Positions 1 through 60,831 of a stretch of 60,831 nt of DNA are shown in pieces. This DNA comes from Synechococcus sp. Cruz-7E5. Lineage in GTDB: Bacteria > Cyanobacteriota > Cyanobacteriia > PCC-6307 > Cyanobiaceae. The notes beneath the pieces are model-generated. The model had not been told where the DNA came from, searched no databases, and saw nothing but the letters and a program-made list of their open reading frames with translations. Made by a program: the position numbers and the translations under genes. The stretch is from NCBI RefSeq assembly GCF_024345995.1, contig NZ_JAGQCE010000016.1, forward strand, positions 1 through 60,831, written 5' to 3'. Each line of letters opens with the position of its first letter. The stretch's first letter is position 1.

Positions 1-1010
1 AATCTGACATACAACTTCCTGCGTTACCTGCACTGCTCATCAAGGCTATCGCTGGCCGCCTGATCATCAGTTAGCTGGATAATCGCCCCGCCTTGAAGTT
101 ATGGATGTCAGTTATCTGGCAAATCTGTATGTGCAGAGGATGAGACTGTGTCTTCTCAGGGCTGCTTCGATAATGGCAATATTTCGAGGTTCCCTTATGC
201 TAATCAGGCATGACTAAATCGCTGATAGAGGGATTCTATCCGACTTGACTCTATCACTTACCTGGCCTGTCTGGCCATGCGATCTTCAGGAAACTCACCC
301 TCTCCACTGATAGAGCATCGAGACTAAAGGATACCGCTAAATGCGCAGACATAACTTCCTCAGCTTGGCTTAGGCAGTCAGCTCAATTAAAACCGATAAT
401 GGCGGCCCTAGACATCTTAATATGCTCATAAATTTCTAACAACCAGAAACTGCTTTGCTGCCTTCACGATTTTGAAAGTAGCCAGATAAGGCAGGATATG
501 GACCGAATTGCAGCAGGAGGCAGATTTTTCAGGCACATGGGCAGCTAGCTGCTAGGCATCAAATAGCGCAAGCCATCGGCTTATCAAAGCTTAACTCACG
601 GCCTGATTCACAACCAGTCGAACATAAGAGATTCAGGCGAAATCGTACAATATCAGACGCTAGACAGTCTAAATCTGTGCAAATAAAACATGTCTATGAA
701 CTCTGTGCCTATGATTGCCTGCCATTGTTGTACTACAAAGTACATGCCAATTCATTCAATTACTTGAATGGAGTCTAAGAAAAGATAGCAGAAGAGATTA
801 GAAATGAATAAAGAATGAAAATGACATATTCTTACAACTAGATGTCTAGACACATACAGAAAAATCACAAAAAGATATGCTTAATAACATGTCTTTTCAA
901 TTAAACTAAAATATGCCAACTTGCAAAACAGGACTAACTTGAAAATTGGCAAGCCAAAGCAATATTGATCAGTTTTCAATAAAAGTGGAATTCTATATTC
1001 AAAAAATTGA
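1..1010. other. AT-rich stretch without recognisable genes
   Basis: About 1 kb that is clearly more AT-rich than the rest of the window, especially from 700 to 1000, with no long reading frame on either strand. I see no tRNA-like sequence, array or clear inverted repeat. It may hold the distal part of a decayed gene and the downstream region of the secreted protein gene at 1011-1694. Confidence 0.4.
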
Positions 1011-1694
1011 TTATAGATCGCTTGAAGACACTGCAGTGGTATAACGCTTTCTAAGAATACCCAAACTACTCAGGAGTGGAACCAAAGCCAAGCCTGACAG
1101 AGGTGCTGGCACTCGTGTAATTGTAAAGTTGATGCTCGCTAAGCCAGAAATTCGCTGATTTCCATTGGTTTTACAGGCATCTGAGTTGCATGTTGAATAA
1201 AAGGCATCGGCGTCTGATCCGTTTACAGATTCACCAAATGCAGGCAAACTGGCTGCTGGAAAGTCAAATGTGAAAAGCTGGGGATCATCGAAAGGAGGGC
1301 CGACCTCATCGGAAGTGCTAATTGCACCTAGACTAAAAACACTTCCATCGTAGTCTGAAACAGGCGAACCTTGGCCAAGTAAAACAGTGCTTTGCGTAGG
1401 ATTAGCGTCTGCAAATAGACTCATTGATCCACCAGGTTCAATGGTATATGCAGGTGCTAGGCCAAAAGCTAGATTGAAGGTAAAAGCGCGTGCTGCATTT
1501 AACGGAGAAGGGCAATCAAATGTCCCCACAGCAGGGGTCTGACTTCCATCTCCCGTCACGCAAGAAGTTGTAGTGCCTGTTCCAGTTAACACGTAAGAGT
1601 CAACGGCCCGAGCAGGAATCATGCTCAGGCCACAAGCAGCACCAGCCGAAGCAACCAAGACTCCAAATGCTCTTGAAGTGGAATACTTCATCAC
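1011..1694 (-). CDS. Secreted protein with PEP-CTERM-like anchor
   Basis: A 227-residue protein of unknown function that is probably exported. The N-terminus (about residues 1-30) is a signal peptide ending near ARA. The C-terminus has a V-P-A-P-L motif followed by a hydrophobic stretch and a basic R-K-R-Y cluster, the layout of the cyanobacterial PEP-CTERM-type sorting tail (exosortase-linked anchoring). The middle is rich in Ser, Thr, Gly and Asp, with two Cys pairs, as expected of a beta-rich extracellular domain. Its codon use is more AT-rich than that of the genes to its right. Exosortase systems are often linked to exopolysaccharide loci, which fits the neighbouring island. The anchor call is an inference from the tail pattern. 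Confidence 0.7.
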   Translation of the reverse strand: MMKYSTSRAFGVLVASAGAACGLSMIPARAVDSYVLTGTGTTTSCVTGDGSQTPAVGTFDCPSPLNAARAFTFNLAFGLAPAYTIEPGGSMSLFADANPTQSTVLLGQGSPVSDYDGSVFSLGAISTSDEVGPPFDDPQLFTFDFPAASLPAFGESVNGSDADAFYSTCNSDACKTNGNQRISGLASINFTITRVPAPLSGLALVPLLSSLGILRKRYTTAVSSSDL

Positions 1695-1882
1695 TAAATT
1701 TTAATTGGTTCTAACTTAGGGCCATATCCTTGCAAAATCGCAGGAAGCCAGCCACTTCTACAATTGGCACAAGTATGTTCGGATTGGAAAGCAAAACATC
1801 GTCATAGAAGCAATGTCCCGCCGCGAAAGCTCTGAATCAAAATCAGGGCCAGACCGAGAAGCCGCTCGTTTATTTATGTTAA

Positions 1883-2836
1883 TTACCTGGCGGCCTTGGC
1901 AAACGGTAGGGCCACCATGCGCTCCAGCCACAGGCCCCAGCTGAGCACGAAGGCCGTGGCGAGCAATCCAGCCACGACGCCACCTTCCAGCACACCTGCG
2001 CCGATCAGCAGGGTGGCTGCCAGGTAGGCGAGGCACACCTGCCGATGCGACCAGCCTGCCTGGTGGAGGCGCTGGTAGAGATGCAGACGATGGGCCTGGA
2101 ATACCGGCTGCTTCGCCGCCAGCCGCCGCAGCACGCACACCGCCGCATCCGCCAGCATCGGCACAGCAACAAGCAGCAGCCCCAGGCCATCGGCTGCGCT
2201 GGGCGACTGCAGCACCACGCCGGCGAAGACAGCCCCGAGGAAGGTGCTGCCCACATCCCCCATGAACACCCGCGCCGGGCTCCAGTTCCAGATCAGGAAA
2301 CCCAGCAGGGCGCCCACCAGCGGCCAGAGCCAGAAAGCTCCGGAGCTGATCGCTGCTACGGCGAATACCACGGCCGAGCAGCCAGCCACCAGGCCATCGA
2401 GGCCATCCATGAAATTGAAGAAATTGATCACCGCCGTGATCGCCACCACCACCGCAGCCAGCAGCAGCCAGCCAAGCAAACCGCTCAGTAGCCCCCCCGG
2501 CCAGGCAACCAGCAGCAGGGCAACGGCGGTGGCCAGCTGAGCGCCGTAGCGCAGGGCTGCCGGCAGATCCAGCCGATCGTCGAGAAGCCCCACCAACGCC
2601 AGCGGCGCGCACAGCAGGGGAATCAACGGCCAGCCCCACAGAACGCTCACCAGCACGAAGGCCACTCCCCCGCCACGAGGTGTGGGCTGGTGGTGGGTAC
2701 TGCGGGCATTGGGCCGATCGAGCAGGTCACGGCGCAGCCACGGAAGCAGAACGAGCAGGAGCATCCAGCTGGCGGCTGCAGCCAGCGACACGGTGATCGA
2801 GACATTGGCAAGCGGACTGCCCATCTTGGCGCTCAT
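1883..2836 (-). CDS. WecA/WbpL-like undecaprenyl-phosphate sugar-1-phosphate transferase
   Basis: A polytopic membrane enzyme of the MraY/WecA (GT4-type PNPT) family, about 317 residues. It would transfer a sugar-1-phosphate from a UDP-sugar to undecaprenyl phosphate and so start a polysaccharide repeat unit at the inner membrane face. Family hallmarks are visible: PRGGG near residue 54, LLDDR near 84-88, NFMDGLDG near 141-148, a later FMGDVGSTFLG motif and an HRLHLYQR loop corresponding to the family's His-rich motif. Hydrophobic helices fill the spaces between. The ATG at 2836 was chosen because it overlaps the stop of the upstream SDR gene as ATGA; a longer in-frame extension exists but lies inside that gene. 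It is the last gene of the coupled minus-strand run. Confidence 0.88.
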   Translation of the reverse strand: MSAKMGSPLANVSITVSLAAAASWMLLLVLLPWLRRDLLDRPNARSTHHQPTPRGGGVAFVLVSVLWGWPLIPLLCAPLALVGLLDDRLDLPAALRYGAQLATAVALLLVAWPGGLLSGLLGWLLLAAVVVAITAVINFFNFMDGLDGLVAGCSAVVFAVAAISSGAFWLWPLVGALLGFLIWNWSPARVFMGDVGSTFLGAVFAGVVLQSPSAADGLGLLLVAVPMLADAAVCVLRRLAAKQPVFQAHRLHLYQRLHQAGWSHRQVCLAYLAATLLIGAGVLEGGVVAGLLATAFVLSWGLWLERMVALPFAKAAR

Positions 2837-3765
2837 CGCGGGAGTGGGGGCTGAGCTTGAAAGGGTTGGGGCGGACGCCCCAGGAGGTCGGCAACGCGGG
2901 CAAAACCGGCCAGATCCGCGCTCAATCGCAACACCGCCTCGAAGGTTTTCGGCGACACCAGCAGCAGCGGTGAAGCCAGCCACTGAAACAGCGGGGTGGG
3001 CAGCGTCAGCAGCCGGCAGCGAGCCGCGCGCGGATCACCCGCCTGGATTCGCTCCAGCAGGGCGCGATAACTCAGGGTGTCATCGCCACCAAGAGGCAAC
3101 ACGGCGGAGGCGGCTGTGGGTTCCTCGGGCACGGGATCAGCAAGCTCCTGCGCCTGGGCCAGCGCCACGGCCGCCAGATCCGCTGCCGCAATCGGCTGGC
3201 GCAATCCGGTGTGGGCCGGCAGCAGCAGCACGGGCAGGCGCCGCAGCCAGCGGTGCAGTGTCTCCACGTTGTGATCAACGTTGTGGGCCGTGCGGCCATA
3301 GATCAGGGTGGGCGCCAGGATGCGGACCTGCACCCCCAGCTCGGTGCAGTCGGCCAGTAGCTGCTCCTGGCTCGTGCTCAGGCGCCTCACCAACTCCCGA
3401 TCGAACCCGTTGGCTGCGAAGCGCTTGGTGATCACACTTGACGATGAGCAGGCCACCACCCCGCGCAGGTCGGCAAGGCAGCCAGGCAGGCTGGCTCGCA
3501 GCGCCTGCAGGAACGGCGCCGCCAGCCAGATGTGCGCAAAGGCGACCCACACCTGAGGCCCTGCTGGCAGAGCGGCGGCAGCGGCCTGTAGCCCCGTGGC
3601 CGTCAGATCATTCAGTTCGCAGTGTTGCCAGTGGTCGGCGGCCACACCCGGCGGCAAGCGGCGCCCCAGGCACCGCCAGGGGGTGCCCTCAGGGAGCTGC
3701 TCGATCAGGGCCTCGCCGCAGAGGCTGTTGGCGCCAAAGATCACCAGGGTGGTCGGCTGGCTCAC
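2833..3765 (-). CDS. NAD-dependent epimerase/SDR-family protein
   Basis: An extended SDR-type protein of about 310 residues that probably modifies a nucleotide sugar. A Rossmann start is visible (LVIFGANSLCG), followed by an SSSSVITKR segment where SDRs have their catalytic Ser, and a G-L-R-Q-P motif typical of epimerases acting on sugars. The classical Y-x-x-x-K is not clear, so activity is uncertain. It overlaps the WecA-like gene by four bases, and such epimerase plus WecA/WbpL pairs are common in O-antigen clusters. The reading frame is open to 3933, but its Arg-rich upstream part lies over remains of a PIN/Phd pair read in another frame. The GTG at 3765, followed directly by the Rossmann strand, is the better start. 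Confidence 0.75.
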   Translation of the reverse strand: MSQPTTLVIFGANSLCGEALIEQLPEGTPWRCLGRRLPPGVAADHWQHCELNDLTATGLQAAAAALPAGPQVWVAFAHIWLAAPFLQALRASLPGCLADLRGVVACSSSSVITKRFAANGFDRELVRRLSTSQEQLLADCTELGVQVRILAPTLIYGRTAHNVDHNVETLHRWLRRLPVLLLPAHTGLRQPIAAADLAAVALAQAQELADPVPEEPTAASAVLPLGGDDTLSYRALLERIQAGDPRAARCRLLTLPTPLFQWLASPLLLVSPKTFEAVLRLSADLAGFARVADLLGRPPQPFQAQPPLPR

Positions 3766-3794
3766 CACAGCCGTCGGCAGGGGAACGGGGCCAG

Positions 3795-3833
3795 CCAGCA
3801 GAGCAGAGCGTGGGTTTCGAGCAGGACGTCCAT
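3795..3833 (-). pseudogene. PIN-domain toxin, N-terminal stub (13 codons)
   Basis: An ATG at 3833 opens a frame reading MDVLLETHALLCW, which matches the first beta strand and first catalytic acid region of VapC-type PIN toxins (usually LLLDTHALLWW). The similarity stops after about 13 codons, where the frame runs out of phase into the SDR gene. The start overlaps the stop of the antitoxin remnant as TGATG, the usual toxin-antitoxin coupling. The rest of the toxin has been deleted. Recognition is by motif only, but the paired antitoxin tail supports it strongly. Confidence 0.65.
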
Positions 3834-4003
3834 CAGGGAAGCAAGCCGGCCTCGATGGCCTGGAGCTCCTTCTCAGGCAGCGGAGCCATGAGCGCCTCCG
3901 GTTCAGGCAATTGAAGGCGCCACCGCAACACACCTGGCTGGCGGATGGGGTGGGAATCCTGCTGTTGCTCGTACACCACTCGCCTTAGGCCTCGCGTCAA
4001 TTC
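3833..4003 (-). pseudogene. Phd/YefM-type antitoxin, C-terminal remnant
   Basis: A 56-codon open frame with no good start codon follows directly after the stop of the GT2 gene. Its C-terminal half reads RQPGVLRWRLQLPEPEALMA then PLPEKELQAIEAG, which matches the tail of cyanobacterial Phd antitoxins paired with PIN toxins (RQPG..., PLPE...). The N-terminal DNA-binding half is missing. It overlaps the PIN stub by one base. It is probably untranslated or a short nonfunctional peptide. Confidence 0.62.
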
Positions 4004-4828
4004 TTAGGGTCGATACCGGCACTCAAGCAGGCTCAGCACTCGCTGCACGTAACGCAGCAGGAAGGGCACGGGCCAGAGCACGCCGAAAGCGCGGCGGTAG
4101 GCCCGGCGCACCTCCTGCAGGCGGCGGCGATGGTGCAGACCACTCACACCGCCCTCTGCCATGTGCACAAGTTCCAGATCGAGGCGGGTGATCCTCAGTT
4201 CGGGGAAACGCGATAGCTGCAGAAAGTAGTCGAGGTCAGCCGAGAGCTGGAAACCTGAGGCATAGCGGCTGAGGCAGAGCCGTGCGCCCGGGCCGATCAG
4301 CGTGGCCTGATGGGGGGGCGTCGAGCCCAGAGCCAGGGAGCGGCGGTAGGCGCCGAACCAACGGAAGGCTGTGGCGCGGCCAAGACATCCAGTGCCGGCC
4401 GCCACAGATACGTACCGTCCCCGGCAAACGATCAGATCCGGATAGAGACCGGGGACAGCGCCCGCGGAGTGGGCTTCAGCCAGGGACTCCTCCAGCCGGG
4501 CGAACACCTCCGGGCTGGCGGCCCAGTCGTCACTACCCCAGAACAGAAGCCAGTCGTGGTGTTCGGCGGCAGCGAAGCCCTGATTCATCGCCCCGAAGAT
4601 CCCCGGCAGCGCGGGATCCTGGGGGATCCAGGCGAAGCGTGGATCGTCGGCGCAGAGGCGCTGGAGCCAGGCCCGGTGCTCAGCGCCGCTGGGGCCATCG
4701 ATGAACAGCACCCGCCAGCCTTCTCTGGACTGGCCACGCAGCGACGCCACCAGCCGGGGCAGGAGCTGAAAGGAGTTGAGGGTGGGCACCACGATCAGCA
4801 GTCGCGGGGCGAAGCTGGTTTGGGTCAC
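4004..4828 (-). CDS. Glycosyltransferase family 2
   Basis: A 274-residue soluble GT-A glycosyltransferase. The N-terminus has the family start LLIVVPTLNSFQLLP, then VLFIDGPSGAE, a G-x-F-G-A-M-N-Q-G motif and LLFWGSDDW, where the DD pair corresponds to the DxD-type metal and sugar-nucleotide site. A late aromatic/basic region (residues 230-270) may contact membrane or the lipid acceptor. The start is GTG. The acceptor and donor cannot be told. It lies directly upstream of a decayed Phd/PIN pair inserted between it and the SDR gene. Confidence 0.85.
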   Translation of the reverse strand: MTQTSFAPRLLIVVPTLNSFQLLPRLVASLRGQSREGWRVLFIDGPSGAEHRAWLQRLCADDPRFAWIPQDPALPGIFGAMNQGFAAAEHHDWLLFWGSDDWAASPEVFARLEESLAEAHSAGAVPGLYPDLIVCRGRYVSVAAGTGCLGRATAFRWFGAYRRSLALGSTPPHQATLIGPGARLCLSRYASGFQLSADLDYFLQLSRFPELRITRLDLELVHMAEGGVSGLHHRRRLQEVRRAYRRAFGVLWPVPFLLRYVQRVLSLLECRYRP

Positions 4829-5205
4829 TCAGTCCAGATTGGTGTTCGAGGGTGTGAAGCCATGGCGCCGTCGTCGCCGGAGCGTGGGGCAGTGGCGAGG
4901 GATCAGGGGTGGATCAGGGGAATGGCCTGGCGGCCGTGGCAGCGATAGATTTGGTCTGCTCCTGCAGCGCAAAGGGCAGCCGCACCGCGCCATGCTCAGC
5001 GTTCACCAAAACCGGCGAGATAGGGGGGATTAGTGGAAAGATCTGCCGGCGCGCTGTCGCAACAGCCCACGAGGTCGGCAACAATATCGGATTGACTCAG
5101 CTGGCTACGCCGGGCCTGATCCGCCAGCTGACAGGCCTTCGGGCGGGGACGATAGGCGCAAGGCTGCTGGATCAGTGTGGCCAGCCATTTTGAAACTTCC
5201 CCCAG
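4829..5205. other. 377-base gap with only a weak candidate ORF
   Basis: The gap lies between the GT2 gene and the YdcF-like gene. Directly after the YdcF stop, and in the same frame, a 69-codon stretch stays open (4996-5205, minus strand) without an ATG, GTG or TTG start near its beginning. Its composition is protein-like (KWLATLIQQPCAY..., QLADQARRSQLSQSDI). A plus-strand frame at 4909-5193 is open as well. I cannot identify either, and this may be another decayed small gene. Confidence 0.3.
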
Positions 5206-5823
5206 TCAGCCCTCCGAACTGAGAAACGATGGGCGACCATCCCAACCGGTGGCGCGCCAGAGCTGGGCGCGCAGGCGGTCGCGCTGTTTGCGCAGGGGAT
5301 CCTCCGGGACGCCCTTGGTGTCTGCAGGAAAGCCTGTCACAGCCAACCCCTGGCCCCCCAGGACGACCTGGGCAATGGCCAGGGCGCGTGAGAGATGTTC
5401 CTGCCCCGTCACCAGGATCACCGAACCGATCGCGGGGCCGCCGGGTGTTTGGCGCCAACGGCGGAGGGCCACCGCCAGGCAGGTGATCTGGCCCAGGGTG
5501 TCGCGTCCACAGGTGAGTCTCTCAACCCGGCTGAGAGCCTGCGGCGATGGAGCACGGGCGGTGAGCTGGGCCTGACTGGCCTGCTGCCCGGGGGGGCCGG
5601 TATGCACCACCAGCCAGGCCTGAGTCATGGGCAGCCAGCGGTCGAGTGCTGCCTCGGTGCGGCGTGGATCTTCGGCCAGCACCACCACGGCGGAAACCCC
5701 GCCTGCGGGGCGCAAGCGCGGAGCCAGCCCAGGCCAGCACCACCAGAGCAGCAGCGCTGCCAATGAGATCCCGGCCAGGGAGGCTGGAAGCAGGCATTCA
5801 GGCCTTGAGCGCTCATGCCTCAC
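5206..5823 (-). CDS. YdcF/SanA-like (DUF218) membrane protein
   Basis: A 205-residue protein with one N-terminal membrane segment (about residues 15-35) and a DUF218-like domain: AVVVLAEDPRRTEAALDRW, a VVHTGP strand, LTCGRDTLGQITCLA in place of the usual D-T-x-E-N region, and ILVTGQEHLSRAL followed by the C-terminal strand. Members of this family are envelope proteins linked to peptidoglycan or polysaccharide carrier recycling, but their reaction is poorly known. The GTG start overlaps the stop of the acetyltransferase gene as GTGA, so it is translationally coupled. The C-terminus (RDRLRAQLWRATGWDG) looks natural. Confidence 0.7.
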   Translation of the reverse strand: MRHERSRPECLLPASLAGISLAALLLWWCWPGLAPRLRPAGGVSAVVVLAEDPRRTEAALDRWLPMTQAWLVVHTGPPGQQASQAQLTARAPSPQALSRVERLTCGRDTLGQITCLAVALRRWRQTPGGPAIGSVILVTGQEHLSRALAIAQVVLGGQGLAVTGFPADTKGVPEDPLRKQRDRLRAQLWRATGWDGRPSFLSSEG

Positions 5824-6368
5824 CGCCGGCCAACAGCCCGAGCCGGATTGCCAGCCATGATGCTCCCCGCTGGAACAACACCCTTCACTACCGCCGCCAG
5901 CGCCACCACCGCGCCCACGCCCACGCAGGTGCCGGGAGCCAGAACGGCCCGGGCGGCGATCCAGGTGTCGTGATCGATGGTGATCGGTTGCACCCGCAGC
6001 TGGAACATTGGGGTGCGGAAGTCGTGGTTGCCGGTGCAGAGGTACACACCCTGCGACAGGCAGACCCGATCTCCCAGCAAAACTGGCGCCAGGTTGTCAA
6101 TCCATACATCTTCCCCCAGCCAGCAGTGGTGACCCACCTCCAGCCGCCAGGGGAACTTCACCCGCAGGCCGGGCTTGAGCCGACCCCCCTCTCCAAGACG
6201 GGCCCCGAACAGGCGCAGCAGGGCCTTCCGCCAGGGGGTGCCTGGCAGGAATGAGCCCAGCAGTGGCTGGCCCAGGAGGAGCCAGAGCGCCTGGCGCCAG
6301 CGCGGTACGCCGGGATGCCAGTCGGGCGGCAGGCGGTAGTGAGCCAGATCCTGGAGAGGTACAGCCAC
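5820..6368 (-). CDS. WcaF-like sugar O-acetyltransferase (hexapeptide repeat)
   Basis: A left-handed beta-helix acetyltransferase of about 182 residues, as long as colanic-acid WcaF. It would O-acetylate a sugar of the repeat unit with acetyl-CoA. Visible marks are LQDLAHYRLPPDWHPG at the N-terminus (the WcaF-type lead), repeated hexapeptide turns, YLCTGNHDFRTP with the catalytic His of this family, and the ending AGSIMAGNPARAVGRR. The frame is open to 6470, but that overlaps the acyltransferase gene by 79 bases. The GTG at 6368 puts the family-like N-terminus first and lies 24 bases after that gene's stop, so I prefer it. Confidence 0.85.
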   Translation of the reverse strand: MAVPLQDLAHYRLPPDWHPGVPRWRQALWLLLGQPLLGSFLPGTPWRKALLRLFGARLGEGGRLKPGLRVKFPWRLEVGHHCWLGEDVWIDNLAPVLLGDRVCLSQGVYLCTGNHDFRTPMFQLRVQPITIDHDTWIAARAVLAPGTCVGVGAVVALAAVVKGVVPAGSIMAGNPARAVGRR

Positions 6369-6391
6369 AGGCGCAGAGAAGGAGATCGGAG

Positions 6392-7381
6392 TCAGGAGGC
6401 TGGCGCCAGCCGGCGGCGACGCGCCCGACGCCATTGGTCGAGGGGGCGCTCCAGACCCACGTAGGAGCACCAGGCCAGCACCAGGGAGGCGGCCAGCAAC
6501 AGCAGCAACCAGGGGCCAGGGAGACTCTCTTCTCCGGAGAACGTCTGAAGAATCCAGATGAGCAAAACGTGGTTGAGGAAGACGCCGTAGGCCAGGGCGC
6601 CGCAGGCCCGATCTAAAGAACCGGAGCGGGTGTTCCGGATCGCGCTGATCACCAGAATGCCGAGCACCAGGCCAAGCAGCACTTCACGGTTGAACGGCAG
6701 GCCATGAAGCCGGGGATCCAGCAACATCCCGCCACAAAGCAAAAGAGCAAAGGCGAGCACAGCAATGCGGTAGCGGCGGGCGAAGAGCCGATCATCCGCA
6801 AAGGCCATCCCCGCCAGGAACATGAAGAAGGTGCCCGGCAGCAGGCGGTAGCCCACGGCATCGGTGTTGACCAGCCCCACGTAAGCCAGAAGAAACACCG
6901 CCATCGATGCCAGGCCGGTGAGATACAGCTGAGGCCCGGGGAACCAGAGCAGCAGCCAGGGCACCGCCAGATAGAACGACAGTTGTAGACCCAGTGCCCA
7001 CGACTGGGGCAGCAACTGGGCTCCCTCCAGGGTGTGGGCAAAAAGATAGCCCTGGGGAAGCATCAGCAGGTTGAGAAACACCTTCATCGGAGTGAAGGCG
7101 ATCGTGTACGGAGAGCTGACACTCACTGTGATCAGCACGATTCCAGCCAGCAGGGAGTAGAGCAGAAACTGGGGAAACAGCCGCAGCAGCCGATCGACAT
7201 AGAACGGGACAATCCGCTCCTGGCCCATGTAGGAGTACCTGATCAGCAGGGATGTCGACTGGCCACTGAGAAGATAGAAGGAGATCACGGCGCAAATGCC
7301 CGGGTTGACCCCGGCGATGGACACTCCGGCATGGGACAGCGCCACCAGTAAAGAGAGCAAGAGGCGGTAGGAACCCAGCAC
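6392..7381 (-). CDS. Acyltransferase family 3 (OafA-like) membrane protein
   Basis: An integral membrane protein of 329 residues with about ten hydrophobic segments, typical of acyltransferase-3 enzymes that move acetyl or succinyl groups onto surface sugars. The N-terminus MLGSYRLLLSLLVALSHAG carries the family His, followed by GICAVISFYLLSGQ and a conserved-looking RLLRLFPQFLLY stretch (R-x-x-R-x-x-P). It has no SGNH domain. It follows the polytopic protein gene by four bases and precedes the WcaF-like gene, so two different acylation activities sit together. Confidence 0.85.
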   Translation of the reverse strand: MLGSYRLLLSLLVALSHAGVSIAGVNPGICAVISFYLLSGQSTSLLIRYSYMGQERIVPFYVDRLLRLFPQFLLYSLLAGIVLITVSVSSPYTIAFTPMKVFLNLLMLPQGYLFAHTLEGAQLLPQSWALGLQLSFYLAVPWLLLWFPGPQLYLTGLASMAVFLLAYVGLVNTDAVGYRLLPGTFFMFLAGMAFADDRLFARRYRIAVLAFALLLCGGMLLDPRLHGLPFNREVLLGLVLGILVISAIRNTRSGSLDRACGALAYGVFLNHVLLIWILQTFSGEESLPGPWLLLLLAASLVLAWCSYVGLERPLDQWRRARRRRLAPAS

Positions 7382-7385
7382 TCAG

Positions 7386-8585
7386 TCAGCCTCCTGCAGA
7401 CATAATAAATGAGAGCGGGTTGAGTGGAAGGGCGTGATCCGGAACGACGCCAAAGGGGCCAAGTACGAATCCCAGCAACAACATCCCAAGCAAAGGCACG
7501 CGACCCTGCAAACCCCGAGCAGCAACTGGGTCAAATACAAGCAAGCAAAGTATCGACATAGCCGAAACGCAAAGCACCAGAGAGAGATATCGAATGTAAT
7601 CAAGTGCTATGATATTCAAGAATAATCCAAAGAATGGTGTTGCGAGGATCAGCCCAGACCGAAGAAAGTCGCTTGAGGCACGAGTCAAGCGGACGAGCAG
7701 CAGCACCCATACGAGAGCATAGGCAAGAATAACTGGATTGTTTCCAAACCAGTTGAACTGAGAACCGAGAGCATGATGAAAGTTGTCTGTAACAAGATCC
7801 CCTGTGAGCACAATCGAAAGGGGATCGCCCAACCCAGGGGCCGTACCAGACAAAAGCTCAACCAAAACTGCACTTCCCTCCTCAAAGGAGCCGAAGTGCT
7901 GAATTGCCAAAGTCAAGAGGGCCATCAGTAGCGCGTAGACAAGAGCAGCCGCCAAGCCACGACGCCGATCTGAACGCTCTAAGACAACGGACAGAAAAGG
8001 GACAATCACGAATACAGAGCCCTCATAAATAAGAAGCGACGCGAAACTTAGGAGTAGGATGGATAAGAATTTGAATAAGAATGGCAAGCTCTTCGAGAAG
8101 GCAAGCAGCAGAGCAGCAATACCACATGAAAGCCAGAAGACGTCCGTGCGCCCGGCATCGTAAGCGAGGTGCAAGAAAATAGCCGGCGAAAAAGCAAACA
8201 TGAGCGCAAGTCGCCAGCGCATTCCCACAGTCAACCAAACAGACGCACTCGTGGCTTCAGAGAAGAGCTTCCAGAAGAGAATCGTGAAAACCATCAGTCC
8301 GACACTAAATGCCAGGAGAGCAAACAGCCGCACGTCCATCCCGCAGATCACATTCAATGGGGTCAGCAGAGTTCCAACGAGTGCTCGCTTAACAAAACCA
8401 AAGCGATAGTAATTGACATAGTAATAAGCAGGAAACCAGCCCGATACCATGGAGAGATCCAGGATGCGAGGCAATACCAGCACCGATGCCAGGCCAAGCG
8501 ACAAGCCTGCACAGAAGAGTGGAATTCTGTTGATTAGCAGCCAGCTCTGGTTCCGTAGATGACCTTGATGTGGTGGTTGGTTCAT
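7386..8585 (-). CDS. Polytopic membrane protein of unknown function
   Basis: About 399 residues with ten or more hydrophobic helices. I do not recognise a family motif. A periplasmic-type loop (about residues 225-285) is followed by more helices and a short hydrophilic C-terminus. GT-C glycosyltransferases and EpsG-like polymerases share this layout, and YYYVNYYRFGFVKRALVG near residue 55 resembles the first loop of such proteins, but this is only an inference. The frame is open to 8636; the second Met at 8585 avoids a 32-base overlap with the GT4 gene and starts MNQPPHQG. Its base composition is more AT-rich than its neighbours, which suggests separate acquisition. Confidence 0.7.
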   Translation of the reverse strand: MNQPPHQGHLRNQSWLLINRIPLFCAGLSLGLASVLVLPRILDLSMVSGWFPAYYYVNYYRFGFVKRALVGTLLTPLNVICGMDVRLFALLAFSVGLMVFTILFWKLFSEATSASVWLTVGMRWRLALMFAFSPAIFLHLAYDAGRTDVFWLSCGIAALLLAFSKSLPFLFKFLSILLLSFASLLIYEGSVFVIVPFLSVVLERSDRRRGLAAALVYALLMALLTLAIQHFGSFEEGSAVLVELLSGTAPGLGDPLSIVLTGDLVTDNFHHALGSQFNWFGNNPVILAYALVWVLLLVRLTRASSDFLRSGLILATPFFGLFLNIIALDYIRYLSLVLCVSAMSILCLLVFDPVAARGLQGRVPLLGMLLLGFVLGPFGVVPDHALPLNPLSFIMSAGG

Positions 8586-8604
8586 CCCTATTGAATGTCC
8601 ATTC

Positions 8605-9720
8605 CTACGCAGCGCCTTCAACACAACGTTCACCAAGTTCCATGAAAGCGGGAGAAAGACCGCCTATCAGTAGCCATCGGTGCAATTCAGCGATCCTGGA
8701 GACCATGACATTCCACGAATAATGACTGATCACCATTTGCCTTCCAGCCTTGCCTCGCTGCATCCGTTCTGGTTCGCCAATGGCGAACAATCGTCTGATT
8801 CCGTTCCGAAGTTCCTTTACCTCCGGTCGTACAGACAGGGCCGCTCCGGCGATGACGGCTTCTTCTAGATGACATTCCGGGCTGAGGAGACAGGGGAGAC
8901 CCCGACTCATCGCCTCCAGTGCCGCCATCGGCAGGCCCTCGCTGAAGCTGGGCAGCACGAAGGCGCTCGAAGCACTCAGGCAGGCCTCCTTGTGCTCACC
9001 AAAGCATGGGCCGTACACCCGGCAGCGCTGGAGGCCGGCCGCTGCCACCGCGGAGGCCGTGGCACCTCCATCCCCGTATCCCACCAGGACCAGCCACCAA
9101 CCCGCTCGGAGAGCCTCCTCCTCGATTGCGGCCCAGGCCGTCAGCAGGGGTCTGAGTCCCTTTTTGGCATGGAAGCGTCCGAGGAACAACAGCACCTTCT
9201 CGCCGGGCGGCACGATCCCGCTCCATGGGGGCGGGGGCAGGGGCCCTCTGGATGGATCCGGCAGGTTCACGCCGTTGGGAATCACGGCGATGGGCGTCGA
9301 GATGCCAAGCGCCCGAATCGCTTCCGCCTCAGCCGGACAGAGCGCCTGCAGGCAGGAGGCGGCCTCCAGGGCTCGACGTTCCCACAGCCGCCAGACCACC
9401 GCCTTGCGCCGGCGAGAGTAGGCCAGCGCCCAGGGATCGAGCATGCCGTGGGGAGCGATCAGCAGCGGCAGGCCCTTTCGGGCAAGGGCCGGGGCGATGC
9501 GGGTGGGGCTGCGCCAGAGACCGTGGAGGTGCACGAGATCGGGGGCCAGGTGCAGCACCTGATCCCGCAGGAGGAGGTCCCGTCGCCAGGCCGGATGCTG
9601 GTCGGCCGTGATCCACCCTGCGGAAGCCCCTTCTAGACGCTGCGCCTCCACCAGGCCCGCCACGGCGGTGGCAATCCCGCCATCGACGGCGCCAGCGGAA
9701 TGGGAAAGGTGCAGAATCAT
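8605..9720 (-). CDS. Glycosyltransferase family 4 (GT-B fold)
   Basis: A retaining GT-B glycosyltransferase of about 371 residues. The N-terminal acceptor domain starts ILHLSHSAGAVDGGIATAV with the glycine-rich loop, then LVHLHGLWR and LLIAPHGMLDPWAL. The C-terminal nucleotide-sugar domain has LLFLGRFHAKKGL and the E-x7-E motif EGLPMAALE. The likely start is ATG 9720, four bases after the upstream stop; the open frame continues to 9792 inside the neighbour. The APHGM-DPW pattern is common in GT4 enzymes of O-antigen and WcaI-like clusters. Confidence 0.85.
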   Translation of the reverse strand: MILHLSHSAGAVDGGIATAVAGLVEAQRLEGASAGWITADQHPAWRRDLLLRDQVLHLAPDLVHLHGLWRSPTRIAPALARKGLPLLIAPHGMLDPWALAYSRRRKAVVWRLWERRALEAASCLQALCPAEAEAIRALGISTPIAVIPNGVNLPDPSRGPLPPPPWSGIVPPGEKVLLFLGRFHAKKGLRPLLTAWAAIEEEALRAGWWLVLVGYGDGGATASAVAAAGLQRCRVYGPCFGEHKEACLSASSAFVLPSFSEGLPMAALEAMSRGLPCLLSPECHLEEAVIAGAALSVRPEVKELRNGIRRLFAIGEPERMQRGKAGRQMVISHYSWNVMVSRIAELHRWLLIGGLSPAFMELGERCVEGAA

Positions 9721-9724
9721 CCGA

Positions 9725-10933
9725 TCAGATTGCCGCCTGGATAGGCTCCTCGAGCAGGGCACACCAGCGAGGCAGCACCGCCGAAGCGGCATGGGAGACC
9801 AGAAAGGCCTGGTGAGCGGCCCTGGCCCAGGGCTCCGGAAACCCAGGAGCTTCCTTCAGAGCGCGAATGGCGGCCACCAGCTCCCGCCCCGTGGGAGCGC
9901 AGACACCAGCTCCCGTCTCCACCACGTCGCGGGCTGTCTGGGTATGGGGCGGCGCCACCACGATCACGGGCCGGGAGAGACCGAGCAGCGCATCGAGCTT
10001 GGAGGGACAGCAGGTGCCCGCCATCGAGGCCCGCAGGGCCACCAGGTGAACGTCGCCGCAGCAGAGGGACGCCACCCGTTGCTGGGGTGGCACCAGCTCC
10101 CGGAACAGCACTCGGGACTTGGGATGATCTGCGGCCCAAACGCGGATTCGCTCGATGCCAGGGCCCAGGCCGCAAAAGAGAAACTGCAGGTCTTGGTTGA
10201 ATGCCAGCGCCACCACAGCCTCGAAAATTGGCTCAAAATCATGCCAAGCCCCGGCATAGCCGGAGTACATCACGGTGAATGCCTCCGGCAGCCCACAGAT
10301 CCTGCGTGCACTCACGGCTGGCAGGGCTGCCGTGGGTAAATCATCCTGTTCCCAGGTACCGATCACCCGCAGGCGCGCAGTGGGAATTCCCTCGGCCGCC
10401 AGGGCTGCAGCCATGCACTCTCCCAAGCTCACCACCAGCTGGCAGTGGCGGTACAGCGCCATCTGGAGCCGGTTGAGCCCCAGGGCCAGGCGAGCCTGAG
10501 GAGAAGCCTCCGGACGCAGCCGGCTGATCTGCAGCAATGGACGATCCATCACCCAGGCAATCAGGCGAGTGCCATGGCGCCAGCACAGAAACAACCCACC
10601 AAGGGTGAGCAGGTAAGGGGTATCCAGGAGGATCGCCTGGTGGTAGCGCCGCCGGGTGAACAGGCACCAGCGCACCAGTTGGAACCAGAGCAGCGGAAGG
10701 GTGAGCCTGGCTGGGATACGTCGTCCTGGTAGGCCCACTGACACCCGATGCACCAGCACCCCTCCCTCCCACTGGCTCGAGGAAGCTTGTGCGGCTCCAG
10801 CCGAGGTCAGAACCTCCACCACGAAATCGGCGGAAGCAAGGGCTTCGGCCAACTCGGTGAACAGCCGGGATGTGGCCGCCCCACCCCGCCCGTAGCTCTG
10901 GCCGACCAGCAAAATCCGGCCTGCTTCGGTCAC
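9725..10933 (-). CDS. Glycosyltransferase family 4-like
   Basis: 402 residues with the GT-B layout: RILLVGQSYGRGGAATSRLF at the N-terminus, a VVSLGECMA segment in the middle, then FTVMYSGYAGAWHDFEPIFEA and FLFCGLGPG in the second domain. The usual E-x7-E is replaced by a MAGTCCPSKLDALLGLSRP stretch, the form seen in WbuB/WcaI-like GT4 enzymes that bind through the Lys. It is coupled to the next upstream gene by a GTGA overlap and has a GTG start. Donor and acceptor are unknown. Confidence 0.8.
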   Translation of the reverse strand: MTEAGRILLVGQSYGRGGAATSRLFTELAEALASADFVVEVLTSAGAAQASSSQWEGGVLVHRVSVGLPGRRIPARLTLPLLWFQLVRWCLFTRRRYHQAILLDTPYLLTLGGLFLCWRHGTRLIAWVMDRPLLQISRLRPEASPQARLALGLNRLQMALYRHCQLVVSLGECMAAALAAEGIPTARLRVIGTWEQDDLPTAALPAVSARRICGLPEAFTVMYSGYAGAWHDFEPIFEAVVALAFNQDLQFLFCGLGPGIERIRVWAADHPKSRVLFRELVPPQQRVASLCCGDVHLVALRASMAGTCCPSKLDALLGLSRPVIVVAPPHTQTARDVVETGAGVCAPTGRELVAAIRALKEAPGFPEPWARAAHQAFLVSHAASAVLPRWCALLEEPIQAAI

Positions 10934-11985
10934 GCCGCTGCCCGGGCAGCCAGCAGCCGGTTGATCTCTTGCAGATGGAGCTGGGCCACACGCTCTGGCC
11001 GGAAGCGCTCAAGATGGGCATGGCGAGCGGCCCAGTCAATGGGTACCGGCCGGGTTCGCTCGTTACGGATGGCGTCAGCCAAGGCTTCTACATCCCCAGG
11101 TGGTACGTAGCGGGCCAGCTGAGCACCAGCCTCAGGGAGACCACCGACAGCGGAAGCAATCACGCCACAGCCGGCCGCCAGGGCCTCAAGCATCACCACT
11201 CCAAAAGGCTCTTGCCAAAGGGAAGGAATCACAACCAACCGGCTCCGGCGCAGCTCCACGGCCACCTCCGAGGCAGGCAGCGACCCGAGAAACGAGACCC
11301 GCTGACCACAGGCCAGGGAGAGGCGTTGCCATTCTGCTTGAGCGGGCCCGGCACCGAGAAAAGCCACGGCCATGGAGCCACAGCCAAAGGCCGCCAACTT
11401 CTCCAGGGCCGCCAACAGCACCTGTCCTCCCTTGTCTGGGATGTGGCGTCCCACGAAGGTGACGTCCCAGCCAGGGCTGTCCATGGGGGGGTGATCGGGG
11501 CCGACCTGGGGCGCAAGACATTCCAGCGGGCAGCAGGGGTGAATCAAGGCAATCGGGAGCCTGGGCAGATCGGCCAGCTCGCGCAACTTCTCCGCCAGGA
11601 AAACACTGTTGGCCACGTGGAGGGAACGCCGCAGAATCCAGCGCTTGAGCCGCAGATTCCAGCCATCCCCCCCCAGATACGTGTGATGACTGATCAGCAC
11701 AGGACGGCCCAGCAGCGTCACCAACAACCAGGTTTTCAGACTGAGCCCCATGCTGAGCACCACATCCGCCGGCAGAACGGCCCTGCAGACATGAATCAGT
11801 CGAGTCAATCCCCAAGGTAAGTGATAGGTTTCCAGCTCACAAACCTGATGGCTCATGACCCGAAAAGCCCTGGCAAGCTGTTCAGTCTGCGTTTCAACGC
11901 CACCCATTCCATAGCGCATGGTGGGCCCCAGGATAACTATCCGCAAAGGGCGACAATCAGATTCACATAAAGCCAACTCAGGCAA
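10930..11985 (-). CDS. Glycosyltransferase family 4
   Basis: 351 residues. The N-terminal domain begins RIVILGPTMRYGMGGVETQ (glycine-rich acceptor loop) with VLISHHTYLGGDGW. The second domain shows VTFVGRHIPDKGGQVLL, VAFLGAGP, VSFLGSLP and the E-x7-E motif EPFGVVMLE. It overlaps the polymerase gene by eight bases at its 5' end and the next GT4 gene as GTGA at its 3' end. Confidence 0.86.
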   Translation of the reverse strand: MPELALCESDCRPLRIVILGPTMRYGMGGVETQTEQLARAFRVMSHQVCELETYHLPWGLTRLIHVCRAVLPADVVLSMGLSLKTWLLVTLLGRPVLISHHTYLGGDGWNLRLKRWILRRSLHVANSVFLAEKLRELADLPRLPIALIHPCCPLECLAPQVGPDHPPMDSPGWDVTFVGRHIPDKGGQVLLAALEKLAAFGCGSMAVAFLGAGPAQAEWQRLSLACGQRVSFLGSLPASEVAVELRRSRLVVIPSLWQEPFGVVMLEALAAGCGVIASAVGGLPEAGAQLARYVPPGDVEALADAIRNERTRPVPIDWAARHAHLERFRPERVAQLHLQEINRLLAARAAA

Positions 11986-13291
11986 TCCGCCGTATCAGGA
12001 AGATCGGCAGCACCGTGAAGATGAACAGCAAAGCCACCTGAGGAAGATAACCTCTGCTCACAACCACATAAAGGAAGGCCGAGGTCAGCACGTAGGCCAC
12101 CTGCGCCGAAGGATCGAATCGATGCTCCAAAAACCACGCATTCAAGCAACGCAGGAGCCAGCCGAGCAGAATACTGATCGCAATTAGCGAGGGCCAGCCA
12201 AAAACCATGAAATATTCTGCATAACTCAGAAATGCCGATCCTGCCGCATAGACAGTATTGCCATAAACCGCTGTTGTTGCCGTTGAAATATACTCAGCCG
12301 ATGGCTTATCAGGCCAGATCGCTCGGGGGATGAAAATACCCAAAGCTCCAACCAGAGGGGTCAAGCCGATGTAAGAGATCCGCTGAGGTGTCAGCTGAAT
12401 TACTTCTCCCGTCGTGTAGAAGACTGTACTTTCAAATAGACCTGAATCAATCACCTGTTCGGCACCCAGATCACCTGCCTGACTGATGTCAAGGCCCTGT
12501 CCATAGGTACGGGTCAAGCCGATGAACCCTGCCAGGGCAATCAGACCAGAGGCAAACAAGGCCATCACCACAAGCCTGGGTCGCCTCTGGCGACAGAGAT
12601 ACCAGAGAATCACCATCGGTACCAGCAGCACCACCAAACGCCAACGGAACCCAGACGTGGTGTATAGAGCCGCTGCGATCAAAGACCAGAGAATCACTTC
12701 CGGCCATCCCTTGCGGCGATGAATGGCAGCAGCAAAGAGCAGCAGGGTGCCTGGGACCAGCAGATTCAGGCTGAACTGAAGCAAGGAATTCAGTACCCCC
12801 AGACCGCCCGAGAGGCCCCATCCCTGCAGCTCCTCCCCCAGTGACGCTGCGGCCAGCGGATTCAACTGAGCCAGCACGAGCGGACCCTGCGCCACAACCT
12901 GGAGGCCAAAGCCGAGGAAGTTCAACCAGCGGCCGATACGTCGGCACCACTCCGGGGAGAGCCGACGGAGAGAGGCGCGCGGGAGTCGCCAGGGCTTCAG
13001 ACCATAGAAACCCAGCATCACTGAGAGGAAAAACACCAAAGCCCCCGTCCAGCCCCAGACCATGCCGCTGCGCAGGCTCACGCCTCCAGGCGCCCAGGCC
13101 CCGGAGGCCAGCCCCAGTAGAGGACCCAAGAGGCAGTAGTAGGCCAGGATCACGGCCATGACCACAGTGGGTCGGAAGGCAGCGAGTGGTTCACGGGACG
13201 ACCAGCAGCGCAACACCTCCCAGCCCATGACACCGGCCAGAGCAGTTACCAGCAGAACCTCCAGGGCCGTCAGCTGGGTGGGGTCGATCAT
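11978..13291 (-). CDS. O-antigen polymerase-like (Wzy-type) membrane protein
   Basis: About 437 residues with 11 to 12 predicted membrane helices and a long loop around residues 265-345, the layout of Wzy or EpsK-like oligosaccharide-repeat polymerases. The loop contains LTRTYGQGLDISQAGDLG and PRAIWPDKPSAEY; a P-R-x-x-W-P-x-K-P motif after a helix is typical of this group of polymerases. It would join lipid-linked repeat units on the periplasmic face. The ATG at 13291 overlaps the upstream GT4 stop as ATGA. The C-terminus ends basic (RRIA). Confidence 0.78.
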   Translation of the reverse strand: MIDPTQLTALEVLLVTALAGVMGWEVLRCWSSREPLAAFRPTVVMAVILAYYCLLGPLLGLASGAWAPGGVSLRSGMVWGWTGALVFFLSVMLGFYGLKPWRLPRASLRRLSPEWCRRIGRWLNFLGFGLQVVAQGPLVLAQLNPLAAASLGEELQGWGLSGGLGVLNSLLQFSLNLLVPGTLLLFAAAIHRRKGWPEVILWSLIAAALYTTSGFRWRLVVLLVPMVILWYLCRQRRPRLVVMALFASGLIALAGFIGLTRTYGQGLDISQAGDLGAEQVIDSGLFESTVFYTTGEVIQLTPQRISYIGLTPLVGALGIFIPRAIWPDKPSAEYISTATTAVYGNTVYAAGSAFLSYAEYFMVFGWPSLIAISILLGWLLRCLNAWFLEHRFDPSAQVAYVLTSAFLYVVVSRGYLPQVALLFIFTVLPIFLIRRIA

Positions 13292-14454
13292 GCGGCCGGA
13301 GAAAAGCAACGTTGACTCAGCAGTGACGCCACGATTGCGCTGCGGCGACTATGGCGTGGATAGCGCCGGGCCCATTCCACCGCATCCCACAAGCCGTCGG
13401 CGAAGCGTTCCGGCGTGAAGTCTTCAAGCCGCTCTGTGGCGGCGGCAGTGACGGCCCGGCGGGCAGGCTCCGGCAGCCGCTCCACGGCATGCAGACAGGC
13501 CGTGAGCGCGGCGGGATCGACGGGATCGAAGCTCCAGCCCGTTCTGCCCTCCTCGATCAGATCCACAGCACAACCGCAGCCGCGGCTGACGATCACCGGC
13601 AGACCAGCCGCCATCGCCTCATTCACCACGAGGCCCCACTGATCGGTATGGCTGGCCAGAACGAAAGCGGAGGCGGCCCCATAGGCAGCGGCCAACGCCG
13701 GGAGCTGAAGGAACGGCTCGATGCTCACACGGATCGGATCCGGCAGGCAAGCGACAGCCTCTCGAATCAGAGGCTCGCACGGACCAGTACCGATCAGCCG
13801 CAGTCCCCAGCGCCCGCTCTGGCGCTGGTAGTCGCCGTAGGCCGTCAGCAGACCGATGTGGTTCTTCTTGGGGACGAACCGGCTCACGCAGAGAAAGTGC
13901 GGTATCCCGGAATCCCTGGGCCGTTCTGGCGGCCGGCGGAAAGCGACGTTGTCAACCACATCCCAGGGCCGGAAGATCGCCTCTGAAGGAAAACCCAGGA
14001 GCCCCAAGTAGGCACGGCTTTCGCTGCCGGCCACCAAGGCAGCGCTGTAGCCCCGCAGCAGTCCTCGCTTGATCGCTTCCTTCCAGGGCTGGCGAGGTTC
14101 ATCCCGCCAACGGCTGTCGCTGATCAGCACCAGCGGAATCCGCCGGCGCCAGGCCTGCATCACAAGCCTCTGATAGGAACGGTCAGCCCAGCCCACACTC
14201 ACGATGACGGCGGGTAGGCAGCGATCGAGGAGCTCAGCAAGTTGCTGATCGAGATCAAGCGTTGGGGGATCACTTTCCGGGTCGGTGGCACCACGGAGTG
14301 AATGGAGCGTGTAGGAGCCGGATGGAAGGCTGTCCCACGGATACTCGCAACTCAGTGGCCGGGTTTCCAGCACGGTCAGTTCAAGCCGGTCGGCAAGGCA
14401 CTGCAGACGAGCATGGTGATAGGGCCCGACGCGATGGAGGGCGATGAGGATCAC
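13288..14454 (-). CDS. Glycosyltransferase family 4
   Basis: A 388-residue GT-B enzyme. It starts VILIALHRVGPYHHARLQCL, a GT4 N-terminus of the type that lacks the glycine loop, followed by PLVLISDSRWRDEPRQPWKE. The second domain has FLCVSRFVPKKNHIGLL, LRLIGTGP and DQWGLVVNEAMAAGLPVIVS, where Asp replaces the first Glu of E-x7-E. The GTG at 14454 overlaps the FkbM stop as GTGA and is preferred over the ORF start at 14499. Confidence 0.85.
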   Translation of the reverse strand: MILIALHRVGPYHHARLQCLADRLELTVLETRPLSCEYPWDSLPSGSYTLHSLRGATDPESDPPTLDLDQQLAELLDRCLPAVIVSVGWADRSYQRLVMQAWRRRIPLVLISDSRWRDEPRQPWKEAIKRGLLRGYSAALVAGSESRAYLGLLGFPSEAIFRPWDVVDNVAFRRPPERPRDSGIPHFLCVSRFVPKKNHIGLLTAYGDYQRQSGRWGLRLIGTGPCEPLIREAVACLPDPIRVSIEPFLQLPALAAAYGAASAFVLASHTDQWGLVVNEAMAAGLPVIVSRGCGCAVDLIEEGRTGWSFDPVDPAALTACLHAVERLPEPARRAVTAAATERLEDFTPERFADGLWDAVEWARRYPRHSRRSAIVASLLSQRCFSPAA

Positions 14455-15317
14455 TGACGGTCCATCAACCAATCCCGGATCAAGGCGGTGCGAGCACAAT
14501 GAAAAATATCACTCCCTACACCAAAATGGCACCTTGTGTCGATCGTGCCAATCTGAAACTGGTGGGTGGCGCAAATCAGATCGAAGAGCTCGTGGGCAGG
14601 ATAGGCCTCGGGATGTAGTTCAGCGGCCAGGGACTCGATGCGTGACCAATGCTCCGGAAGGAGGGAGCCCAGAATCATCAGCTCCGCGCCTTCGCAGTCA
14701 AGCTTTAGACAGCGAACCGTCTCAATCTGCTCCTGCTGGAGGAAGCTGCTGAGGGTGATGGTGTCCACATCATAAGCATCTATCACCTCAACACCGCTGG
14801 AGTGTGTGAAGGCGGGATTGATACTACTCATGCCACCGGCCAGGTTCGCACTTACCGCTAATTGGGTGGTGCCGTTGCGTTCTCCCACCGCGCAGGGATG
14901 GATCACGATTCGGTCTTGGAGGTGATTGCGGCGAACATTTTCGCGCAGTAGTTCCAGCGTGTCGCGCTGGGGCTCAAAGGCATGCACGATTGCACCCTGA
15001 GCTGCGGCGTAGATGCTGTAGAAGCCGTGATTGGCGCCGATATCGATGACAAGATCCCCAGGCCGGATCGGCACCCAGGGAATTTCGTAGAGATGGAGGT
15101 GAAAAACCTCTCCGAACATCTGGAAAGCACGCGACCTGCAGAGAAAACTGAGCCCGGTGGATCGATCGCGGACCTCGATTGGATCCGAGTCAAGCACTCC
15201 AAGCTGCCATGCCAGCGAAAGAGGATTGCCATAATTCCTGAGAGCCCGGGCGAAGCGATAAAGCCGCGCCACACCCTGATCGACGCATCGCGAAACGCTC
15301 GCAGCTGATCCACTCAT
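14451..15317 (-). CDS. FkbM-family SAM-dependent methyltransferase
   Basis: A 288-residue class I methyltransferase of the FkbM (Methyltransf_21) type, which usually O-methylates a sugar. The SAM site is LVIDIGANHGFYSIYAA (about residues 89-105), then HAFEPQRDTLELL with the acidic ribose-binding residue, and the family motif CLKLDCEGAELMIL (about 190-204). It would cap or decorate the polysaccharide. Its start overlaps the stop of the broken exostosin gene as ATGA, so its translation may once have depended on that gene. Confidence 0.9.
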   Translation of the reverse strand: MSGSAASVSRCVDQGVARLYRFARALRNYGNPLSLAWQLGVLDSDPIEVRDRSTGLSFLCRSRAFQMFGEVFHLHLYEIPWVPIRPGDLVIDIGANHGFYSIYAAAQGAIVHAFEPQRDTLELLRENVRRNHLQDRIVIHPCAVGERNGTTQLAVSANLAGGMSSINPAFTHSSGVEVIDAYDVDTITLSSFLQQEQIETVRCLKLDCEGAELMILGSLLPEHWSRIESLAAELHPEAYPAHELFDLICATHQFQIGTIDTRCHFGVGSDIFHCARTALIRDWLMDRQ

Positions 15318-16142
15318 CGGCTCATGCCGCCAGGCCGCATCTGCACCAGTGTCTGGTGAAGCCTAGCCTTTACCTGCCAGATCCACTGATCGATCCGCTC
15401 AGCCGTGGTGATCAAGGGCCAAGCCGGAACAACAAGGGCAAACTCATTCCAGGCCGGTCCAGCAGGTGGCGACCAGCCGTCGGACACGATGATGGGAGCG
15501 ATACCGATACTCATGGCCTCGTAGAGACGAACACTGGAGGTACCAGCACCGCGTGGACACAATGCATAATTGGAGGCGGTGAGGGTATGCCAGAACAAAT
15601 TTTCTTGGCTACGATCCTTAAGTTGTGACCCGTCATTCCATCGATCATAGCTGAAATCAGTTTGAGGATACAGCAGTCATGAGAAAAGTGAATCTTGAAC
15701 AATCGCTTACGAAGCCTGCAGGACGCCTTGCCCATGAAGCTCAGCAGAAAACTCTTTCTGTCCGGATCAAGCACGCTAATGGCTTCTGGAGGCAGATTGG
15801 GGGAGCGATCGGCCAGGAGAGAATAAACAAAGGCTACAAATCTACCACCCCAGGATTTCCATTTTGGCAAGGAACTAAAGCTCCATGCAGAAGCACCGGA
15901 GGGTTATCCAACTCCGAGTAGATAAAGCATCGATCCGGATTCAATCGTCGGAACGAGGAGCTTCGAAGTGAGCGATAGGCATTTGCCTCAGTGATATCGA
16001 GGAACAGAACAATGTCGGCGGATTCCGGCTCCTCCACAAGCACCAGGCCTGTCTCTAGCGAATCCCTAAGCAAACGCTCGATTGCTGCACGCTGAGATCA
16101 AGAATCCTCCACGCTGATGATCGAAAGTCTGAGCTGGTTCAT
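15314..16142 (-). pseudogene. Exostosin-family glycosyltransferase, broken by three lesions
   Basis: The gene should start at ATG 16142, which overlaps the upstream GT4 stop as ATGA. The frame hits an in-frame TGA after 14 codons and then resumes as SQRAAIERLLRDSLETGLVL and LFLDITEANAYRSLR. It shifts frame near 15860 (WGGRFVAFVYSLLADRSPN follows in another frame) and again near 15665 (DFSYDRWNDGS and NLFWHTLTASNYALCPRGAG in the third frame). The segment LCPRGAGTSSVRLYEAMSIG with PIIVSDGWSPP is a textbook exostosin (GT47-like) signature. Its length, about 275 codons, suggests nearly the whole gene remains. Confidence 0.8.
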
Positions 16143-17347
16143 GGAGTGCTGCCGGCCATCCTGCCCGGCTGTAACAACGCCTCGGCCAGGCGCTCGCCAT
16201 AACGGCTCCAGCGATAATCCCAGGCCCGTTCACGAGCAGCGGCCCCCAGGCGCTGCCGCAACCGGTTGTCCTCCAGGAGCTGCTGCATCCGATCCGCCAG
16301 AGCCATGGCGTCCCGGATCGGCACCAGACAACCATCGATCCCATCGCGTACAACCGAACCGCAGTGGGGCGTGGTGATCACAGGAACCCCGCATGCCATC
16401 GCCTCAAGATGCACCAATCCGAAGCTATCGGCCAGGGTGGGGAGAACGAACAGATCAGCCTGCCGAAACTCTTCGGCAACCCCACTGCGGGCAACGGTGC
16501 CGAGGTACATAGGGCCGTCGAAGAGGGGATCGGAAACATCCACCTGCTGGGGGCCCACGACCCGGCACTCAAAGGGCACACCGCGGCCCCGGAGGATGCG
16601 GCAGGCCTCGGCCAGCACATGACTTCCCTTGCGCAACCCAACCTGACCCACGAACAGAATCCGTCCTGGCTGGGGGGTGGGCGTGAGCTTGAACCAGTGT
16701 TCCGGAATCCCATAGGGAACCAAGGCCAACTTGGCGGGATCACACCCCAGCATCACCGACGAATCCCAGCAATAGGTGGAGGGCACCAACACCTGGTCGC
16801 TGAGGGACCACTTCTGACGATCGCGCTCAATGCCCGCCTCCACCTCCTCAGCGCTCTCCCCCTCAGGTTCGATCCCGGGAAATCGCCGCCGCTCCTCGAG
16901 CAAGACCCGGCCCACATCCGCCCCGATGATCAGCTCATGAACCACATGCAGGCCAAGCTCCCGGGCCTGGCGGACGGCGTCGAGGTCGTTGTTGATGAAG
17001 TTGGTGTAAAGGGCATTCGCCCCGCCGAAACGGTTGCGGCAGGCGCGCTGCACAAGCAGAGCGTCGCTGTGCTGGCTGGACCGGGCCCAGGTAAGGCTCG
17101 CCACGGGCTGATCGCGCACGAGCTCCCGAGGAAGATCTGGGGGAAGACGACGGCCGAGCAGGCGCCTTAGGGCTGGGGGCTGACGGCCCGATGGCCAGAG
17201 GCGATCCAGCAACTCCAGCGGCCGGTGGCTTCCATGGAGATCGGTGTAGAAGGCGGCCAGGGCACCTCTGCGGGCCAGCAGGGCAGGCACTGCGTAGTGC
17301 ATGCGGGCCCCGGCTTGGAGCACGGCGTAACGACGTAATGGGGCCAC
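16139..17347 (-). CDS. Glycosyltransferase family 4
   Basis: About 402 residues. The N-terminus reads RRYAVLQAGARMHYAVPALLARRG, then VHELIIGADVGRVLLEERRR. The second domain contains ILFVGQVGLRKGSHVLAEA, CRVVGPQ and DSFGLVHLEAMACGVPVITT, with Asp in place of the first Glu of E-x7-E. The open frame reaches 17428, but the GTG at 17347 starts directly before the conserved strand. It is the first intact gene of the coupled run that ends at the WecA-like gene. Confidence 0.85.
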   Translation of the reverse strand: MAPLRRYAVLQAGARMHYAVPALLARRGALAAFYTDLHGSHRPLELLDRLWPSGRQPPALRRLLGRRLPPDLPRELVRDQPVASLTWARSSQHSDALLVQRACRNRFGGANALYTNFINNDLDAVRQARELGLHVVHELIIGADVGRVLLEERRRFPGIEPEGESAEEVEAGIERDRQKWSLSDQVLVPSTYCWDSSVMLGCDPAKLALVPYGIPEHWFKLTPTPQPGRILFVGQVGLRKGSHVLAEACRILRGRGVPFECRVVGPQQVDVSDPLFDGPMYLGTVARSGVAEEFRQADLFVLPTLADSFGLVHLEAMACGVPVITTPHCGSVVRDGIDGCLVPIRDAMALADRMQQLLEDNRLRQRLGAAARERAWDYRWSRYGERLAEALLQPGRMAGSTP

Positions 17348-17536
17348 TTCACTCAAGGCCGAACAAGCGTTGGGGCCAAGATCGCGAATGCTGTGACGTG
17401 TATGGAGTGGATGATGTCGTCCAGGCACAGGGGATAGCGAACCTCACCATCCATCTTGTAGGGAATGGAAGAGGCCATGAATGGGAGGCCACAGGCATCG
17501 GTCACACATGTCCAGGAAACAATCGAGCATCGATCG

Positions 17537-18400
17537 TCACTGCCAACCGCCGGCGTCGTGGCCAAGGTCGGGCGGGTGGCGATCGAGGCTGATCAGCAGG
17601 GGTTGGGCGGCCTGGGCGGCAGGAGTTGCAGCCAGCTCTGTCAGAGAGATGATTGCGCGCATTCGCGCGGCGGGATCCTCCAGGCTGGAGCAGAACTGAA
17701 TCAGCCACTGTTGGCCATCGGGCATCATGGCGAGAGCATCTATCTCACGGCTCTGCTCGCTGCGCAGGTACACAAGATCCGCACCGCGGCGAAGCAACTC
17801 CATGATCACGGCTTTTTCAAGGGCGTGGCCCAGGTTGCCGCGGCCGCTGAACTCGTAGAGGGGGGAGATCAAACCGGGAACGTATGGACTGGTGCAGGCG
17901 ATTGATGCAGAAGGCAACACCCGCATGGTTAAGGAGCTGCCGCACCGTGCTGTCGACATAGCTGAGCAGCAGAGGGGGAGAGCTGCGCTCATCCAGCCCC
18001 TGGGCTTCCGGGAAGGCTTCTTTGAGCAGGTAGCGCTCCAGTTGATGCTGCAGCTGGGAGCGGTCGGCACTGGTCCAGATGGAGGAGTCGCCGCTGGGTT
18101 CGAGGCCAACGTGGCGCAGGGCCTCCCAGAAGCTGAAGGGCCACACAATCGCCTCAAGCGCCAGGCCCCGCAGGCTGGTGGCGATTGCCGCTGAGATCAT
18201 CGGAGCCGAACATCCGCTCACCACCACGTCGAGCGGCTCGCTGTCGATCAGCCGGCGTAAAAAGCCATCCCAGCCGGGAATCTCCTGCACTTCATCGAGT
18301 AACAGACAGGTTCGGGGCCCTCCCGGCTGGGGGCGGGGGCATGGAGAGGCGATCCTCCAGCTTCTGGCGCAGCAGCAGCTGAGGGGTTGTCGTCCAGGGC
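17537..18400 (-). pseudogene. AAA_14/DUF4143-type ATPase, frameshifted and truncated
   Basis: Three reading frames share one protein. The first, near 18310-18290, gives RTCLLLDEVQEIPGW, the Walker B region of AAA_14 ATPases. The second (18290-17855) has VVVSGCSAPMISAAIATSLRG and IVWPFSFWEALRH, the sensor and after-sensor motifs. The third (17850-17537) has LYEFSGRGNLGHALEKAVIM then ELLRRGADLVYLRSEQSREI, the DUF4143 nuclease-like C-terminal domain. No Walker A is visible, so the N-terminus is lost. Intact members are solitary ATPases often found with mobile or defence genes. Confidence 0.75.
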
Positions 18401-18429
18401 GACAAGCTTTCTTCTCAAATTGTCATCTG

Positions 18430-18555
18430 CAGCGGCAAGCTGGGACGGCGCTGATCTCTGCCAGGCCTAAACAAGCGGGCTTGCAGCCAAGCTGTGAGCC
18501 GCAGTTTCGGCTGGTGGGCGATCAGGTGGTGCTTCAGAAGGTGGAAGATCAGTAA
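18430..18555 (+). pseudogene. AbrB/VapB-like antitoxin, C-terminal remnant
   Basis: A plus-strand frame ends with AGLQPSCEPQFRLVGDQVVL then QKVEDQ and a stop at 18555. This fits the second half of a SpoVT/AbrB-fold antitoxin (…GLQPGDEVQFRL.GDQVVL…). The first half of the fold is not readable in this frame. It is followed within two bases by the tail of a PIN protein on the same strand, the expected gene order for a vapBC pair. Confidence 0.5.
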
Positions 18556-18556
18556 G

Positions 18557-18616
18557 GGGCATGGCAATCAACTGCCCATCGGCACCGACCTGATGATTGC
18601 TGCCACGGCTCCGTAA
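18557..18616 (+). pseudogene. PIN-domain toxin, C-terminal stub
   Basis: Twenty codons read GHGNQLPIGTDLMIAATAP and stop. The G-x-x-I-G-x-x-D-x-x-I-A-A-x-A pattern is the last catalytic-acid motif of VapC PIN toxins. All upstream parts of the toxin are deleted, so that the antitoxin remnant abuts this tail. Short, but the pairing makes it credible. Confidence 0.5.
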
Positions 18617-18641
18617 CCCGGACTGAAGGTGTTGAATCCCT

Positions 18642-19784
18642 TCAGCACAGAATCCCCTCCAGCTGCTCCACCGCCGCCTCCCATGTGAACTCCCGCCAGC
18701 GGAGAGCCAGTGCCGCGCGCCAGTTCAGATAGCCCTCATAGGGGGTGAGCCGCTTGGCGACCCAGGCCGCAACCTCGGCGGCCGAAGGATGGGGCGTAAA
18801 CAGCTGGCCGCAGCCCCCATCGGCCAGGGTGGAGGGGATGCCGCCCACAGCATGGGCCAGCACAGGGATGCCTAGTCGCAGGCACTCGCGGTTGGAGATC
18901 CCGAAGGCCTCGGCGCTGGAGAAGAGGGTGCCGAAGTGCCAGCTGCGCAGCTCCTCGGCAAAACGCCGTGTCTCGGCCTGTTTGTTGATGAAACCCAGAG
19001 GCTGCAGGGCGGGATGGCGCGGAAGGGCATCCAGCTGGGGCCCGATGGCTCGGACCACCGCCGGGAGGCCCTTTGCAGCTAACGCTTCACAGACCTCCAG
19101 CAGAAAGGGTCCGCCCTTGCGCTGCCAATCCTTGCCCAGAAAGCCCAGGCGCAAAGGATGCTCCAAAGAAGGAAACGGTGGCGTCGCGACAGGGGAGTGC
19201 AACGCCAACTGGGTCTCATCGAGGTTGGCGCCGCCCGGAACAACATCCACCTTGGCCGGGTAGATGCCGTAGTCGGAGATAACCGAATCCGCAGCCCACT
19301 GGCTCATGGCGATCACAGAACCAGCGGCCTGATAAGCCTGGCGTTCGCGCTCCAGCACCTGGCGCTGGAAGGCCGGGGCGATGCGGCTGCCACTGCCGTA
19401 GTCGTCCAGCACCTGGCGGGTGGTGGCATCGATGTAGAACTCCACGCGCCAGGCTTCTGGCCATGGGCAGGGCGGCAGCAGTGGGAAGTGGCTAAGCAGC
19501 GCCAGTGGTTGATCGGGCGGCAGCTGGGCTTCGGCCAGCAGGACACGGGTGAAACTGCGGCTGTACTGAAAGCCGCCGGGCCTGCCGCAGCGCAGCCATT
19601 GGGCCAGGTTCCAGAGCCGCCGCCGCCGGCGCAGCCGCTCGGGCTGCAGGGCCAGGCCTCCGGCCAGCAGCCCGCTGCGCTGGCCGGCCTGCAGTAGGAA
19701 GTAAGGGGTGCTGCTCCAGGTGGCAAGGTCGTTGGCGTCGCCGTTGCAGAGGAGATAGCGGCTGAGCGCTGGTGACATGTCCAT
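18642..19784 (-). CDS. Glycosyltransferase family 4
   Basis: 380 residues. The N-terminal half is variable and has FYIDATTRQVLDDYG and VIAMSQWAADSVISDYGI. The C-terminal domain shows LRLGFLGKDWQRKGGPFLLE, a VRAIGP strand and the E-x7-E motif EAFGISNRE followed by LGIPVLAHAVGGIPS. The M-S-x-W-A-x-x-S-x-x-x-x-Y-G pattern is common in GT4 enzymes of exopolysaccharide loci. Start and upstream stop overlap by one base (TGATG). Confidence 0.83.
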   Translation of the reverse strand: MDMSPALSRYLLCNGDANDLATWSSTPYFLLQAGQRSGLLAGGLALQPERLRRRRRLWNLAQWLRCGRPGGFQYSRSFTRVLLAEAQLPPDQPLALLSHFPLLPPCPWPEAWRVEFYIDATTRQVLDDYGSGSRIAPAFQRQVLERERQAYQAAGSVIAMSQWAADSVISDYGIYPAKVDVVPGGANLDETQLALHSPVATPPFPSLEHPLRLGFLGKDWQRKGGPFLLEVCEALAAKGLPAVVRAIGPQLDALPRHPALQPLGFINKQAETRRFAEELRSWHFGTLFSSAEAFGISNRECLRLGIPVLAHAVGGIPSTLADGGCGQLFTPHPSAAEVAAWVAKRLTPYEGYLNWRAALALRWREFTWEAAVEQLEGILC

Positions 19785-20878
19785 CAGGACACCAAGAGTT
19801 CGTACCAGCGCTTCGCGCAGTGGCGGATGTCGTACTGAGGAGCCAGGGCCAGAGCCCGCTGCGCCAACTGCTGGCGCTCAGGCTCTGAGGCCAGCAGCTG
19901 TGTCAGCCGCTGGCTCCAGGCCGGCACATCCCCCGCTGGCAGCAGCTCACCGCCAGCTCCGTCCTGCAGCACTTCGCGGCAGGCAGGCACGTCGCTGGCA
20001 AGTACGGGCAGCCCGGCAGCCATGGCTTCAATTAGAGCGATGCCAAAGCCTTCAGCGGCAGTAGTGGAGAAGGCGAACAAATCGGCCAAGCCGAGCAGTT
20101 CAGGGATGTCGGCGCGGCGGCCGAGAAACACCTGGGCTGGATCGAGACCCTGCTCCAATGCCAGCGTCTCCAGGCGGGTGCGGTCTTCTCCGTCGCCCAC
20201 CAGATGCAACTGCCAGCCCGCCAGGCGGGCCACCGCAAAGGCCCGCAGCAGGGTGGCCTGGTCTTTGATCGGATCAAGCCGGGCCACCATCAGCAGGCGG
20301 CGGTCATCGCCAGGCGGACGGCGGGCCCGGACGGCGGCGGCGCGTTCCGCGATCATGGGGCTGTCACATCCATTGGGGATCACGGCGCCGAGGCACATGC
20401 CGCGGGGCAGGGGCTGCAGGGAGGTCGCGATCGCCCGGGTGCAGGGCACCACCAGCACTCCGAGGCGCTGGAACCAGCGCAGCAGCAGCTGCCAGCGCCG
20501 GAGACCCGTGGGGTCTGGAGGCGCTGTGTTCTGCACTGTCACAGCCACCCGCCGCACCCCGGCCAGGCGCGCGCCCAGAGCCAACCAGAGCATCGGCCGG
20601 TTGCAGGGGTAGATCAGCAGAGCATCGGGCCGGCGGCGGCGGCAAAGCCGATAACTGCGCCAGGCCAGCCACAGCCGATCGCAGCGGCTCCACTGGTGCA
20701 GGGCCTGGAGCTGGCCGGACTGCAGCAGTGTCTCAAAGGCTCCTGCAAGCTGCTGCTGCCTCCCGTCAACATTGAGCAGTTCGCTGTGAACCCCGGCTGG
20801 GCTGTGGGCGATGAGCTGAAGGGCCAGGGCTTCGATGCCGGCGGCATGCAGACCCTTGAGCACATGCAACACAAGCAT
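19784..20878 (-). CDS. Glycosyltransferase family 4 (paralogue of the gene at 21187)
   Basis: About 364 residues. It starts MLVLHVLKGLHAAGIEALAL, contains RLLMVARLDPIKDQATLLRA, LHLVGDGEDR, VFLGRRADIPELL and the E-x7-E motif EGFGIALIE. ATG 20878 forms TGATG with the stop of a small GT2 remnant; a TTG at 20881 is an alternative. Its central and C-terminal parts closely resemble the GT4 gene at 21187-22323, including the YRLCRR and AGVRRV segments, so the two look like an old duplication. Confidence 0.85.
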   Translation of the reverse strand: MLVLHVLKGLHAAGIEALALQLIAHSPAGVHSELLNVDGRQQQLAGAFETLLQSGQLQALHQWSRCDRLWLAWRSYRLCRRRRPDALLIYPCNRPMLWLALGARLAGVRRVAVTVQNTAPPDPTGLRRWQLLLRWFQRLGVLVVPCTRAIATSLQPLPRGMCLGAVIPNGCDSPMIAERAAAVRARRPPGDDRRLLMVARLDPIKDQATLLRAFAVARLAGWQLHLVGDGEDRTRLETLALEQGLDPAQVFLGRRADIPELLGLADLFAFSTTAAEGFGIALIEAMAAGLPVLASDVPACREVLQDGAGGELLPAGDVPAWSQRLTQLLASEPERQQLAQRALALAPQYDIRHCAKRWYELLVS

Positions 20879-21186
20879 CAAAGGCCTCCGCGAGCGCGAT
20901 TCGCCATCAAGACGGTCACGTCGACCCCGCCGATGGCCTGCTCGGCATCGGTGGTGTCAAAAGGTTCCGAAGGTGGTGTGGCATCGATCGGGTATCACGA
21001 CGTGATGGACATGCTGCTGAGCGATTTCAGGGGCAAGCGCGCAAATGCGGAACCATCAAAAATTGCAGCCTCCAGCCGCCGCACCCAGCGCCAGATCATT
21101 TCGTGCCTTGGCCAGCCAGCTGGTACAGCGGCTCAGGCGCAGGGCTCCCAGAGGAGAAGGATGGGAGCGACGGGAACAGCAGCAGG
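20878..21186 (-). other. Intergenic remnant with a GT2-like N-terminal stub
   Basis: Between two GT4 genes lie about 300 bases without an intact gene. Minus-strand codons at 20878-20955 end with GGVDVTVLMANRARGGL and a stop. V-T-V-L-M-A-N is the usual first strand of family 2 glycosyltransferases, after which the frame collapses. A short frame MSITS stops just upstream. The rest (20960-21186) has no readable motif. This looks like a GT2 gene deleted down to its first codons. Confidence 0.4.
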
Positions 21187-22323
21187 CTAACGAGGGAGGC
21201 TTGGCGCCCTGCCACCATCCAGGCCCAGCTCACGCCCATATGCTACGGCCATGGATTCCACAGAGAAATCTCTGAGCGCGCGTTGACGCGCCAGCCAGGC
21301 GTGCCGGGCGGCAGTCTCGGGGTCGGTGAGCACCTCGCGGATGCCCTCAGCCAGCGCCTCTGGATCCTGCGGAGGCACCAATCGACCGAGTCGGCCACCC
21401 TCGAGCACCTCATGGCAGGCGCCTACATCAGTAGCCACGATCGGTACGCCGGCCGCCATTGCTTCTGCCAGAGCGATGCCGAAGCCTTCATCGGGCCGAG
21501 CGGAGAACACGAACAGATCTGTGGCCGCAAGCAGCTGGGGGATGTCCCGGCGGCTGCCGAGCAGCTGCACGCTGCCTACCAGATCCAGCGCGGCGATCAG
21601 TGCCTCCAGATCCGGGCGAGAGGATCCCTCGCCAATCAGCCAGAGCTGCAGCGGCTGGCCCTGATCGCGCAGCAGGGCCATGGCGCGGATCAGGGTGGGC
21701 TGATCTTTGTGCTGCTCCAGCCGAGCCACCATCGACAGCTGCGGCGGTTGGTGGCGAGGCCAAGGCCGGCCGGCAGCTGAAACCGGGCAGCAAGTGGTCA
21801 GACGTTCCAGATCGCAGGCGTTGTAGACAGTGCGGGTTTCGCAAAGGCTCACCCCGAAATCGCGGCAGGTGGCGTGGCGGATGTAGTCGGAGCAGCAGAG
21901 CAGGCGGTGGGTGAATGGACGGCCCAGCTGCACCAGCAGCTTGAACTTGCGAAAGGCAGAGCCGGTCCACACCGGAGGCAGATTGCCCACATGGGCGCAG
22001 ACGCGCCGCACGCCGGCACTGCGTGCGCCAATGGCGATGAATGCATGCCAGCCGAGTGGAAAGCTGAGCACGGCACTGGGCCTCAGACGTCGACAAAGCC
22101 GATAGGTGTGCCAGGCCAGGCACGGGTAGCGGCCCAGCCCGCCGCCCAGGGCGAGCCAGTGGATCGCAACCCCCAGGGCTTCAAACTCCGGCAGCAGATC
22201 CAGCGGTTGGCGTGTGAGCACCATCAGCTCCACGTGGAGGCCCTTCTGCTGCAAATAACGCGTGAGCTGCAAAGCGAGCTGGGGGCAACCTTCTGCCACC
22301 AAGGAAGATAAAACGATCAACAT
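21187..22323 (-). CDS. Glycosyltransferase family 4
   Basis: 378 residues, complete GT-B enzyme. It starts MLIVLSSLVAEGCPQLALQL. The second domain has LSMVARLEQHKDQPTLIRAM, LWLIGEGSSRPDLE, VQLLGSRRDIPQLL and the E-x7-E motif EGFGIALAE with AAGVPIVATDVGACHEVL. ATG at 22323 overlaps the stop of an upstream decayed gene (ATGTTGA). Closely related to the GT4 at 19784. Confidence 0.86.
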   Translation of the reverse strand: MLIVLSSLVAEGCPQLALQLTRYLQQKGLHVELMVLTRQPLDLLPEFEALGVAIHWLALGGGLGRYPCLAWHTYRLCRRLRPSAVLSFPLGWHAFIAIGARSAGVRRVCAHVGNLPPVWTGSAFRKFKLLVQLGRPFTHRLLCCSDYIRHATCRDFGVSLCETRTVYNACDLERLTTCCPVSAAGRPWPRHQPPQLSMVARLEQHKDQPTLIRAMALLRDQGQPLQLWLIGEGSSRPDLEALIAALDLVGSVQLLGSRRDIPQLLAATDLFVFSARPDEGFGIALAEAMAAGVPIVATDVGACHEVLEGGRLGRLVPPQDPEALAEGIREVLTDPETAARHAWLARQRALRDFSVESMAVAYGRELGLDGGRAPSLPR

Positions 22324-22640
22324 CCAGAAACTACGACCTCAGTTGATCCAGTGACCCAATCAAGAAACCATGGACTAGTTATGCCTTGAATGAAGTGAGG
22401 TTGGCGATACAGAGCATCAATGTGGCGACCAGCACGCGATGAAGACGCAAGCTGCCGGAGTTGATCAGAAAATGCATAGACTTTCGGAGCAAATCTGAAA
22501 AAATACTCTTCCAGGACGCTGGCACTAGGCACATGAACAGGAAACATGTCGTGGCGAAGCTGGAAATCGCCCGCAGTTACAAGCGGCCATGTCCAGGCCC
22601 TCAGCCGAACAAATAAATATGGTTCTCAGAATCATATGCG
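22317..22640 (-). pseudogene. C-terminal part of an unrecognised protein
   Basis: A frame open from about 22640 to the stop at 22317 without a plausible start near its beginning. It contains AWTWPLVTAGDFQLRHDMFP, VLEEYFFRFAPKVYAFSDQL and HIDALYRQPHFIQGI. The sequence is protein-like and aromatic-rich, and its stop overlaps the next GT4 start, so it was probably a gene of the same run. I do not recognise the family. The N-terminus is gone or frameshifted into the region above 22640. Confidence 0.45.
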
Positions 22641-22706
22641 CTGGCAAGTCGGATTCTGCAATTCTATGAGAATCGTGATGCTAAAATAGAACTTACACTC
22701 AAGTGC

Positions 22707-22868
22707 CTACGATAAATACTTGAGAACATCACCTGAATCTGAATTACGCTCACTAAACTCAGTCATAAAGTCCAAGTTCCATTCAATGTCCAGAGCAAGC
22801 TCGGGAATAGTGGAACCTGCACAAAGTTCACGGCCGATACACAGTGCATGCCAGCCTCTAGAAGCCTC
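22707..22868 (-). pseudogene. Decayed coding fragment, family unknown
   Basis: Fifty-three codons read EASRGWHALCIGREL, then AGSTIPELALDIEWNLDFMT and EFSERNSDSGDVLKYLS before a stop at 22707. Composition and periodicity are clearly those of a protein. An upstream stop (TAG) and a further fragment (AEADFLVVLGVDPGP, near 22965-23005, minus strand) in another frame suggest one gene with several lesions. It may belong to the same ancestral gene as 22317-22640. No motif allows a name. Confidence 0.4.
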
Positions 22869-23401
22869 AACACACGTAGGTTGAATCTAACGAGGACACA
22901 AGTGGCGAGCGAGATCAAGCGAAGATTCGGTAGGACCAGGGGCCAGGATCCACGCCTAGAACAACAAGGAAATCAGCCTCTGCGCGGTTACGGTGAGGCA
23001 ATGAACTGTTCCAGCTTAGACTAGAGCACTTTGTGGCAAACCAAGCAACGAGGAGGACCTCAGGCGAAGAATTCCATCAGCCATAAGGCTTCACTGAGAA
23101 GCTTACATACACCTCTGCACAGATCAGAATCATTCAGCACATACGAATGCCAACAACAGACATTCTGACAAATAAAACGCACTTACAACTAATCCACAGC
23201 GAACCGAACAATGGTCGCAGATCCAGAGATCAGGTAATACGTCGCTACAAGAATAATGAATTCAAAATGGACATCAGCTTAATACTATTGCCACAAGGCA
23301 AGAAATCCGTAGCACAAGCAACAACTGCGTGGACGCAAGCAAGAAACCAACAAGTCAACGTATAGCATTCGACAAACAAAGGCGGTACATTCCAAAATCC
23401 C
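22869..23401. other. AT-rich decayed stretch
   Basis: More AT-rich than the flanking genes, with no long frame apart from short ones that lack motifs. A minus-strand coding fragment (see the entry at 22707) is visible up to about 23010. I see nothing else that can be named: no tRNA, no terminal inverted repeats. Confidence 0.35.
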
Positions 23402-24361
23402 TTAATCCGGATAGAGGCGCAATGGACTTGCAATAAATACTCGCTTAATTAATCCCCTCAGAAAAGCCTTCAATATGATTCTACCGCCACAGCGAACAAT
23501 CAACCAACTTACACGAAAACTGGCAAGGTTAGAAAGCCCTCGATAAGACTGTTGCTCTTGCCCATAGAGTCGACCAAGCTTCACAACTTCGCACACAAGA
23601 CGAGCACCATATGTTCTTACAAGAGCCCTATGCGCAGACTGAATTCCCCTGGAAAAGCTTTTATCAGTCGTATAGTGGCGATCAGTGGGCTGCTCAGGAA
23701 GATGGTAGAGAGCCTGAGGAGCAAGATCAATATAGATATCTTCGCTCAAACCCCAGCATCGCACATATTCCTGAAGAGACGGATCCGTCACACTGAAACG
23801 ATCGTACAGCACTGATCGGGAAGTGCGCGACCAAAACAAAGCACCATTAGAGACGCCAGTATAAAAGAATGTCCGCGCACAAAGCTCCAAGCTGGAATAA
23901 ACACCAGTTACAGAGAACCATGGCCCAAGAGTGGTACCATCAACAACTACATGCCCACTAGAACGCCGAGCAAAGATGCGCTGATTGCGCATCATTACAG
24001 CGCAACCAGACTCCCGAAGTGCAACTATATTCAGCTCGATAAATTGAGGCTGAATCAGGTTGTCGTCCTCCAAGCAGAAAAAGTAGGAGGCCTCATGGCA
24101 CAATGGAGATGGATTAAAACATTGGTTAATATTGCCAGCAGCGCCTAGCCTGGTCCTGTTGGAAGCATAAGAGATTCTCGGATCATCCAATGAGCGAACA
24201 ATACCCTTGGCCTCACAGTCAGGCGAGTCATCAAATACAATAGCTAACCAGCGTTGATGAGTTTGGCGCAAGAGTGATTGCAGTGCATCGATTAGCATCT
24301 CGGGGCGTCGGTACGTAGGGATACGCACCTCGACTAACGGCTCAATCAAGGCATTGATCAT
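23402..24361 (-). CDS. Glycosyltransferase family 2
   Basis: 319 residues. The GT-A start is VEVRIPTYRRPEMLIDALQS, then WLAIVFDDSPD, SYASNRTRLGAAGNINQC and FFCLEDDNLIQPQFIE, where EDDN is the DxD-like site. Basic and hydrophobic residues at the C-terminus (about 285-315) could bind the membrane. Its codon use is AT-richer than most of the island, like the region to its left. No close upstream gene; a gap of 128 bases separates it from the GT4 stop. Confidence 0.85.
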   Translation of the reverse strand: MINALIEPLVEVRIPTYRRPEMLIDALQSLLRQTHQRWLAIVFDDSPDCEAKGIVRSLDDPRISYASNRTRLGAAGNINQCFNPSPLCHEASYFFCLEDDNLIQPQFIELNIVALRESGCAVMMRNQRIFARRSSGHVVVDGTTLGPWFSVTGVYSSLELCARTFFYTGVSNGALFWSRTSRSVLYDRFSVTDPSLQEYVRCWGLSEDIYIDLAPQALYHLPEQPTDRHYTTDKSFSRGIQSAHRALVRTYGARLVCEVVKLGRLYGQEQQSYRGLSNLASFRVSWLIVRCGGRIILKAFLRGLIKRVFIASPLRLYPD

Positions 24362-24489
24362 GGAACGTCATCTGCCCTGAAAAGCCATTGCATTGGATAA
24401 AGCACAACAAAATTCAGATCGCCAAAGTTCAGCGTCGTAAAATGGCAAGATGCATTACATCGATGCCGGCAGTTCTGAAACCCGAGCCC

Positions 24490-25776
24490 TCATGCGTAGA
24501 CAGTGTTGAGCTCAGATGCCAAAGCCTCGAACTGTCGCAGTGGCGGGGCCGACGTCAACAAATGAGCCGCGTTATCTAACAAAGCACCCAAGCACGAGGA
24601 CCACGCCTCAACTTCCAGCGGCAGGAGAAAGCACCCAGGCACCCCCTCCAGCAATTCCTTGATCCCACCGAGATCACTGCCAGCAACAGGCAACCCCGCC
24701 GCGAAGGCCTCCAGCACCGTGAGTGGACCCGTTTCGAGCCAGGTGGAGGGCACCACCGCCAGGTCGTAGCCCTGCAGCAGCGGCAACAGCTGATCCTTGA
24801 GCCGGTTGCCCATCAGCCTGAAGCGATGGTCGCCGGTGATGCGCTCCAGCAGCTCCTGGCCGTAGTCACTCTCCCAGTAAGGGCCATAGAAATCCAGCTG
24901 GATCGGGGCATTGGCAGGCAGCCGGCGGATCGCTTCGATCACCAGGTGCAAACCCTTCACCGGATGGCAGCGGCCCCAGTAAACTAGGCGGAGCACGCCG
25001 TCATGCATCGGCATGCGCTGTCGCGGCGGCAACGGCAGCGGGCCGGCCGTGCGGATCAGATGGACCTTTTCATCAGGGATGCCCTGGCGCACGAGCACAT
25101 CGCGGCTCCACGCCGCCAACACATGGATGGCATCGGCCAGGTGGGCCAGCTCCAGCCAGGCCTGCTGGAAGGCAGCGGTGAGCTGACGAGCTGTGAGCAC
25201 ATGGGCCAGCGAACCTGAGGCTTCCCCATCCAGCGGCCATCCCTTTTGCAGTGCCACGGCCGCAGCCAGCCAACGGGGCAGACCGCCGTTGTGCAGACGG
25301 CAGCGGGTACAGCGCCGCTCCCGCAGCACCCCATCACAGATGGCACCGCTGGCATCGATCAGGTTGCCTTTGATGCAACTGAAGCCCGGGGCATGCACTG
25401 TGACCACCAACCGCGCACCAGCTGCCTTGACGGCGCGGGCATGGCTGAGACCACAACGATCGCTGAAAGAATGCAGATGAACTACATCAGGACGGAACGT
25501 GTTCAGCAGCTCGGTGAAACCAGGAATGGATGACGCGGTGGATGCCACCTGCTGCTGCCTGCTGCCTGGAACAATCGCTGGGAGCAGGCGCTGCTCGGGG
25601 GCCATCGCTGCATGGGGCGCATGATCACCGGCTGGCAGTGACGCCTCATGGGCCGTCCACAGAATGCTTGGGGTGGGGTTGAGCTGCTGCTGAGCTTCGA
25701 TCAGCTGGTGAATGAAGATCTCGGTGCCGCCGGTGACGCGGGGATAAAGGTCGTTGCTGACATGGAGAAGGCGCAT
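24490..25776 (-). CDS. Glycosyltransferase family 4
   Basis: About 428 residues. The N-terminal acceptor domain starts MRLLHVSNDLYPRVTGGTEI (G-G-T-E loop), followed by VVHLHSFSDRCGLSHA and a cysteine-bearing loop CDGVLRERRCTRCRLHNGG, which is characteristic of a subgroup of GT4 enzymes that carry a four-cysteine insertion. The second domain has LVYWGRCHPVKGLHL, LDFYGPYWESDYGQELLER and the E-x7-E motif ETGPLTVLE. The Met at 25776 is used because the longer start lies over the upstream stop. Confidence 0.86.
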   Translation of the reverse strand: MRLLHVSNDLYPRVTGGTEIFIHQLIEAQQQLNPTPSILWTAHEASLPAGDHAPHAAMAPEQRLLPAIVPGSRQQQVASTASSIPGFTELLNTFRPDVVHLHSFSDRCGLSHARAVKAAGARLVVTVHAPGFSCIKGNLIDASGAICDGVLRERRCTRCRLHNGGLPRWLAAAVALQKGWPLDGEASGSLAHVLTARQLTAAFQQAWLELAHLADAIHVLAAWSRDVLVRQGIPDEKVHLIRTAGPLPLPPRQRMPMHDGVLRLVYWGRCHPVKGLHLVIEAIRRLPANAPIQLDFYGPYWESDYGQELLERITGDHRFRLMGNRLKDQLLPLLQGYDLAVVPSTWLETGPLTVLEAFAAGLPVAGSDLGGIKELLEGVPGCFLLPLEVEAWSSCLGALLDNAAHLLTSAPPLRQFEALASELNTVYA

Positions 25777-25786
25777 GCCTGTATTA

Positions 25787-26671
25787 TCAAAGTCGATAAT
25801 GCGCATAAGCTTCAGCCACCGAGCAATACTTCAGCTCCAAATGCCAAGGCCAGTATGCACAAGCCTTTATATCGGAAGTACCAAAACAACCTCGGGAGAT
25901 CATTGCGTTCAGCAGCGCGGAGATCTCCGGATTGAAGCGAGTACAGGACAATCGTTTCAGCAGGCGCTGAACAGGCGACAGCTTCTCCTGCGAAGCTATA
26001 ACATCCAGACGCTCATACTCAGAGTTGCGCCAAGGACTGGACGAAGTGAGCTGTTGACCATGCCAGCGCATGGCCGAAAAAACACAGGTGGTAAGCAGTG
26101 GCGGCTCGATTTTCCAGGCAACTCTATGCAGAATCGTATCAAAGATGCAACCAAGGTTAGCAGGCACTAAGCATGCTGCCTGCTGAAAAAGATCAAGGCG
26201 AAAGAACGTGGCATCTTGCGGTAGAAAGGGCATTCCAAAAGCCAAGCCAGCTGGACTTTGAAGCCAAGGGCAAATGGATCGGAGAGGCCGTCCATCCCGA
26301 TCAACGTCCAGCCGAGCACCACTGATCCATCGGACCTCGGGGCAGGCGTGGATCAGCTCGGCAAGTGCCGACAGGGAGCCGGGCAATAGAAAGTCGTCAG
26401 AATTGAGCCAGTTGAACCACCCATCTTCTGCACTGCTGGCAACCTCCTGAACAACTGACCAGGGCCCTCGATCGGGAGCCGAACTCCAACCCGCAAGGTG
26501 GCGTTCATAGCGAGACAGAACAGCCAGCGTGGCATCCGTACTACCCCCATCACGAACAATGAGACGTAGGTGGGGATATTGCTGAGAGAGAACGGAGTCC
26601 AGAGCCTGCTCGATGAACTCTCCCTGATTGAGCGTAGGAATAACTATTGTAAAAAGAGGAAAATCGGTCAT
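25787..26671 (-). CDS. Glycosyltransferase family 2
   Basis: 294 residues. Clear GT-A start FTIVIPTLNQGEFIEQALDS, then YPHLRLIVRDGGSTDATLAV, SAPDRGPWSVVQEV and FNWLNSDDFLLPGSL, with the SDD motif as metal site. This arrangement is typical of WbbN/WcaA-like transferases. It lies ten bases before the GT4 gene and directly after the tail of a decayed acyltransferase. Confidence 0.88.
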   Translation of the reverse strand: MTDFPLFTIVIPTLNQGEFIEQALDSVLSQQYPHLRLIVRDGGSTDATLAVLSRYERHLAGWSSAPDRGPWSVVQEVASSAEDGWFNWLNSDDFLLPGSLSALAELIHACPEVRWISGARLDVDRDGRPLRSICPWLQSPAGLAFGMPFLPQDATFFRLDLFQQAACLVPANLGCIFDTILHRVAWKIEPPLLTTCVFSAMRWHGQQLTSSSPWRNSEYERLDVIASQEKLSPVQRLLKRLSCTRFNPEISALLNAMISRGCFGTSDIKACAYWPWHLELKYCSVAEAYAHYRL

Positions 26672-26672
26672 C

Positions 26673-26795
26673 TCACACTTCAGTTTGGGATACGGCCCAC
26701 TCCATACCTCTATTCACCACACAAGCCAGGGGAATGCCAGCCAGAGTGACACCCGGCTCAAGAAATTGCTCATTCACAACGGAGGACGCCGCCAT
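26673..26795 (-). pseudogene. Hexapeptide acetyltransferase, C-terminal tail
   Basis: Forty codons ending at 26673 read MAASSVVNEQFLEPGVTLAG then IPLACVVNRG. This is the last coil and exit of serine- or sugar-acetyltransferases found in O-antigen loci (A-S-S-V-V-x-x-x-F-x-E-P-x-V-x-x-A-G-I-P). Upstream the beta-helix repeats are absent and unrelated sequence begins. The stop lies two bases before the GT2 start at 26671, so it was probably the gene before it in the operon. Confidence 0.55.
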
Positions 26796-27066
26796 CACTG
26801 CCCCCCAGGAACACAAAATCCTTCTCGATTACCCATAGCTTCAGCGACCCTCAGTGCCCGCTCCAGCGGGTTGCTCATTTCATATGTTAACCGTCTAATC
26901 AACGCCTCAACGGTTGTTTCTTCCTTTTTCTGTTGAGCTGGCTGTTCTCCTGGTCCCCGATCGCCCCCATCTGCTGGCCCACTACCTGTTCGGCATGGGC
27001 GACCCGCCACTCTGGCCGGTTCCCGCACTCCGTTCCCTTGATCAGAACGGTCTGGTTGCTGCGAGC

Positions 27067-27565
27067 CTAGGGGCACCAGCGCTCGAACTCCTCGTTCATG
27101 AATGCGGTGTCGATGTCCACGTCGATGCCGCGCAGAGGCATCGGTATCAGCTTCTGCAGCTCCTGCAACGCTGAGCTCACCAGCAGGCCATCACGGCTGG
27201 GCAGCGGCGCACATTCGCTCCAGCCGCTGGCCACATCGGTGAGCACCGGCGTCCACAGGAACGGGTCCTCCATGCGCCCACCGCAGTGGGCCACCAAATC
27301 CATCTCTTAGACGTCAGCCGGCTGCGAAGCAGTACCAGCCGGGCTTGACGCCCTTCCAGCCATTGAATGGGCGCACCGTGGTGCGCCTGCGCACTCCGGT
27401 GACGATGCGGGAACGACGGCGGCGATGCTGGCCGACCCGGGCCAGTGCCAGCAGCCGATCGATCGTGGCCGCAGCCGCTGGAGAACTGGTCTCAGAATTA
27501 TTTCCGGCAGCTTGTGCAGCGCATTCAGATTGTCTGATGAACTGTGCTTCCCCGGGCATCCTCAA
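27067..27565 (-). mobile_element. IS transposase remnant (integrase catalytic core)
   Basis: Two frames carry one DDE integrase-type transposase. The 5' part (27565-27314) reads AATIDRLLALARVGQ, RRRRSRIVTGVRRRTTVRPF and GWKGVKPGW, then a stop. The 3' part (27303-27067) begins MDLVAHCGGRMEDPFLWTPV and LTDVASGWSECAPL and goes to MPLRGIDVDIDTAFMNEEFE, where D and the (N/D)-D-T-x-F-x-N-E block are the catalytic acids of ISNCY/IS1202-like elements. It stops at ERWC, so the last third is missing. Inverted repeats were not found. Confidence 0.75.
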
Positions 27566-28194
27566 CCCGCCCAGATGTCAGCCAACTCCAGCCGCAGCCC
27601 GGGGAATTCGAGGGCGGCTTCCAGCATGCAGGTCTGCTCGATCCGCTGGGGGTCACCGTGGGCTGGCCACACCTCCACGGCCTGTTCCGCAGGCATCAGC
27701 AACCAACCGACGCGGGCTCCATTGGATTGGTAGAGAGCCATCTTGCGGCGAAGAGCGGACACACCCCGTGGTCCTTCGTCGCTGAGGCTGGCAAGCTCCA
27801 CCACCAGGTCCGGGCAAAGGGGCGGAAAGCTCCGCCGCTCGTGAGCGTTGAGGGCCTCCCAGCGCTGCAAACCAACCAACGCGCCATCAGGGCTGAGGAC
27901 AGACCCGTCAGGCAAGCGAAACCCCGTGGAGCTGTCGAACACCTTCCATCCGCTGTGGCTCCTGGCGAAGAGCTTGAGCTGCAGAAGCAATTCGGCATTC
28001 CGGGAGCCTGCTTCACCACCTGTAGGCGTCATCTTGATCAGCTGGCCACCGGCTGAGAGTTCCAGCACAGCTTCACTGTTTTCGGCACACACCTGTTCGA
28101 ACTGCTCGGGCGTGAGCCGCAGATCACTGGGGAACCGCAGCGGCGCCAAGGCATCAAATGAGACGGGGATAGCTGGGCTGGTGGTGATGGTCAT
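27562..28194 (-). CDS. Uma2-family (PD-(D/E)XK-like) nuclease
   Basis: A complete 210-residue Uma2 (DUF820) protein. Visible marks are LRLTPEQFEQVCAENSEAVL, GGQLIKMTPTGGEAGSRNAE, the catalytic SPDGALVGLQRW and LCPDLVVELASLSDEG segments with D, E and a following R-K, then GWLLMPAEQAVEVW. This family is abundant in cyanobacteria; it has a restriction-endonuclease-like fold, but its cellular role is unclear. A broken relative lies at 28754-29426. It is not obviously part of polysaccharide synthesis and sits between an IS remnant and glycosyltransferase debris. Confidence 0.85.
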   Translation of the reverse strand: MTITTSPAIPVSFDALAPLRFPSDLRLTPEQFEQVCAENSEAVLELSAGGQLIKMTPTGGEAGSRNAELLLQLKLFARSHSGWKVFDSSTGFRLPDGSVLSPDGALVGLQRWEALNAHERRSFPPLCPDLVVELASLSDEGPRGVSALRRKMALYQSNGARVGWLLMPAEQAVEVWPAHGDPQRIEQTCMLEAALEFPGLRLELADIWAG

Positions 28195-28232
28195 CGCCGC
28201 ATGCCAAAGCTGTTATCACTTTAGCGACGCTG

Positions 28233-28321
28233 ACCCACGTGGCTTCAGCGCCGGTAATGGGGTCATCAACGATGTCGGCCAGGCCGCCGGTGGGAATGGC
28301 CACCACGAGTGCACAGCGGCA
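28233..28321 (-). pseudogene. GT4 C-terminal fragment
   Basis: About 30 codons read CALVVAIPTGGLADIVDDPI then TGAEATW. This closely follows the nucleotide-binding tail of the GT4 at 29423 (VVAFRTGGLPDIVDDRVTG). It is isolated and lacks the E-x7-E that should precede it in frame. The flanking sequence 28322-28753 is protein-like in places (PEGTYGLPDPLRWLDPLMW near 28550; INSWVVRLETVFELSLRC near 28680) but broken and unrecognised. Confidence 0.55.
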
Positions 28322-28753
28322 CCCAGTTTCTGGAGTGAGCGGCGAATGGCTAGAACACAGCTGCGAAGGGGGGCTGAGTAGCCCAGGAGCTCCAGCAGAA
28401 AACCCCTCGCGCACGACGGTACTTTCCAGCAACGGCGCCAAGGCGACGCACGCAGCGCAGAGAGGCAACCCGCACCTGGCCCAGTAGGAGCTGAGCTACC
28501 CAGAAACCACATCAGCGGATCCAGCCAGCGCAGAGGATCGGGCAGCCCATAGGTCCCTTCTGGGCAGAGCCTCCATCGAAGCAGCTAATCCTCAGGAGGG
28601 GGGATCAGCACCGGCATCAGCTTCCGGCAGAAGAATGGTCATGCCGAAAGGGCAACGCAGCGACAGCTCAAAGACGGTTTCCAGACGGACGACCCAGCTG
28701 TTGATGGCAATCGAGAGCCTGTTCAGTGCGGCCGGTGCTGAGCTCCAGTTGCC

Positions 28754-29426
28754 TCAAGGCCGCTTCCAGTGCTTCATGCTCAGCCTGCGCATCATCGGGC
28801 AGGGACGAATAGGCGGCTCCAGCCGCAGACCAGGGAATTCTGCGCCGGCCTCCTGGACCTCAAGCTTTTCCAGGTGCTGTGGCTCAACGCGGGCATAAAA
28901 GACCTCCACAGCCTGCTCATGGGGCAGCAGCAACCAGCCCAGGATGGCACCGCGTCGGCCGATACGTTGCCATCCTGTGGCGCAGGGCGGCCCCCCTTCA
29001 CTGGGGCTGGCCAGCTCCACCACCTGCTCGGGGCAGACGGGCGCGAAGCCAAGACGCTGCATGGGGGTAAGTGACTCCCAGCGCTCTAGCTGCACCATGG
29101 AAGCATCGGGGCTGAGCACGGAGCCATCGGGCAGGCGGAAGCCGGATGAGCTGTCAAACACCATCCATGCGCCATGCTGATCGGCCCACAGCAGCAGGGC
29201 GCATGACCAGGCGGGATTTGCGGGCTCCTGTCTCGCTGCCGGTGGGGGACATCTGGATCAGCTGGCCATCGGCCGCCAGCTCCAGCACCGCCGCCTCACA
29301 GTTTTCGGCGCACACAAGGGCAAACTGCTCGGGCGTGAGCCGCAGTTCAGCCGGCAGGCGCAGCGGCGCAAGGGCATCCATCGGGGCTGTGGATGCTGCA
29401 ATCACTGGGCCGGCAGCGAGCGTCAT
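28754..29426 (-). pseudogene. Uma2-family nuclease, frameshifted copy
   Basis: The first frame (29426-29154) matches the start of the intact Uma2 gene at 27562: ALAPLRLPAELRLTPEQFAL, AADGQLIQMSPTGSETGARK. A shift near 29190 moves the product to a second frame, which reads MVFDSSSGFRLPDGSVLSPD, LTPMQRLGFAPVCPEQVVEL and LGWLLLPHEQAVEVF. A few residues are missing after SPSEGG, and the tail after GLRLE differs from the intact copy. The two genes are clear paralogues in tandem, one working and one dead. Confidence 0.85.
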
Positions 29427-30781
29427 GGCTGTACTTGACCTGAATGAGAAACGATAGTCATGCCGGTCGTGGACGACTTCGTTGCCATCGCCTGTCCGTA
29501 AACCTCCGCGTACATCCCGGCCACCCGCGCCGGATTCCAGATCCGCTCGGCCCGTGCTCGGGCAGCCACAGCGAGCTGGCGGCGACGATGGGGATCCTCA
29601 AGCACCCAGCGGATGGCGCCGGCAAGGGAATCGGGATTAAAACATTCCGCCAGAACACCAGTTACCCGGTCATCCACGATGTCGGGCAACCCACCGGTGC
29701 GGAAGGCAACCACGGGCGTGCCACAGGCGTGGGCTTCCAGGGCGGTGTTGGGCAGGTTGTCCTGGCGAGAGGGAATCACGAACACATCAGCGGCGGCATA
29801 GACCAGGCGCAGGCTGAGGTCGTCATGGAGACGTCCAACGTAGTGAATGGAGAAGCCCAGAGCAGGCGGCGACTGCGGACTGCTCTGGCCGAACACCACC
29901 AGCTGAAGAGCAGCCATTGGCGTACCGGCCATCTGTGCGTGCAATCGCTCCAGAGCCTCCAGCAGCAGATCAGCCCCCTTGCGGGGATCGGCGGTGCCGC
30001 CGATAGCACCGAACAGCACAAGGGGCGGCTCAAGAGGAAGGCCCAGCAGGATCCGGGCCTGAATCTGGTCAACCGGCGCCCAGGTCTTCAGATCGATGGG
30101 ATTGGGGATCACCGTGATCGGCCAGCTGCCCATCAGTGCACTGCGACGGGCACAGTCCGCCAGCCAGGTGCTGGGGCACACGATCTGCATCGGCCGGCGC
30201 CAGGCGCGGTGCTTGCGTAGCCAGGTGTTGCGGTTGAGGTCGGGCCCGGATTCATGGGGTGGGCGGCTTACGGGCGTGTAGCCGAGCGCGAAACGATCCT
30301 CGCGGCGAGCGGTTTCGCCAGGCCCAGGCGGATTGGTGTAGTGCTCTGCTCCACAGAAGGCCCACTGGTCGTGGAGGGTCCAGACCAGGGGCTGGAGCAG
30401 GCAACCGATTTCCTCGATCGAGAGAGTGGCATCGCCCAGCCAGTGGAGATGGAGCAGATTCACTCCCTGGCGGCGCCAGGTCTGGAGCTCCCGACCCAGG
30501 CCAGTGTCGGGCCAGGCAATTGAGTGCAGGGTGGGGTTGCCCGTCTGGAAACTGCTGCGCGCGATTCTGTTGAGTCGGGGTTGCAAACGGCGCCAGAGGC
30601 GAGCTTGAGAAGCTGGCAACCCTCCGATCACTGTTGGATCATCGCTGAGCTGGGTGATAGCGCGGAGCCTGGAGCGGATTCCATCGGAGCCTCCAAACTC
30701 AACAAGGCAGCGGTGAATGCGGTAGGCGGCACGTGCGGCGCCCCCACCGATATCGGAGGCGTTAACATGAAGAACGGTCAA
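29423..30781 (-). CDS. Glycosyltransferase family 4 (WcaC-like)
   Basis: 452 residues. The N-terminus is VLHVNASDIGGGAARAAYRI, the start typical of WcaC-type enzymes, with LLHLHWLGDATLSIEEI and LVWTLHDQWAFCGAEHY. The second domain has LVLFGAIGGTADPRKGADLL, IHYVGRLHDDLSLRLVYAAA and DNLPNTALEAHACGTPVVAF followed by GGLPDIVDDRVTG. Its stop overlaps the start of the broken Uma2 gene. The upstream neighbour is a methyltransferase pseudogene whose stop it overlaps by four bases. Confidence 0.87.
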   Translation of the reverse strand: MTVLHVNASDIGGGAARAAYRIHRCLVEFGGSDGIRSRLRAITQLSDDPTVIGGLPASQARLWRRLQPRLNRIARSSFQTGNPTLHSIAWPDTGLGRELQTWRRQGVNLLHLHWLGDATLSIEEIGCLLQPLVWTLHDQWAFCGAEHYTNPPGPGETARREDRFALGYTPVSRPPHESGPDLNRNTWLRKHRAWRRPMQIVCPSTWLADCARRSALMGSWPITVIPNPIDLKTWAPVDQIQARILLGLPLEPPLVLFGAIGGTADPRKGADLLLEALERLHAQMAGTPMAALQLVVFGQSSPQSPPALGFSIHYVGRLHDDLSLRLVYAAADVFVIPSRQDNLPNTALEAHACGTPVVAFRTGGLPDIVDDRVTGVLAECFNPDSLAGAIRWVLEDPHRRRQLAVAARARAERIWNPARVAGMYAEVYGQAMATKSSTTGMTIVSHSGQVQP

Positions 30782-31667
30782 AGGAACAAAGCAAGCCGTT
30801 TGGCCGCCTTTCGGGGGTAATCATGCGGATCGAGGATCGACACGCTCATCCGATGCTGCCCAGGGCTGAGATGGTGTTGGCGCAACTGCCACCATGGGAT
30901 CAGTGACTTGGATCTCCACTCCAAGGTGCGCAGTCGCGGCCAATTTGGGATCTTTATCTGACTGTATCGATAGCGGGTGGTGTGGCTCCCATCACATCCG
31001 CCAAGACTCTCCAAGCCAAGTTCAACGCAGAAGCGATCGAGATTATAGCGCAGGTGAAAGGTGGGGGGTATGTGGCACTGGATCATTGGGTAGACGCAAT
31101 TGGCGATCAACAGGTGTCCGCCGGGCCGCACTGCCTCCACCATCCGGCTAGCAAGGCGAGGATGTCAGGAACGTGTCCAACACATCGATGCTCACCAATG
31201 GGGCGTAGTGCTGGAAAAGGATCTGGGGCGAAAACCGAATGTTGGCATAGGGTCGGCAGCTCTCAACGTCGTGGCGGGTTGGATAGGGGTCGCAGATCTG
31301 AACCTCAGCTCATGACAGGATGGACGGACGCCACCAGACGCCAAAGTGTGCCAAATCCACCGCTGAAGTCCACCACCCTGTCAGGCGAAAGTGCCGCCAT
31401 GGCCGCAGTGATCCGCAGTGATCGTGCGCCGATGTCCATCGAAACATTGTGCTGCTAGATGAACATACCGATGAGCAGCCAGATCGGATGGTTGGAGAAG
31501 CGGGCGTACCGCCGCTCATCGGGCCGGCGGTCATCGCATCCTCACTCCTGCCAGGCCTGATCCATCAGCAGCCAGATCTGCTCAAGGCTGGGGTATGGGC
31601 CCACAGCGCTCAGCATCTGATCAATGGTCATCCGTTCTGAGGCAGTGAGGCTGTAAAGACTGGGATC
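30778..31667 (-). pseudogene. SAM-dependent methyltransferase, multiply broken
   Basis: The protein can be followed through several frames on the minus strand. From 31667: SLYSLTASERMTIDQML, GPYPSLEQIWLLMDQAWQE and a TGA, then RRYARFSNHPIWLLIGMFI and a TAG, then NVSMDIGA, SPDRVVDFSGGFGTLWR (SAM motif I), ICDPYPTRHDVESCRPYANI, YAPLVSIDVLD, a frameshift, and MVEAVRPGGHLLIANCVYPM to the stop at 30778. At least two nonsense codons and two frameshifts are present. Intact forms would methylate a sugar or other small molecule; the substrate is unknown. Confidence 0.78.
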
Positions 31668-31669
31668 AA

Positions 31670-32632
31670 TTATTGCTGGGAGCGGAGCAGCTGGCGTCCG
31701 TGAAAGCGCAGCCGAGCCTTGATTCGTGGCACAAGTTCGCGGCTTCGGCGCATGGAGGCCCCGCCGAAGTGATGGTCGAAGGTGTAGCGATCGGCGGCGG
31801 CATCGCGAAGCACAAACGAGGGGTGTACCAGCTCGCCCAGCCCTTCAGCAATAGCCGTGGGGTCTCGCTCGACGGTAGTATGGGTGGCGTCGGCGCCGAA
31901 GCCGACGTTGCTCACCAGATTGCGGTTAGGAAGGGAAGTGAGACCGCCGTTGCGGAGACAGGTGAGGGTCCATTGGTAGTCCCAGGTATCCGGCACACCC
32001 TCGCTGCAGAGGTGCTCCCAGATATCGCGCCAGAACTGCCGCTCAAGCGGATCCTCGAAGATTGTCTCCAACAGCCCTGAGTCCCGCAGGGCCGGCCAAC
32101 GCTGTAGGTCGACGTCATAGTGCTGCCAGCAACGGCGCCAGCTGGCCCAACCCCAGATCAAGGGGATGCGACCGAAGTAGTAACTGCCATCGCCACGCCA
32201 CTGGCCATCCTGGAAGTTGTTGCCGCTGATGCACCAGATCCGCTGATCGTCGCGGTAGCGCTCGAGGAGCTCGGCGCAATAGGGGAAGAAGTCGGGATGG
32301 GGAACGCAGTCGTCCTCCAGGATGATGCCCTCCTCCACATGCTCGAAGAACCAACTGATGGCACGGTTGACGCCCACCCGGCAGCCCTGGTTCATCTCGC
32401 TATAGAGCATCTTCACTTCGCAGGGCCAATCGATCGAACCAACGATCAAGTCACGGGTGGCGGACACCTTCTGCGCTTCCTCAGGCCGATCTGGATTCGG
32501 TCCATCGCATGCCACGAAAAGGCATGACGGCGCTGCCTCTCGGATAGCGTCGATCACCATCCGGGTGGTATTAGGGCGTCGCCAAGCGATTAGGAGAACT
32601 GGGGTTGGGAAGCCAGCCATGGATGAATTCAC
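31670..32632 (-). CDS. HlpA-like nucleotide-diphospho-sugar transferase
   Basis: 320 residues. It begins with PVLLIAWRRPNTTRMVIDAI and has LFVACDGPNPDRPEEAQKV, MLYSEMNQGCRVGVNRAISW, a GIILEDDCVPHPDFFPYCAE segment with the E-D-D metal motif, and IPLIWGWASWRRCWQHYDVD. This set is typical of the family often annotated as hemolytic protein HlpA-like or GT2-like sugar transferases in surface polysaccharide loci. Start at ATG 32632 overlaps the upstream methyltransferase stop by four bases. Confidence 0.85.
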   Translation of the reverse strand: MNSSMAGFPTPVLLIAWRRPNTTRMVIDAIREAAPSCLFVACDGPNPDRPEEAQKVSATRDLIVGSIDWPCEVKMLYSEMNQGCRVGVNRAISWFFEHVEEGIILEDDCVPHPDFFPYCAELLERYRDDQRIWCISGNNFQDGQWRGDGSYYFGRIPLIWGWASWRRCWQHYDVDLQRWPALRDSGLLETIFEDPLERQFWRDIWEHLCSEGVPDTWDYQWTLTCLRNGGLTSLPNRNLVSNVGFGADATHTTVERDPTAIAEGLGELVHPSFVLRDAAADRYTFDHHFGGASMRRSRELVPRIKARLRFHGRQLLRSQQ

Positions 32633-33450
32633 TCGAATGCAGCGCTAGAAAGATTCTTCAAACAATTCGTATCGCGAAGCGGAGCAACAATTCCTTGGCC
32701 GGCAGGAGTTGTGAGAATAGACAAGCCAAGATCTCGAAAAAACATAGTATGTTGATCAAAAGCTTCGTCAAATCCACGATTGGCGAAGTCATCAAGAAGG
32801 ATCACAGATCCCTGCTGCATTCTCGGCATCAAGAAGCGCATGCAGTCAATCTCTAATCGCCAGTTGTTAAGATCAACGTGCAGAAAGCTGATCTTGTCAG
32901 GTGCGCCAGAGGGCAGCGTTTGGCGGACATCGCCAACATGAAAGCAAACATTTGAATAACGAGAAAACGCCTGCATGACATCATTCGGGGTAGAAGCATA
33001 ATACTTGGATAGATCAAGCAGTCCTTCGCCAGAAAAGTCAGGCTTACGAAAAAGATCGAAAAGGTGAATTAATCTAGGATCACCGGTTTGCTGAAAATAG
33101 CTAGCAGCAGCAGCCATCATGAATCCTTTGCCCGTACCCAGCTCAACCAAATCTCCATCGAGATGCTCAGTGGCATTCAGACACCAAAGGAGTTGGTGAA
33201 CCCTCCAAGGAATTCGGTAGTCAGAACCAGCCGCAGTTATCGAAGATTGATAACATTGTTGGAAAGTTAAATCATCAAACCAACACTTGAGGTGGGGTGT
33301 ATCAAAGCAATCCGGGGGAAGCTCTGCAGAATGATCAACAGACGATAACCCAGCCCGAGTGAGTAGACGGTCTAAGATGGCATGAAGCCTGATGGCAAGC
33401 TTAGACTGATGCCTCACTGATTGAGACTTGAAGTATGAAGTTGAGTTCAC
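32629..33450 (-). CDS. TylF/MycF-like SAM-dependent methyltransferase
   Basis: 273 residues. SAM motif LDGDLVELGTGKGFMMAAAA (about residues 97-116), LIHLFDLFRKPDFSGEGLL, and HVDLNNWRLEIDCMRFLMPR followed by GSVILLDDFANRGFDEAFDQ, which holds the metal-binding DD pair of MycF/TylF-type sugar O-methyltransferases. A length of 273 fits. The gene is coupled on both sides by four-base overlaps with GT2 (upstream) and the HlpA-like gene (downstream). AT-richer codon use than most of the island. Confidence 0.82.
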   Translation of the reverse strand: MNSTSYFKSQSVRHQSKLAIRLHAILDRLLTRAGLSSVDHSAELPPDCFDTPHLKCWFDDLTFQQCYQSSITAAGSDYRIPWRVHQLLWCLNATEHLDGDLVELGTGKGFMMAAAASYFQQTGDPRLIHLFDLFRKPDFSGEGLLDLSKYYASTPNDVMQAFSRYSNVCFHVGDVRQTLPSGAPDKISFLHVDLNNWRLEIDCMRFLMPRMQQGSVILLDDFANRGFDEAFDQHTMFFRDLGLSILTTPAGQGIVAPLRDTNCLKNLSSAAFE

Positions 33451-34478
33451 GTTGATCTGCGAGGATTTAATAGAGTGATAAATGCAAAGAAGATGCGCAA
33501 TGCTCGCGCTCGAAGCCGCCTGGAGGAATCAACTATCTGACAGGCAGCCAATAAAGACAAAAGTTGGACATAGGACAAATCAGGATCAAAGCCTAGGGAA
33601 AGAGCAGCACGAAAACCAACCAAATTCCTGGCATGAACCAAATAAGCATATCGGATCTTAAAATACTCAACCCACAAGCGTAAAGCCTTGTCGGACAATA
33701 CGGAGGCACGAAGAGCCAAATTCAAAACAACATCCTGAGCCTTAAGATAGTCCGCCAATAGTCTCATATCTTGAGCAAACCTACTGCCCCCCCAAGATTG
33801 CCAATAAACAGAATTTAGGACAGTATGATGAAACCACGGCCGATCAACAACCAAACATGGCGAGCTGATCAAAGCAGCTCCAAAGTTGATCACAGGGAAA
33901 AAGGCATTATCCGAAAAAATCTTCCAGGCAGAAAAGTCGCAATTGGAGCTAATAATCATGCCTGTAAGAATGAAACCATTCCTGCAGTACCTTAGGGCAC
34001 TCAATGCTCCCGATGGGATAACTGAAGGATACTCGGGAAATGGCGCGCACTCAACACAATGCAACTCACCGGACTCCAGATAGCTATACCTTGGCGTGAA
34101 CAGGAGAGGGCATTCGATCACGCTTGCTGCACCAACTACATTCAGCAGAGGAACCAGAGATCCTTCCTCCAAATAATCATCATCAGTAAGAACGGCCCAA
34201 TACTGTGCGCGAGTCTTCTCGGCCATATCAAGAATATTTTTTGACATTCCCATATTGCTAGCATTTCTGGTAATTGTTACAACAACAGAAGATGGCGACT
34301 GGAGCTCTGACAACAATTCCTGATAATAGCTATCACTAATATTCAATGAGCAGTCGTCTTGGATCCAAACCCCAATCGAGCCAACGGGAAGTCCGTTTGC
34401 CTGCTTGATAATGGAGCGGGCAGCTGTCGCTGCACCGTCCTTTCTCATGTAAGCAGGAATCAGGAATTCGATCAGCAT
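33447..34478 (-). CDS. Glycosyltransferase family 2
   Basis: About 343 residues from the Met at 34478, which starts MLIEFLIPAYMRKDGAATAA. Further motifs are IGVWIQDDCSLNISDSYYQE, ITRNASNMGMSKNILDMAEK and WAVLTDDDYLEEGSLVPL, with DDD as the metal site. The longer frame to 34595 is unlike the family and runs into a PIN remnant. Its base composition is AT-rich, like 32629-33450, so the two were probably acquired together. Confidence 0.83.
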   Translation of the reverse strand: MLIEFLIPAYMRKDGAATAARSIIKQANGLPVGSIGVWIQDDCSLNISDSYYQELLSELQSPSSVVVTITRNASNMGMSKNILDMAEKTRAQYWAVLTDDDYLEEGSLVPLLNVVGAASVIECPLLFTPRYSYLESGELHCVECAPFPEYPSVIPSGALSALRYCRNGFILTGMIISSNCDFSAWKIFSDNAFFPVINFGAALISSPCLVVDRPWFHHTVLNSVYWQSWGGSRFAQDMRLLADYLKAQDVVLNLALRASVLSDKALRLWVEYFKIRYAYLVHARNLVGFRAALSLGFDPDLSYVQLLSLLAACQIVDSSRRLRARALRIFFAFITLLNPRRST

Positions 34479-34584
34479 GCAAGGTGGTGCAACCATTCCT
34501 TGTGAAGGCTTGCCAGGTGTTCGGTTACTGCGCGGCAGGACAGAAATGCCCGTCATGCGCTTAGCAGACAATACCCAAGAAAAG

Positions 34585-34787
34585 TCACTCAGCAATCAGG
34601 AGACTGTCGAACGGATCGCTGAGACGTTGCGGCAGGCCGGCCGTGTCAGCGGAGCGCAAAGGAGTGATGAAGTAAATTGGCAATGCACACCAAATGAAGA
34701 ATCTCCATCAGCTAGCTGCTGGTCAAGCTCGGGGCGGTGGTGATCATCATTGCGCACCCACCACAGAAGCAGGTGGGTGTCTAGCAA
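34585..34787 (-). pseudogene. PIN-domain (VapC-type) toxin, two frames, internal deletion
   Basis: At 34787 the frame reads LLDTHLLLWWVRNDDHHRPE then LDQQLADGDSS, the PIN N-terminus with first catalytic Asp. The second half appears in another frame as TPLRSADTAGLPQRLSDPFD then SLLIAE and a stop at 34585; R-D-P-F-D-x-L-L-I-A is the last PIN acidic motif. The total span is only about 200 bases against about 390 for a whole toxin, so the middle is deleted. A Phd antitoxin remnant lies directly upstream. Confidence 0.78.
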
Positions 34788-34909
34788 ACACGAATGCGAA
34801 CCTGCCCTCACGTTCAGCAGACAAACCATGACCTAATCGAGGGCGTGTTGAAACGCTCTATCCATCTGTATACAGTCCGATTGCGACTAACCCTTCCGCC
34901 AATTCGCCG

Positions 34910-35032
34910 CTAGAGGGCACTCGGCACCAAGCGCACCATCGGCTTACCTAGTAGGGCAATCCACACTTTGTCACCATTGAAGTCGACCCAAGTCAGCCAC
35001 GAGAGCTTGGACGTGGCTAGATAGAGATTGGT
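34910..35032 (-). pseudogene. Phd-type antitoxin, N-terminal remnant
   Basis: About 41 codons read NLYLATSKLSWLTWVDFNGD then KVWIALLGKPMVRLVPSAL and end at an in-frame TAG. This matches the N-terminal DNA-binding domain of Phd/YefM antitoxins (…AKSKLSxLxxxVxxGExVxIAxxGKPVxRLVP…). The C-terminal toxin-binding part is not readable. Located upstream of the PIN remnant at 34585-34787, as in a normal operon. Confidence 0.68.
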
Positions 35033-35577
35033 TTGGCGCAAGGGGCCCGTTCATAGAGCAACTCAGAACACATGCGCAAAGCGTGTCTACAGGTGCCAAA
35101 ACCAGAAAATATGAGAAACTCCCCACCCCAGCCGCCACCTGATTCAGCCTGAGTTAATGATATAGTTAACCCGTCCGGACATTCAACACATCCAAGCCGC
35201 TGCTGAACCAGAGGCTCTCAATCAGCACGGTGTCGACACCCTCAGCCTGACCTCGTCTACGGCCAGCGGTCCTTCACAAAGGCTGTCCAACATTGAACTT
35301 CGTGCCGTACAGCAGTGAAACTCCAGAATGGAGAGGACCCTCTAAGGCTAAATTCTGCTATGAACCATAGCTCGAATGGCATAGTCGTGTCAATTTACAC
35401 GGTCAGATCCGTCTGAACGCCGCGAGATTGATCATCAAGTCCGAGTTTGTTTCTGATACTTACAGAACCCATTCATGAAGGCTCGGCGATTTGAGTCCTA
35501 CCTTCAGCAGCCGCGCCTCCCCACCAAACCGACCGAGCGTCAGCCCCGTGCCGCCAGCTCATAGAACGTCTACCTTC
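35033..35577. other. 545-base stretch without recognisable genes
   Basis: No frame above about 60 codons has protein-like motifs on either strand. Base composition is mixed. It separates the Phd/PIN remains from an amidase remnant and may contain the unreadable 5' part of the latter. Confidence 0.4.
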
Positions 35578-35872
35578 CTACCGGGGTCTACCACTTGATC
35601 GTGGCCGGCAACGGTCACATGCACCGGCTGCATTCCTACATCCTCGATCTCAACGCCCACACTTGTCGAAGCAACAACAATGCCGTGGGAATCTCTGCGC
35701 CTGCATGGGCGGCAGCCCCGATCCCTGGACAATCCTGGGCACCGAGGTTCAGTCGGGGCCATGTGCCTGGAGGTGTCGGAGCTGGCCAGCAGCTTGCAGT
35801 GGCGGCAGATCTGCTCAGCCTCAGCGAGCATCAGCTCCGGAGCGATCACAAGCGAAGCTGCGTCCAGGGGTT
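35578..35872 (+). pseudogene. N-acetylmuramoyl-L-alanine amidase/PGRP-like remnant
   Basis: Plus-strand fragments in successive frames read TGVYHLIVAGNGHMHRLHSY and LDLNAHTCRSNNNAVGIS, then CMGGSPDPWTILGTEVQ, then MCLEVSELASSLQWR and ITSEAASRG. The Y-H-L-x-V, N-A-H-T, N-N-x-x-V-G-I-S and C-M-G-G-x-P-D-P-W blocks match cyanobacterial amidase_2/PGRP-type proteins, in which the His residues bind zinc. Two frameshifts and the loss of both ends make it nonfunctional. It is one of the few plus-strand pieces in the left 41 kb. Confidence is moderate because it rests on motif memory. Confidence 0.5.
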
Positions 35873-35923
35873 AGGGGTTCTCTGTACACCTGAACCTCAG
35901 GGTGGGCGGAATGATCCAGGGAT

Positions 35924-36088
35924 TCACTGGGTGGGGCAGTCGCAGTGGCGGGCGGCGCGCAGATCGCTGATCACACGCTCGATGATCAACCGCACCTGCT
36001 CCTGCATGCTGCTGTGATTGCGTGCAGCCACTTGTCGCAAGCCTTCGTAGTTGTCTTCAGGAATTCCCCGCAAGCTGAGTGATCGCAG
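35924..36088 (-). pseudogene. FitA-like ribbon-helix-helix antitoxin
   Basis: A 54-codon frame reads RSLSLRGIPEDNYEGLRQVA then ARNHSSMQEQVRLIIERVIS. The strand S-L-S-L-R-G-I-P-E followed by two helices is an Arc/MetJ-type RHH fold as in FitA antitoxins (T-I-R-x-I-P-E-x-x-Y-x-x-L…S-x-E-x-x-V-R). No ATG, GTG or TTG occurs before the DNA-binding strand; only a CTG at 36088 gives a full fold, so I regard it as probably dead. No FitB toxin follows. Confidence 0.55.
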
Positions 36089-36167
36089 GATGGTACCTTC
36101 ACCGGCGATATCACAGTGATACCGCCCCCGGGGTCTGCTGGATGCTTACGGTGATCTGAACCATGCC

Positions 36168-38096
36168 TCAAGCCGGCAGGGAGGTCAAGGACGAGTTCTG
36201 AGCCTCCTTGTCATGGCTGGCCTGCAGTTGCCAAAGGTGGGCATAAAGACCGTCCCTTTCAAGCAGCTCGCCATGGCGGCCGCGTTCCACGATCCGCCCC
36301 TGATCCAGCACGCAGATCTGATCGGCAGTCACGATCGTGCTCAGCCGGTGGGCGATCACCAGCACCGTGCACTGCCGCTCGAACCGCTCGATCGCCTGCT
36401 GCACCAGCCGCTCGCTCTGGCTGTCGAGGGCGCTGGTGGCCTCATCAAGGATCAGCATTTCCGGCTGGCGCAGAATCGCCCGGGCCAGCGAGAGGCGCTG
36501 CCGCTGCCCGCCACTGAGCCGGTAGCCCCGTTCACCCACGAGGGTGGCATAGCCATCCGGCAAGGCCTCGATGAAGCCGGACGCCTGGGCCTTCGCTGCC
36601 GCCGCCTCGATCGCCGCCGGTCTGGCCCCTGGGCAACCGAAGGCGATATTGGCGGCTAGCGAGGCGTTGAACAGGAACGTGTCCTGGCTCACCACCCCCA
36701 GCCGCTGTTGCCAGCTGGCCAGATCCAGTTCCGCCAGATCGGTGCCATCGATCAGGATCCTGCCGTTGGTGGGTGCATAAAGCCCCACCAGCAGATCAGC
36801 GATCGAACTCTTGCCCGCGCCGCTCGCCCCCACCAGAGCCACGGTTTGGCCCTTCGGAATCGTCAGCTCGATTTCCGTCAAGGCGGGGTCCAGGTCCGGG
36901 CTGTAGCGCAGTCCCACCGCTTCGAAGCGAATGTCACGCTGCAGCCCGTGAAACGGAACTCCGCCTCGTCGGCGGAAGTCTTTGTCGTCGGGGCTGAGGA
37001 TCTCGTTTAGCCGATCGATGTCGGCAGAGTTGATGGTGAGCGTGTTGAAGATGCCCGCAATGCCTCCAAGCCTCACGTTGAACCGCTGCAACGCCAGCAC
37101 GAACGTCACCAGGCTGGGCAGAACCCCAGTGCTGCGGCTGCCAAACGCCAGCAGGCTCACCGCACCGATCACGGCGATCGCCGCGATCGGCAGAAAGCCT
37201 GAGAGCGGCCCCACCACCTGCTCCAGACGGTTCTGGCGCCGCAGCACGATTTCAAGCTCGCCCATGCGCGCCCGCAACGCCTGATCAGCCGCATCCAGCT
37301 GGCCGCTGCTGTGCAACAGCCGCAACCCCTGGATGTCTTCGGTGACCCGGCTTGAGATCTCCACTCCGATCTGGGTGAGACGCACCGAACCCCGCCTGAT
37401 GCGAGGCAGCAACACGCGCTGAACCAGCGCCAAGGCCACCGCCAGGCCGATCGCCACCAGCACCAGCCAGGGCGAAAGGCTCACCAGCACCGCCGCGTAG
37501 ACGCCGATCAACAGAACCTGAATCAACAGCTGACCCGACTGCTGGATCTGTCGTTGCACCGCCTCTGGTCCAGTGCTCGTGTGCTGGAGCAGGTCCCCCA
37601 CCCGATAGCGGCTGGCGCACGCATAGCTGAAGCCGAGAATCTGGCTGTGGATCAGAGCGGTGATCGAGCTGCGGCAGCGGGCCGAGAAATCCCCCAGGCT
37701 CACGGCGCTCCCATAGCTCATCAGCCCCTGGGTGGCCTGCATCAGCACCGCCACCGCCAGGAGCAGCAGAAACAGGGGCGTAAGTGGCAGCCCACCCATC
37801 AGTTCCACAAGCGGCGGAAAGCGGCTGGTTAGCGGGTTGCTGGCCCAGTTCACCGCGGTGGGCTTTGAGAGCAGTTCCACCGCCAGAAAGATCACCGCCA
37901 GCGTGACCCCCTCAGTGAGCGCTCCCCCCAGGCTGGTGGCCAGATTGAAGGCCAGCAGCTTCCACTGTTGCCGTGCCGTGGCGCGGATCAACCGAGATGC
38001 GGGCCGCGGATCGAGGAAGGCCCCCACCAGGGGGCGCGTCAGACGGCGTACCAGCCGTGGGACCAGGCGGTGGCTCAAGGAGGGCTGAAGGTGCAA
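36168..38096 (-). CDS. MsbA-like ABC exporter (fused membrane and ATPase domains)
   Basis: A 642-residue half-transporter. Residues about 40-340 form the six-helix exporter domain. The ATPase has Walker A GASGAGKS (about 423-430), Q-loop VVSQDTFLF, signature LSGGQRQRLSLARAIL, Walker B MLILDEATSALD and the switch His in AHRLST. Such proteins flip lipid-linked sugars or other lipids and could serve as the flippase of this locus, since no Wzx-type protein is present here. It stands alone, with antitoxin debris on one side and PIN and gmd/fcl debris on the other. Confidence 0.9.
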   Translation of the reverse strand: MHLQPSLSHRLVPRLVRRLTRPLVGAFLDPRPASRLIRATARQQWKLLAFNLATSLGGALTEGVTLAVIFLAVELLSKPTAVNWASNPLTSRFPPLVELMGGLPLTPLFLLLLAVAVLMQATQGLMSYGSAVSLGDFSARCRSSITALIHSQILGFSYACASRYRVGDLLQHTSTGPEAVQRQIQQSGQLLIQVLLIGVYAAVLVSLSPWLVLVAIGLAVALALVQRVLLPRIRRGSVRLTQIGVEISSRVTEDIQGLRLLHSSGQLDAADQALRARMGELEIVLRRQNRLEQVVGPLSGFLPIAAIAVIGAVSLLAFGSRSTGVLPSLVTFVLALQRFNVRLGGIAGIFNTLTINSADIDRLNEILSPDDKDFRRRGGVPFHGLQRDIRFEAVGLRYSPDLDPALTEIELTIPKGQTVALVGASGAGKSSIADLLVGLYAPTNGRILIDGTDLAELDLASWQQRLGVVSQDTFLFNASLAANIAFGCPGARPAAIEAAAAKAQASGFIEALPDGYATLVGERGYRLSGGQRQRLSLARAILRQPEMLILDEATSALDSQSERLVQQAIERFERQCTVLVIAHRLSTIVTADQICVLDQGRIVERGRHGELLERDGLYAHLWQLQASHDKEAQNSSLTSLPA

Positions 38097-38135
38097 TAGG
38101 AATTCATTGTGGGTAGGAATTCAGTGTGGGGTTGA

Positions 38136-38289
38136 TCAGCCCTGCAAGATCTCGATGATGTCCAGCCATAAGTCATGGCAAGAGGATGGCGCCATCGAGT
38201 CGGTGGCTGTCGCCAGGATGATCGGGTCTGGCACCTTCAGGCCATGACGTTGCCGCAGCAGCACTTCGAAAGCGCTTTCGGATACCGTG
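38136..38289 (-). pseudogene. PIN-domain toxin, C-terminal remnant
   Basis: About 50 codons read SESAFEVLLRQRHGLKVPDP then IILATATDSMAPSSCHDLWL and stop at 38136. R-x-x-x-G-L-K-x-P-D-x-I-I-L-A-T-A is the third acidic motif region of VapC PIN toxins. The N-terminal two thirds are missing. The fragment begins directly beyond the truncated C-terminus of the gmd::fcl chimera. Confidence 0.62.
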
Positions 38290-38303
38290 ATCAGATGACG
38301 GGC

Positions 38304-39308
<1,005 letters not shown>

Positions 39309-39788
39309 TCAGGCTACAGCTGGGATGTGGCGATTGAAGGCGGGTGAGCGCAACGCCACAGTGCGCAGTACGGCGAGTTGCTCGGGCAAGGGGCTCGTTC
39401 CGGGATGGGTCTGCTGCACGTAGTCAAGGGCGTCCTGCCAGCCCATGCGGCGGCTGTGGATCAACCAGGCCATCGCCACGAGAGGTGAGCGCTCGACACC
39501 GGCCACGCAGTGGAGGTACATAGGACCGTGAGGGCGGAGCCTGGTCAGCTCAACCATGACCTCGCCCAGCTGTTCGACCGATGGCGGGCAGTCGTGCCGA
39601 TGATCCGGCAAAGGCATTCGAACCGAACGGAACCGATCGATGATCCCGATGGGGGGCGGAGCTTCCTCGGCCGCACAGAGGCTGACCACGACCTTGACAC
39701 CCTGTTGCTCGAGCCGATCAAGGTCAGCAGCGCATCGAGGAGCCGTTCCCACTGCCAATTCATCCTTCAACAACCAGGTGATGCGCAT
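39309..39788 (-). CDS. Dual-specificity (cysteine) protein phosphatase
   Basis: A 159-residue small phosphatase of the DSP/PTP-like fold. The P-loop is [10 protein letters not shown], with nucleophile Cys94 and phosphate-binding Arg100; an upstream PLPDHRHD stretch can supply the general-acid Asp. It would remove phosphate from Tyr/Ser/Thr residues or another phosphoester. It lies six bases after the polysaccharide export gene. In many capsule systems the export protein is paired with a low-molecular-weight tyrosine phosphatase (Wzb); here a DSP takes that position, so a role in export control is an inference from context. Confidence 0.85.
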
Positions 39789-39794
39789 GCAGGC

Positions 39795-40919
39795 TCAGTT
39801 GTTGTTGTCGAGCAGGCGGAACAGGGTCAATACATTGACCAGTCCGCTGAGGGGCTGGCTGATGGCCCCGATGGCATCGGAGCTGACCGCATAACGACTG
39901 CGGTTGACGATCACAGTGTCGCCATCAACCAATGGGGGATTCTTGGCTATGGAAACGCCCTGATTGAAATCGAGTGGGTAGGTCCGGCGCATGGCCGAAC
40001 CGTTGCGGTTGATCCGCACGAGTTCCAGCTTCGAGGTCTTGGCCCGCCAGGTTTCCACATTGCCGGCAGCCAGAATGGCCTGCATCAAGGGGGTGCTGGC
40101 TGGAACCTGCAGGCGACCCGGAGACTTCACTTCACCCACCACGTTGATGGTGATCTCCTTGGGCGCCAGGGTGGTCGCCGCCATCTCGGCGGTATTGGTG
40201 ACCAACTGCTCGGAGACCCGCTCCAGCTTGATCGTGTCGCCATCGAAAAGCAGGGGATTCTGAAGCTGGTCGCCATCCCGTACCAGGGCCAGCAGGTCAA
40301 CCCTGGCGCGCTTGAAGCGGGAGTCGGCCCCTGGTAGACGGCGCTGCACCACCACCCGTCGGAGGTTGGCCATTGAGGTGATGCCACCTGCCTTCTGGAT
40401 GGCGTCCACCAACGTGGGAGGGCCGCTGATCGACACCGGAGCCTCCGCCGTGGAGGTTTCCGAGGTGGTGAGCGTGTAGACGCCCGGACGCTCCACCTCA
40501 CCCACCACGGCGATGCGCAGGGGCCTGGGACGCACCACGCTCAGCTGCAGATCAGGTCGTTGCAGCTGCTTCCTGTAGAGCGATTCCAGCCAGAGACTGG
40601 CCTGGGAGATGGTCAGCCCCGACAGCCTGACGCTGCCAAGCAGGGGCAAGGAGGCGGTGCCGTCGTTGAGGATTTCGAGCGGGCCGCTGAGGTCCGAAAC
40701 GGCGAGAAATCTCAGACTGAGTCCATCACCGGAGCCCAGGATGTAGGCGTCGTCCTGAAGCATGGCGTCGCTGGCGCCAGGGACGGTCTCAGCCTGGGCC
40801 AGCCATCCCTGGGGAGGCTCCGTCGCCGCCACGGGAGCCAGAAAACTGGAGAAGCCAACCAACACAAGTAAGGGCAGTGCCCAACGCTTCCCCACCAGTT
40901 CCACACGCAAGCTCGCCAT
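39795..40919 (-). CDS. Wza-like polysaccharide export protein (SLBB domains)
   Basis: About 374 residues with a signal sequence (hydrophobic LPLLVLVGFSSFLAP). The poly_export domain begins AYILGSGDGLSLRFLAVSDL with LPLLGSVRLSGLTISQA; two SLBB-like units follow (RIAVVGEVERPGVYTL and INVVGEVKSPGRLQVP), each with a D-A-I-Q-x-A-G-G or M-Q-A-I-L-A-A-G-N helix. It should form the periplasmic/outer-membrane channel for the polymer. It has no clear lipobox Cys. M at 40919 starts the signal peptide (MASLRVELVGKRW). Divergent from the beta-barrel gene across 122 bases. Confidence 0.87.
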   Translation of the reverse strand: MASLRVELVGKRWALPLLVLVGFSSFLAPVAATEPPQGWLAQAETVPGASDAMLQDDAYILGSGDGLSLRFLAVSDLSGPLEILNDGTASLPLLGSVRLSGLTISQASLWLESLYRKQLQRPDLQLSVVRPRPLRIAVVGEVERPGVYTLTTSETSTAEAPVSISGPPTLVDAIQKAGGITSMANLRRVVVQRRLPGADSRFKRARVDLLALVRDGDQLQNPLLFDGDTIKLERVSEQLVTNTAEMAATTLAPKEITINVVGEVKSPGRLQVPASTPLMQAILAAGNVETWRAKTSKLELVRINRNGSAMRRTYPLDFNQGVSIAKNPPLVDGDTVIVNRSRYAVSSDAIGAISQPLSGLVNVLTLFRLLDNNN

Positions 40920-41041
40920 CGCGGAGACGGACAGTAGACCGAATGTTGCCACGCACCGGTTGAAAAGGTGGCGGTTGAGGGCCAGTCACCAGCTGGCCTT
41001 CACCGATACATTGTGCAAATTCGAATTCAGCAGTCATCGAC

Positions 41042-42433
41042 GTGTCAGCCCGGCTGCCTGGAACCAGTTTCACTCCATGGCTCAGCCTGCTGACCTCAAT
41101 TGGCGTGATCGCCGCTCCAGCGGTGGCTGCCCAGACACTTGTCTGGGACCTTCCGAGTGCCCCTCCTCCGGTGGTGGTCACCCCCAGCCAACCGCCGCCG
41201 CCGGTTCCGGTGGCATTGCCCATACTCAGGGCCAAAGTGCCCGACAGCGCTCCTGCCAGGCCAGCGCAAAGCCTCATCTGGGAAGCCGTCCCGCCGAATC
41301 CGCCACCGCTTCAACCGCCGCCGCCACTGCCGAACGCGTCCACCACCACGATCGCCTCAACCCGTGAGCGCAGCCTCGACTGGGAGCTCGTCCCTTTCGA
41401 CGACGGCAGCCTGGCCTTTTCACCAGCTGTCGGCGCAGCCAACCCCGGAGCTGGGGTGTTCGGCCAACTGCTCGCCAGGGAAACCAGCCTGCGCTGGTAT
41501 CTGGTTCCAGAGGATCAGGTGCTGGAGCCCTCCATCGCCCTCGCCAACGGCGATGCCAGGCCAGAGCCTCCTTACCTGCCTGAGCAGCCAGCACCGATCT
41601 GGCCCAAGGTCCGCGGCCTGGCCCGCGGCATCACCGTCAATGGTGATCCTTACCCCGACACCGGGCTGAATGTGCCCAACGGTTTCGCCCAGGACCCGGA
41701 GTTCACCGTGTCCACCACCCTCACCGGCACCAGCCGCACCCGCTCCTGCCGGGTCGCACCGGGCGGAGATTGGATCGACTGCGCCGACACGGAGGCCTAC
41801 CTGGACATCACCCCCTTCAAAGGGGAATACGCCAGCCTTGGGTTCCAGTACACCATCCAGAGCCTCACCAGCCGCAACCGGGGCACCGGTGTATTCGCCG
41901 GCCAGAGCATCGGCTTCCGCACAGCCGTGAACCTCACACCCACCACAGGTCTGGCCTTTGGCGGTGAACACATCATCCAGCTCGACAACACCACCGACCT
42001 GGGCCGAAACTTCTATCTGGTGCTCTCTCAGGCCATCCCCTTCAGCCGCGGCCAGAACCCCATCCTCCTGGTCGCCACCGCAGGCATCGGCTCCGACTTC
42101 TACGGCTATGCAGGCAATGGCACCCTGGGATCCACCAACTGCCTGAGCGGCAACAACGTCAGCAGCCTCAACTACCCCCAGGGCACCGACTGCTTCTGGG
42201 GTCCGATCGGAGCCCTGACCCTTCACCTGGGCAGCCAGGTTTCCATCGGCTACGAATGGTTTGGTTTCGGCATCGGGGCTGGGCTGTCGGTGCGCCCCAT
42301 CAAGGACATCCCCCTCACCTTCTCGCTGTACGCCACGGACTTCCTCGGCAACACTCCCAGCTACCTTGATGGGCTTTGCACCACTAACCCCTGCGAACCC
42401 AGATACTACGGCCGGCTGACAATGTCGTTCTGA
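41042..42433 (+). CDS. Exported proline-rich protein with probable outer-membrane barrel
   Basis: 463 residues, GTG start, signal peptide to about residue 30 (…APAVAA). Residues 30-155 are proline-rich and contain four imperfect repeats centred on Trp: TLVWDLP (W35), SLIWEAVP (W80), SLDWELVP (W114) and SLRWYLVP (W152). Residues about 180-463 alternate polar and hydrophobic residues with many aromatic ends, and the last residue is Phe, as in outer-membrane beta-barrels. I do not recognise a named family. It is divergent from the Wza-like gene and could be a partner for surface attachment or export, but this is an inference from position. Confidence 0.75.
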   Translation: MSARLPGTSFTPWLSLLTSIGVIAAPAVAAQTLVWDLPSAPPPVVVTPSQPPPPVPVALPILRAKVPDSAPARPAQSLIWEAVPPNPPPLQPPPPLPNASTTTIASTRERSLDWELVPFDDGSLAFSPAVGAANPGAGVFGQLLARETSLRWYLVPEDQVLEPSIALANGDARPEPPYLPEQPAPIWPKVRGLARGITVNGDPYPDTGLNVPNGFAQDPEFTVSTTLTGTSRTRSCRVAPGGDWIDCADTEAYLDITPFKGEYASLGFQYTIQSLTSRNRGTGVFAGQSIGFRTAVNLTPTTGLAFGGEHIIQLDNTTDLGRNFYLVLSQAIPFSRGQNPILLVATAGIGSDFYGYAGNGTLGSTNCLSGNNVSSLNYPQGTDCFWGPIGALTLHLGSQVSIGYEWFGFGIGAGLSVRPIKDIPLTFSLYATDFLGNTPSYLDGLCTTNPCEPRYYGRLTMSF

Positions 42434-42673
42434 TAGATCAATGAATTCAATGATTAATATCAACCGCACCTTTTGACTAACGCTGATCGTATAAACATGG
42501 ACTTCATTGTCGATCGATCGACAACAAGATCCATCCATGAGGCTGAAATCGGAGCAATAGCGCCAACGGCAGGGCCAGTGGACAGTTCTTTATCTGGTTT
42601 GTGTCAAGACGCTTCTAAGTCCTGAACTTGCTCTTACATTCAGAATTCAATGGCCTCTGAGATCATCCGGCCC

Positions 42674-43342
42674 ATGCGTTTCACCGTTCCTCTTGCGCTG
42701 GCAACGGCCACTGCATTCTCGGTCAGCGCCCTACCCGTGCGGGCCTTCCCAGGCGCAAGTGTCAATCTTGTGCGGGTAAACGGGAATGGGGTCACCGCCC
42801 TGCCCGGCCTCCAGCCCCCTCCGATTCAGACACCCCCGTCAACCCCTGGAACGGTCGAGCTGATCAGCCAGGCCTCTGGTGACAACCAGTCGGATCGAGA
42901 TGTCACGGTGCTGCCCACCGGCACTGAAGACCTGGAGATCCGCTATCAAGGGCCTCTGCCCCAGTTTTCCAGCTCTGATTACATTTCTGTTCGCAACAGG
43001 TCAACCGGTGAGGAGGTGGAGCGCATCTTCCTCAATTCCGATCGCGTCAGTTTCTCCAGCGATCGTCGCACCATCACCATCAATCCGGAAACCACCATCA
43101 CCGATGGTGCGGTGATCTGTGCCTTGCTTCCCGATGGGCCCGGCGCCTTACCCTCTCGCATCTCACCCTGTTGCTTCACCGTGGCCAAAGCAGCCGCGTA
43201 TGTCGAGCCGGCCGGGAGGCCCTTCCCCTGGTGGATCATTCCAGTTGGTCTTGGCCTTGGCGTAGGCATCTGCGCGCTCGCCGGCTGCTTTGACGGCGGT
43301 GGTGGCGGTGGCGGTGGCGGCGACAACAACGTCTCCCGCTGA
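42674..43342 (+). CDS. Secreted protein with Gly-rich tail (paralogue 1)
   Basis: About 222 residues. Signal peptide MRFTVPLALATATAFSVSAL up to PVRA, then mature start FPGASVNLVRVN. The middle is a soluble beta-rich region with a C-C pair near the end (SPCCF). A hydrophobic segment (WWIIPVGLGLGVGICALAG) follows, then a run of nine glycines and DNNVSR. Function unknown. The Met at 42674 aligns with the start of the paralogue at 43570, so the longer frame from 42650 is less likely. Followed by a terminator hairpin. Confidence 0.8.
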   Translation: MRFTVPLALATATAFSVSALPVRAFPGASVNLVRVNGNGVTALPGLQPPPIQTPPSTPGTVELISQASGDNQSDRDVTVLPTGTEDLEIRYQGPLPQFSSSDYISVRNRSTGEEVERIFLNSDRVSFSSDRRTITINPETTITDGAVICALLPDGPGALPSRISPCCFTVAKAAAYVEPAGRPFPWWIIPVGLGLGVGICALAGCFDGGGGGGGGGDNNVSR

Positions 43343-43383
43343 CTCCTTTGTCTTGATGCTCTGAGCTCACCAATCTCTCCATC

Positions 43384-43420
43384 ACCTGGGTTGCCCTTTA
43401 GGTCTGCCCAGGTTTTTTTT
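43384..43420 (+). terminator. Rho-independent terminator
   Basis: Stem ACCTGGG (43384-43390) pairs with CCCAGGT (43407-43413), with a 16-base loop, and is followed by a run of eight T (43413-43420). It lies 42 bases after the stop of the first Gly-tail gene, so the two paralogues are probably transcribed separately. Confidence 0.75.
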
Positions 43421-43569
43421 GGCCATCACACCATGAACAGCCAGCCGGACGGCCATCGCACACTCAACACAGATCCTGGGACCTTCGCCAAGACTGTCTT
43501 GAAGGCCACTGCCGATACCCGGTCAGCAGCGCATAATAGCTCGATCATTCAAGTCTCAGGACAGCGTGC

Positions 43570-44286
43570 ATGCGCTCAGCTCTTCCCTTGGCTGTTCTCT
43601 CCGCTTTCACGGTCAGTGCCTTGCCTGTGCAGGCTTTTCCCGGAGCGTCGGTGAATCTCGTCCGTGTCAATGCCGAGGGGGTCAGAGCCCTTCCGGGACT
43701 TGATCCAAGCCTGTATGAAACTCCTCAACCACCGTCGCTGGCCAGCGACGGCCAGCTGCTCAGCCAGGCCGATCCCAACGATGGAAACCAGAGCGATGTG
43801 ACCTATCTGCTCTCTGGCGACGAGGACTTTGAGATCCGCTACGCCAGTCCGCTGCCTCTCAACCTCACCGGCAACATCTCCATCCGTCGGCGCAGCTCCA
43901 CGGCCGGCGACGGCTTGAACGGCGAAGAAGTGGAGAGCATCCCCCTCAATTCGCCCAATGTCACCATTTCAGAGGATCGTCTCACCCTCACGATCAAGCA
44001 CGATCGCATCCTTCGCGACGGTGAGACCCTCTGTGCCCTGTTGCCCGATGGTCCCCATGCCCTGCCACAGCGGATCACTCCCTGCTGCTTCCAGCTGGCC
44101 AAGGCGGCCACCTCCATGTCCAGAAAAACCAGCCCCTGCGGGTTCATTGCACCCTCAGCCTCCAACCCCTTCCCCTGGTGGGTGATTCCCGTCGGCTTGG
44201 GCCTGGGGGTGGGCATCTGTGCCGCGGCGGGTTGCTTCAACGGTGGTGGCGGTGGTGGCGGTGGGAGCAACAACGTGTCCCGCTGA
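43570..44286 (+). CDS. Secreted protein with Gly-rich tail (paralogue 2)
   Basis: 238 residues, closely related to the gene at 42674: signal peptide MRSALPLAVLSAFTVSALPV, then FPGASVNLVRVN, a middle domain with LLSGDEDFEIRYASPLPLNL and ALLPDGPHALPQRITPCCF, an inserted stretch SMSRKTSPCGFIAPSA, and the tail FPWWVIPVGLGLGVGICAAA followed by a Gly run and NNVSR. The identical ends point to a shared anchoring or interaction role. Function unknown. Confidence 0.8.
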   Translation: MRSALPLAVLSAFTVSALPVQAFPGASVNLVRVNAEGVRALPGLDPSLYETPQPPSLASDGQLLSQADPNDGNQSDVTYLLSGDEDFEIRYASPLPLNLTGNISIRRRSSTAGDGLNGEEVESIPLNSPNVTISEDRLTLTIKHDRILRDGETLCALLPDGPHALPQRITPCCFQLAKAATSMSRKTSPCGFIAPSASNPFPWWVIPVGLGLGVGICAAAGCFNGGGGGGGGSNNVSR

Positions 44287-44366
44287 ACACCCAGCAGGAG
44301 GCTTCCTGATCGACCTGAGCGGGTTCATGGGGATCACCGGTATCAATCTTGATGTTGGCGATCTGG

Positions 44367-44389
44367 CCTGAATGTTCGCTTCAGGTTTT
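44367..44389 (+). terminator. Probable rho-independent terminator
   Basis: CCTGAA (44367-44372) and TTCAGG (44380-44385) form a six-base stem with a seven-base loop, followed by TTTT and pyrimidines. Located about 80 bases after the second Gly-tail gene. Confidence 0.55.
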
Positions 44390-44428
44390 CCCCATTACAA
44401 TTGGAGAGATTCGATACGCTGCTCAGTC

Positions 44429-44692
44429 ATGGTCAGGTTTTTCAGCACCGGTGCACTTGCGTTCGGCACTCTGGTGGCTCCAGCCTTTGCCGCTGATCTT
44501 GCCGACCTTCCCAGCTGCCTGAAGCCCAGAACCCTCAGTGCCGTCACGGCCACCATCACCCAGGACAGCCTGATCAAGGATCCACTTCTGGCCCAGGGAT
44601 TCAGGAACTCCGACCCAGCCTGCACCTACCAGGTGGCCCGCCCGGCACCACAGCCCGTCTTCCAGGAAGTTCCCGTGCGCGGCCTCTGGTGA
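44429..44692 (+). CDS. Small exported protein, unknown function
   Basis: About 87 residues from ATG 44429. Signal peptide MVRFFSTGALAFGTLVAPAF to AFA, then a short mature part with two Cys (SCLKPRTL and PACTYQV) that could pair. It is Pro-rich at the end and stops in RGLW. No known motif. The frame is open further upstream to 44372 but that would bury the signal peptide. It is the last of four exported proteins in a row on this strand. Confidence 0.6.
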   Translation: MVRFFSTGALAFGTLVAPAFAADLADLPSCLKPRTLSAVTATITQDSLIKDPLLAQGFRNSDPACTYQVARPAPQPVFQEVPVRGLW

Positions 44693-44755
44693 TCACCTGA
44701 GAGGAGGGTCAGCGCCCTGACCCCTTACGGTGCCTTCACCTTCTGACGGCTGGCC

Positions 44756-46261
44756 TTGTCCCTGCGGCTCACCAACACCCTCACCAGGCGAACCGAGTCC
44801 TTTCAACCTCTGGTTCCCGGTGAGGTTTCGATCTACTGCTGCGGGGTCACGGTCTATGACCTCTGCCATCTGGGCCATGCCCGCAGCTACATCGTCTGGG
44901 ATGTGCTGCGCAGATATCTGATCTGGAGCGGTTACCGGGTGACGTTCGTTCAGAACATCACCGATATCGACGACAAGATTATTCAACGGGCCGCCAAGGA
45001 AGGCCGCTCCATGGAAGAGGTGAGCGAAAGCAACATCGTCGCCTTCCAGGACGACATGGCGGCGCTGAACATTCTCCCTCCTGACAGGGTTCCCCGCGCC
45101 ACCCAATGCCTGGATGGCATTCGCGCCATGATCGCAGAGCTGGAAGCTTCCGGTGCGGCCTATTCCGCTGATGGCGATGTCTATTTCGCCGTGATGGGCC
45201 AACCTGATTACGGCAAACTGAGTGGGCGCAGCCTCAGCGAACAGCAGGAAGGCGCCAGCGGCAGGCTCAACAGCGAAGAGGAATCCCGCAAGCGGCATCC
45301 TTTTGATTTCGCCCTCTGGAAAGGCGTCAAGCCTGGAGAGCCCAGTTTCCCCTCCCCGTGGGGTCCCGGCCGGCCCGGATGGCATATCGAATGCTCGGCG
45401 ATGGTACGTCAGGAGCTGGGCAACACCATCGACATTCACCTGGGGGGAGCCGACCTGATCTTTCCCCACCATGAGAATGAAATCGCCCAGTCAGAAGCGG
45501 CCAACGCTGAACCCCTGGCCCGCTACTGGCTGCACAACGGCATGGTGAATGTGGATGGGGAGAAGATGTCGAAATCACTCGGCAACTTCACCACAATCCG
45601 ATCACTTCTGGCCAGCGGCGTATCGCCGATGACCCTGCGGCTGTTCGTGCTCCAGGCCCACTACCGCAAACCCCTCGATTTCACCCGTGAAGCCCTCGAC
45701 GCCGCCGCCACGGGCTGGCACGGGCTGAATGAAGCTCTTCAGCTGGGCCTGAATCCCAGCTTCACTGCGGCCCTGGGCTGGGCGGCCGCAGCCGCTTCCG
45801 CCCAACCCGTCCCCGCACCTGATCCTGATCCCGGCCACGGCCTCGACGTGGGCCTGGAGACCAGTCGCCAGGGATTCATCGACGCCCTCGATGACGATCT
45901 CAACACCTCCGCGGCGCTGGCGGTGCTGTTCGAGCTCGCCCGTCCCCTGCGGGCTCTGGCCCGGCGGCTCGAGCGTGGATCGGAGGCCAACGGCGAGGAT
46001 CGTGCTCTGCAAGCTCGCTGGCAGCTGCTGAAGCAACTCAGCGGCGTTCTCGGCCTGGAGCCGGAAGTGAGCCCCAGCAGCGCGGCCGAGGCGGCCACAG
46101 GCCCTGATCCAGTGGTGATTCAGACGATGATCAGCGAGCGGCTGGCCGCCCGGCAGCAGAAGCGCTACCCAGATGCCGATGCCATCCGCGATCGCCTGCG
46201 CGCCGAAGGCATTGAGCTGATCGACCGCCCCGATGGCAGCACCGAGTGGATCCGGCGCTGA
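44756..46261 (+). CDS. cysS: Cysteinyl-tRNA synthetase
   Basis: 501 residues, class I synthetase that charges tRNA-Cys in the cytoplasm. The HIGH motif is HLGH (residues 38-41) after the zinc Cys in [10 protein letters not shown]; the zinc set continues with GWHIECSAM and [10 protein letters not shown]; the KMSKS motif is present as [10 protein letters not shown]. The C-terminal helical domain is complete and ends at STEWIRR. The start is TTG ([14 protein letters not shown]). Confidence 0.96.
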
Positions 46262-46285
46262 ATCCCGCCTGATTCAATCGAAAGC

Positions 46286-46552
46286 TCAGCGCAGTGGTGC
46301 CTTTGGAGGCGGCGCCGGCGCTCGATCCTTCATCAGCGTTTCTATCCGGCGGATGCGGACCCGGGTGGTCTCCCACACTTCAAGCCGGAAGCTTCCGTCA
46401 GCAGCAGCCGGAGTGGCTGCGGGAGCCTCCGCCAGGGAGCTGCGCAGCTGCTCCACCATCGCCTCGATGTCGTCACCCGCCTCGAAGGCATCCCAGAGCT
46501 CGCGCTCCAGCCGCGCCCGCTCGATGAAGTTCCAACGCTTGAGCCAGAGCAT
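46286..46552 (-). CDS. Conserved-looking small protein, unknown function
   Basis: 88 residues, acidic and helical at the start (FIERARLERELWDAFEAGDD then IEAMVEQLRSS), followed by an Ala/Pro linker and a strand-rich end (FRLEVWETTRVRIRRIETLM). No motif recognised. Convergent with cysS (24 bases apart) and divergent from dxr. Codon use fits the host, so I think it is real. Confidence 0.6.
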   Translation of the reverse strand: MLWLKRWNFIERARLERELWDAFEAGDDIEAMVEQLRSSLAEAPAATPAAADGSFRLEVWETTRVRIRRIETLMKDRAPAPPPKAPLR

Positions 46553-46675
46553 CGCGGCCGCCAGGGGTGAAGATCACCTGCCCAGCCAGTGTGCACGAGC
46601 TGTGGCCCCTCCTGGTGCGGCCGACCATGCCGAGGGGATCAGTGGGAGACTGGCACCCGTCGCAGGGATGGCCTC

Positions 46676-47917
46676 TTGAAAGCGATCAGCGTGCTCGGCT
46701 CCACCGGGTCGATCGGCACCCAGACCCTGGCGATCGTGGAGGAGTTCCCAGAGCGCTTCCGGGTGGTGGCACTTACAGCGGGGCGCAACCTGGATCTGCT
46801 GATCGATCAGATCCGGCGTCATGGCCCTGAGGTGGTGGCCCTGGCGGATGAGGACGCCCTGCCTGAGTTGCGTCGCCGCCTGGAGGCGCTGGCCCCCTCC
46901 CAGCGGCCGAACCGCCAGCCGGAGCTGGTGGGGGGGAGTGAAGGGCTCTGCGCCGCCGCCGCCTGGCCCAGCGCCGAGTTGGTGGTGACGGGCATCGTGG
47001 GCTGCGCCGGCCTGCTTCCCACCCTCTCAGCGATCAAGGCCGGCAAGGACCTGGCCCTGGCCAACAAGGAAACCCTGATCGCCGCCGGGCCAGTGGTGTT
47101 GCCGGCCCTGAAGGCAAGTGGCAGCCGCTTGCTGCCGGCCGACTCCGAGCACTCCGCCCTGTTCCAGTGTCTGCAGGGCACCCCCTGGGCCGACACAGCC
47201 CGCCTGTCCACCGGCGTCCCCACCCCCGGTCTGCGGCGCATCCAGCTCACGGCCTCTGGAGGCGCCTTCCGCGACTGGCCCGCCGCCGATCTGGCCAAAG
47301 CCACCGTGGCTGATGCCACCAGCCACCCCAACTGGAGTATGGGCCGCAAGATCACGGTGGATTCGGCCACCTTGATGAACAAGGGACTGGAGGTGATCGA
47401 AGCCCACTACCTCTTCGGTCTGGATTACGACTCCATCGAGATTGTGATCCACCCCCAGAGCATCATTCATTCGATGGTGGAACTGGCCGACAGCTCGGTG
47501 CTGGCCCAGCTGGGCTGGCCCGACATGCGCCTGCCGATCCTGTATTGCCTCAGCTGGCCCGAGCGCTTCGACACGCCCTGGCGTCGCCTCGATCTCACCG
47601 AGGTGGGTCAGCTCACCTTCCGCGCCCCCGACCAGCAGAAATACCCCTGCATGGGTCTGGCCTACGCCGCCGGGCGCGCCGGCGGCACCATGCCCGCCGT
47701 GCTCAACGCCGCCAATGAACAGGCCGTGGCCCTCTTCCTCGAGGAGCGGATCTCCTTCCTCGACATCCCACGCCTGATTGAGGGGGTCTGCGAACGCCAT
47801 GGGGCCGACCTGCGCCAGGATCCCAGCCTCGACGACGTGCTGGCCATCGACGCCTGGGCCCGCCTGGCCACCCGTGAACTGGCCGCCACGGCCGCGCCCG
47901 CCCTGCTGACGGCATGA
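46676..47917 (+). CDS. dxr: 1-deoxy-D-xylulose 5-phosphate reductoisomerase
   Basis: About 413 residues; second step of the MEP isoprenoid pathway (DXP to MEP with NADPH). The N-terminus [20 protein letters not shown] is the NADPH site, [12 protein letters not shown] and [17 protein letters not shown] carry active-site residues, [15 protein letters not shown] is the flexible loop, and [20 protein letters not shown] is the most conserved block of the family. Start TTG at 46676; the open frame begins earlier but has no homologous sequence. It overlaps the next gene by four bases. Confidence 0.96.
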
Positions 47918-48276
47918 AGGTCGAGCGCCACCTGCTGCTCTGCGCCACCCCCAGCAAGCCCCTGTGCGGCGACCCTCAGCTGGGGGCGGCCAGCTGGAGC
48001 CGGCTCAAGCAGCTGATCAAGGAGCGCGGCCTGGAGCGGCCCGATCGCCCCGAGGGGGTGGTGCTGCGCACCAAGGCCGATTGTCTGCGCATCTGCGCCG
48101 GCGGACCGATTCTGCTGATCTGGCCTGAGGGTATTGCCTATGGCGGTGTCAGCCCCGAGCGGATCGAGCGGATCGTGGAGGAGCACCTGATCGGCGGACG
48201 GCCCATCGAGGAGTGGATCGTGGCTCAGCACACCCTCGAGCCCAGCCGCTGCTCCAGCCAGCGCCGCACCAACTGA
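47914..48276 (+). CDS. Thioredoxin-like 2Fe-2S ferredoxin-domain protein
   Basis: 120 residues with four Cys in the spacing of thioredoxin-like ferredoxins: Cys10, Cys18, Cys57 and Cys61 ([14 protein letters not shown] and [12 protein letters not shown]). The [20 protein letters not shown] segment is typical of the family. It probably carries electrons, but the partner is unknown; coupling with dxr (ATGA) might suggest supply of reducing power to the MEP pathway, as inference only. It overlaps the convergent hydrolase gene by about 50 bases. Confidence 0.88.
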
Positions 48277-49277
48277 TCCGACCAGCAGCCCCCAGGCGCG
48301 TGGAAGCCGTTGTGGCCACCGCCGGGGCTGAGCACCACCTCCAGCGGCGGTCCCAGGGCCAGGGCAGCATCGGCTGGAACCCATGGATCATCCAGGGCCT
48401 GCACCACCAGGGTGGGGGGCAGGGATGCATGCTGAGCTAGCTCCGGAGCCAGCAGCCGCGGCAGGGGACTGGCCTGCTGGTAGTAGTCCTCCACGCTGGA
48501 GTATCCCCAGCGGGGTGCCGTGATCAGGTCATCGAAAGCCCGGATGCTCGCCACCCGGCTCAGTCGCTCCGCCAGCTCCTCGCCCGGCTGAGGTCGATCG
48601 TTGAGGGTCTGCTGGCGCAGGCGCCCCAGCAGCCAGCGCTCATAGAGGCGGTTGCGCGGGCTGGAGATGGTGGCGGAGCAGTGAGCCAGATCGAGGGGGC
48701 TGCTCACCAGCGCCAACCCATCCAGCGCCGCCACCCCATCGAGAACCGCATTGAGCAGAACCGTCCCGCCAAGGGAAAGTCCAACGGCCAGCAGGGGCTG
48801 ACCAGCCGCCAGCTGCCGGGCCTGCTCCAGGGCTGGCGCCAGATCGGAACTGCAGCGGGCTGCATAGGTGCCTGAGGCCAGCTCCCGCCCCTTACCGGCG
48901 CCGCGCATGTTCAGACGCAGCACCGCAAAGCCGGCCCGGTTCAGGCACCAGCCCAGGCGACGCACCCCCTCCGCCTCGCTGGAGCCGCCCAGGCCGTGCA
49001 GCAGCAGCACCAGGGCCTTTGGCCCGCCGCAGTCAGCGTCCGCGGCGGGTGGATCGAGCCAGGCCAGCAGGGAGCCGCCCCTCCCCTGGCTGGAGGGCCC
49101 AAGAGCCAGCTCAAGCCGTTTACTGGTGCGCTCGGGCAGCACATCCGGCCTGAGTGTGTCGCGCAGGGTCTGCAGATCGGGACCCCACCAGGGCGGTCGG
49201 GGACGGAACGGCTGCAGCCCCAGCCGCTCGAGCAGCTCCAGGGATGAGCTCAAGGGCCGCTGGGCCTGGGAGCTCAC
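48225..49277 (-). CDS. YheT-like alpha/beta hydrolase
   Basis: About 350 residues. HGLGG oxyanion segment (VLLLHGLGGSSEAEGVRRL), nucleophile elbow GLSLGG, acid region QALDDPWVP and the catalytic His in GGHNGFH. The order and spacing match the YheT (embryogenesis-associated EMB8-like) esterase family. GTG at 49277 overlaps the stop of the upstream SDR gene as GTGA. Confidence 0.85.
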   Translation of the reverse strand: MSSQAQRPLSSSLELLERLGLQPFRPRPPWWGPDLQTLRDTLRPDVLPERTSKRLELALGPSSQGRGGSLLAWLDPPAADADCGGPKALVLLLHGLGGSSEAEGVRRLGWCLNRAGFAVLRLNMRGAGKGRELASGTYAARCSSDLAPALEQARQLAAGQPLLAVGLSLGGTVLLNAVLDGVAALDGLALVSSPLDLAHCSATISSPRNRLYERWLLGRLRQQTLNDRPQPGEELAERLSRVASIRAFDDLITAPRWGYSSVEDYYQQASPLPRLLAPELAQHASLPPTLVVQALDDPWVPADAALALGPPLEVVLSPGGGHNGFHAPGGCWSDQLVRRWLEQRLGSRVC

Positions 49278-49993
49278 ACCGGCTGGGGCGCGCGGGCCAA
49301 CCACTGGGCCAGGGAAAGGGGCTCCACTCCAGCCGCACTGGTGACCTCAATGATCCGCCCGATCGAAGCCCCTGATTCCAGAGCATCCAGACAGACCCGG
49401 GCCACCAGCCGGCGGGGAATGCTGTTGCTCTCCTGCTGATCAGGACCGCTGAAGCGGATGCCCTGGGCCTCGAGCTGCTCCTCCACTTCGTTCAGGCCAC
49501 CGGGACGCACCACGGTCCAGTCGAGACCGCTGGCCTCCAGCCAGCGCTCCCCCAGCCGCTTCCAGACCAGGATCAGGCCGAAGAGGTTGAGGGGATGCAA
49601 CCAGCGGCCGCTGCACAGCGAGCTGACCAGAACCACCCGATTCACGCCAGCCGCCCTGCAGGCGGCGCACTGCTGGCGGATCGCCAGGGCATCCACCTTC
49701 AAGGGCCCTGCCAGATCCACCGAGGGGCGCGCGCCGGTGGCGATCACCAGGGCCTGGGCCCCCGCCAGGGCCTGCTCCAGGGCGGCTTGATCACCCAGTT
49801 CCAGGCGGATCAGCTCGGCCCCCTGCAGCCCCTCTGGCACCAGAGACCCAGGGCGCAGCAGTGCCTTGACGCGGTAACCCCGGGCCAGGGCCTCCTGGAC
49901 GACACGCCAGCCGGTCTTGCCGGAGGCTCCGCTCACGGCCAGGCAGGCTCCCGGCCCAGCAGCGGGCTCGGTGGTCGAAGACTCAAGAGGCAC
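49274..49993 (-). CDS. NAD(P)-binding SDR (NmrA-like)
   Basis: About 240 residues. Rossmann start LAVSGASGKTGWRVVQEALA with VKALLRPGS, then LVIATGARPS, VNRVVLVSSLCSGRW and WTVVRPGGL. It resembles atypical SDRs (SDR_a5, NmrA/HSCARG group) that are widespread in cyanobacteria and plants; the substrate is unknown. The open frame reaches 50032, but GTG 49993 is preferred because a small frame ends at 49999, six bases upstream. Confidence 0.82.
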   Translation of the reverse strand: MPLESSTTEPAAGPGACLAVSGASGKTGWRVVQEALARGYRVKALLRPGSLVPEGLQGAELIRLELGDQAALEQALAGAQALVIATGARPSVDLAGPLKVDALAIRQQCAACRAAGVNRVVLVSSLCSGRWLHPLNLFGLILVWKRLGERWLEASGLDWTVVRPGGLNEVEEQLEAQGIRFSGPDQQESNSIPRRLVARVCLDALESGASIGRIIEVTSAAGVEPLSLAQWLARAPQPV

Positions 49994-49998
49994 GGTAT

Positions 49999-50175
49999 TC
50001 AGACGAGTGGCATCAGCTCCTGTTCTAGGCACCGGGCTCGAGGGAAGTCCCCCCGATGGCGCAACTGACGCACCCGCAGGATCAGGGGGTCGATGTCGCA
50101 GACCAGCCGGTAGCAGATCTCCAGGTGTTCATGGAAGCCTGGCTGGGAGCCGCTGATGGGATGGGGGTTGTCCAA
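49999..50175 (-). CDS. Small 58-residue protein, unknown function
   Basis: A short minus-strand frame starting with TTG at 50175: MDNPHPISGSQPGFHEHLEI, then CYRLVCDIDPLILRVRQLRH and RGDFPRARCLEQELMPLV. Codon use (strong G/C third positions) is like that of the neighbours, and the amphipathic helices look natural. It ends six bases before the SDR start, so the two may be translated from one message. No known motif. Confidence 0.45.
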   Translation of the reverse strand: MDNPHPISGSQPGFHEHLEICYRLVCDIDPLILRVRQLRHRGDFPRARCLEQELMPLV

Positions 50176-50399
50176 CGGTGATCAAGGCGGGGCCAGAGGC
50201 GGGCGAAGCGAGAGAAAAGCAAAGCGAGAGGCAGTTCACACGGTGTGCTGTGTGTGGTGTGGGTGTGTGGTGTGAGCGGTGGAAATCTCGAGGTGAATGC
50301 CTGGAAATTAGGGAAGATGCAGAACCAAGCCCTGGTAGCAAACACTCATCTTCAGGCCGCAACACGCACAATGGCGCCACCCCCGCCGGCGTCGCTGCC

Positions 50400-51893
50400 A
50401 TGGATAACGAAGCGAGCGGCCGATCGCCCGTTTACCGCGGCAGACCATCGTTTGACTTCGGCAGTCCCCGGGCCAGCGGCCTGCAGCTGCGCCCGCGCCA
50501 GTGGCAGTCCCAGCTGATCAACCTGCTGCGCCGGCGCCTGGAGGTGCCCAGCGGCCTGGGCCGGGACGTGCTGGTCCATGCCGGCCCCGGGGCAGGCAAG
50601 ACCTTCGGGGCACTGCTGAGCTTCCAGTCGATGCTTCGGGAGGGCCGGCTCGCCCATCTGCTGGTGTTCTGCCATCGCAGTTCGATCGCTGCCCAATGGC
50701 GCGACTCGGCCCGCCAGCTGGGGCTGGAGCTGTGCGAGTGGGACCCGGCTCAGGCCCCCGAACCTGCCCAGGGCTTGCTGCTCAGTTACCAGAGCGCCGC
50801 CAGGCACCGGCAACGCTTGCAGCAGGAGCTGCCCAGTCTGCTGAACGGGCCCACCCTCGCGGTGGCCGATGAGGTGCATCACCTCGGCCTGGATCCCGAG
50901 GAGCCGGAAGCCACGGCCTGGGGCCATGCCTTCAGCGAACTGAGCCGCCTTCACGCCTTGAGGCTGGGCTTGAGTGGCACACCCTTCCGTGCCGACAACC
51001 TGGCCTTCTGCGCCGCCCGGCGAGTGCCCCGACATCAGGAGGGGGTGCTGGTGGAGCAGATCGAGCCTGATCTGAGCGTGGAGCCCCGCCAGCTGATCGT
51101 GGCTGGTGATGTCAGGCCGCTGGAGTTCCGCTTCCAGGACGGCTGGGTGGACCACGGCCATGGCGAAGGGGAACGGGAGAGCGAGCTGGAGCGATCGCCC
51201 CTGTCGCTGGAAACCCGTGAAAGCTGGCGGGCCCGAAACCTCCGTCGCGCCATCCGGCCCGGCGACCAGAGCAGCATCGCCCTGCGAGTGCTGCTCAACG
51301 CCCGCCGGCGCCTGGCCAAGCTGCGCCAGGACGACCATCCCCAGGCGGGCGGACTGGTGATTGCCCGCGACATCGCCCACGCCCGGGGTCTGAGCGGCCT
51401 GCTGGAGGAGGAGGGGGACCGGGTGCGGCTCGTGCACTCCCAGGATCCGGAAGCGGCCGCCCATCTCCAGGCCTTCCGGGCCGGGGACGCCGACTGGCTG
51501 GTGAGCATCGACATGTGCGCCGAGGGATTCGACGCCCCACGGCTGCGGGTGGTGGCCTACCTGAGCACCGTGGTGACCCGCAGCCGCTTCATTCAGGCGA
51601 TCACCCGGGCCGTGCGCATCGATCCCGGCAGAGCCGCGTCGGAGCCCATACCCAGACATCCCTCCTACGTGTACGCCCCGGCTGATCCACGGCTGATGGG
51701 TTACGCCCGCAGCTGGTCAGTGGCCGAGGCCTATGTGATCCGGCCCAGGGCGCTGCCGGAGGATGGGCTTCCAGCAGCCGGCGGTGGAGGGGGGAGCCAG
51801 TTGCCGCTGGAGGCCCTGCGCGATGGAGCGGGGGAGGTGATTCGCCTGCGAGGCCCCCAGTTGCCAGGGTTTCTTGACCGACGAAGCTCCTGA
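50400..51893 (+). CDS. DEAD/DEAH-box (superfamily 2) helicase
   Basis: About 497 residues. Walker A AGPGAGKT (residues 61-68), motif Ia-like VFCHRSSIAAQWRD, motif II ADEVHH (DEVH form), motif III LGLSGTPFRADN, then the second RecA domain with GLVIARDIAHARGLSGLL, VSIDMCAEGFDAPRLRVVAY and the arginine-finger region RFIQAITRAVR. It resembles UvsW/SSL2-like DNA helicases and is probably DNA-acting. The Met at 50400 starts a normal N-terminus; the frame reaches 50178 through a low-complexity GT-rich stretch that is not protein-like. Confidence 0.88.
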   Translation: MDNEASGRSPVYRGRPSFDFGSPRASGLQLRPRQWQSQLINLLRRRLEVPSGLGRDVLVHAGPGAGKTFGALLSFQSMLREGRLAHLLVFCHRSSIAAQWRDSARQLGLELCEWDPAQAPEPAQGLLLSYQSAARHRQRLQQELPSLLNGPTLAVADEVHHLGLDPEEPEATAWGHAFSELSRLHALRLGLSGTPFRADNLAFCAARRVPRHQEGVLVEQIEPDLSVEPRQLIVAGDVRPLEFRFQDGWVDHGHGEGERESELERSPLSLETRESWRARNLRRAIRPGDQSSIALRVLLNARRRLAKLRQDDHPQAGGLVIARDIAHARGLSGLLEEEGDRVRLVHSQDPEAAAHLQAFRAGDADWLVSIDMCAEGFDAPRLRVVAYLSTVVTRSRFIQAITRAVRIDPGRAASEPIPRHPSYVYAPADPRLMGYARSWSVAEAYVIRPRALPEDGLPAAGGGGGSQLPLEALRDGAGEVIRLRGPQLPGFLDRRSS

Positions 51894-52024
51894 ACACCCG
51901 AACAGAAGCCCTCACCAAGTTGCGTTGGTTACAGCGCAAAAACGAAGAGAGTGCGAAGATCTTGAAATCAACACCGCTGATGGCTTACCCGCCATCCAGC
52001 CTGGTGCGTACCTGGAGATGGATC

Positions 52025-52243
52025 ATGACCAAGGCCTCTCCCCATAGCCAGCTCACCGCTCTGGTGACCTGGGCTATGGCCCGCATCGCCGAACTCGACC
52101 GTCAGGAGCGCTACGAGGACAGCTTTGCGTTGACCGAGGAATTCCGCGACTGGATCCTCGGTCTTGACCACCACCCCGACAGGCTCGAGCCCCTGCAGGT
52201 ACCCCATGGGCTTGGCCTTGGGGCCCTGGACATGGCGGACTAG
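52025..52243 (+). CDS. Small conserved-looking protein, unknown function
   Basis: 72 residues from ATG 52025: MTKASPHSQLTALVTWAMAR, IAELDRQERYEDSFALTEEF, then RDWILGLDHHPDRLEPLQ. It is largely helical and acidic, with host-like codon use. The open frame starts at 51920 but the earlier part is not protein-like. No known motif or clear operon partner. Confidence 0.55.
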   Translation: MTKASPHSQLTALVTWAMARIAELDRQERYEDSFALTEEFRDWILGLDHHPDRLEPLQVPHGLGLGALDMAD

Positions 52244-52292
52244 GCGAAGCCATCGCAACCGAAGAAGCTGGGACAAATCTAAGGCAATCCTT

Positions 52293-52331
52293 AAGAAGTG
52301 AAATCCGCCGCCGATCCTCGTCTCACTTCTT
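52293..52331. repeat. Inverted repeat (hairpin) upstream of NTRC gene
   Basis: AAGAAGTGA (52293-52301) is the exact complement of TCACTTCTT (52323-52331), giving a nine-base stem with a 21-base loop. No T-run follows. It lies about 120 bases before the NTRC start and may be a weak terminator, an mRNA structure or an operator. Confidence 0.45.
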
Positions 52332-52448
52332 CAAGATCCCAGCCTGAATGGAGCGCTGCCTTCAGGGCCATGCCCTTGAGAGTCCGTCCGCCACGGAAGC
52401 GGGCCCCGTGATCTAAGCTCAACTCATAGTCAGTCCGCATTAGATCCG

Positions 52449-53846
52449 ATGAGCGTTTCCGCAGGCCCCATGGGTGATGAGGCTGTGGTGGAGAACCTGG
52501 TGATCGTGGGCTCAGGTCCCGCCGGGTACACCGCCGCCATCTACGCGGCCCGCGCCAACCTCAACCCACTTCTGATCACCGGCTTCCAGGACGGCGGCAT
52601 TCCAGGTGGACAGCTGATGACCACCACCCACGTGGAGAACTTCCCAGGTTTCCCCGACGGCATACTCGGGCCCGACCTGATGGACCGCATGAAGGCCCAG
52701 GCAGTGCGCTGGGGCACCCGCCTGGTGGAGGCCGATGCAGAGAAGATCGATCTCTCCAAGCGCCCCTACCAAGTGGTAGCCGAGGGGCGCACGATCCGCA
52801 CTCAGGCGGTGATCCTCGCCACGGGCGCCAGCGCCAATCGGCTGGGTCTTCCGCACGAGCAGCAGTTCTGGAGCCAGGGCATCAGCGCCTGCGCCATCTG
52901 CGATGGGGCCACACCCCAGTTCCGCAATGAGCAGCTGGCGGTGGTCGGCGGTGGGGATTCCGCCTGCGAGGAGGCGGTGTATCTCACCAAATACGGCAGC
53001 CATGTGCACCTGATCGTGCGCCGCGAGAGCCTGCGCGCCAGCGGCGCCATGGCCGACCGGGTACTGGCAAACCCAGCCATCACCGTGCACTGGCAGCGGG
53101 AAGTGGCCGATGTCTCGGGGAACGGCTGGCTGCAGGCCCTCACCCTGCGCAATCCAGACGGCAGCACCGAAGAACTGCCTGTGAGGGGGCTTTTCTATGC
53201 CATCGGTCACACCCCCAACACCCGGCTGGTCCGGGACCAGCTGGCGGTGGATGCCAAGGGCTATCTGGTCACCACCCCAGGCCAGCCCGACACCAGCCTC
53301 GAAGGTGTGTTCGCCGCCGGTGACGTGGCCGACGCCCAGTGGCGCCAAGGAGTGACCGCCGCCGGCAGCGGCTGCCAGGCTGCCCTGGCCGCCGAGCGCT
53401 GGCTCACCCACCACGGCCTAGCCACAACGGTCAAGCGGAGCAACGTGGAGCCTGAGCCCAGCGGGGAGCCCGTCCACACCGCCGTGAGCGACGCCGACAA
53501 CTACGACCCCGCGGCCCTCTGGCAGAAAGGTGGCTTCGCCCTGCGCAAGCTGTACCACGACAGCGACAAACCCTTGCTGGTGGTGTACACCTCCCCCAGC
53601 TGCGGCCCCTGCCATGTACTCAAGCCCCAGCTCAAGCGGGTGCTGCAGGAGCTGGAGGGAGCCGCCCAGGGGGTGGAGATCGACATCGAGGCCGAACAGG
53701 ATATCGCCACCCAGGCCGGCGTCAACGGCACGCCCACCGTGCAGCTCTTCCACGGCAAACAGCTGCGCCAACAGTGGCGAGGGGTGAAGCAGCGCAGCGA
53801 ATTCAAGGCCGCGATCGAAGCGCTCCTGCCCGCGCCGGTGGCCTGA
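52449..53846 (+). CDS. ntrC: NADPH-dependent thioredoxin reductase C (reductase-thioredoxin fusion)
   Basis: 465 residues, two domains. Residues 1-330 are a low-molecular-weight thioredoxin reductase: FAD motif GSGPAG (21-26), redox pair CAIC (Cys148, Cys151), NADPH motif GGGDSACEEA and the second FAD motif GVFAAGDVAD. Residues about 370-465 are a thioredoxin domain with CGPC (Cys385, Cys388) and the cis-Pro in NGTPTVQLF. This fusion is NTRC, which uses NADPH to reduce 2-Cys peroxiredoxin and other targets in cyanobacteria and chloroplasts. The name ntrC here means this enzyme, not the nitrogen regulator. Confidence 0.94.
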   Translation: MSVSAGPMGDEAVVENLVIVGSGPAGYTAAIYAARANLNPLLITGFQDGGIPGGQLMTTTHVENFPGFPDGILGPDLMDRMKAQAVRWGTRLVEADAEKIDLSKRPYQVVAEGRTIRTQAVILATGASANRLGLPHEQQFWSQGISACAICDGATPQFRNEQLAVVGGGDSACEEAVYLTKYGSHVHLIVRRESLRASGAMADRVLANPAITVHWQREVADVSGNGWLQALTLRNPDGSTEELPVRGLFYAIGHTPNTRLVRDQLAVDAKGYLVTTPGQPDTSLEGVFAAGDVADAQWRQGVTAAGSGCQAALAAERWLTHHGLATTVKRSNVEPEPSGEPVHTAVSDADNYDPAALWQKGGFALRKLYHDSDKPLLVVYTSPSCGPCHVLKPQLKRVLQELEGAAQGVEIDIEAEQDIATQAGVNGTPTVQLFHGKQLRQQWRGVKQRSEFKAAIEALLPAPVA

Positions 53847-53870
53847 ACCTCAGCCTGATGCGGCTGCCCC

Positions 53871-54140
53871 TCAGCGCCGCCTCGGTCCACCGGGGCGGTT
53901 GCCGCCTGGCCTGGGGCCGGCTGCTCCGGCATTGCGTTCCCGGTAGGTGATCCGGCCTCGGGTGAGGTCGTAGGGGCTGATTTCCACCAGGACCTTGTCG
54001 CCGGCGAGCAGCTTGATGCGGAACTTGGTGAGCTTGCCGGCGGCACGGCAGAGGCACTGGTGCCCGGAGGGCTGATCGAGGGTGACCAGGTAGAACCCGT
54101 TGCCCTGTTCCTTCTCGATCACTCCCGAGGTTTCGATCAT
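53871..54140 (-). CDS. infA: Translation initiation factor IF-1
   Basis: 89 residues: an S1-like OB fold (IETSGVIEKEQGNGFYLVTL, GHQCLCRAAGKLTKFRIKLL, GDKVLVEISPYDLTRGRITY) plus a Gly/Pro/Arg-rich tail of about 18 residues after RERNA. Binds the A site of the 30S subunit during initiation. The core differs from the usual IF-1 wording (H-x-C-L-C-R rather than M-F-R-V), as in the picocyanobacterial form. Convergent with the NTRC gene. Confidence 0.93.
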   Translation of the reverse strand: MIETSGVIEKEQGNGFYLVTLDQPSGHQCLCRAAGKLTKFRIKLLAGDKVLVEISPYDLTRGRITYRERNAGAAGPRPGGNRPGGPRRR

Positions 54141-54274
54141 GCGCTGCCGTGGCTCGATTCAAAGATCACTCCACCTTAAATTGGCACCCTGCTGGCCACC
54201 CCCGGGCGCAGCAGCCCCGCATCAGCACCCCATCCAGGAGAGCCCTAGGGTCTGGGACGTTGCCGGCGTCCGCC

Positions 54275-54373
54275 TTGGTCGTTCCACCCCTGACCCTTGA
54301 TCTGGGCCTGTTGCTTATTTCCATCGGGGTGGTGAATCTCTGGAAAGCCCGCCGCAGCGATGGCGGTCTCTGA
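54275..54373 (+). CDS. Possible small single-span membrane protein
   Basis: A 32-residue frame (TTG at 54275) with one hydrophobic helix: LVVPPLTLDLGLLLISIGVV then NLWKARRSDGGL. It overlaps the pseudouridine synthase start by 14 bases. The basic end after the helix suggests N-out, C-in placement. The longer frame from 54149 overlaps infA's 5' region and is less likely. Existence is uncertain. Confidence 0.35.
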   Translation: MVVPPLTLDLGLLLISIGVVNLWKARRSDGGL

Positions 54374-55046
54374 GTCGGCATCCGCAGGCAAGCCGGCCCC
54401 GACCACCCTGCTGCTTCACAAGCCCTACGGGGTGCTGAGCCAGTTCAGCCCCGAGCCGCTCAGCCCCTGGTCGACCCTGGCCCCCCTTGTGCCCGTGCCG
54501 GGGGTCTATGCCGCCGGCCGCCTCGATGCCGACAGCGAAGGACTGCTGCTGCTCACCAGCGATGGCCTGCTGCAGCAGCGCCTCACTGATCCCCGCTGGG
54601 GCCACTGGCGCCGCTACTGGGTACAGGTGGAGGGAACCCCCACCGCTGGGTGCCTGCAGCAGCTACGGGACGGGGTGATTGTCCAGGGCCGATGCACCCT
54701 GAGCGCCCAGGTCCAGCTCCTGGCGGATCCAGGCCTAGCTGAGCGGGTTCCGCCGATACGCCAGCGCCGCTCGATCCCCACCGCCTGGCTCGAGCTGGGC
54801 CTGCGCGAGGGGCGCAACCGCCAGGTGCGACGGATGACCGCGGCCGTGGGGCTGCCCACCCTGAGGTTGCTGCGGGTGGCGATCGACCTGATGGATGGGG
54901 GCCCTGCCCTCAGCCTCGAGGGGCTGGCGCCCGGTCAGTGGCGGCCGGTCACACGCGCTGAAGAGGAGCGCTTGAGCAGGCTCCGCTCCGGGCGAGGCGG
55001 ACGGGCTGGAGGCGGGAAATCAGGGCGGGACGGGGGGGGCGGGTAG
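54360..55046 (+). CDS. RsuA/RluE-type pseudouridine synthase
   Basis: 228 residues. Start of the catalytic domain is LLLHKPYGVLSQFS; the catalytic Asp is in GRLDADSEGLLLLT; later blocks are KxY-like YWVQVEGTP, TAWLELGLREGRNRQVRRMT and LRLLRVAIDLM. It lacks an S4 RNA-binding domain, as in RluE-like enzymes that modify rRNA. The C-terminus is a low-complexity Arg/Gly tail. Start ATG at 54360 overlaps a possible small ORF. Confidence 0.9.
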   Translation: MAVSESASAGKPAPTTLLLHKPYGVLSQFSPEPLSPWSTLAPLVPVPGVYAAGRLDADSEGLLLLTSDGLLQQRLTDPRWGHWRRYWVQVEGTPTAGCLQQLRDGVIVQGRCTLSAQVQLLADPGLAERVPPIRQRRSIPTAWLELGLREGRNRQVRRMTAAVGLPTLRLLRVAIDLMDGGPALSLEGLAPGQWRPVTRAEEERLSRLRSGRGGRAGGGKSGRDGGGG

Positions 55047-55121
55047 GGCGGCTTGGAGTGGGCCACAGGCAAGTGGTTCAGGGCCACGGGCCAGTGGTTC
55101 AGCTCAATCCGAACCGCCGCT

Positions 55122-55337
55122 TCAGCCAATGACCTGCAGAAGTTCGCGCACGGTCTGGAGCTGGCCGTAGTAGTAGTTCGCGCGGGCACGCCGGTCAGCC
55201 TCTTCGAGGCTGTCAAAGGCATCGAAACCCAGACTCATCCAGAGCTCATTGCCGCAGGCCTTGTTCAGTTCGGCAGTGGCTTCCTGCTCGAGATTGGCCA
55301 GCCGGCGCTGCAGATTCTTGATCTGGGCAATGGACAT
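55122..55337 (-). CDS. Small helical protein, unknown function
   Basis: 71 residues: MSIAQIKNLQRRLANLEQEA then TAELNKACGNELWMSLGFDA and FDSLEEADRRARANYYYGQL. Coiled-coil-like helices at both ends. Codon use is host-like. It lies 48 bases downstream of ycf39 on the same strand and may be co-transcribed with it. No motif recognised, though the composition suggests a conserved cyanobacterial protein. Confidence 0.65.
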   Translation of the reverse strand: MSIAQIKNLQRRLANLEQEATAELNKACGNELWMSLGFDAFDSLEEADRRARANYYYGQLQTVRELLQVIG

Positions 55338-55385
55338 GAACGGGTCAGCACGGTCGGAACATGGTACAAAAGAACTGCTGGTCGC

Positions 55386-56348
55386 TCAGAACGGCAGCTT
55401 CTTCTTTTCCTCCTTGTCGAGGTCGGCATCCAGCTCGCGCAGGCGACGCAGGATCGTGTCGTAGTACTCCTTGAGGTAATCCTCGAGGCCAGTGGTCTCG
55501 CCTGGATCCAGGGCGAAGGCCTCGTAGCTGGCCTCCATCTCGGCATCCAGGGGCTGACCGCCACCGGTGACCTCCGCAAAGGCCAGCCGCTCCGCCACAT
55601 TCACCCCTGGCTCGAAGAAGGCGGCCAGCCCCTGCATCAGACGGATCAGGAATGGCCTCACCCGAAACACCCGGGCCGCCTTGCCGCTGTAGCGCTCACA
55701 GAGCTGGGTGACCTCGCCGGTGTTCCAGGCCTTGGGACCCACCACAGGGAAGGCCTGACGAACAGTGGCGGGCTGGCTGAGAGCAGCAACGGCGAAGCGG
55801 GCCACGTCCTGGGTGTTCATATAAGCGATCGGGGTCGGGGTGCCGCTCACCCACACCGTCTGGCTCTCCAGCACCGGGATGGCGAACTGACCGATCACCC
55901 CCTGCATGAAGGCGACGCAGCGCAGGATCGTGTAGTCGAAATCAGAGCCGATCAGCAGCTGCTCGGTGCAGTACTTGATGTCCATCAACGGCACCTCCCG
56001 GTGACGCTCCGCTCCCAGCAGCGAGACGAACACAAAACGCTTCACGCCAGCCTGCTCACAAGCCCTGAGCAGATTGAGCTTGCCGTCCCAGTCGATCGTG
56101 TAGATGCCAGCGCTGTCGGTGGGTCGGGCGGTGGCCGCGTCGATCACAGCTTCCTGGCCCTCGAGGGCATAGGCCAGGCTTTCAGGCTCGAGCAGGTCCC
56201 CGCGGGTCAGTTCACAGCCCCACTCCTGCAGGAAAGCCGCCTTGCGGGGTGAGCGCACCACGCAACGCACCTGGTGACCCTGATCGAGGGCACGGCGGGC
56301 AATCTGGCGACCAAGGGTGCCCGTTCCGCCGACGACCAGAACCTGCAT
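55386..56348 (-). CDS. ycf39: Ycf39-like atypical SDR, photosystem II assembly factor
   Basis: 320 residues. Nucleotide site VLVVGGTGTLGRQIARRAL (GGTGTLG, residues 7-13), then VRCVVRSPRKAAFLQEWGCE, LTRGDLLEPESL, KRFVFVSLLGAERHREVPLM and DIKYCTEQLLIGS. These blocks are those of Ycf39 (plant HCF244), which helps D1 insertion and chlorophyll delivery to photosystem II. It lies 64 bases downstream of petM on the same strand. Confidence 0.92.
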   Translation of the reverse strand: MQVLVVGGTGTLGRQIARRALDQGHQVRCVVRSPRKAAFLQEWGCELTRGDLLEPESLAYALEGQEAVIDAATARPTDSAGIYTIDWDGKLNLLRACEQAGVKRFVFVSLLGAERHREVPLMDIKYCTEQLLIGSDFDYTILRCVAFMQGVIGQFAIPVLESQTVWVSGTPTPIAYMNTQDVARFAVAALSQPATVRQAFPVVGPKAWNTGEVTQLCERYSGKAARVFRVRPFLIRLMQGLAAFFEPGVNVAERLAFAEVTGGGQPLDAEMEASYEAFALDPGETTGLEDYLKEYYDTILRRLRELDADLDKEEKKKLPF

Positions 56349-56412
56349 GAAGCACCCGACCAGAAGGGGCTGAGCCTAAAGGTGCACCCGTCAGCAACGC
56401 GCCGGGGGATTG

Positions 56413-56511
56413 TCAGTCCTTCTGCAGTTTGAGCAGCAGGGCTCCGCCCACCAGGCCGACGGGGATCAGCACCCAGAAGATCGCTGCGGTGAAGAAGATT
56501 TCCGAGGCCAT
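56413..56511 (-). CDS. petM: Cytochrome b6f complex subunit PetM
   Basis: 32 residues: [20 protein letters not shown] then [12 protein letters not shown]. One transmembrane helix with a short acidic N-terminus, matching PetM (subunit VII) in length and sequence. It sits in the thylakoid membrane at the edge of the b6f complex. The open frame continues upstream to 56637, but that part overlaps the trm1 gene and is not part of PetM. Confidence 0.94.
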
Positions 56512-56528
56512 GAGGCAGGGGAGAACGG

Positions 56529-57716
56529 CTACCGGTCCAGTGTCCCATCCCCCGTTGCGGCCAGCTCCAGCACCACAGCCCAGGGAGCCGAGGTGCGCAG
56601 CTGGCCCGGCATCACGCCACTCACACTCGCGCTCCATCCCGCCCGGTCCAGCCTCTCCAGCAGCTGCCTGAGGCGCACCGTGCCGCCAGGCGATCGCCTG
56701 GCAATCTCCGCCATCGGCCAGACCCGAGCGCCAGTCCCGATGTCGGCGCCCAGGTTGGCAAGCAGGCGATGGCCCTCCTCAGCCGTGTGGCCATCGGCAG
56801 CCAGGGACGAGAGCTCTTCCAACCAGCCGGGATCCTGGAGTGGGCCGATCCAGAGCGGACCACTCACCGCCAGGGGTGGGGGGGTGCTGCAGACGCATGA
56901 TTGCCAGCCCCGCAGGCGTTTGAGGCTCTGCACCTGCTGATTCCCGCAGCCGTGGCAGTGGGCCAGCAGACCAAGCTGGTCTTCGTCCCCAGCCGTGGGG
57001 CTGCGCAACACCTGCACGGCAGTGCGGAAGGTGCGGCCATCACTGAAATTCAGCAGGGGCTTGATGCCCCGGCCCAGGCACCAGGCGGCCCTGGCGACGA
57101 CACCGAGCTGGAGGCGCAGGGCCAACTCCCAGCTGGCGGGGTGGGCCCGGGCCCCTGCCCCCAGGGAGCGCAGCGCGGCCACCCGGTCGTGGCCGGTGGG
57201 GGAGCGTCCGTCAGTGCTGGCCAGATAGAGCACCCCGCCGAAGCACACGGCCTCCAGGGCAAGGGGAACCAGCGCCGCAGGGCAGCCGAAGGCATCGAGA
57301 TCCACCAGCTCGAAGCGTTGATCACGCAGCAGGCAATCGGCCAGGAGCTTCTGGGCCGTCTGGGCGCTCAGCCGCAACGAGAGACGCTCCGCCATCGGCT
57401 CCAGATTGACGCGCAGCAGCGGCAGCCGCTCGGGATCGGCATCGTTGGCCCAGATCGCGGATGCCCCGGCCTCCAGTCCGTAGCGCAGGGAACGCACGCC
57501 GCAGCCAGCCATCAGATCCAGCACCCGCAAGGGGCCCTGACCGGCCAGACGCCTGGCCAGCAGCACCCCCAGATCCCTGGCCGGGCGCGAGTCGGCCCGG
57601 AAGAACCCCTCCCCCAGCCGCAGCTGGGCCGCGCCTTCGCAATAGTGAGGGTTGTTCGGCGTGGCTCCGGCTCCGGTGGTGACAGCTCCAGCCCAGCCTG
57701 TCGCAAGCGATGGCAT
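56529..57716 (-). CDS. trm1: tRNA (guanine-N2)-dimethyltransferase Trm1-like
   Basis: About 395 residues. [20 protein letters not shown] and [11 protein letters not shown] start the conserved domain; the SAM site is [20 protein letters not shown] followed by [38 protein letters not shown] holds the D-L-D-P-F-G-like motif, here D-L-D-A-F-G. A cysteine set (CHGCGNQQV) matches the zinc-finger-like part. It would dimethylate G26 of tRNA. The Met at 57716 overlaps the start of the divergent hydrolase; the frame extends to 58223 only as antisense of that gene. Confidence 0.88.
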
Positions 57717-58620
57717 CGACTGGGGCCTGCATGGCACCTGGCACTGGCGAGGCATGGCATGCCACTGGCGCGTGCTCGGTGACCCCTCCCATCCACCGCT
57801 GCTGCTGCTGCATGGCTTCGCTGCCAGCAGCGGCCACTGGCGCCACAACGTGGCCGGCCTGGTGGCGGCGGGCTGGTGTGTGTACGGCCTGGATCTGATT
57901 GGCTTCGGCGCTTCCGACCAGCCGGCTCTGCAGCTTGACAACAGGCTCTGGGCCCGCCAGAGCACGGCCTTCCTGCAGCAGGTGGTGCAACGGCCCGCCG
58001 TGCTGCTGGGCCACTCCCTGGGAGGGCTGGTGGCTCTGACCGCGGCGGTGTTCAGCCCGGAGTGGGTGCGGGCGGTGGCGGCCGTGCCCCTGCCCGATCC
58101 CACCCTGGTGATGGCCGTGCCACGGCGGCGGCCTCCCTGGCGGCGACGCCTGCAAAGACTGCTGGTGCTCGTGCTCTGCCGGCTGCTGCCGCTGGAGCTG
58201 GTGGTTCCTCTGATCGCCCGCACCCCCCTGCTGGATCTGGGGCTGCAGTCGGCCTACAACCAGCCGGTGATCGGCGATCCGGAGTTGCGCCGGCTGTTCG
58301 CCCGCCCGGCCCGACGGGCCACCGCCGCCTGGTCGCTGCGCGGAATGAGCATCGGCATGGCCCTGCGCCCGAGGGGTGCCACGGCAGAGGTGCTGCTGAC
58401 ACGGCTGGTGCAGCCCCTGCTGCTGATCTGGGGCGAGGCCGACCGGCTGGTGCCGATCGAGGTGGGGGAGTTGCTGGCGCGCCTCAATCCGGATCTGCGA
58501 CTGGAGCGGCTGGAGGGGGTCGGCCATTGCCCCCACGACGAGGCGCCGGAAGACTTCGAGGGGCTGCTGCTGAGCTGGTTGGAGGGGCTGCAGGCGGAGC
58601 CGCAGGAGGCCGGCGCGTAA
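57652..58620 (+). CDS. Alpha/beta hydrolase
   Basis: Up to 322 residues. Oxyanion motif [20 protein letters not shown], nucleophile elbow [17 protein letters not shown] (GHSLGG), acid [15 protein letters not shown] and catalytic His in [14 protein letters not shown]. This is the standard fold-family hydrolase of the type often encoded next to photosynthesis genes in cyanobacteria; the substrate is unknown. The start is not certain: TTG at 57652 or GTG at 57661 overlap the divergent trm1 start. Confidence 0.86.
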
Positions 58621-58658
58621 TTTGGGGCCTTGATGCCCCGTTGAGCGCCGCCCCGGCC

Positions 58659-59189
58659 ATGAAACACACCCTCTCGGTGCTGGTGCAGGACGAATCCGGC
58701 GCCCTCAGCCGCATCTCCGGGCTGTTTGCCCGCCGCGGCTTCAACATCGACAGCCTGGCGGTGGGTCCAGCCGAGCAGCGCGGCCATTCCCGACTCACGA
58801 TGGTGGTCGAGGGAGACGATCACACCCTGGAGCAGATGACCAAACAGCTGAACAAGCTGGTCAACGTGCTCAACGTGATCGATCTCACCTGCATTCCCGC
58901 AGTGGAGAGAGAGCTGATGCTTCTGAAAGTGGCGGCACCGCCGGAGAACCGGGCCGCCATCCTCGATCTGGTGGAGGTTTTCCGCGCCAAGGTGGTGGAC
59001 GTGGCCGACAACGCCCTGATCCTTGAAGTGGTGGGAGATCCGGGCAAACTCGTAGCTCTCGAGCAGATTCTCGAGAGCTACGGCATCCTGGAGATCGCCC
59101 GCACCGGCAAGGTGGCTCTGGAGCGGGCTTCCGGTGTGAACACCGCCTTCCTAAAGGTCACCGCCTCCGACAAGCGCGTTCCCGCCTGA
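58659..59189 (+). CDS. ilvN: Acetolactate synthase, small (regulatory) subunit
   Basis: 176 residues. N-terminal ACT domain [40 protein letters not shown], then [11 protein letters not shown], followed by the second domain [16 protein letters not shown] and [20 protein letters not shown]. It binds valine and controls the large subunit in branched-chain amino-acid synthesis. ATG 58659 lies 38 bases after the hydrolase stop, so the two may share a transcript. Confidence 0.95.
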
Positions 59190-59200
59190 GGCTGCTTGGC

Positions 59201-59911
59201 TCAGGGCTTGTTCTTCACCAGGGTGCCACCCTGCAAAAGAGTGGCCTTGATCAGCCGGTCGCCCTGCTTGATCTGGTCGACCACCTCCATCCCCTTCACC
59301 ACCCGGCCGAACACCGCGTAGCGGCCATCGAGCTCGGTGAGGGGCTTGAGGGCGATGTAGAACTGCGCACTGGCTGAATTGGGGTCGGCCGAGCGGGCCA
59401 TGGCCAGGGCTCCGCGGTCGTGCTTGAGGCTGAGATTCGCGCTCTCGGCCGGATCAACAACTTCGGCGCCGTAACGCGGCTCAGCTTCCCCCTGGATTCC
59501 GAGCTCCAGGGGGATCAGCCGTGGCTGGTCGGTGGCTGGATCCACAAAGCTGCCGGTGCCGTACTGGCTGGCCGGAACCTTCGGGTCGGCGCTCTGGGGA
59601 TCACCCCCCTGCACCACAAAGGGAGTGGGCTGGTTGACCACCCGGTGGAACACTGTGTTGTCGTAGGCGCCGCGGCGCACGAGATCCACGAAGTTGCCTG
59701 CCGTGAGCGGCGCGGCATCGCCGCTGAGCTCGAGTTCCACATCGCCGCGGCTGGTCTTGAGCGACACCAGAGCCGGACCACTCAGGCAGGGGCTGCCTGA
59801 GGCCGCGCAGCCAAGGGGACTCCTCGGAGCATCGGCGGCACAGGCACCGAGCCCCATCGGAGTGAGCAGGAGGGCGCCCACCAGCAGGAGGTGGCTGAGG
59901 CGAATCGTCAT
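59201..59911 (-). CDS. Cyclophilin-type peptidyl-prolyl isomerase, exported
   Basis: About 236 residues. It starts MTIRLSHLLLVGALLLTPMG then LGACAADA, a signal peptide with a possible lipobox (LGAC), so it may be a lipoprotein or a periplasmic/lumenal enzyme. The cyclophilin domain shows VSLKTSRGDVELELSGDAAP, YDNTVFHRVVNQPTPFVVQG (F-H-R-V and the Q-G-G-D site) and SASAQFYIALKPLTELDGRY, AVFGRVVKGMEVVDQI. Four bases separate it from ycf4 upstream. Confidence 0.9.
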   Translation of the reverse strand: MTIRLSHLLLVGALLLTPMGLGACAADAPRSPLGCAASGSPCLSGPALVSLKTSRGDVELELSGDAAPLTAGNFVDLVRRGAYDNTVFHRVVNQPTPFVVQGGDPQSADPKVPASQYGTGSFVDPATDQPRLIPLELGIQGEAEPRYGAEVVDPAESANLSLKHDRGALAMARSADPNSASAQFYIALKPLTELDGRYAVFGRVVKGMEVVDQIKQGDRLIKATLLQGGTLVKNKP

Positions 59912-59915
59912 CGGC

Positions 59916-60545
59916 TCAGACTCCTTCCAGGGGAACTTTGAGGAAGCGAGCCAGTTCGGCGCCGCTGCGCTCCAGCTCTGCCAGGGGCAGGGGTTCACCG
60001 ACCCGGGTCAGGGGCAGGTCGCGGCGGCCCTGGAGGCGCAGGGAGAGCCGGCGGCGGGGGTTGAGGCCATCACGCACGTCCACCTTCACGGCCAGGATCT
60101 CGCGCAGGGGAATGTCGAATTCGATCCTCTGACGGAAGCCCCGCCGGGTGATGGTGGCCTGGTTGCTCTCCTGATCGAAGCGGTTGCTGCCGGCCCCCAC
60201 GTCGAGGGTGATAACCAGCCAGAGATAGGTGGCAAGCAACAACCCAGCGATGCCGTAGGCGCCCATCACCAGCCCCTGGGGAACCCACTCCAGCGCAGCT
60301 GGATGACCCATGGGCAGCAGGTCGAGGCCGAGACGGCTGGAGAGACTGGTGAGCAGGAAACCGATCCCGCCGGCGGAGACCACGGAGGCAACGAGGTAGT
60401 TGGAGAGACGGCGGGAGCCCTGCACGGGCTGCTCGAGCAGGGAGGGGCGGCTGGTGGAGGTGCCGTTGGCCGCGGGACGCGGCGACGGGGCGGCCGAAGG
60501 AGATGCCGGGGCCATGGGGTCGGCTGGAAGGCTGTGGGACTTCAT
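59916..60545 (-). CDS. ycf4: Photosystem I assembly protein Ycf4
   Basis: 209 residues. After a Pro/Ser-rich N-terminal stretch the conserved part begins [20 protein letters not shown], with a second helix [20 protein letters not shown] then [20 protein letters not shown], ending [20 protein letters not shown]. Two membrane helices plus a cytoplasmic domain, as in Ycf4, which helps photosystem I assembly. Divergent from psbD across 160 bases that must hold both promoters, a common arrangement in this group. Confidence 0.93.
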
Positions 60546-60705
60546 CTTGGACGGCAGCGGGCGGGAGCAGTTGGAAGAAATACCTAGAAACCCTGCCGAG
60601 ACGGGCGATGTCAGGCCGTTGCGGAGGCGCTCGCGCTGTCCTTGAACATTGTTACCATCACCCGGTATCCCACAGCCCAGCGGGATTTCCGCACCGTTTC
60701 AACCC

Positions 60706-60831
60706 ATGACGATCGCTCTAGGGCGCGCACCTGCCGCACGGGGATGGTTCGACGTCCTCGATGACTGGCTCAAGCGTGACCGCTTTGTTTTCGTGGGGTG
60801 GTCCGGTCTGCTGCTCTTTCCCACCGCCTAT
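60706..60831 (+). CDS. psbD: Photosystem II D2 protein (partial, 5' end)
   Basis: The first 42 codons run to the end of the window: [20 protein letters not shown] then [20 protein letters not shown] and AY. This is the N-terminus of PsbD, the D2 reaction-centre protein of photosystem II, with the start of the first transmembrane helix ([12 protein letters not shown]). The rest is outside the window. Confidence 0.98.

Follow-up and report, generated by a model that had tools for sequence, protein, structure and literature searches.

A tryptophan-box arm on two dissimilar probable outer-membrane barrels of picocyanobacteria and its possible role in docking to OPX polysaccharide exporters

How exporters of the OPX (Wza-like) type pass their polymers across the outer membrane, and which of them need a barrel to do so, is an open question. 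It is posed by a window of 60,831 nucleotides from Synechococcus sp. Cruz-7E5 (the whole stretch of DNA that was analyzed, contig NZ_JAGQCE010000016.1), in which a gene was described in an earlier note as encoding four tryptophan-containing units in a proline-rich arm followed by a probable outer-membrane barrel, divergent from a Wza-like gene. The arm is real and conserved, it is undescribed within the searches reported here, and it is found on probable outer-membrane barrels of OPX exporters. We propose, as the probable reading, that the product of the gene is the barrel through which an OPX-type polysaccharide exporter is represented in the outer membrane, and that the arm is a portable periplasmic docking element. 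The chances are about even that the boxes form a modular docking code, in which an arm of 2–5 W boxes plugs at least two dissimilar barrels into OPX exporters, such that the pores would be swappable. The features of the locus are listed in Table 1.

Table 1. Features of the W-arm barrel locus (positions in the window).
Feature	Position	Strand	Basis or remark
ABC exporter (ABC_membrane + ABC_tran), same polysaccharide region	36168..38096	-	Pfam
DSPc-type phosphatase	39309..39788	-	Domain match
OPX (Wza-like) gene, Poly_export + SLBB, 385 aa, proposed partner	39795..40952	-	Pfam
Divergent intergenic region, OPX / barrel gene	40953..41041	.	Gene coordinates
Type I W-arm barrel gene, 463 aa	41042..42433	+	ORF with GTG start
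Signal peptide, residues 1-30 (...AVAA)	41042..41131	+	Assigned by eye
Proline-rich arm, residues 31-189	41132..41608	+	Expected in periplasm from barrel topology
W box 1, LVWDLP (W35), residues 33-38	41138..41155	+	Motif reading
W box 2, SLIWEAVP (W80), residues 77-84	41270..41293	+	Motif reading
W box 3, SLDWELVP (W114), residues 111-118	41372..41395	+	Motif reading
W box 4, SLRWYLVP (W152), residues 149-156	41486..41509	+	Motif and 23-row alignment
Weak fifth box, PIWPK (W187), residues 185-189	41594..41608	+	Motif and alignment A1
Probable outer-membrane beta-barrel, residues 190-463	41609..42430	+	Profile homology; low-confidence model
Small protein ending FPWW-hydrophobic-polyGly, downstream of barrel	42650..43342	+	ORF, synteny
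Tandem paralogue of the 42650-43342 protein, 57% identity	43570..44286	+	ORF, comparison

The reading frame of the type I gene is real, with its start in a column common to the aligned relatives, and the barrel is indicated by the C-terminal residues ...TMSF, by a strand-like alternation seen by eye and by the profile homology of residues 202–463. The description of a proline-rich arm that precedes a probable outer-membrane barrel is thus borne out, the barrel itself by profile homology and its fold as probable. The earlier note knew no named family with this layout, and we concur. The window protein matches nothing in Pfam or NCBIfam at E up to 1, its 23 aligned relatives yield weak Pfam matches to other families alone (best E 0.016), and the best matches among PDB sequences are to OmpX at E 0.1. 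Identity with a named family was therefore dropped, as none of the three collections gives a convincing match. An SLH domain, as in the SLH-anchored cyanobacterial porins, is likewise absent from the window protein in Pfam. AlphaFold2, given an alignment of 8 sequences, reached a mean pLDDT of 27.5 for the full length and 37.6 for the barrel alone, and the better of these low-confidence models, that of the barrel alone, contains 11–12 strands. The structure prediction envisaged in the earlier note therefore supplied strands and no confident model, which is why we call the barrel fold probable. In a Foldseek search with the low-confidence barrel model, the 50 matches listed are mostly barrel proteins at E 0.011 or worse, among them an invasin/intimin domain, a COG4313 channel, OMPLA and autotransporters, with PgaA at rank 35 (E 0.4), and the search and model together point to a barrel, perhaps of 12 strands.

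Relatives of the type I protein are present in 51 of the 299 genomes of the order by BLAST and in 63 by profile, 11 of the latter through weak matches (E worse than 1e-18) counted irrespective of their arms, and a class-wide search gave matches in 99 of 388 genomes, many of them short and to the C-terminal half. The profile search, also foreseen as a check, retrieved these relatives, and profile comparison showed a remote relationship to an unnamed cyanobacterial barrel-like family (alignment A3). The homology to that family lies in the C-terminal region (hhalign probability 98.8%, E 5e-17, 215 columns), and its members have the strict W box in 0/20 arms examined and an OPX nearby in 2/20. Arm-bearing type I members were seen only within the window's own taxonomic family (label f1), which is what we mean by picocyanobacterial; the seven relatives with names belong to Synechococcus or Cyanobium. 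One member of the barrel family from outside f1 (L061 241-1944, L119 8499-10202) has SLH-like repeats, read by eye, in place of the arm, and it is divergent to an OPX gene. Searches for a second copy in the window's own genome, one of them run with no positive control, found none; a weak match on contig C12 was read as chance, and a search for viral relatives returned none.

The four units occur exactly where they had been placed, with Trp at 35, 80, 114, and 152, and W152 is invariant in a 23-row family alignment that extends down to 26% identity. The unit of box 1 (TLVWDLP) is one residue shorter than the other three, while the PIWPK element that precedes the barrel is kept in 8/8 rows of alignment A1. 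Six relatives of 82–92% identity retain the start together with the four boxes, and SynAce01 (78% identity) has lost the first box. Neither three copies of L-x-W-x-x-[VILA]-P nor four of [ST]-L-x-W-x(1-3)-P arose in any of 20000 shuffles of the 160-aa arm. Across the whole genome, the motif [FLIMV]-x-W-[EQ]-x-[FLIMV]-P searched as a DNA pattern, which sees two of the four window boxes, has 29 sites versus 25 for its backward control; hence single sites are attributable to chance and clustering alone counts, and the window gene holds the only same-strand pair of motifs within a few hundred bases in its genome (by eye). The scan for clustered strict motifs covered 1.3 Mb (the window and 68 stretches) and picked out 21 of 2248 ORF frames of at least 150 aa, 20 of which are W-arm barrels, the rule being strict enough to catch 20 of the about 50 such barrels in those stretches. 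The one frame that is no W-arm barrel is L075 19-2439.

The arms of the family are likewise distinct in composition. Cut at fixed distances, with some frames beginning upstream of the true start, they contain 3.28 Trp per 100 residues in 41 family rows versus 0.41 in 20 others. At least two arm Trp are present in 40/41 family rows (the window and L069-L108), and the strict motif [VLI]-x-W-[EQ]-x-[VLI] is found in 26/41 of them versus 0/20 rows from other cyanobacteria; L099 has a 41-residue arm without Trp. The flanking linker sequence and the number of boxes vary (2–5, by eye), and two boxes are kept in members from label g2, a group of AT-rich genomes of 1.4–1.8 Mb that may be Prochlorococcus-like to judge by their size and composition, even though their arms hold few prolines.

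The neighborhood links the barrel to polymer export. Synteny and profile searches covered stretches of 11 to 20 kb at 38 loci of the family from beyond the genus, which had been picked by their barrel in 37 genomes (L104 and L105, which repeat L032 and L038, are left out of the 38 and counted in the arm and clustered-motif tallies), and they found an OPX gene in 24/38 stretches and both OPX and PCP (Wzz) in 20/38. The OPX gene adjoins the barrel gene in all seven named relatives (L032-L038), and linkage extends to 11 of 12 genus labels (L104 and L105 included), the exception being g8 with 0/5 loci. The 14/38 stretches with no OPX are the five of g8, seven of g2, and two of g16, and each of their genomes has an OPX match. 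Gene order is variable, with barrel-OPX-PCP in L108, OPX-PCP-barrel in L103, and PCP-phosphatase-barrel beside a divergent OPX in L088, where the phosphatase is of the DSPc type also found in the window. The arm-less barrels from other cyanobacteria, taken for comparison, are accompanied by OPX in 2/20 stretches and by PCP in 4/20. Across the 299 genomes, OPX is present in 62/63 genomes with a type I match versus 144/236 without (Fisher p 1e-10, a value inflated by genome kinship). The type I genome without OPX (G265) is 88% complete, and G112, of the same genus, has neither barrel nor OPX. The presence of OPX nearby, far beyond the genus, together with this co-occurrence, leads us to link the barrel to polymer export. 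The proposal of a role in export or attachment of the polymer is upheld to that extent, the two roles not being separated by these data. In the clade of the window the OPX is adjacent to the barrel and PCP is not nearby. PCP as a necessary partner is therefore not favored, although the window's own genome has one weak Wzz match elsewhere (E 1.5e-4, below the curated cut-off).

Genomes with OPX and no type I barrel might carry the arm on another protein, and this prediction was set against 20 OPX loci from such genomes, the best-scoring among the matches listed and one place per genome. A W-box scan that detected 13/16 positive-control loci and 0/20 negative ones was positive at L148 only, so the idea of W boxes beside every OPX was rejected (1/20). 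A looser scan gave a likely membrane protein in 13/20 loci, which was set aside by eye. Directly after OPX and PCP in L148 is a 664-aa ORF with four W boxes. A comparison of its product with the profile of type I gives nothing at E up to 1, and its sole Pfam match is to DUF5777, 'membrane bound beta barrel', at E 0.28. Its barrel, which we term type II, is ~540 aa with undetectable similarity to that of type I. Type II is found in 66/299 genomes, 63 of which have OPX, and the two types seldom occur together (3 genomes, Fisher p 6e-5, again inflated by kinship). With either type present, OPX is found in 122/126 genomes versus 84/173 with neither. An arm was read in 28/30 type II rows fetched and at least two strict motifs in 9/30, where all 30 are counted, including L172 and L173, which gave no arm because of an offset, and L155 and L157, which are cut by contig ends (the arm of L157 to 9 residues with no Trp). 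At least 22/66 type II genes are within 4 kb of an OPX match (by eye). In the six loci L183-L188, which were fetched since they appeared linked, OPX, PCP, and type II follow one another with little or nothing in between, and two g2 loci (L189, L190) have type II with no OPX in a 10-kb stretch. Short type II forms of about 320 aa with two W boxes are also seen in g2 (L179-L182).

The arm, rather than the barrel, is the most shared element of the two types. Comparison of their profiles (in alignment A5 the first row is short of about 120 C-terminal residues owing to the coordinates chosen) gives no alignment between the barrels and a single one overall, of 26 columns that include two W boxes (E 7e-4, probability 26%). 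The residues around the Trp are alike in both, with L/V/I/P at -2, E/Q at +1, P most common at +2, V/L/I at +3, and P at +4. As the 26-column match is short, the arms may be alike by common descent or by convergence, and the barrels themselves may have a very remote common ancestor.

A tree of OPX proteins (53 rows, rooted for drawing only, with L032-L038, L104, and L105 left out) contains clades that differ in their barrel neighbors, some placements on long branches being unsure (L097, L185, L108, and L083 among others). Clade A has 20 rows in which 13 type I and 7 type II neighbors are mixed, forcing at least 6 changes for type II, while clade B has 12 type I neighbors, the window included, and 3 rows with no nearby barrel. 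None of the 16 rows of clade C has a W-arm barrel nearby. Of the 20 OPX loci described above, the 4 that fall in clades A and B belong to genomes with a type II gene, full-length or short, and the genomes of the 16 in clade C have neither form (by eye). Clade C consists of L129, L131-L133, L135, L136, and L138-L147, which have no strong PCP match.

In the mechanism we propose, the signal peptide would take the protein into the periplasm, where its C-terminal ~270 residues would insert into the outer membrane as a barrel, leaving a flexible proline-rich arm with 2–5 boxes ([LVIP]-x-W-[EQ]-x-[VLI]-P) to hang below the membrane. Both ends of outer-membrane barrels are in the periplasm (figure legend, PMC9601211), hence the arm should face the OPX ring. 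Wza, an octamer according to PMC9601211, is such a ring of repeated subunits, and repeated short motifs with a preferred hydrophobic spacing suggest, as far as sequence can, multivalent binding to a repeated partner. The W boxes would bind the OPX ring in this manner and the arm would keep barrel and OPX in register, while the polymer would exit through, or be received at, the barrel. OPX is favored as the partner since in the window clade it lies near the barrel without PCP; at loci with an adjacent PCP, the arm might dock to that protein instead. The arm would be the conserved plug and the barrel the exchangeable part, because in other lineages the same place in the operon is filled by a ~540-aa barrel with a like arm. 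We infer the periplasmic location of the arm, its docking to OPX rather than to PCP or polymer, and the pore or receiving role of the barrel. The window OPX has a C-terminal amphipathic segment (by hydrophobic moment) and no Wza_C match at E up to 1, and the other OPX proteins printed have hydrophobic C-terminal segments by eye. A long OPX with an amphipathic end that possibly spans the membrane means that the barrel may not be the pore. Hence, the exit is either a composite of barrel and OPX, or it is a channel made by OPX, with the barrel there to receive or anchor.

Several other explanations must be weighed; they overlap, as some concern the arm and some the barrel. The strongest, which we consider a minority possibility, is that the protein is an accessory that holds or organizes polymer at the surface in the manner of Wzi, the lectin of group 1 capsules, with OPX alone as the channel. 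The amphipathic end of the OPX suits such a role, as does a small barrel with conserved charged residues that may be closed, and a protein of this kind may still dock by its arm. Wzi is also an outer-membrane barrel that accompanies a Wza-like OPX, but it has 18 strands and a helical plug (PMC9601211, PMC9603273), whereas the window protein is without any Pfam match at E up to 1 and so shows no sign of kinship to Wzi. Moreover, exchange with a barrel of twice the size would fit an exit or gate at least as well. A comparable pairing of an outer-membrane protein with a Wza-type OPX is that reported for GfcD and the Wza homologue GfcE in the group 4 capsule system of E. coli. No Pfam similarity was found between the window protein and GfcD, which to our knowledge has no W-box arm.

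It is somewhat less likely again that the W boxes bind polysaccharide, their Trp residues stacking on sugar rings as a greasy slide that hands the chain from OPX to barrel, a reading compatible with the barrel role that we prefer. Sugar contact would be suited by the E or Q found directly after W at about half of the sites of either type, and the site beside an exporter fits it equally well. However, the hydrophobic residues at -2 and +3 and the proline at +4 in both types look rather like those of a peptide seated in the groove of a protein, and polymers presumably vary between strains while the motif stays alike. We consider it improbable that the arm acts as a tether between the outer membrane and either the cell wall or another common envelope protein, with the OPX neighborhood reflecting the ordinary clustering of envelope genes. 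The SLH-like repeats seen by eye at the arm position of the arm-less relative (L061/L119) do indicate that the N-terminal slot can hold a wall anchor, and copies with no OPX nearby keep the arm, but the co-occurrence of both barrel types with OPX speaks against a tether, as does the finding that 16/20 OPX loci from genomes without type I are in one clade with no W-arm barrel nearby. Finally, the reading of the repeats as nothing more than a functionless linker of low complexity and rich in proline, as the varying flanks and box number (2–5, by eye) might suggest, is very improbable in view of the 0/20000 shuffles, the W152 that is invariant in 23 rows, the two boxes kept in g2 genomes with few arm prolines, and the like boxes on a second type of barrel.

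The closest known system is the composite OPX/beta-barrel translocon EpsY/EpsX of Myxococcus, in which, according to PMC9601211 and PMC9603273, a barrel gene is coupled to an OPX gene as it is here. As in the EpsY/EpsX polysaccharide loci, the setting is one of polysaccharide genes, and many of our loci have PCP close by. There are also differences. EpsX-like barrels are 18-stranded and of the AlgE/PgaA kind (PMC9601211), whereas the type I barrel looks small beside EpsX (11–12 strands in the low-confidence model) and that of type II looks larger, and the W-box arm on both types sets them apart from EpsX-like barrels. In PMC9601211, 93% of coupled barrels go with OPX proteins of up to 280 aa, and OPX proteins of that size mostly have one or the other of a coupled barrel and a helix at the C-terminus. 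The short, helix-less OPX of the EpsY/EpsX kind (up to 280 aa) is not the one found here, where OPX has 385 aa and a possible C-terminal helix. However, PMC9603273 records barrels in the vicinity of OPX from each of the three structural classes, and the mere presence of one next to a long OPX is therefore no novelty. The string 'cyanobacteri' occurs 0 times in the main texts of PMC9601211 and PMC9603273, and 'barrel' occurs 0 times in PMC4594306, a phylum-wide survey of cyanobacterial OPX and PCP from 2015. Searches of the open-licence PMC literature on OPX, beta-barrels, and polysaccharide in cyanobacteria, Synechococcus, and Prochlorococcus gave no description of the arm among the papers listed, judged by title or beginning of the abstract. 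Within these searches, an OPX/beta-barrel exporter built in a modular way by means of an arm is undescribed.

The loci described here have a barrel in addition to a long OPX that possibly ends in a helix, the two apparently joined by a repeated short motif. If modular docking is correct, exit pores can be exchanged over evolution with the docking arm retained. Should the small, AT-rich genomes be those of very abundant phototrophs, many of these organisms have both OPX and a W-arm barrel, which points to a surface-polysaccharide machine that might be relevant to contact with phages and grazers.

The divergent placement of the barrel gene next to a Wza-like gene is confirmed, the neighbor being an OPX with Poly_export and SLBB domains, but the shared promoter region suggested in the earlier note gained no support, since no promoter-like pair is present in 40953-41041, although cyanobacterial promoters may not fit the scan. 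A region rich in glycosyltransferases, which also holds a methyltransferase, a phosphatase, and an ABC exporter, ends with the barrel and OPX pair. The long run of glycosyltransferase genes with the methyltransferase extends over 4004-34592 (- strand), and several of its genes have no Pfam match at E up to 1e-4. A remnant at 38613-39266 (- strand), which we take to be of a GDP-mannose dehydratase-like gene, is in pieces with parts missing compared to the open copy in L103. On the other side of the barrel gene, the two small tandem proteins have no convincing Pfam or NCBIfam match. Each seems to have a signal peptide, and in the C-terminal part of each an FPWW-IPVGLGLGVGIC segment leads into poly-Gly and NVSR. 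Their relatives follow the barrel gene in other genera, even where the stretch contains no OPX (L073, L074, L080).
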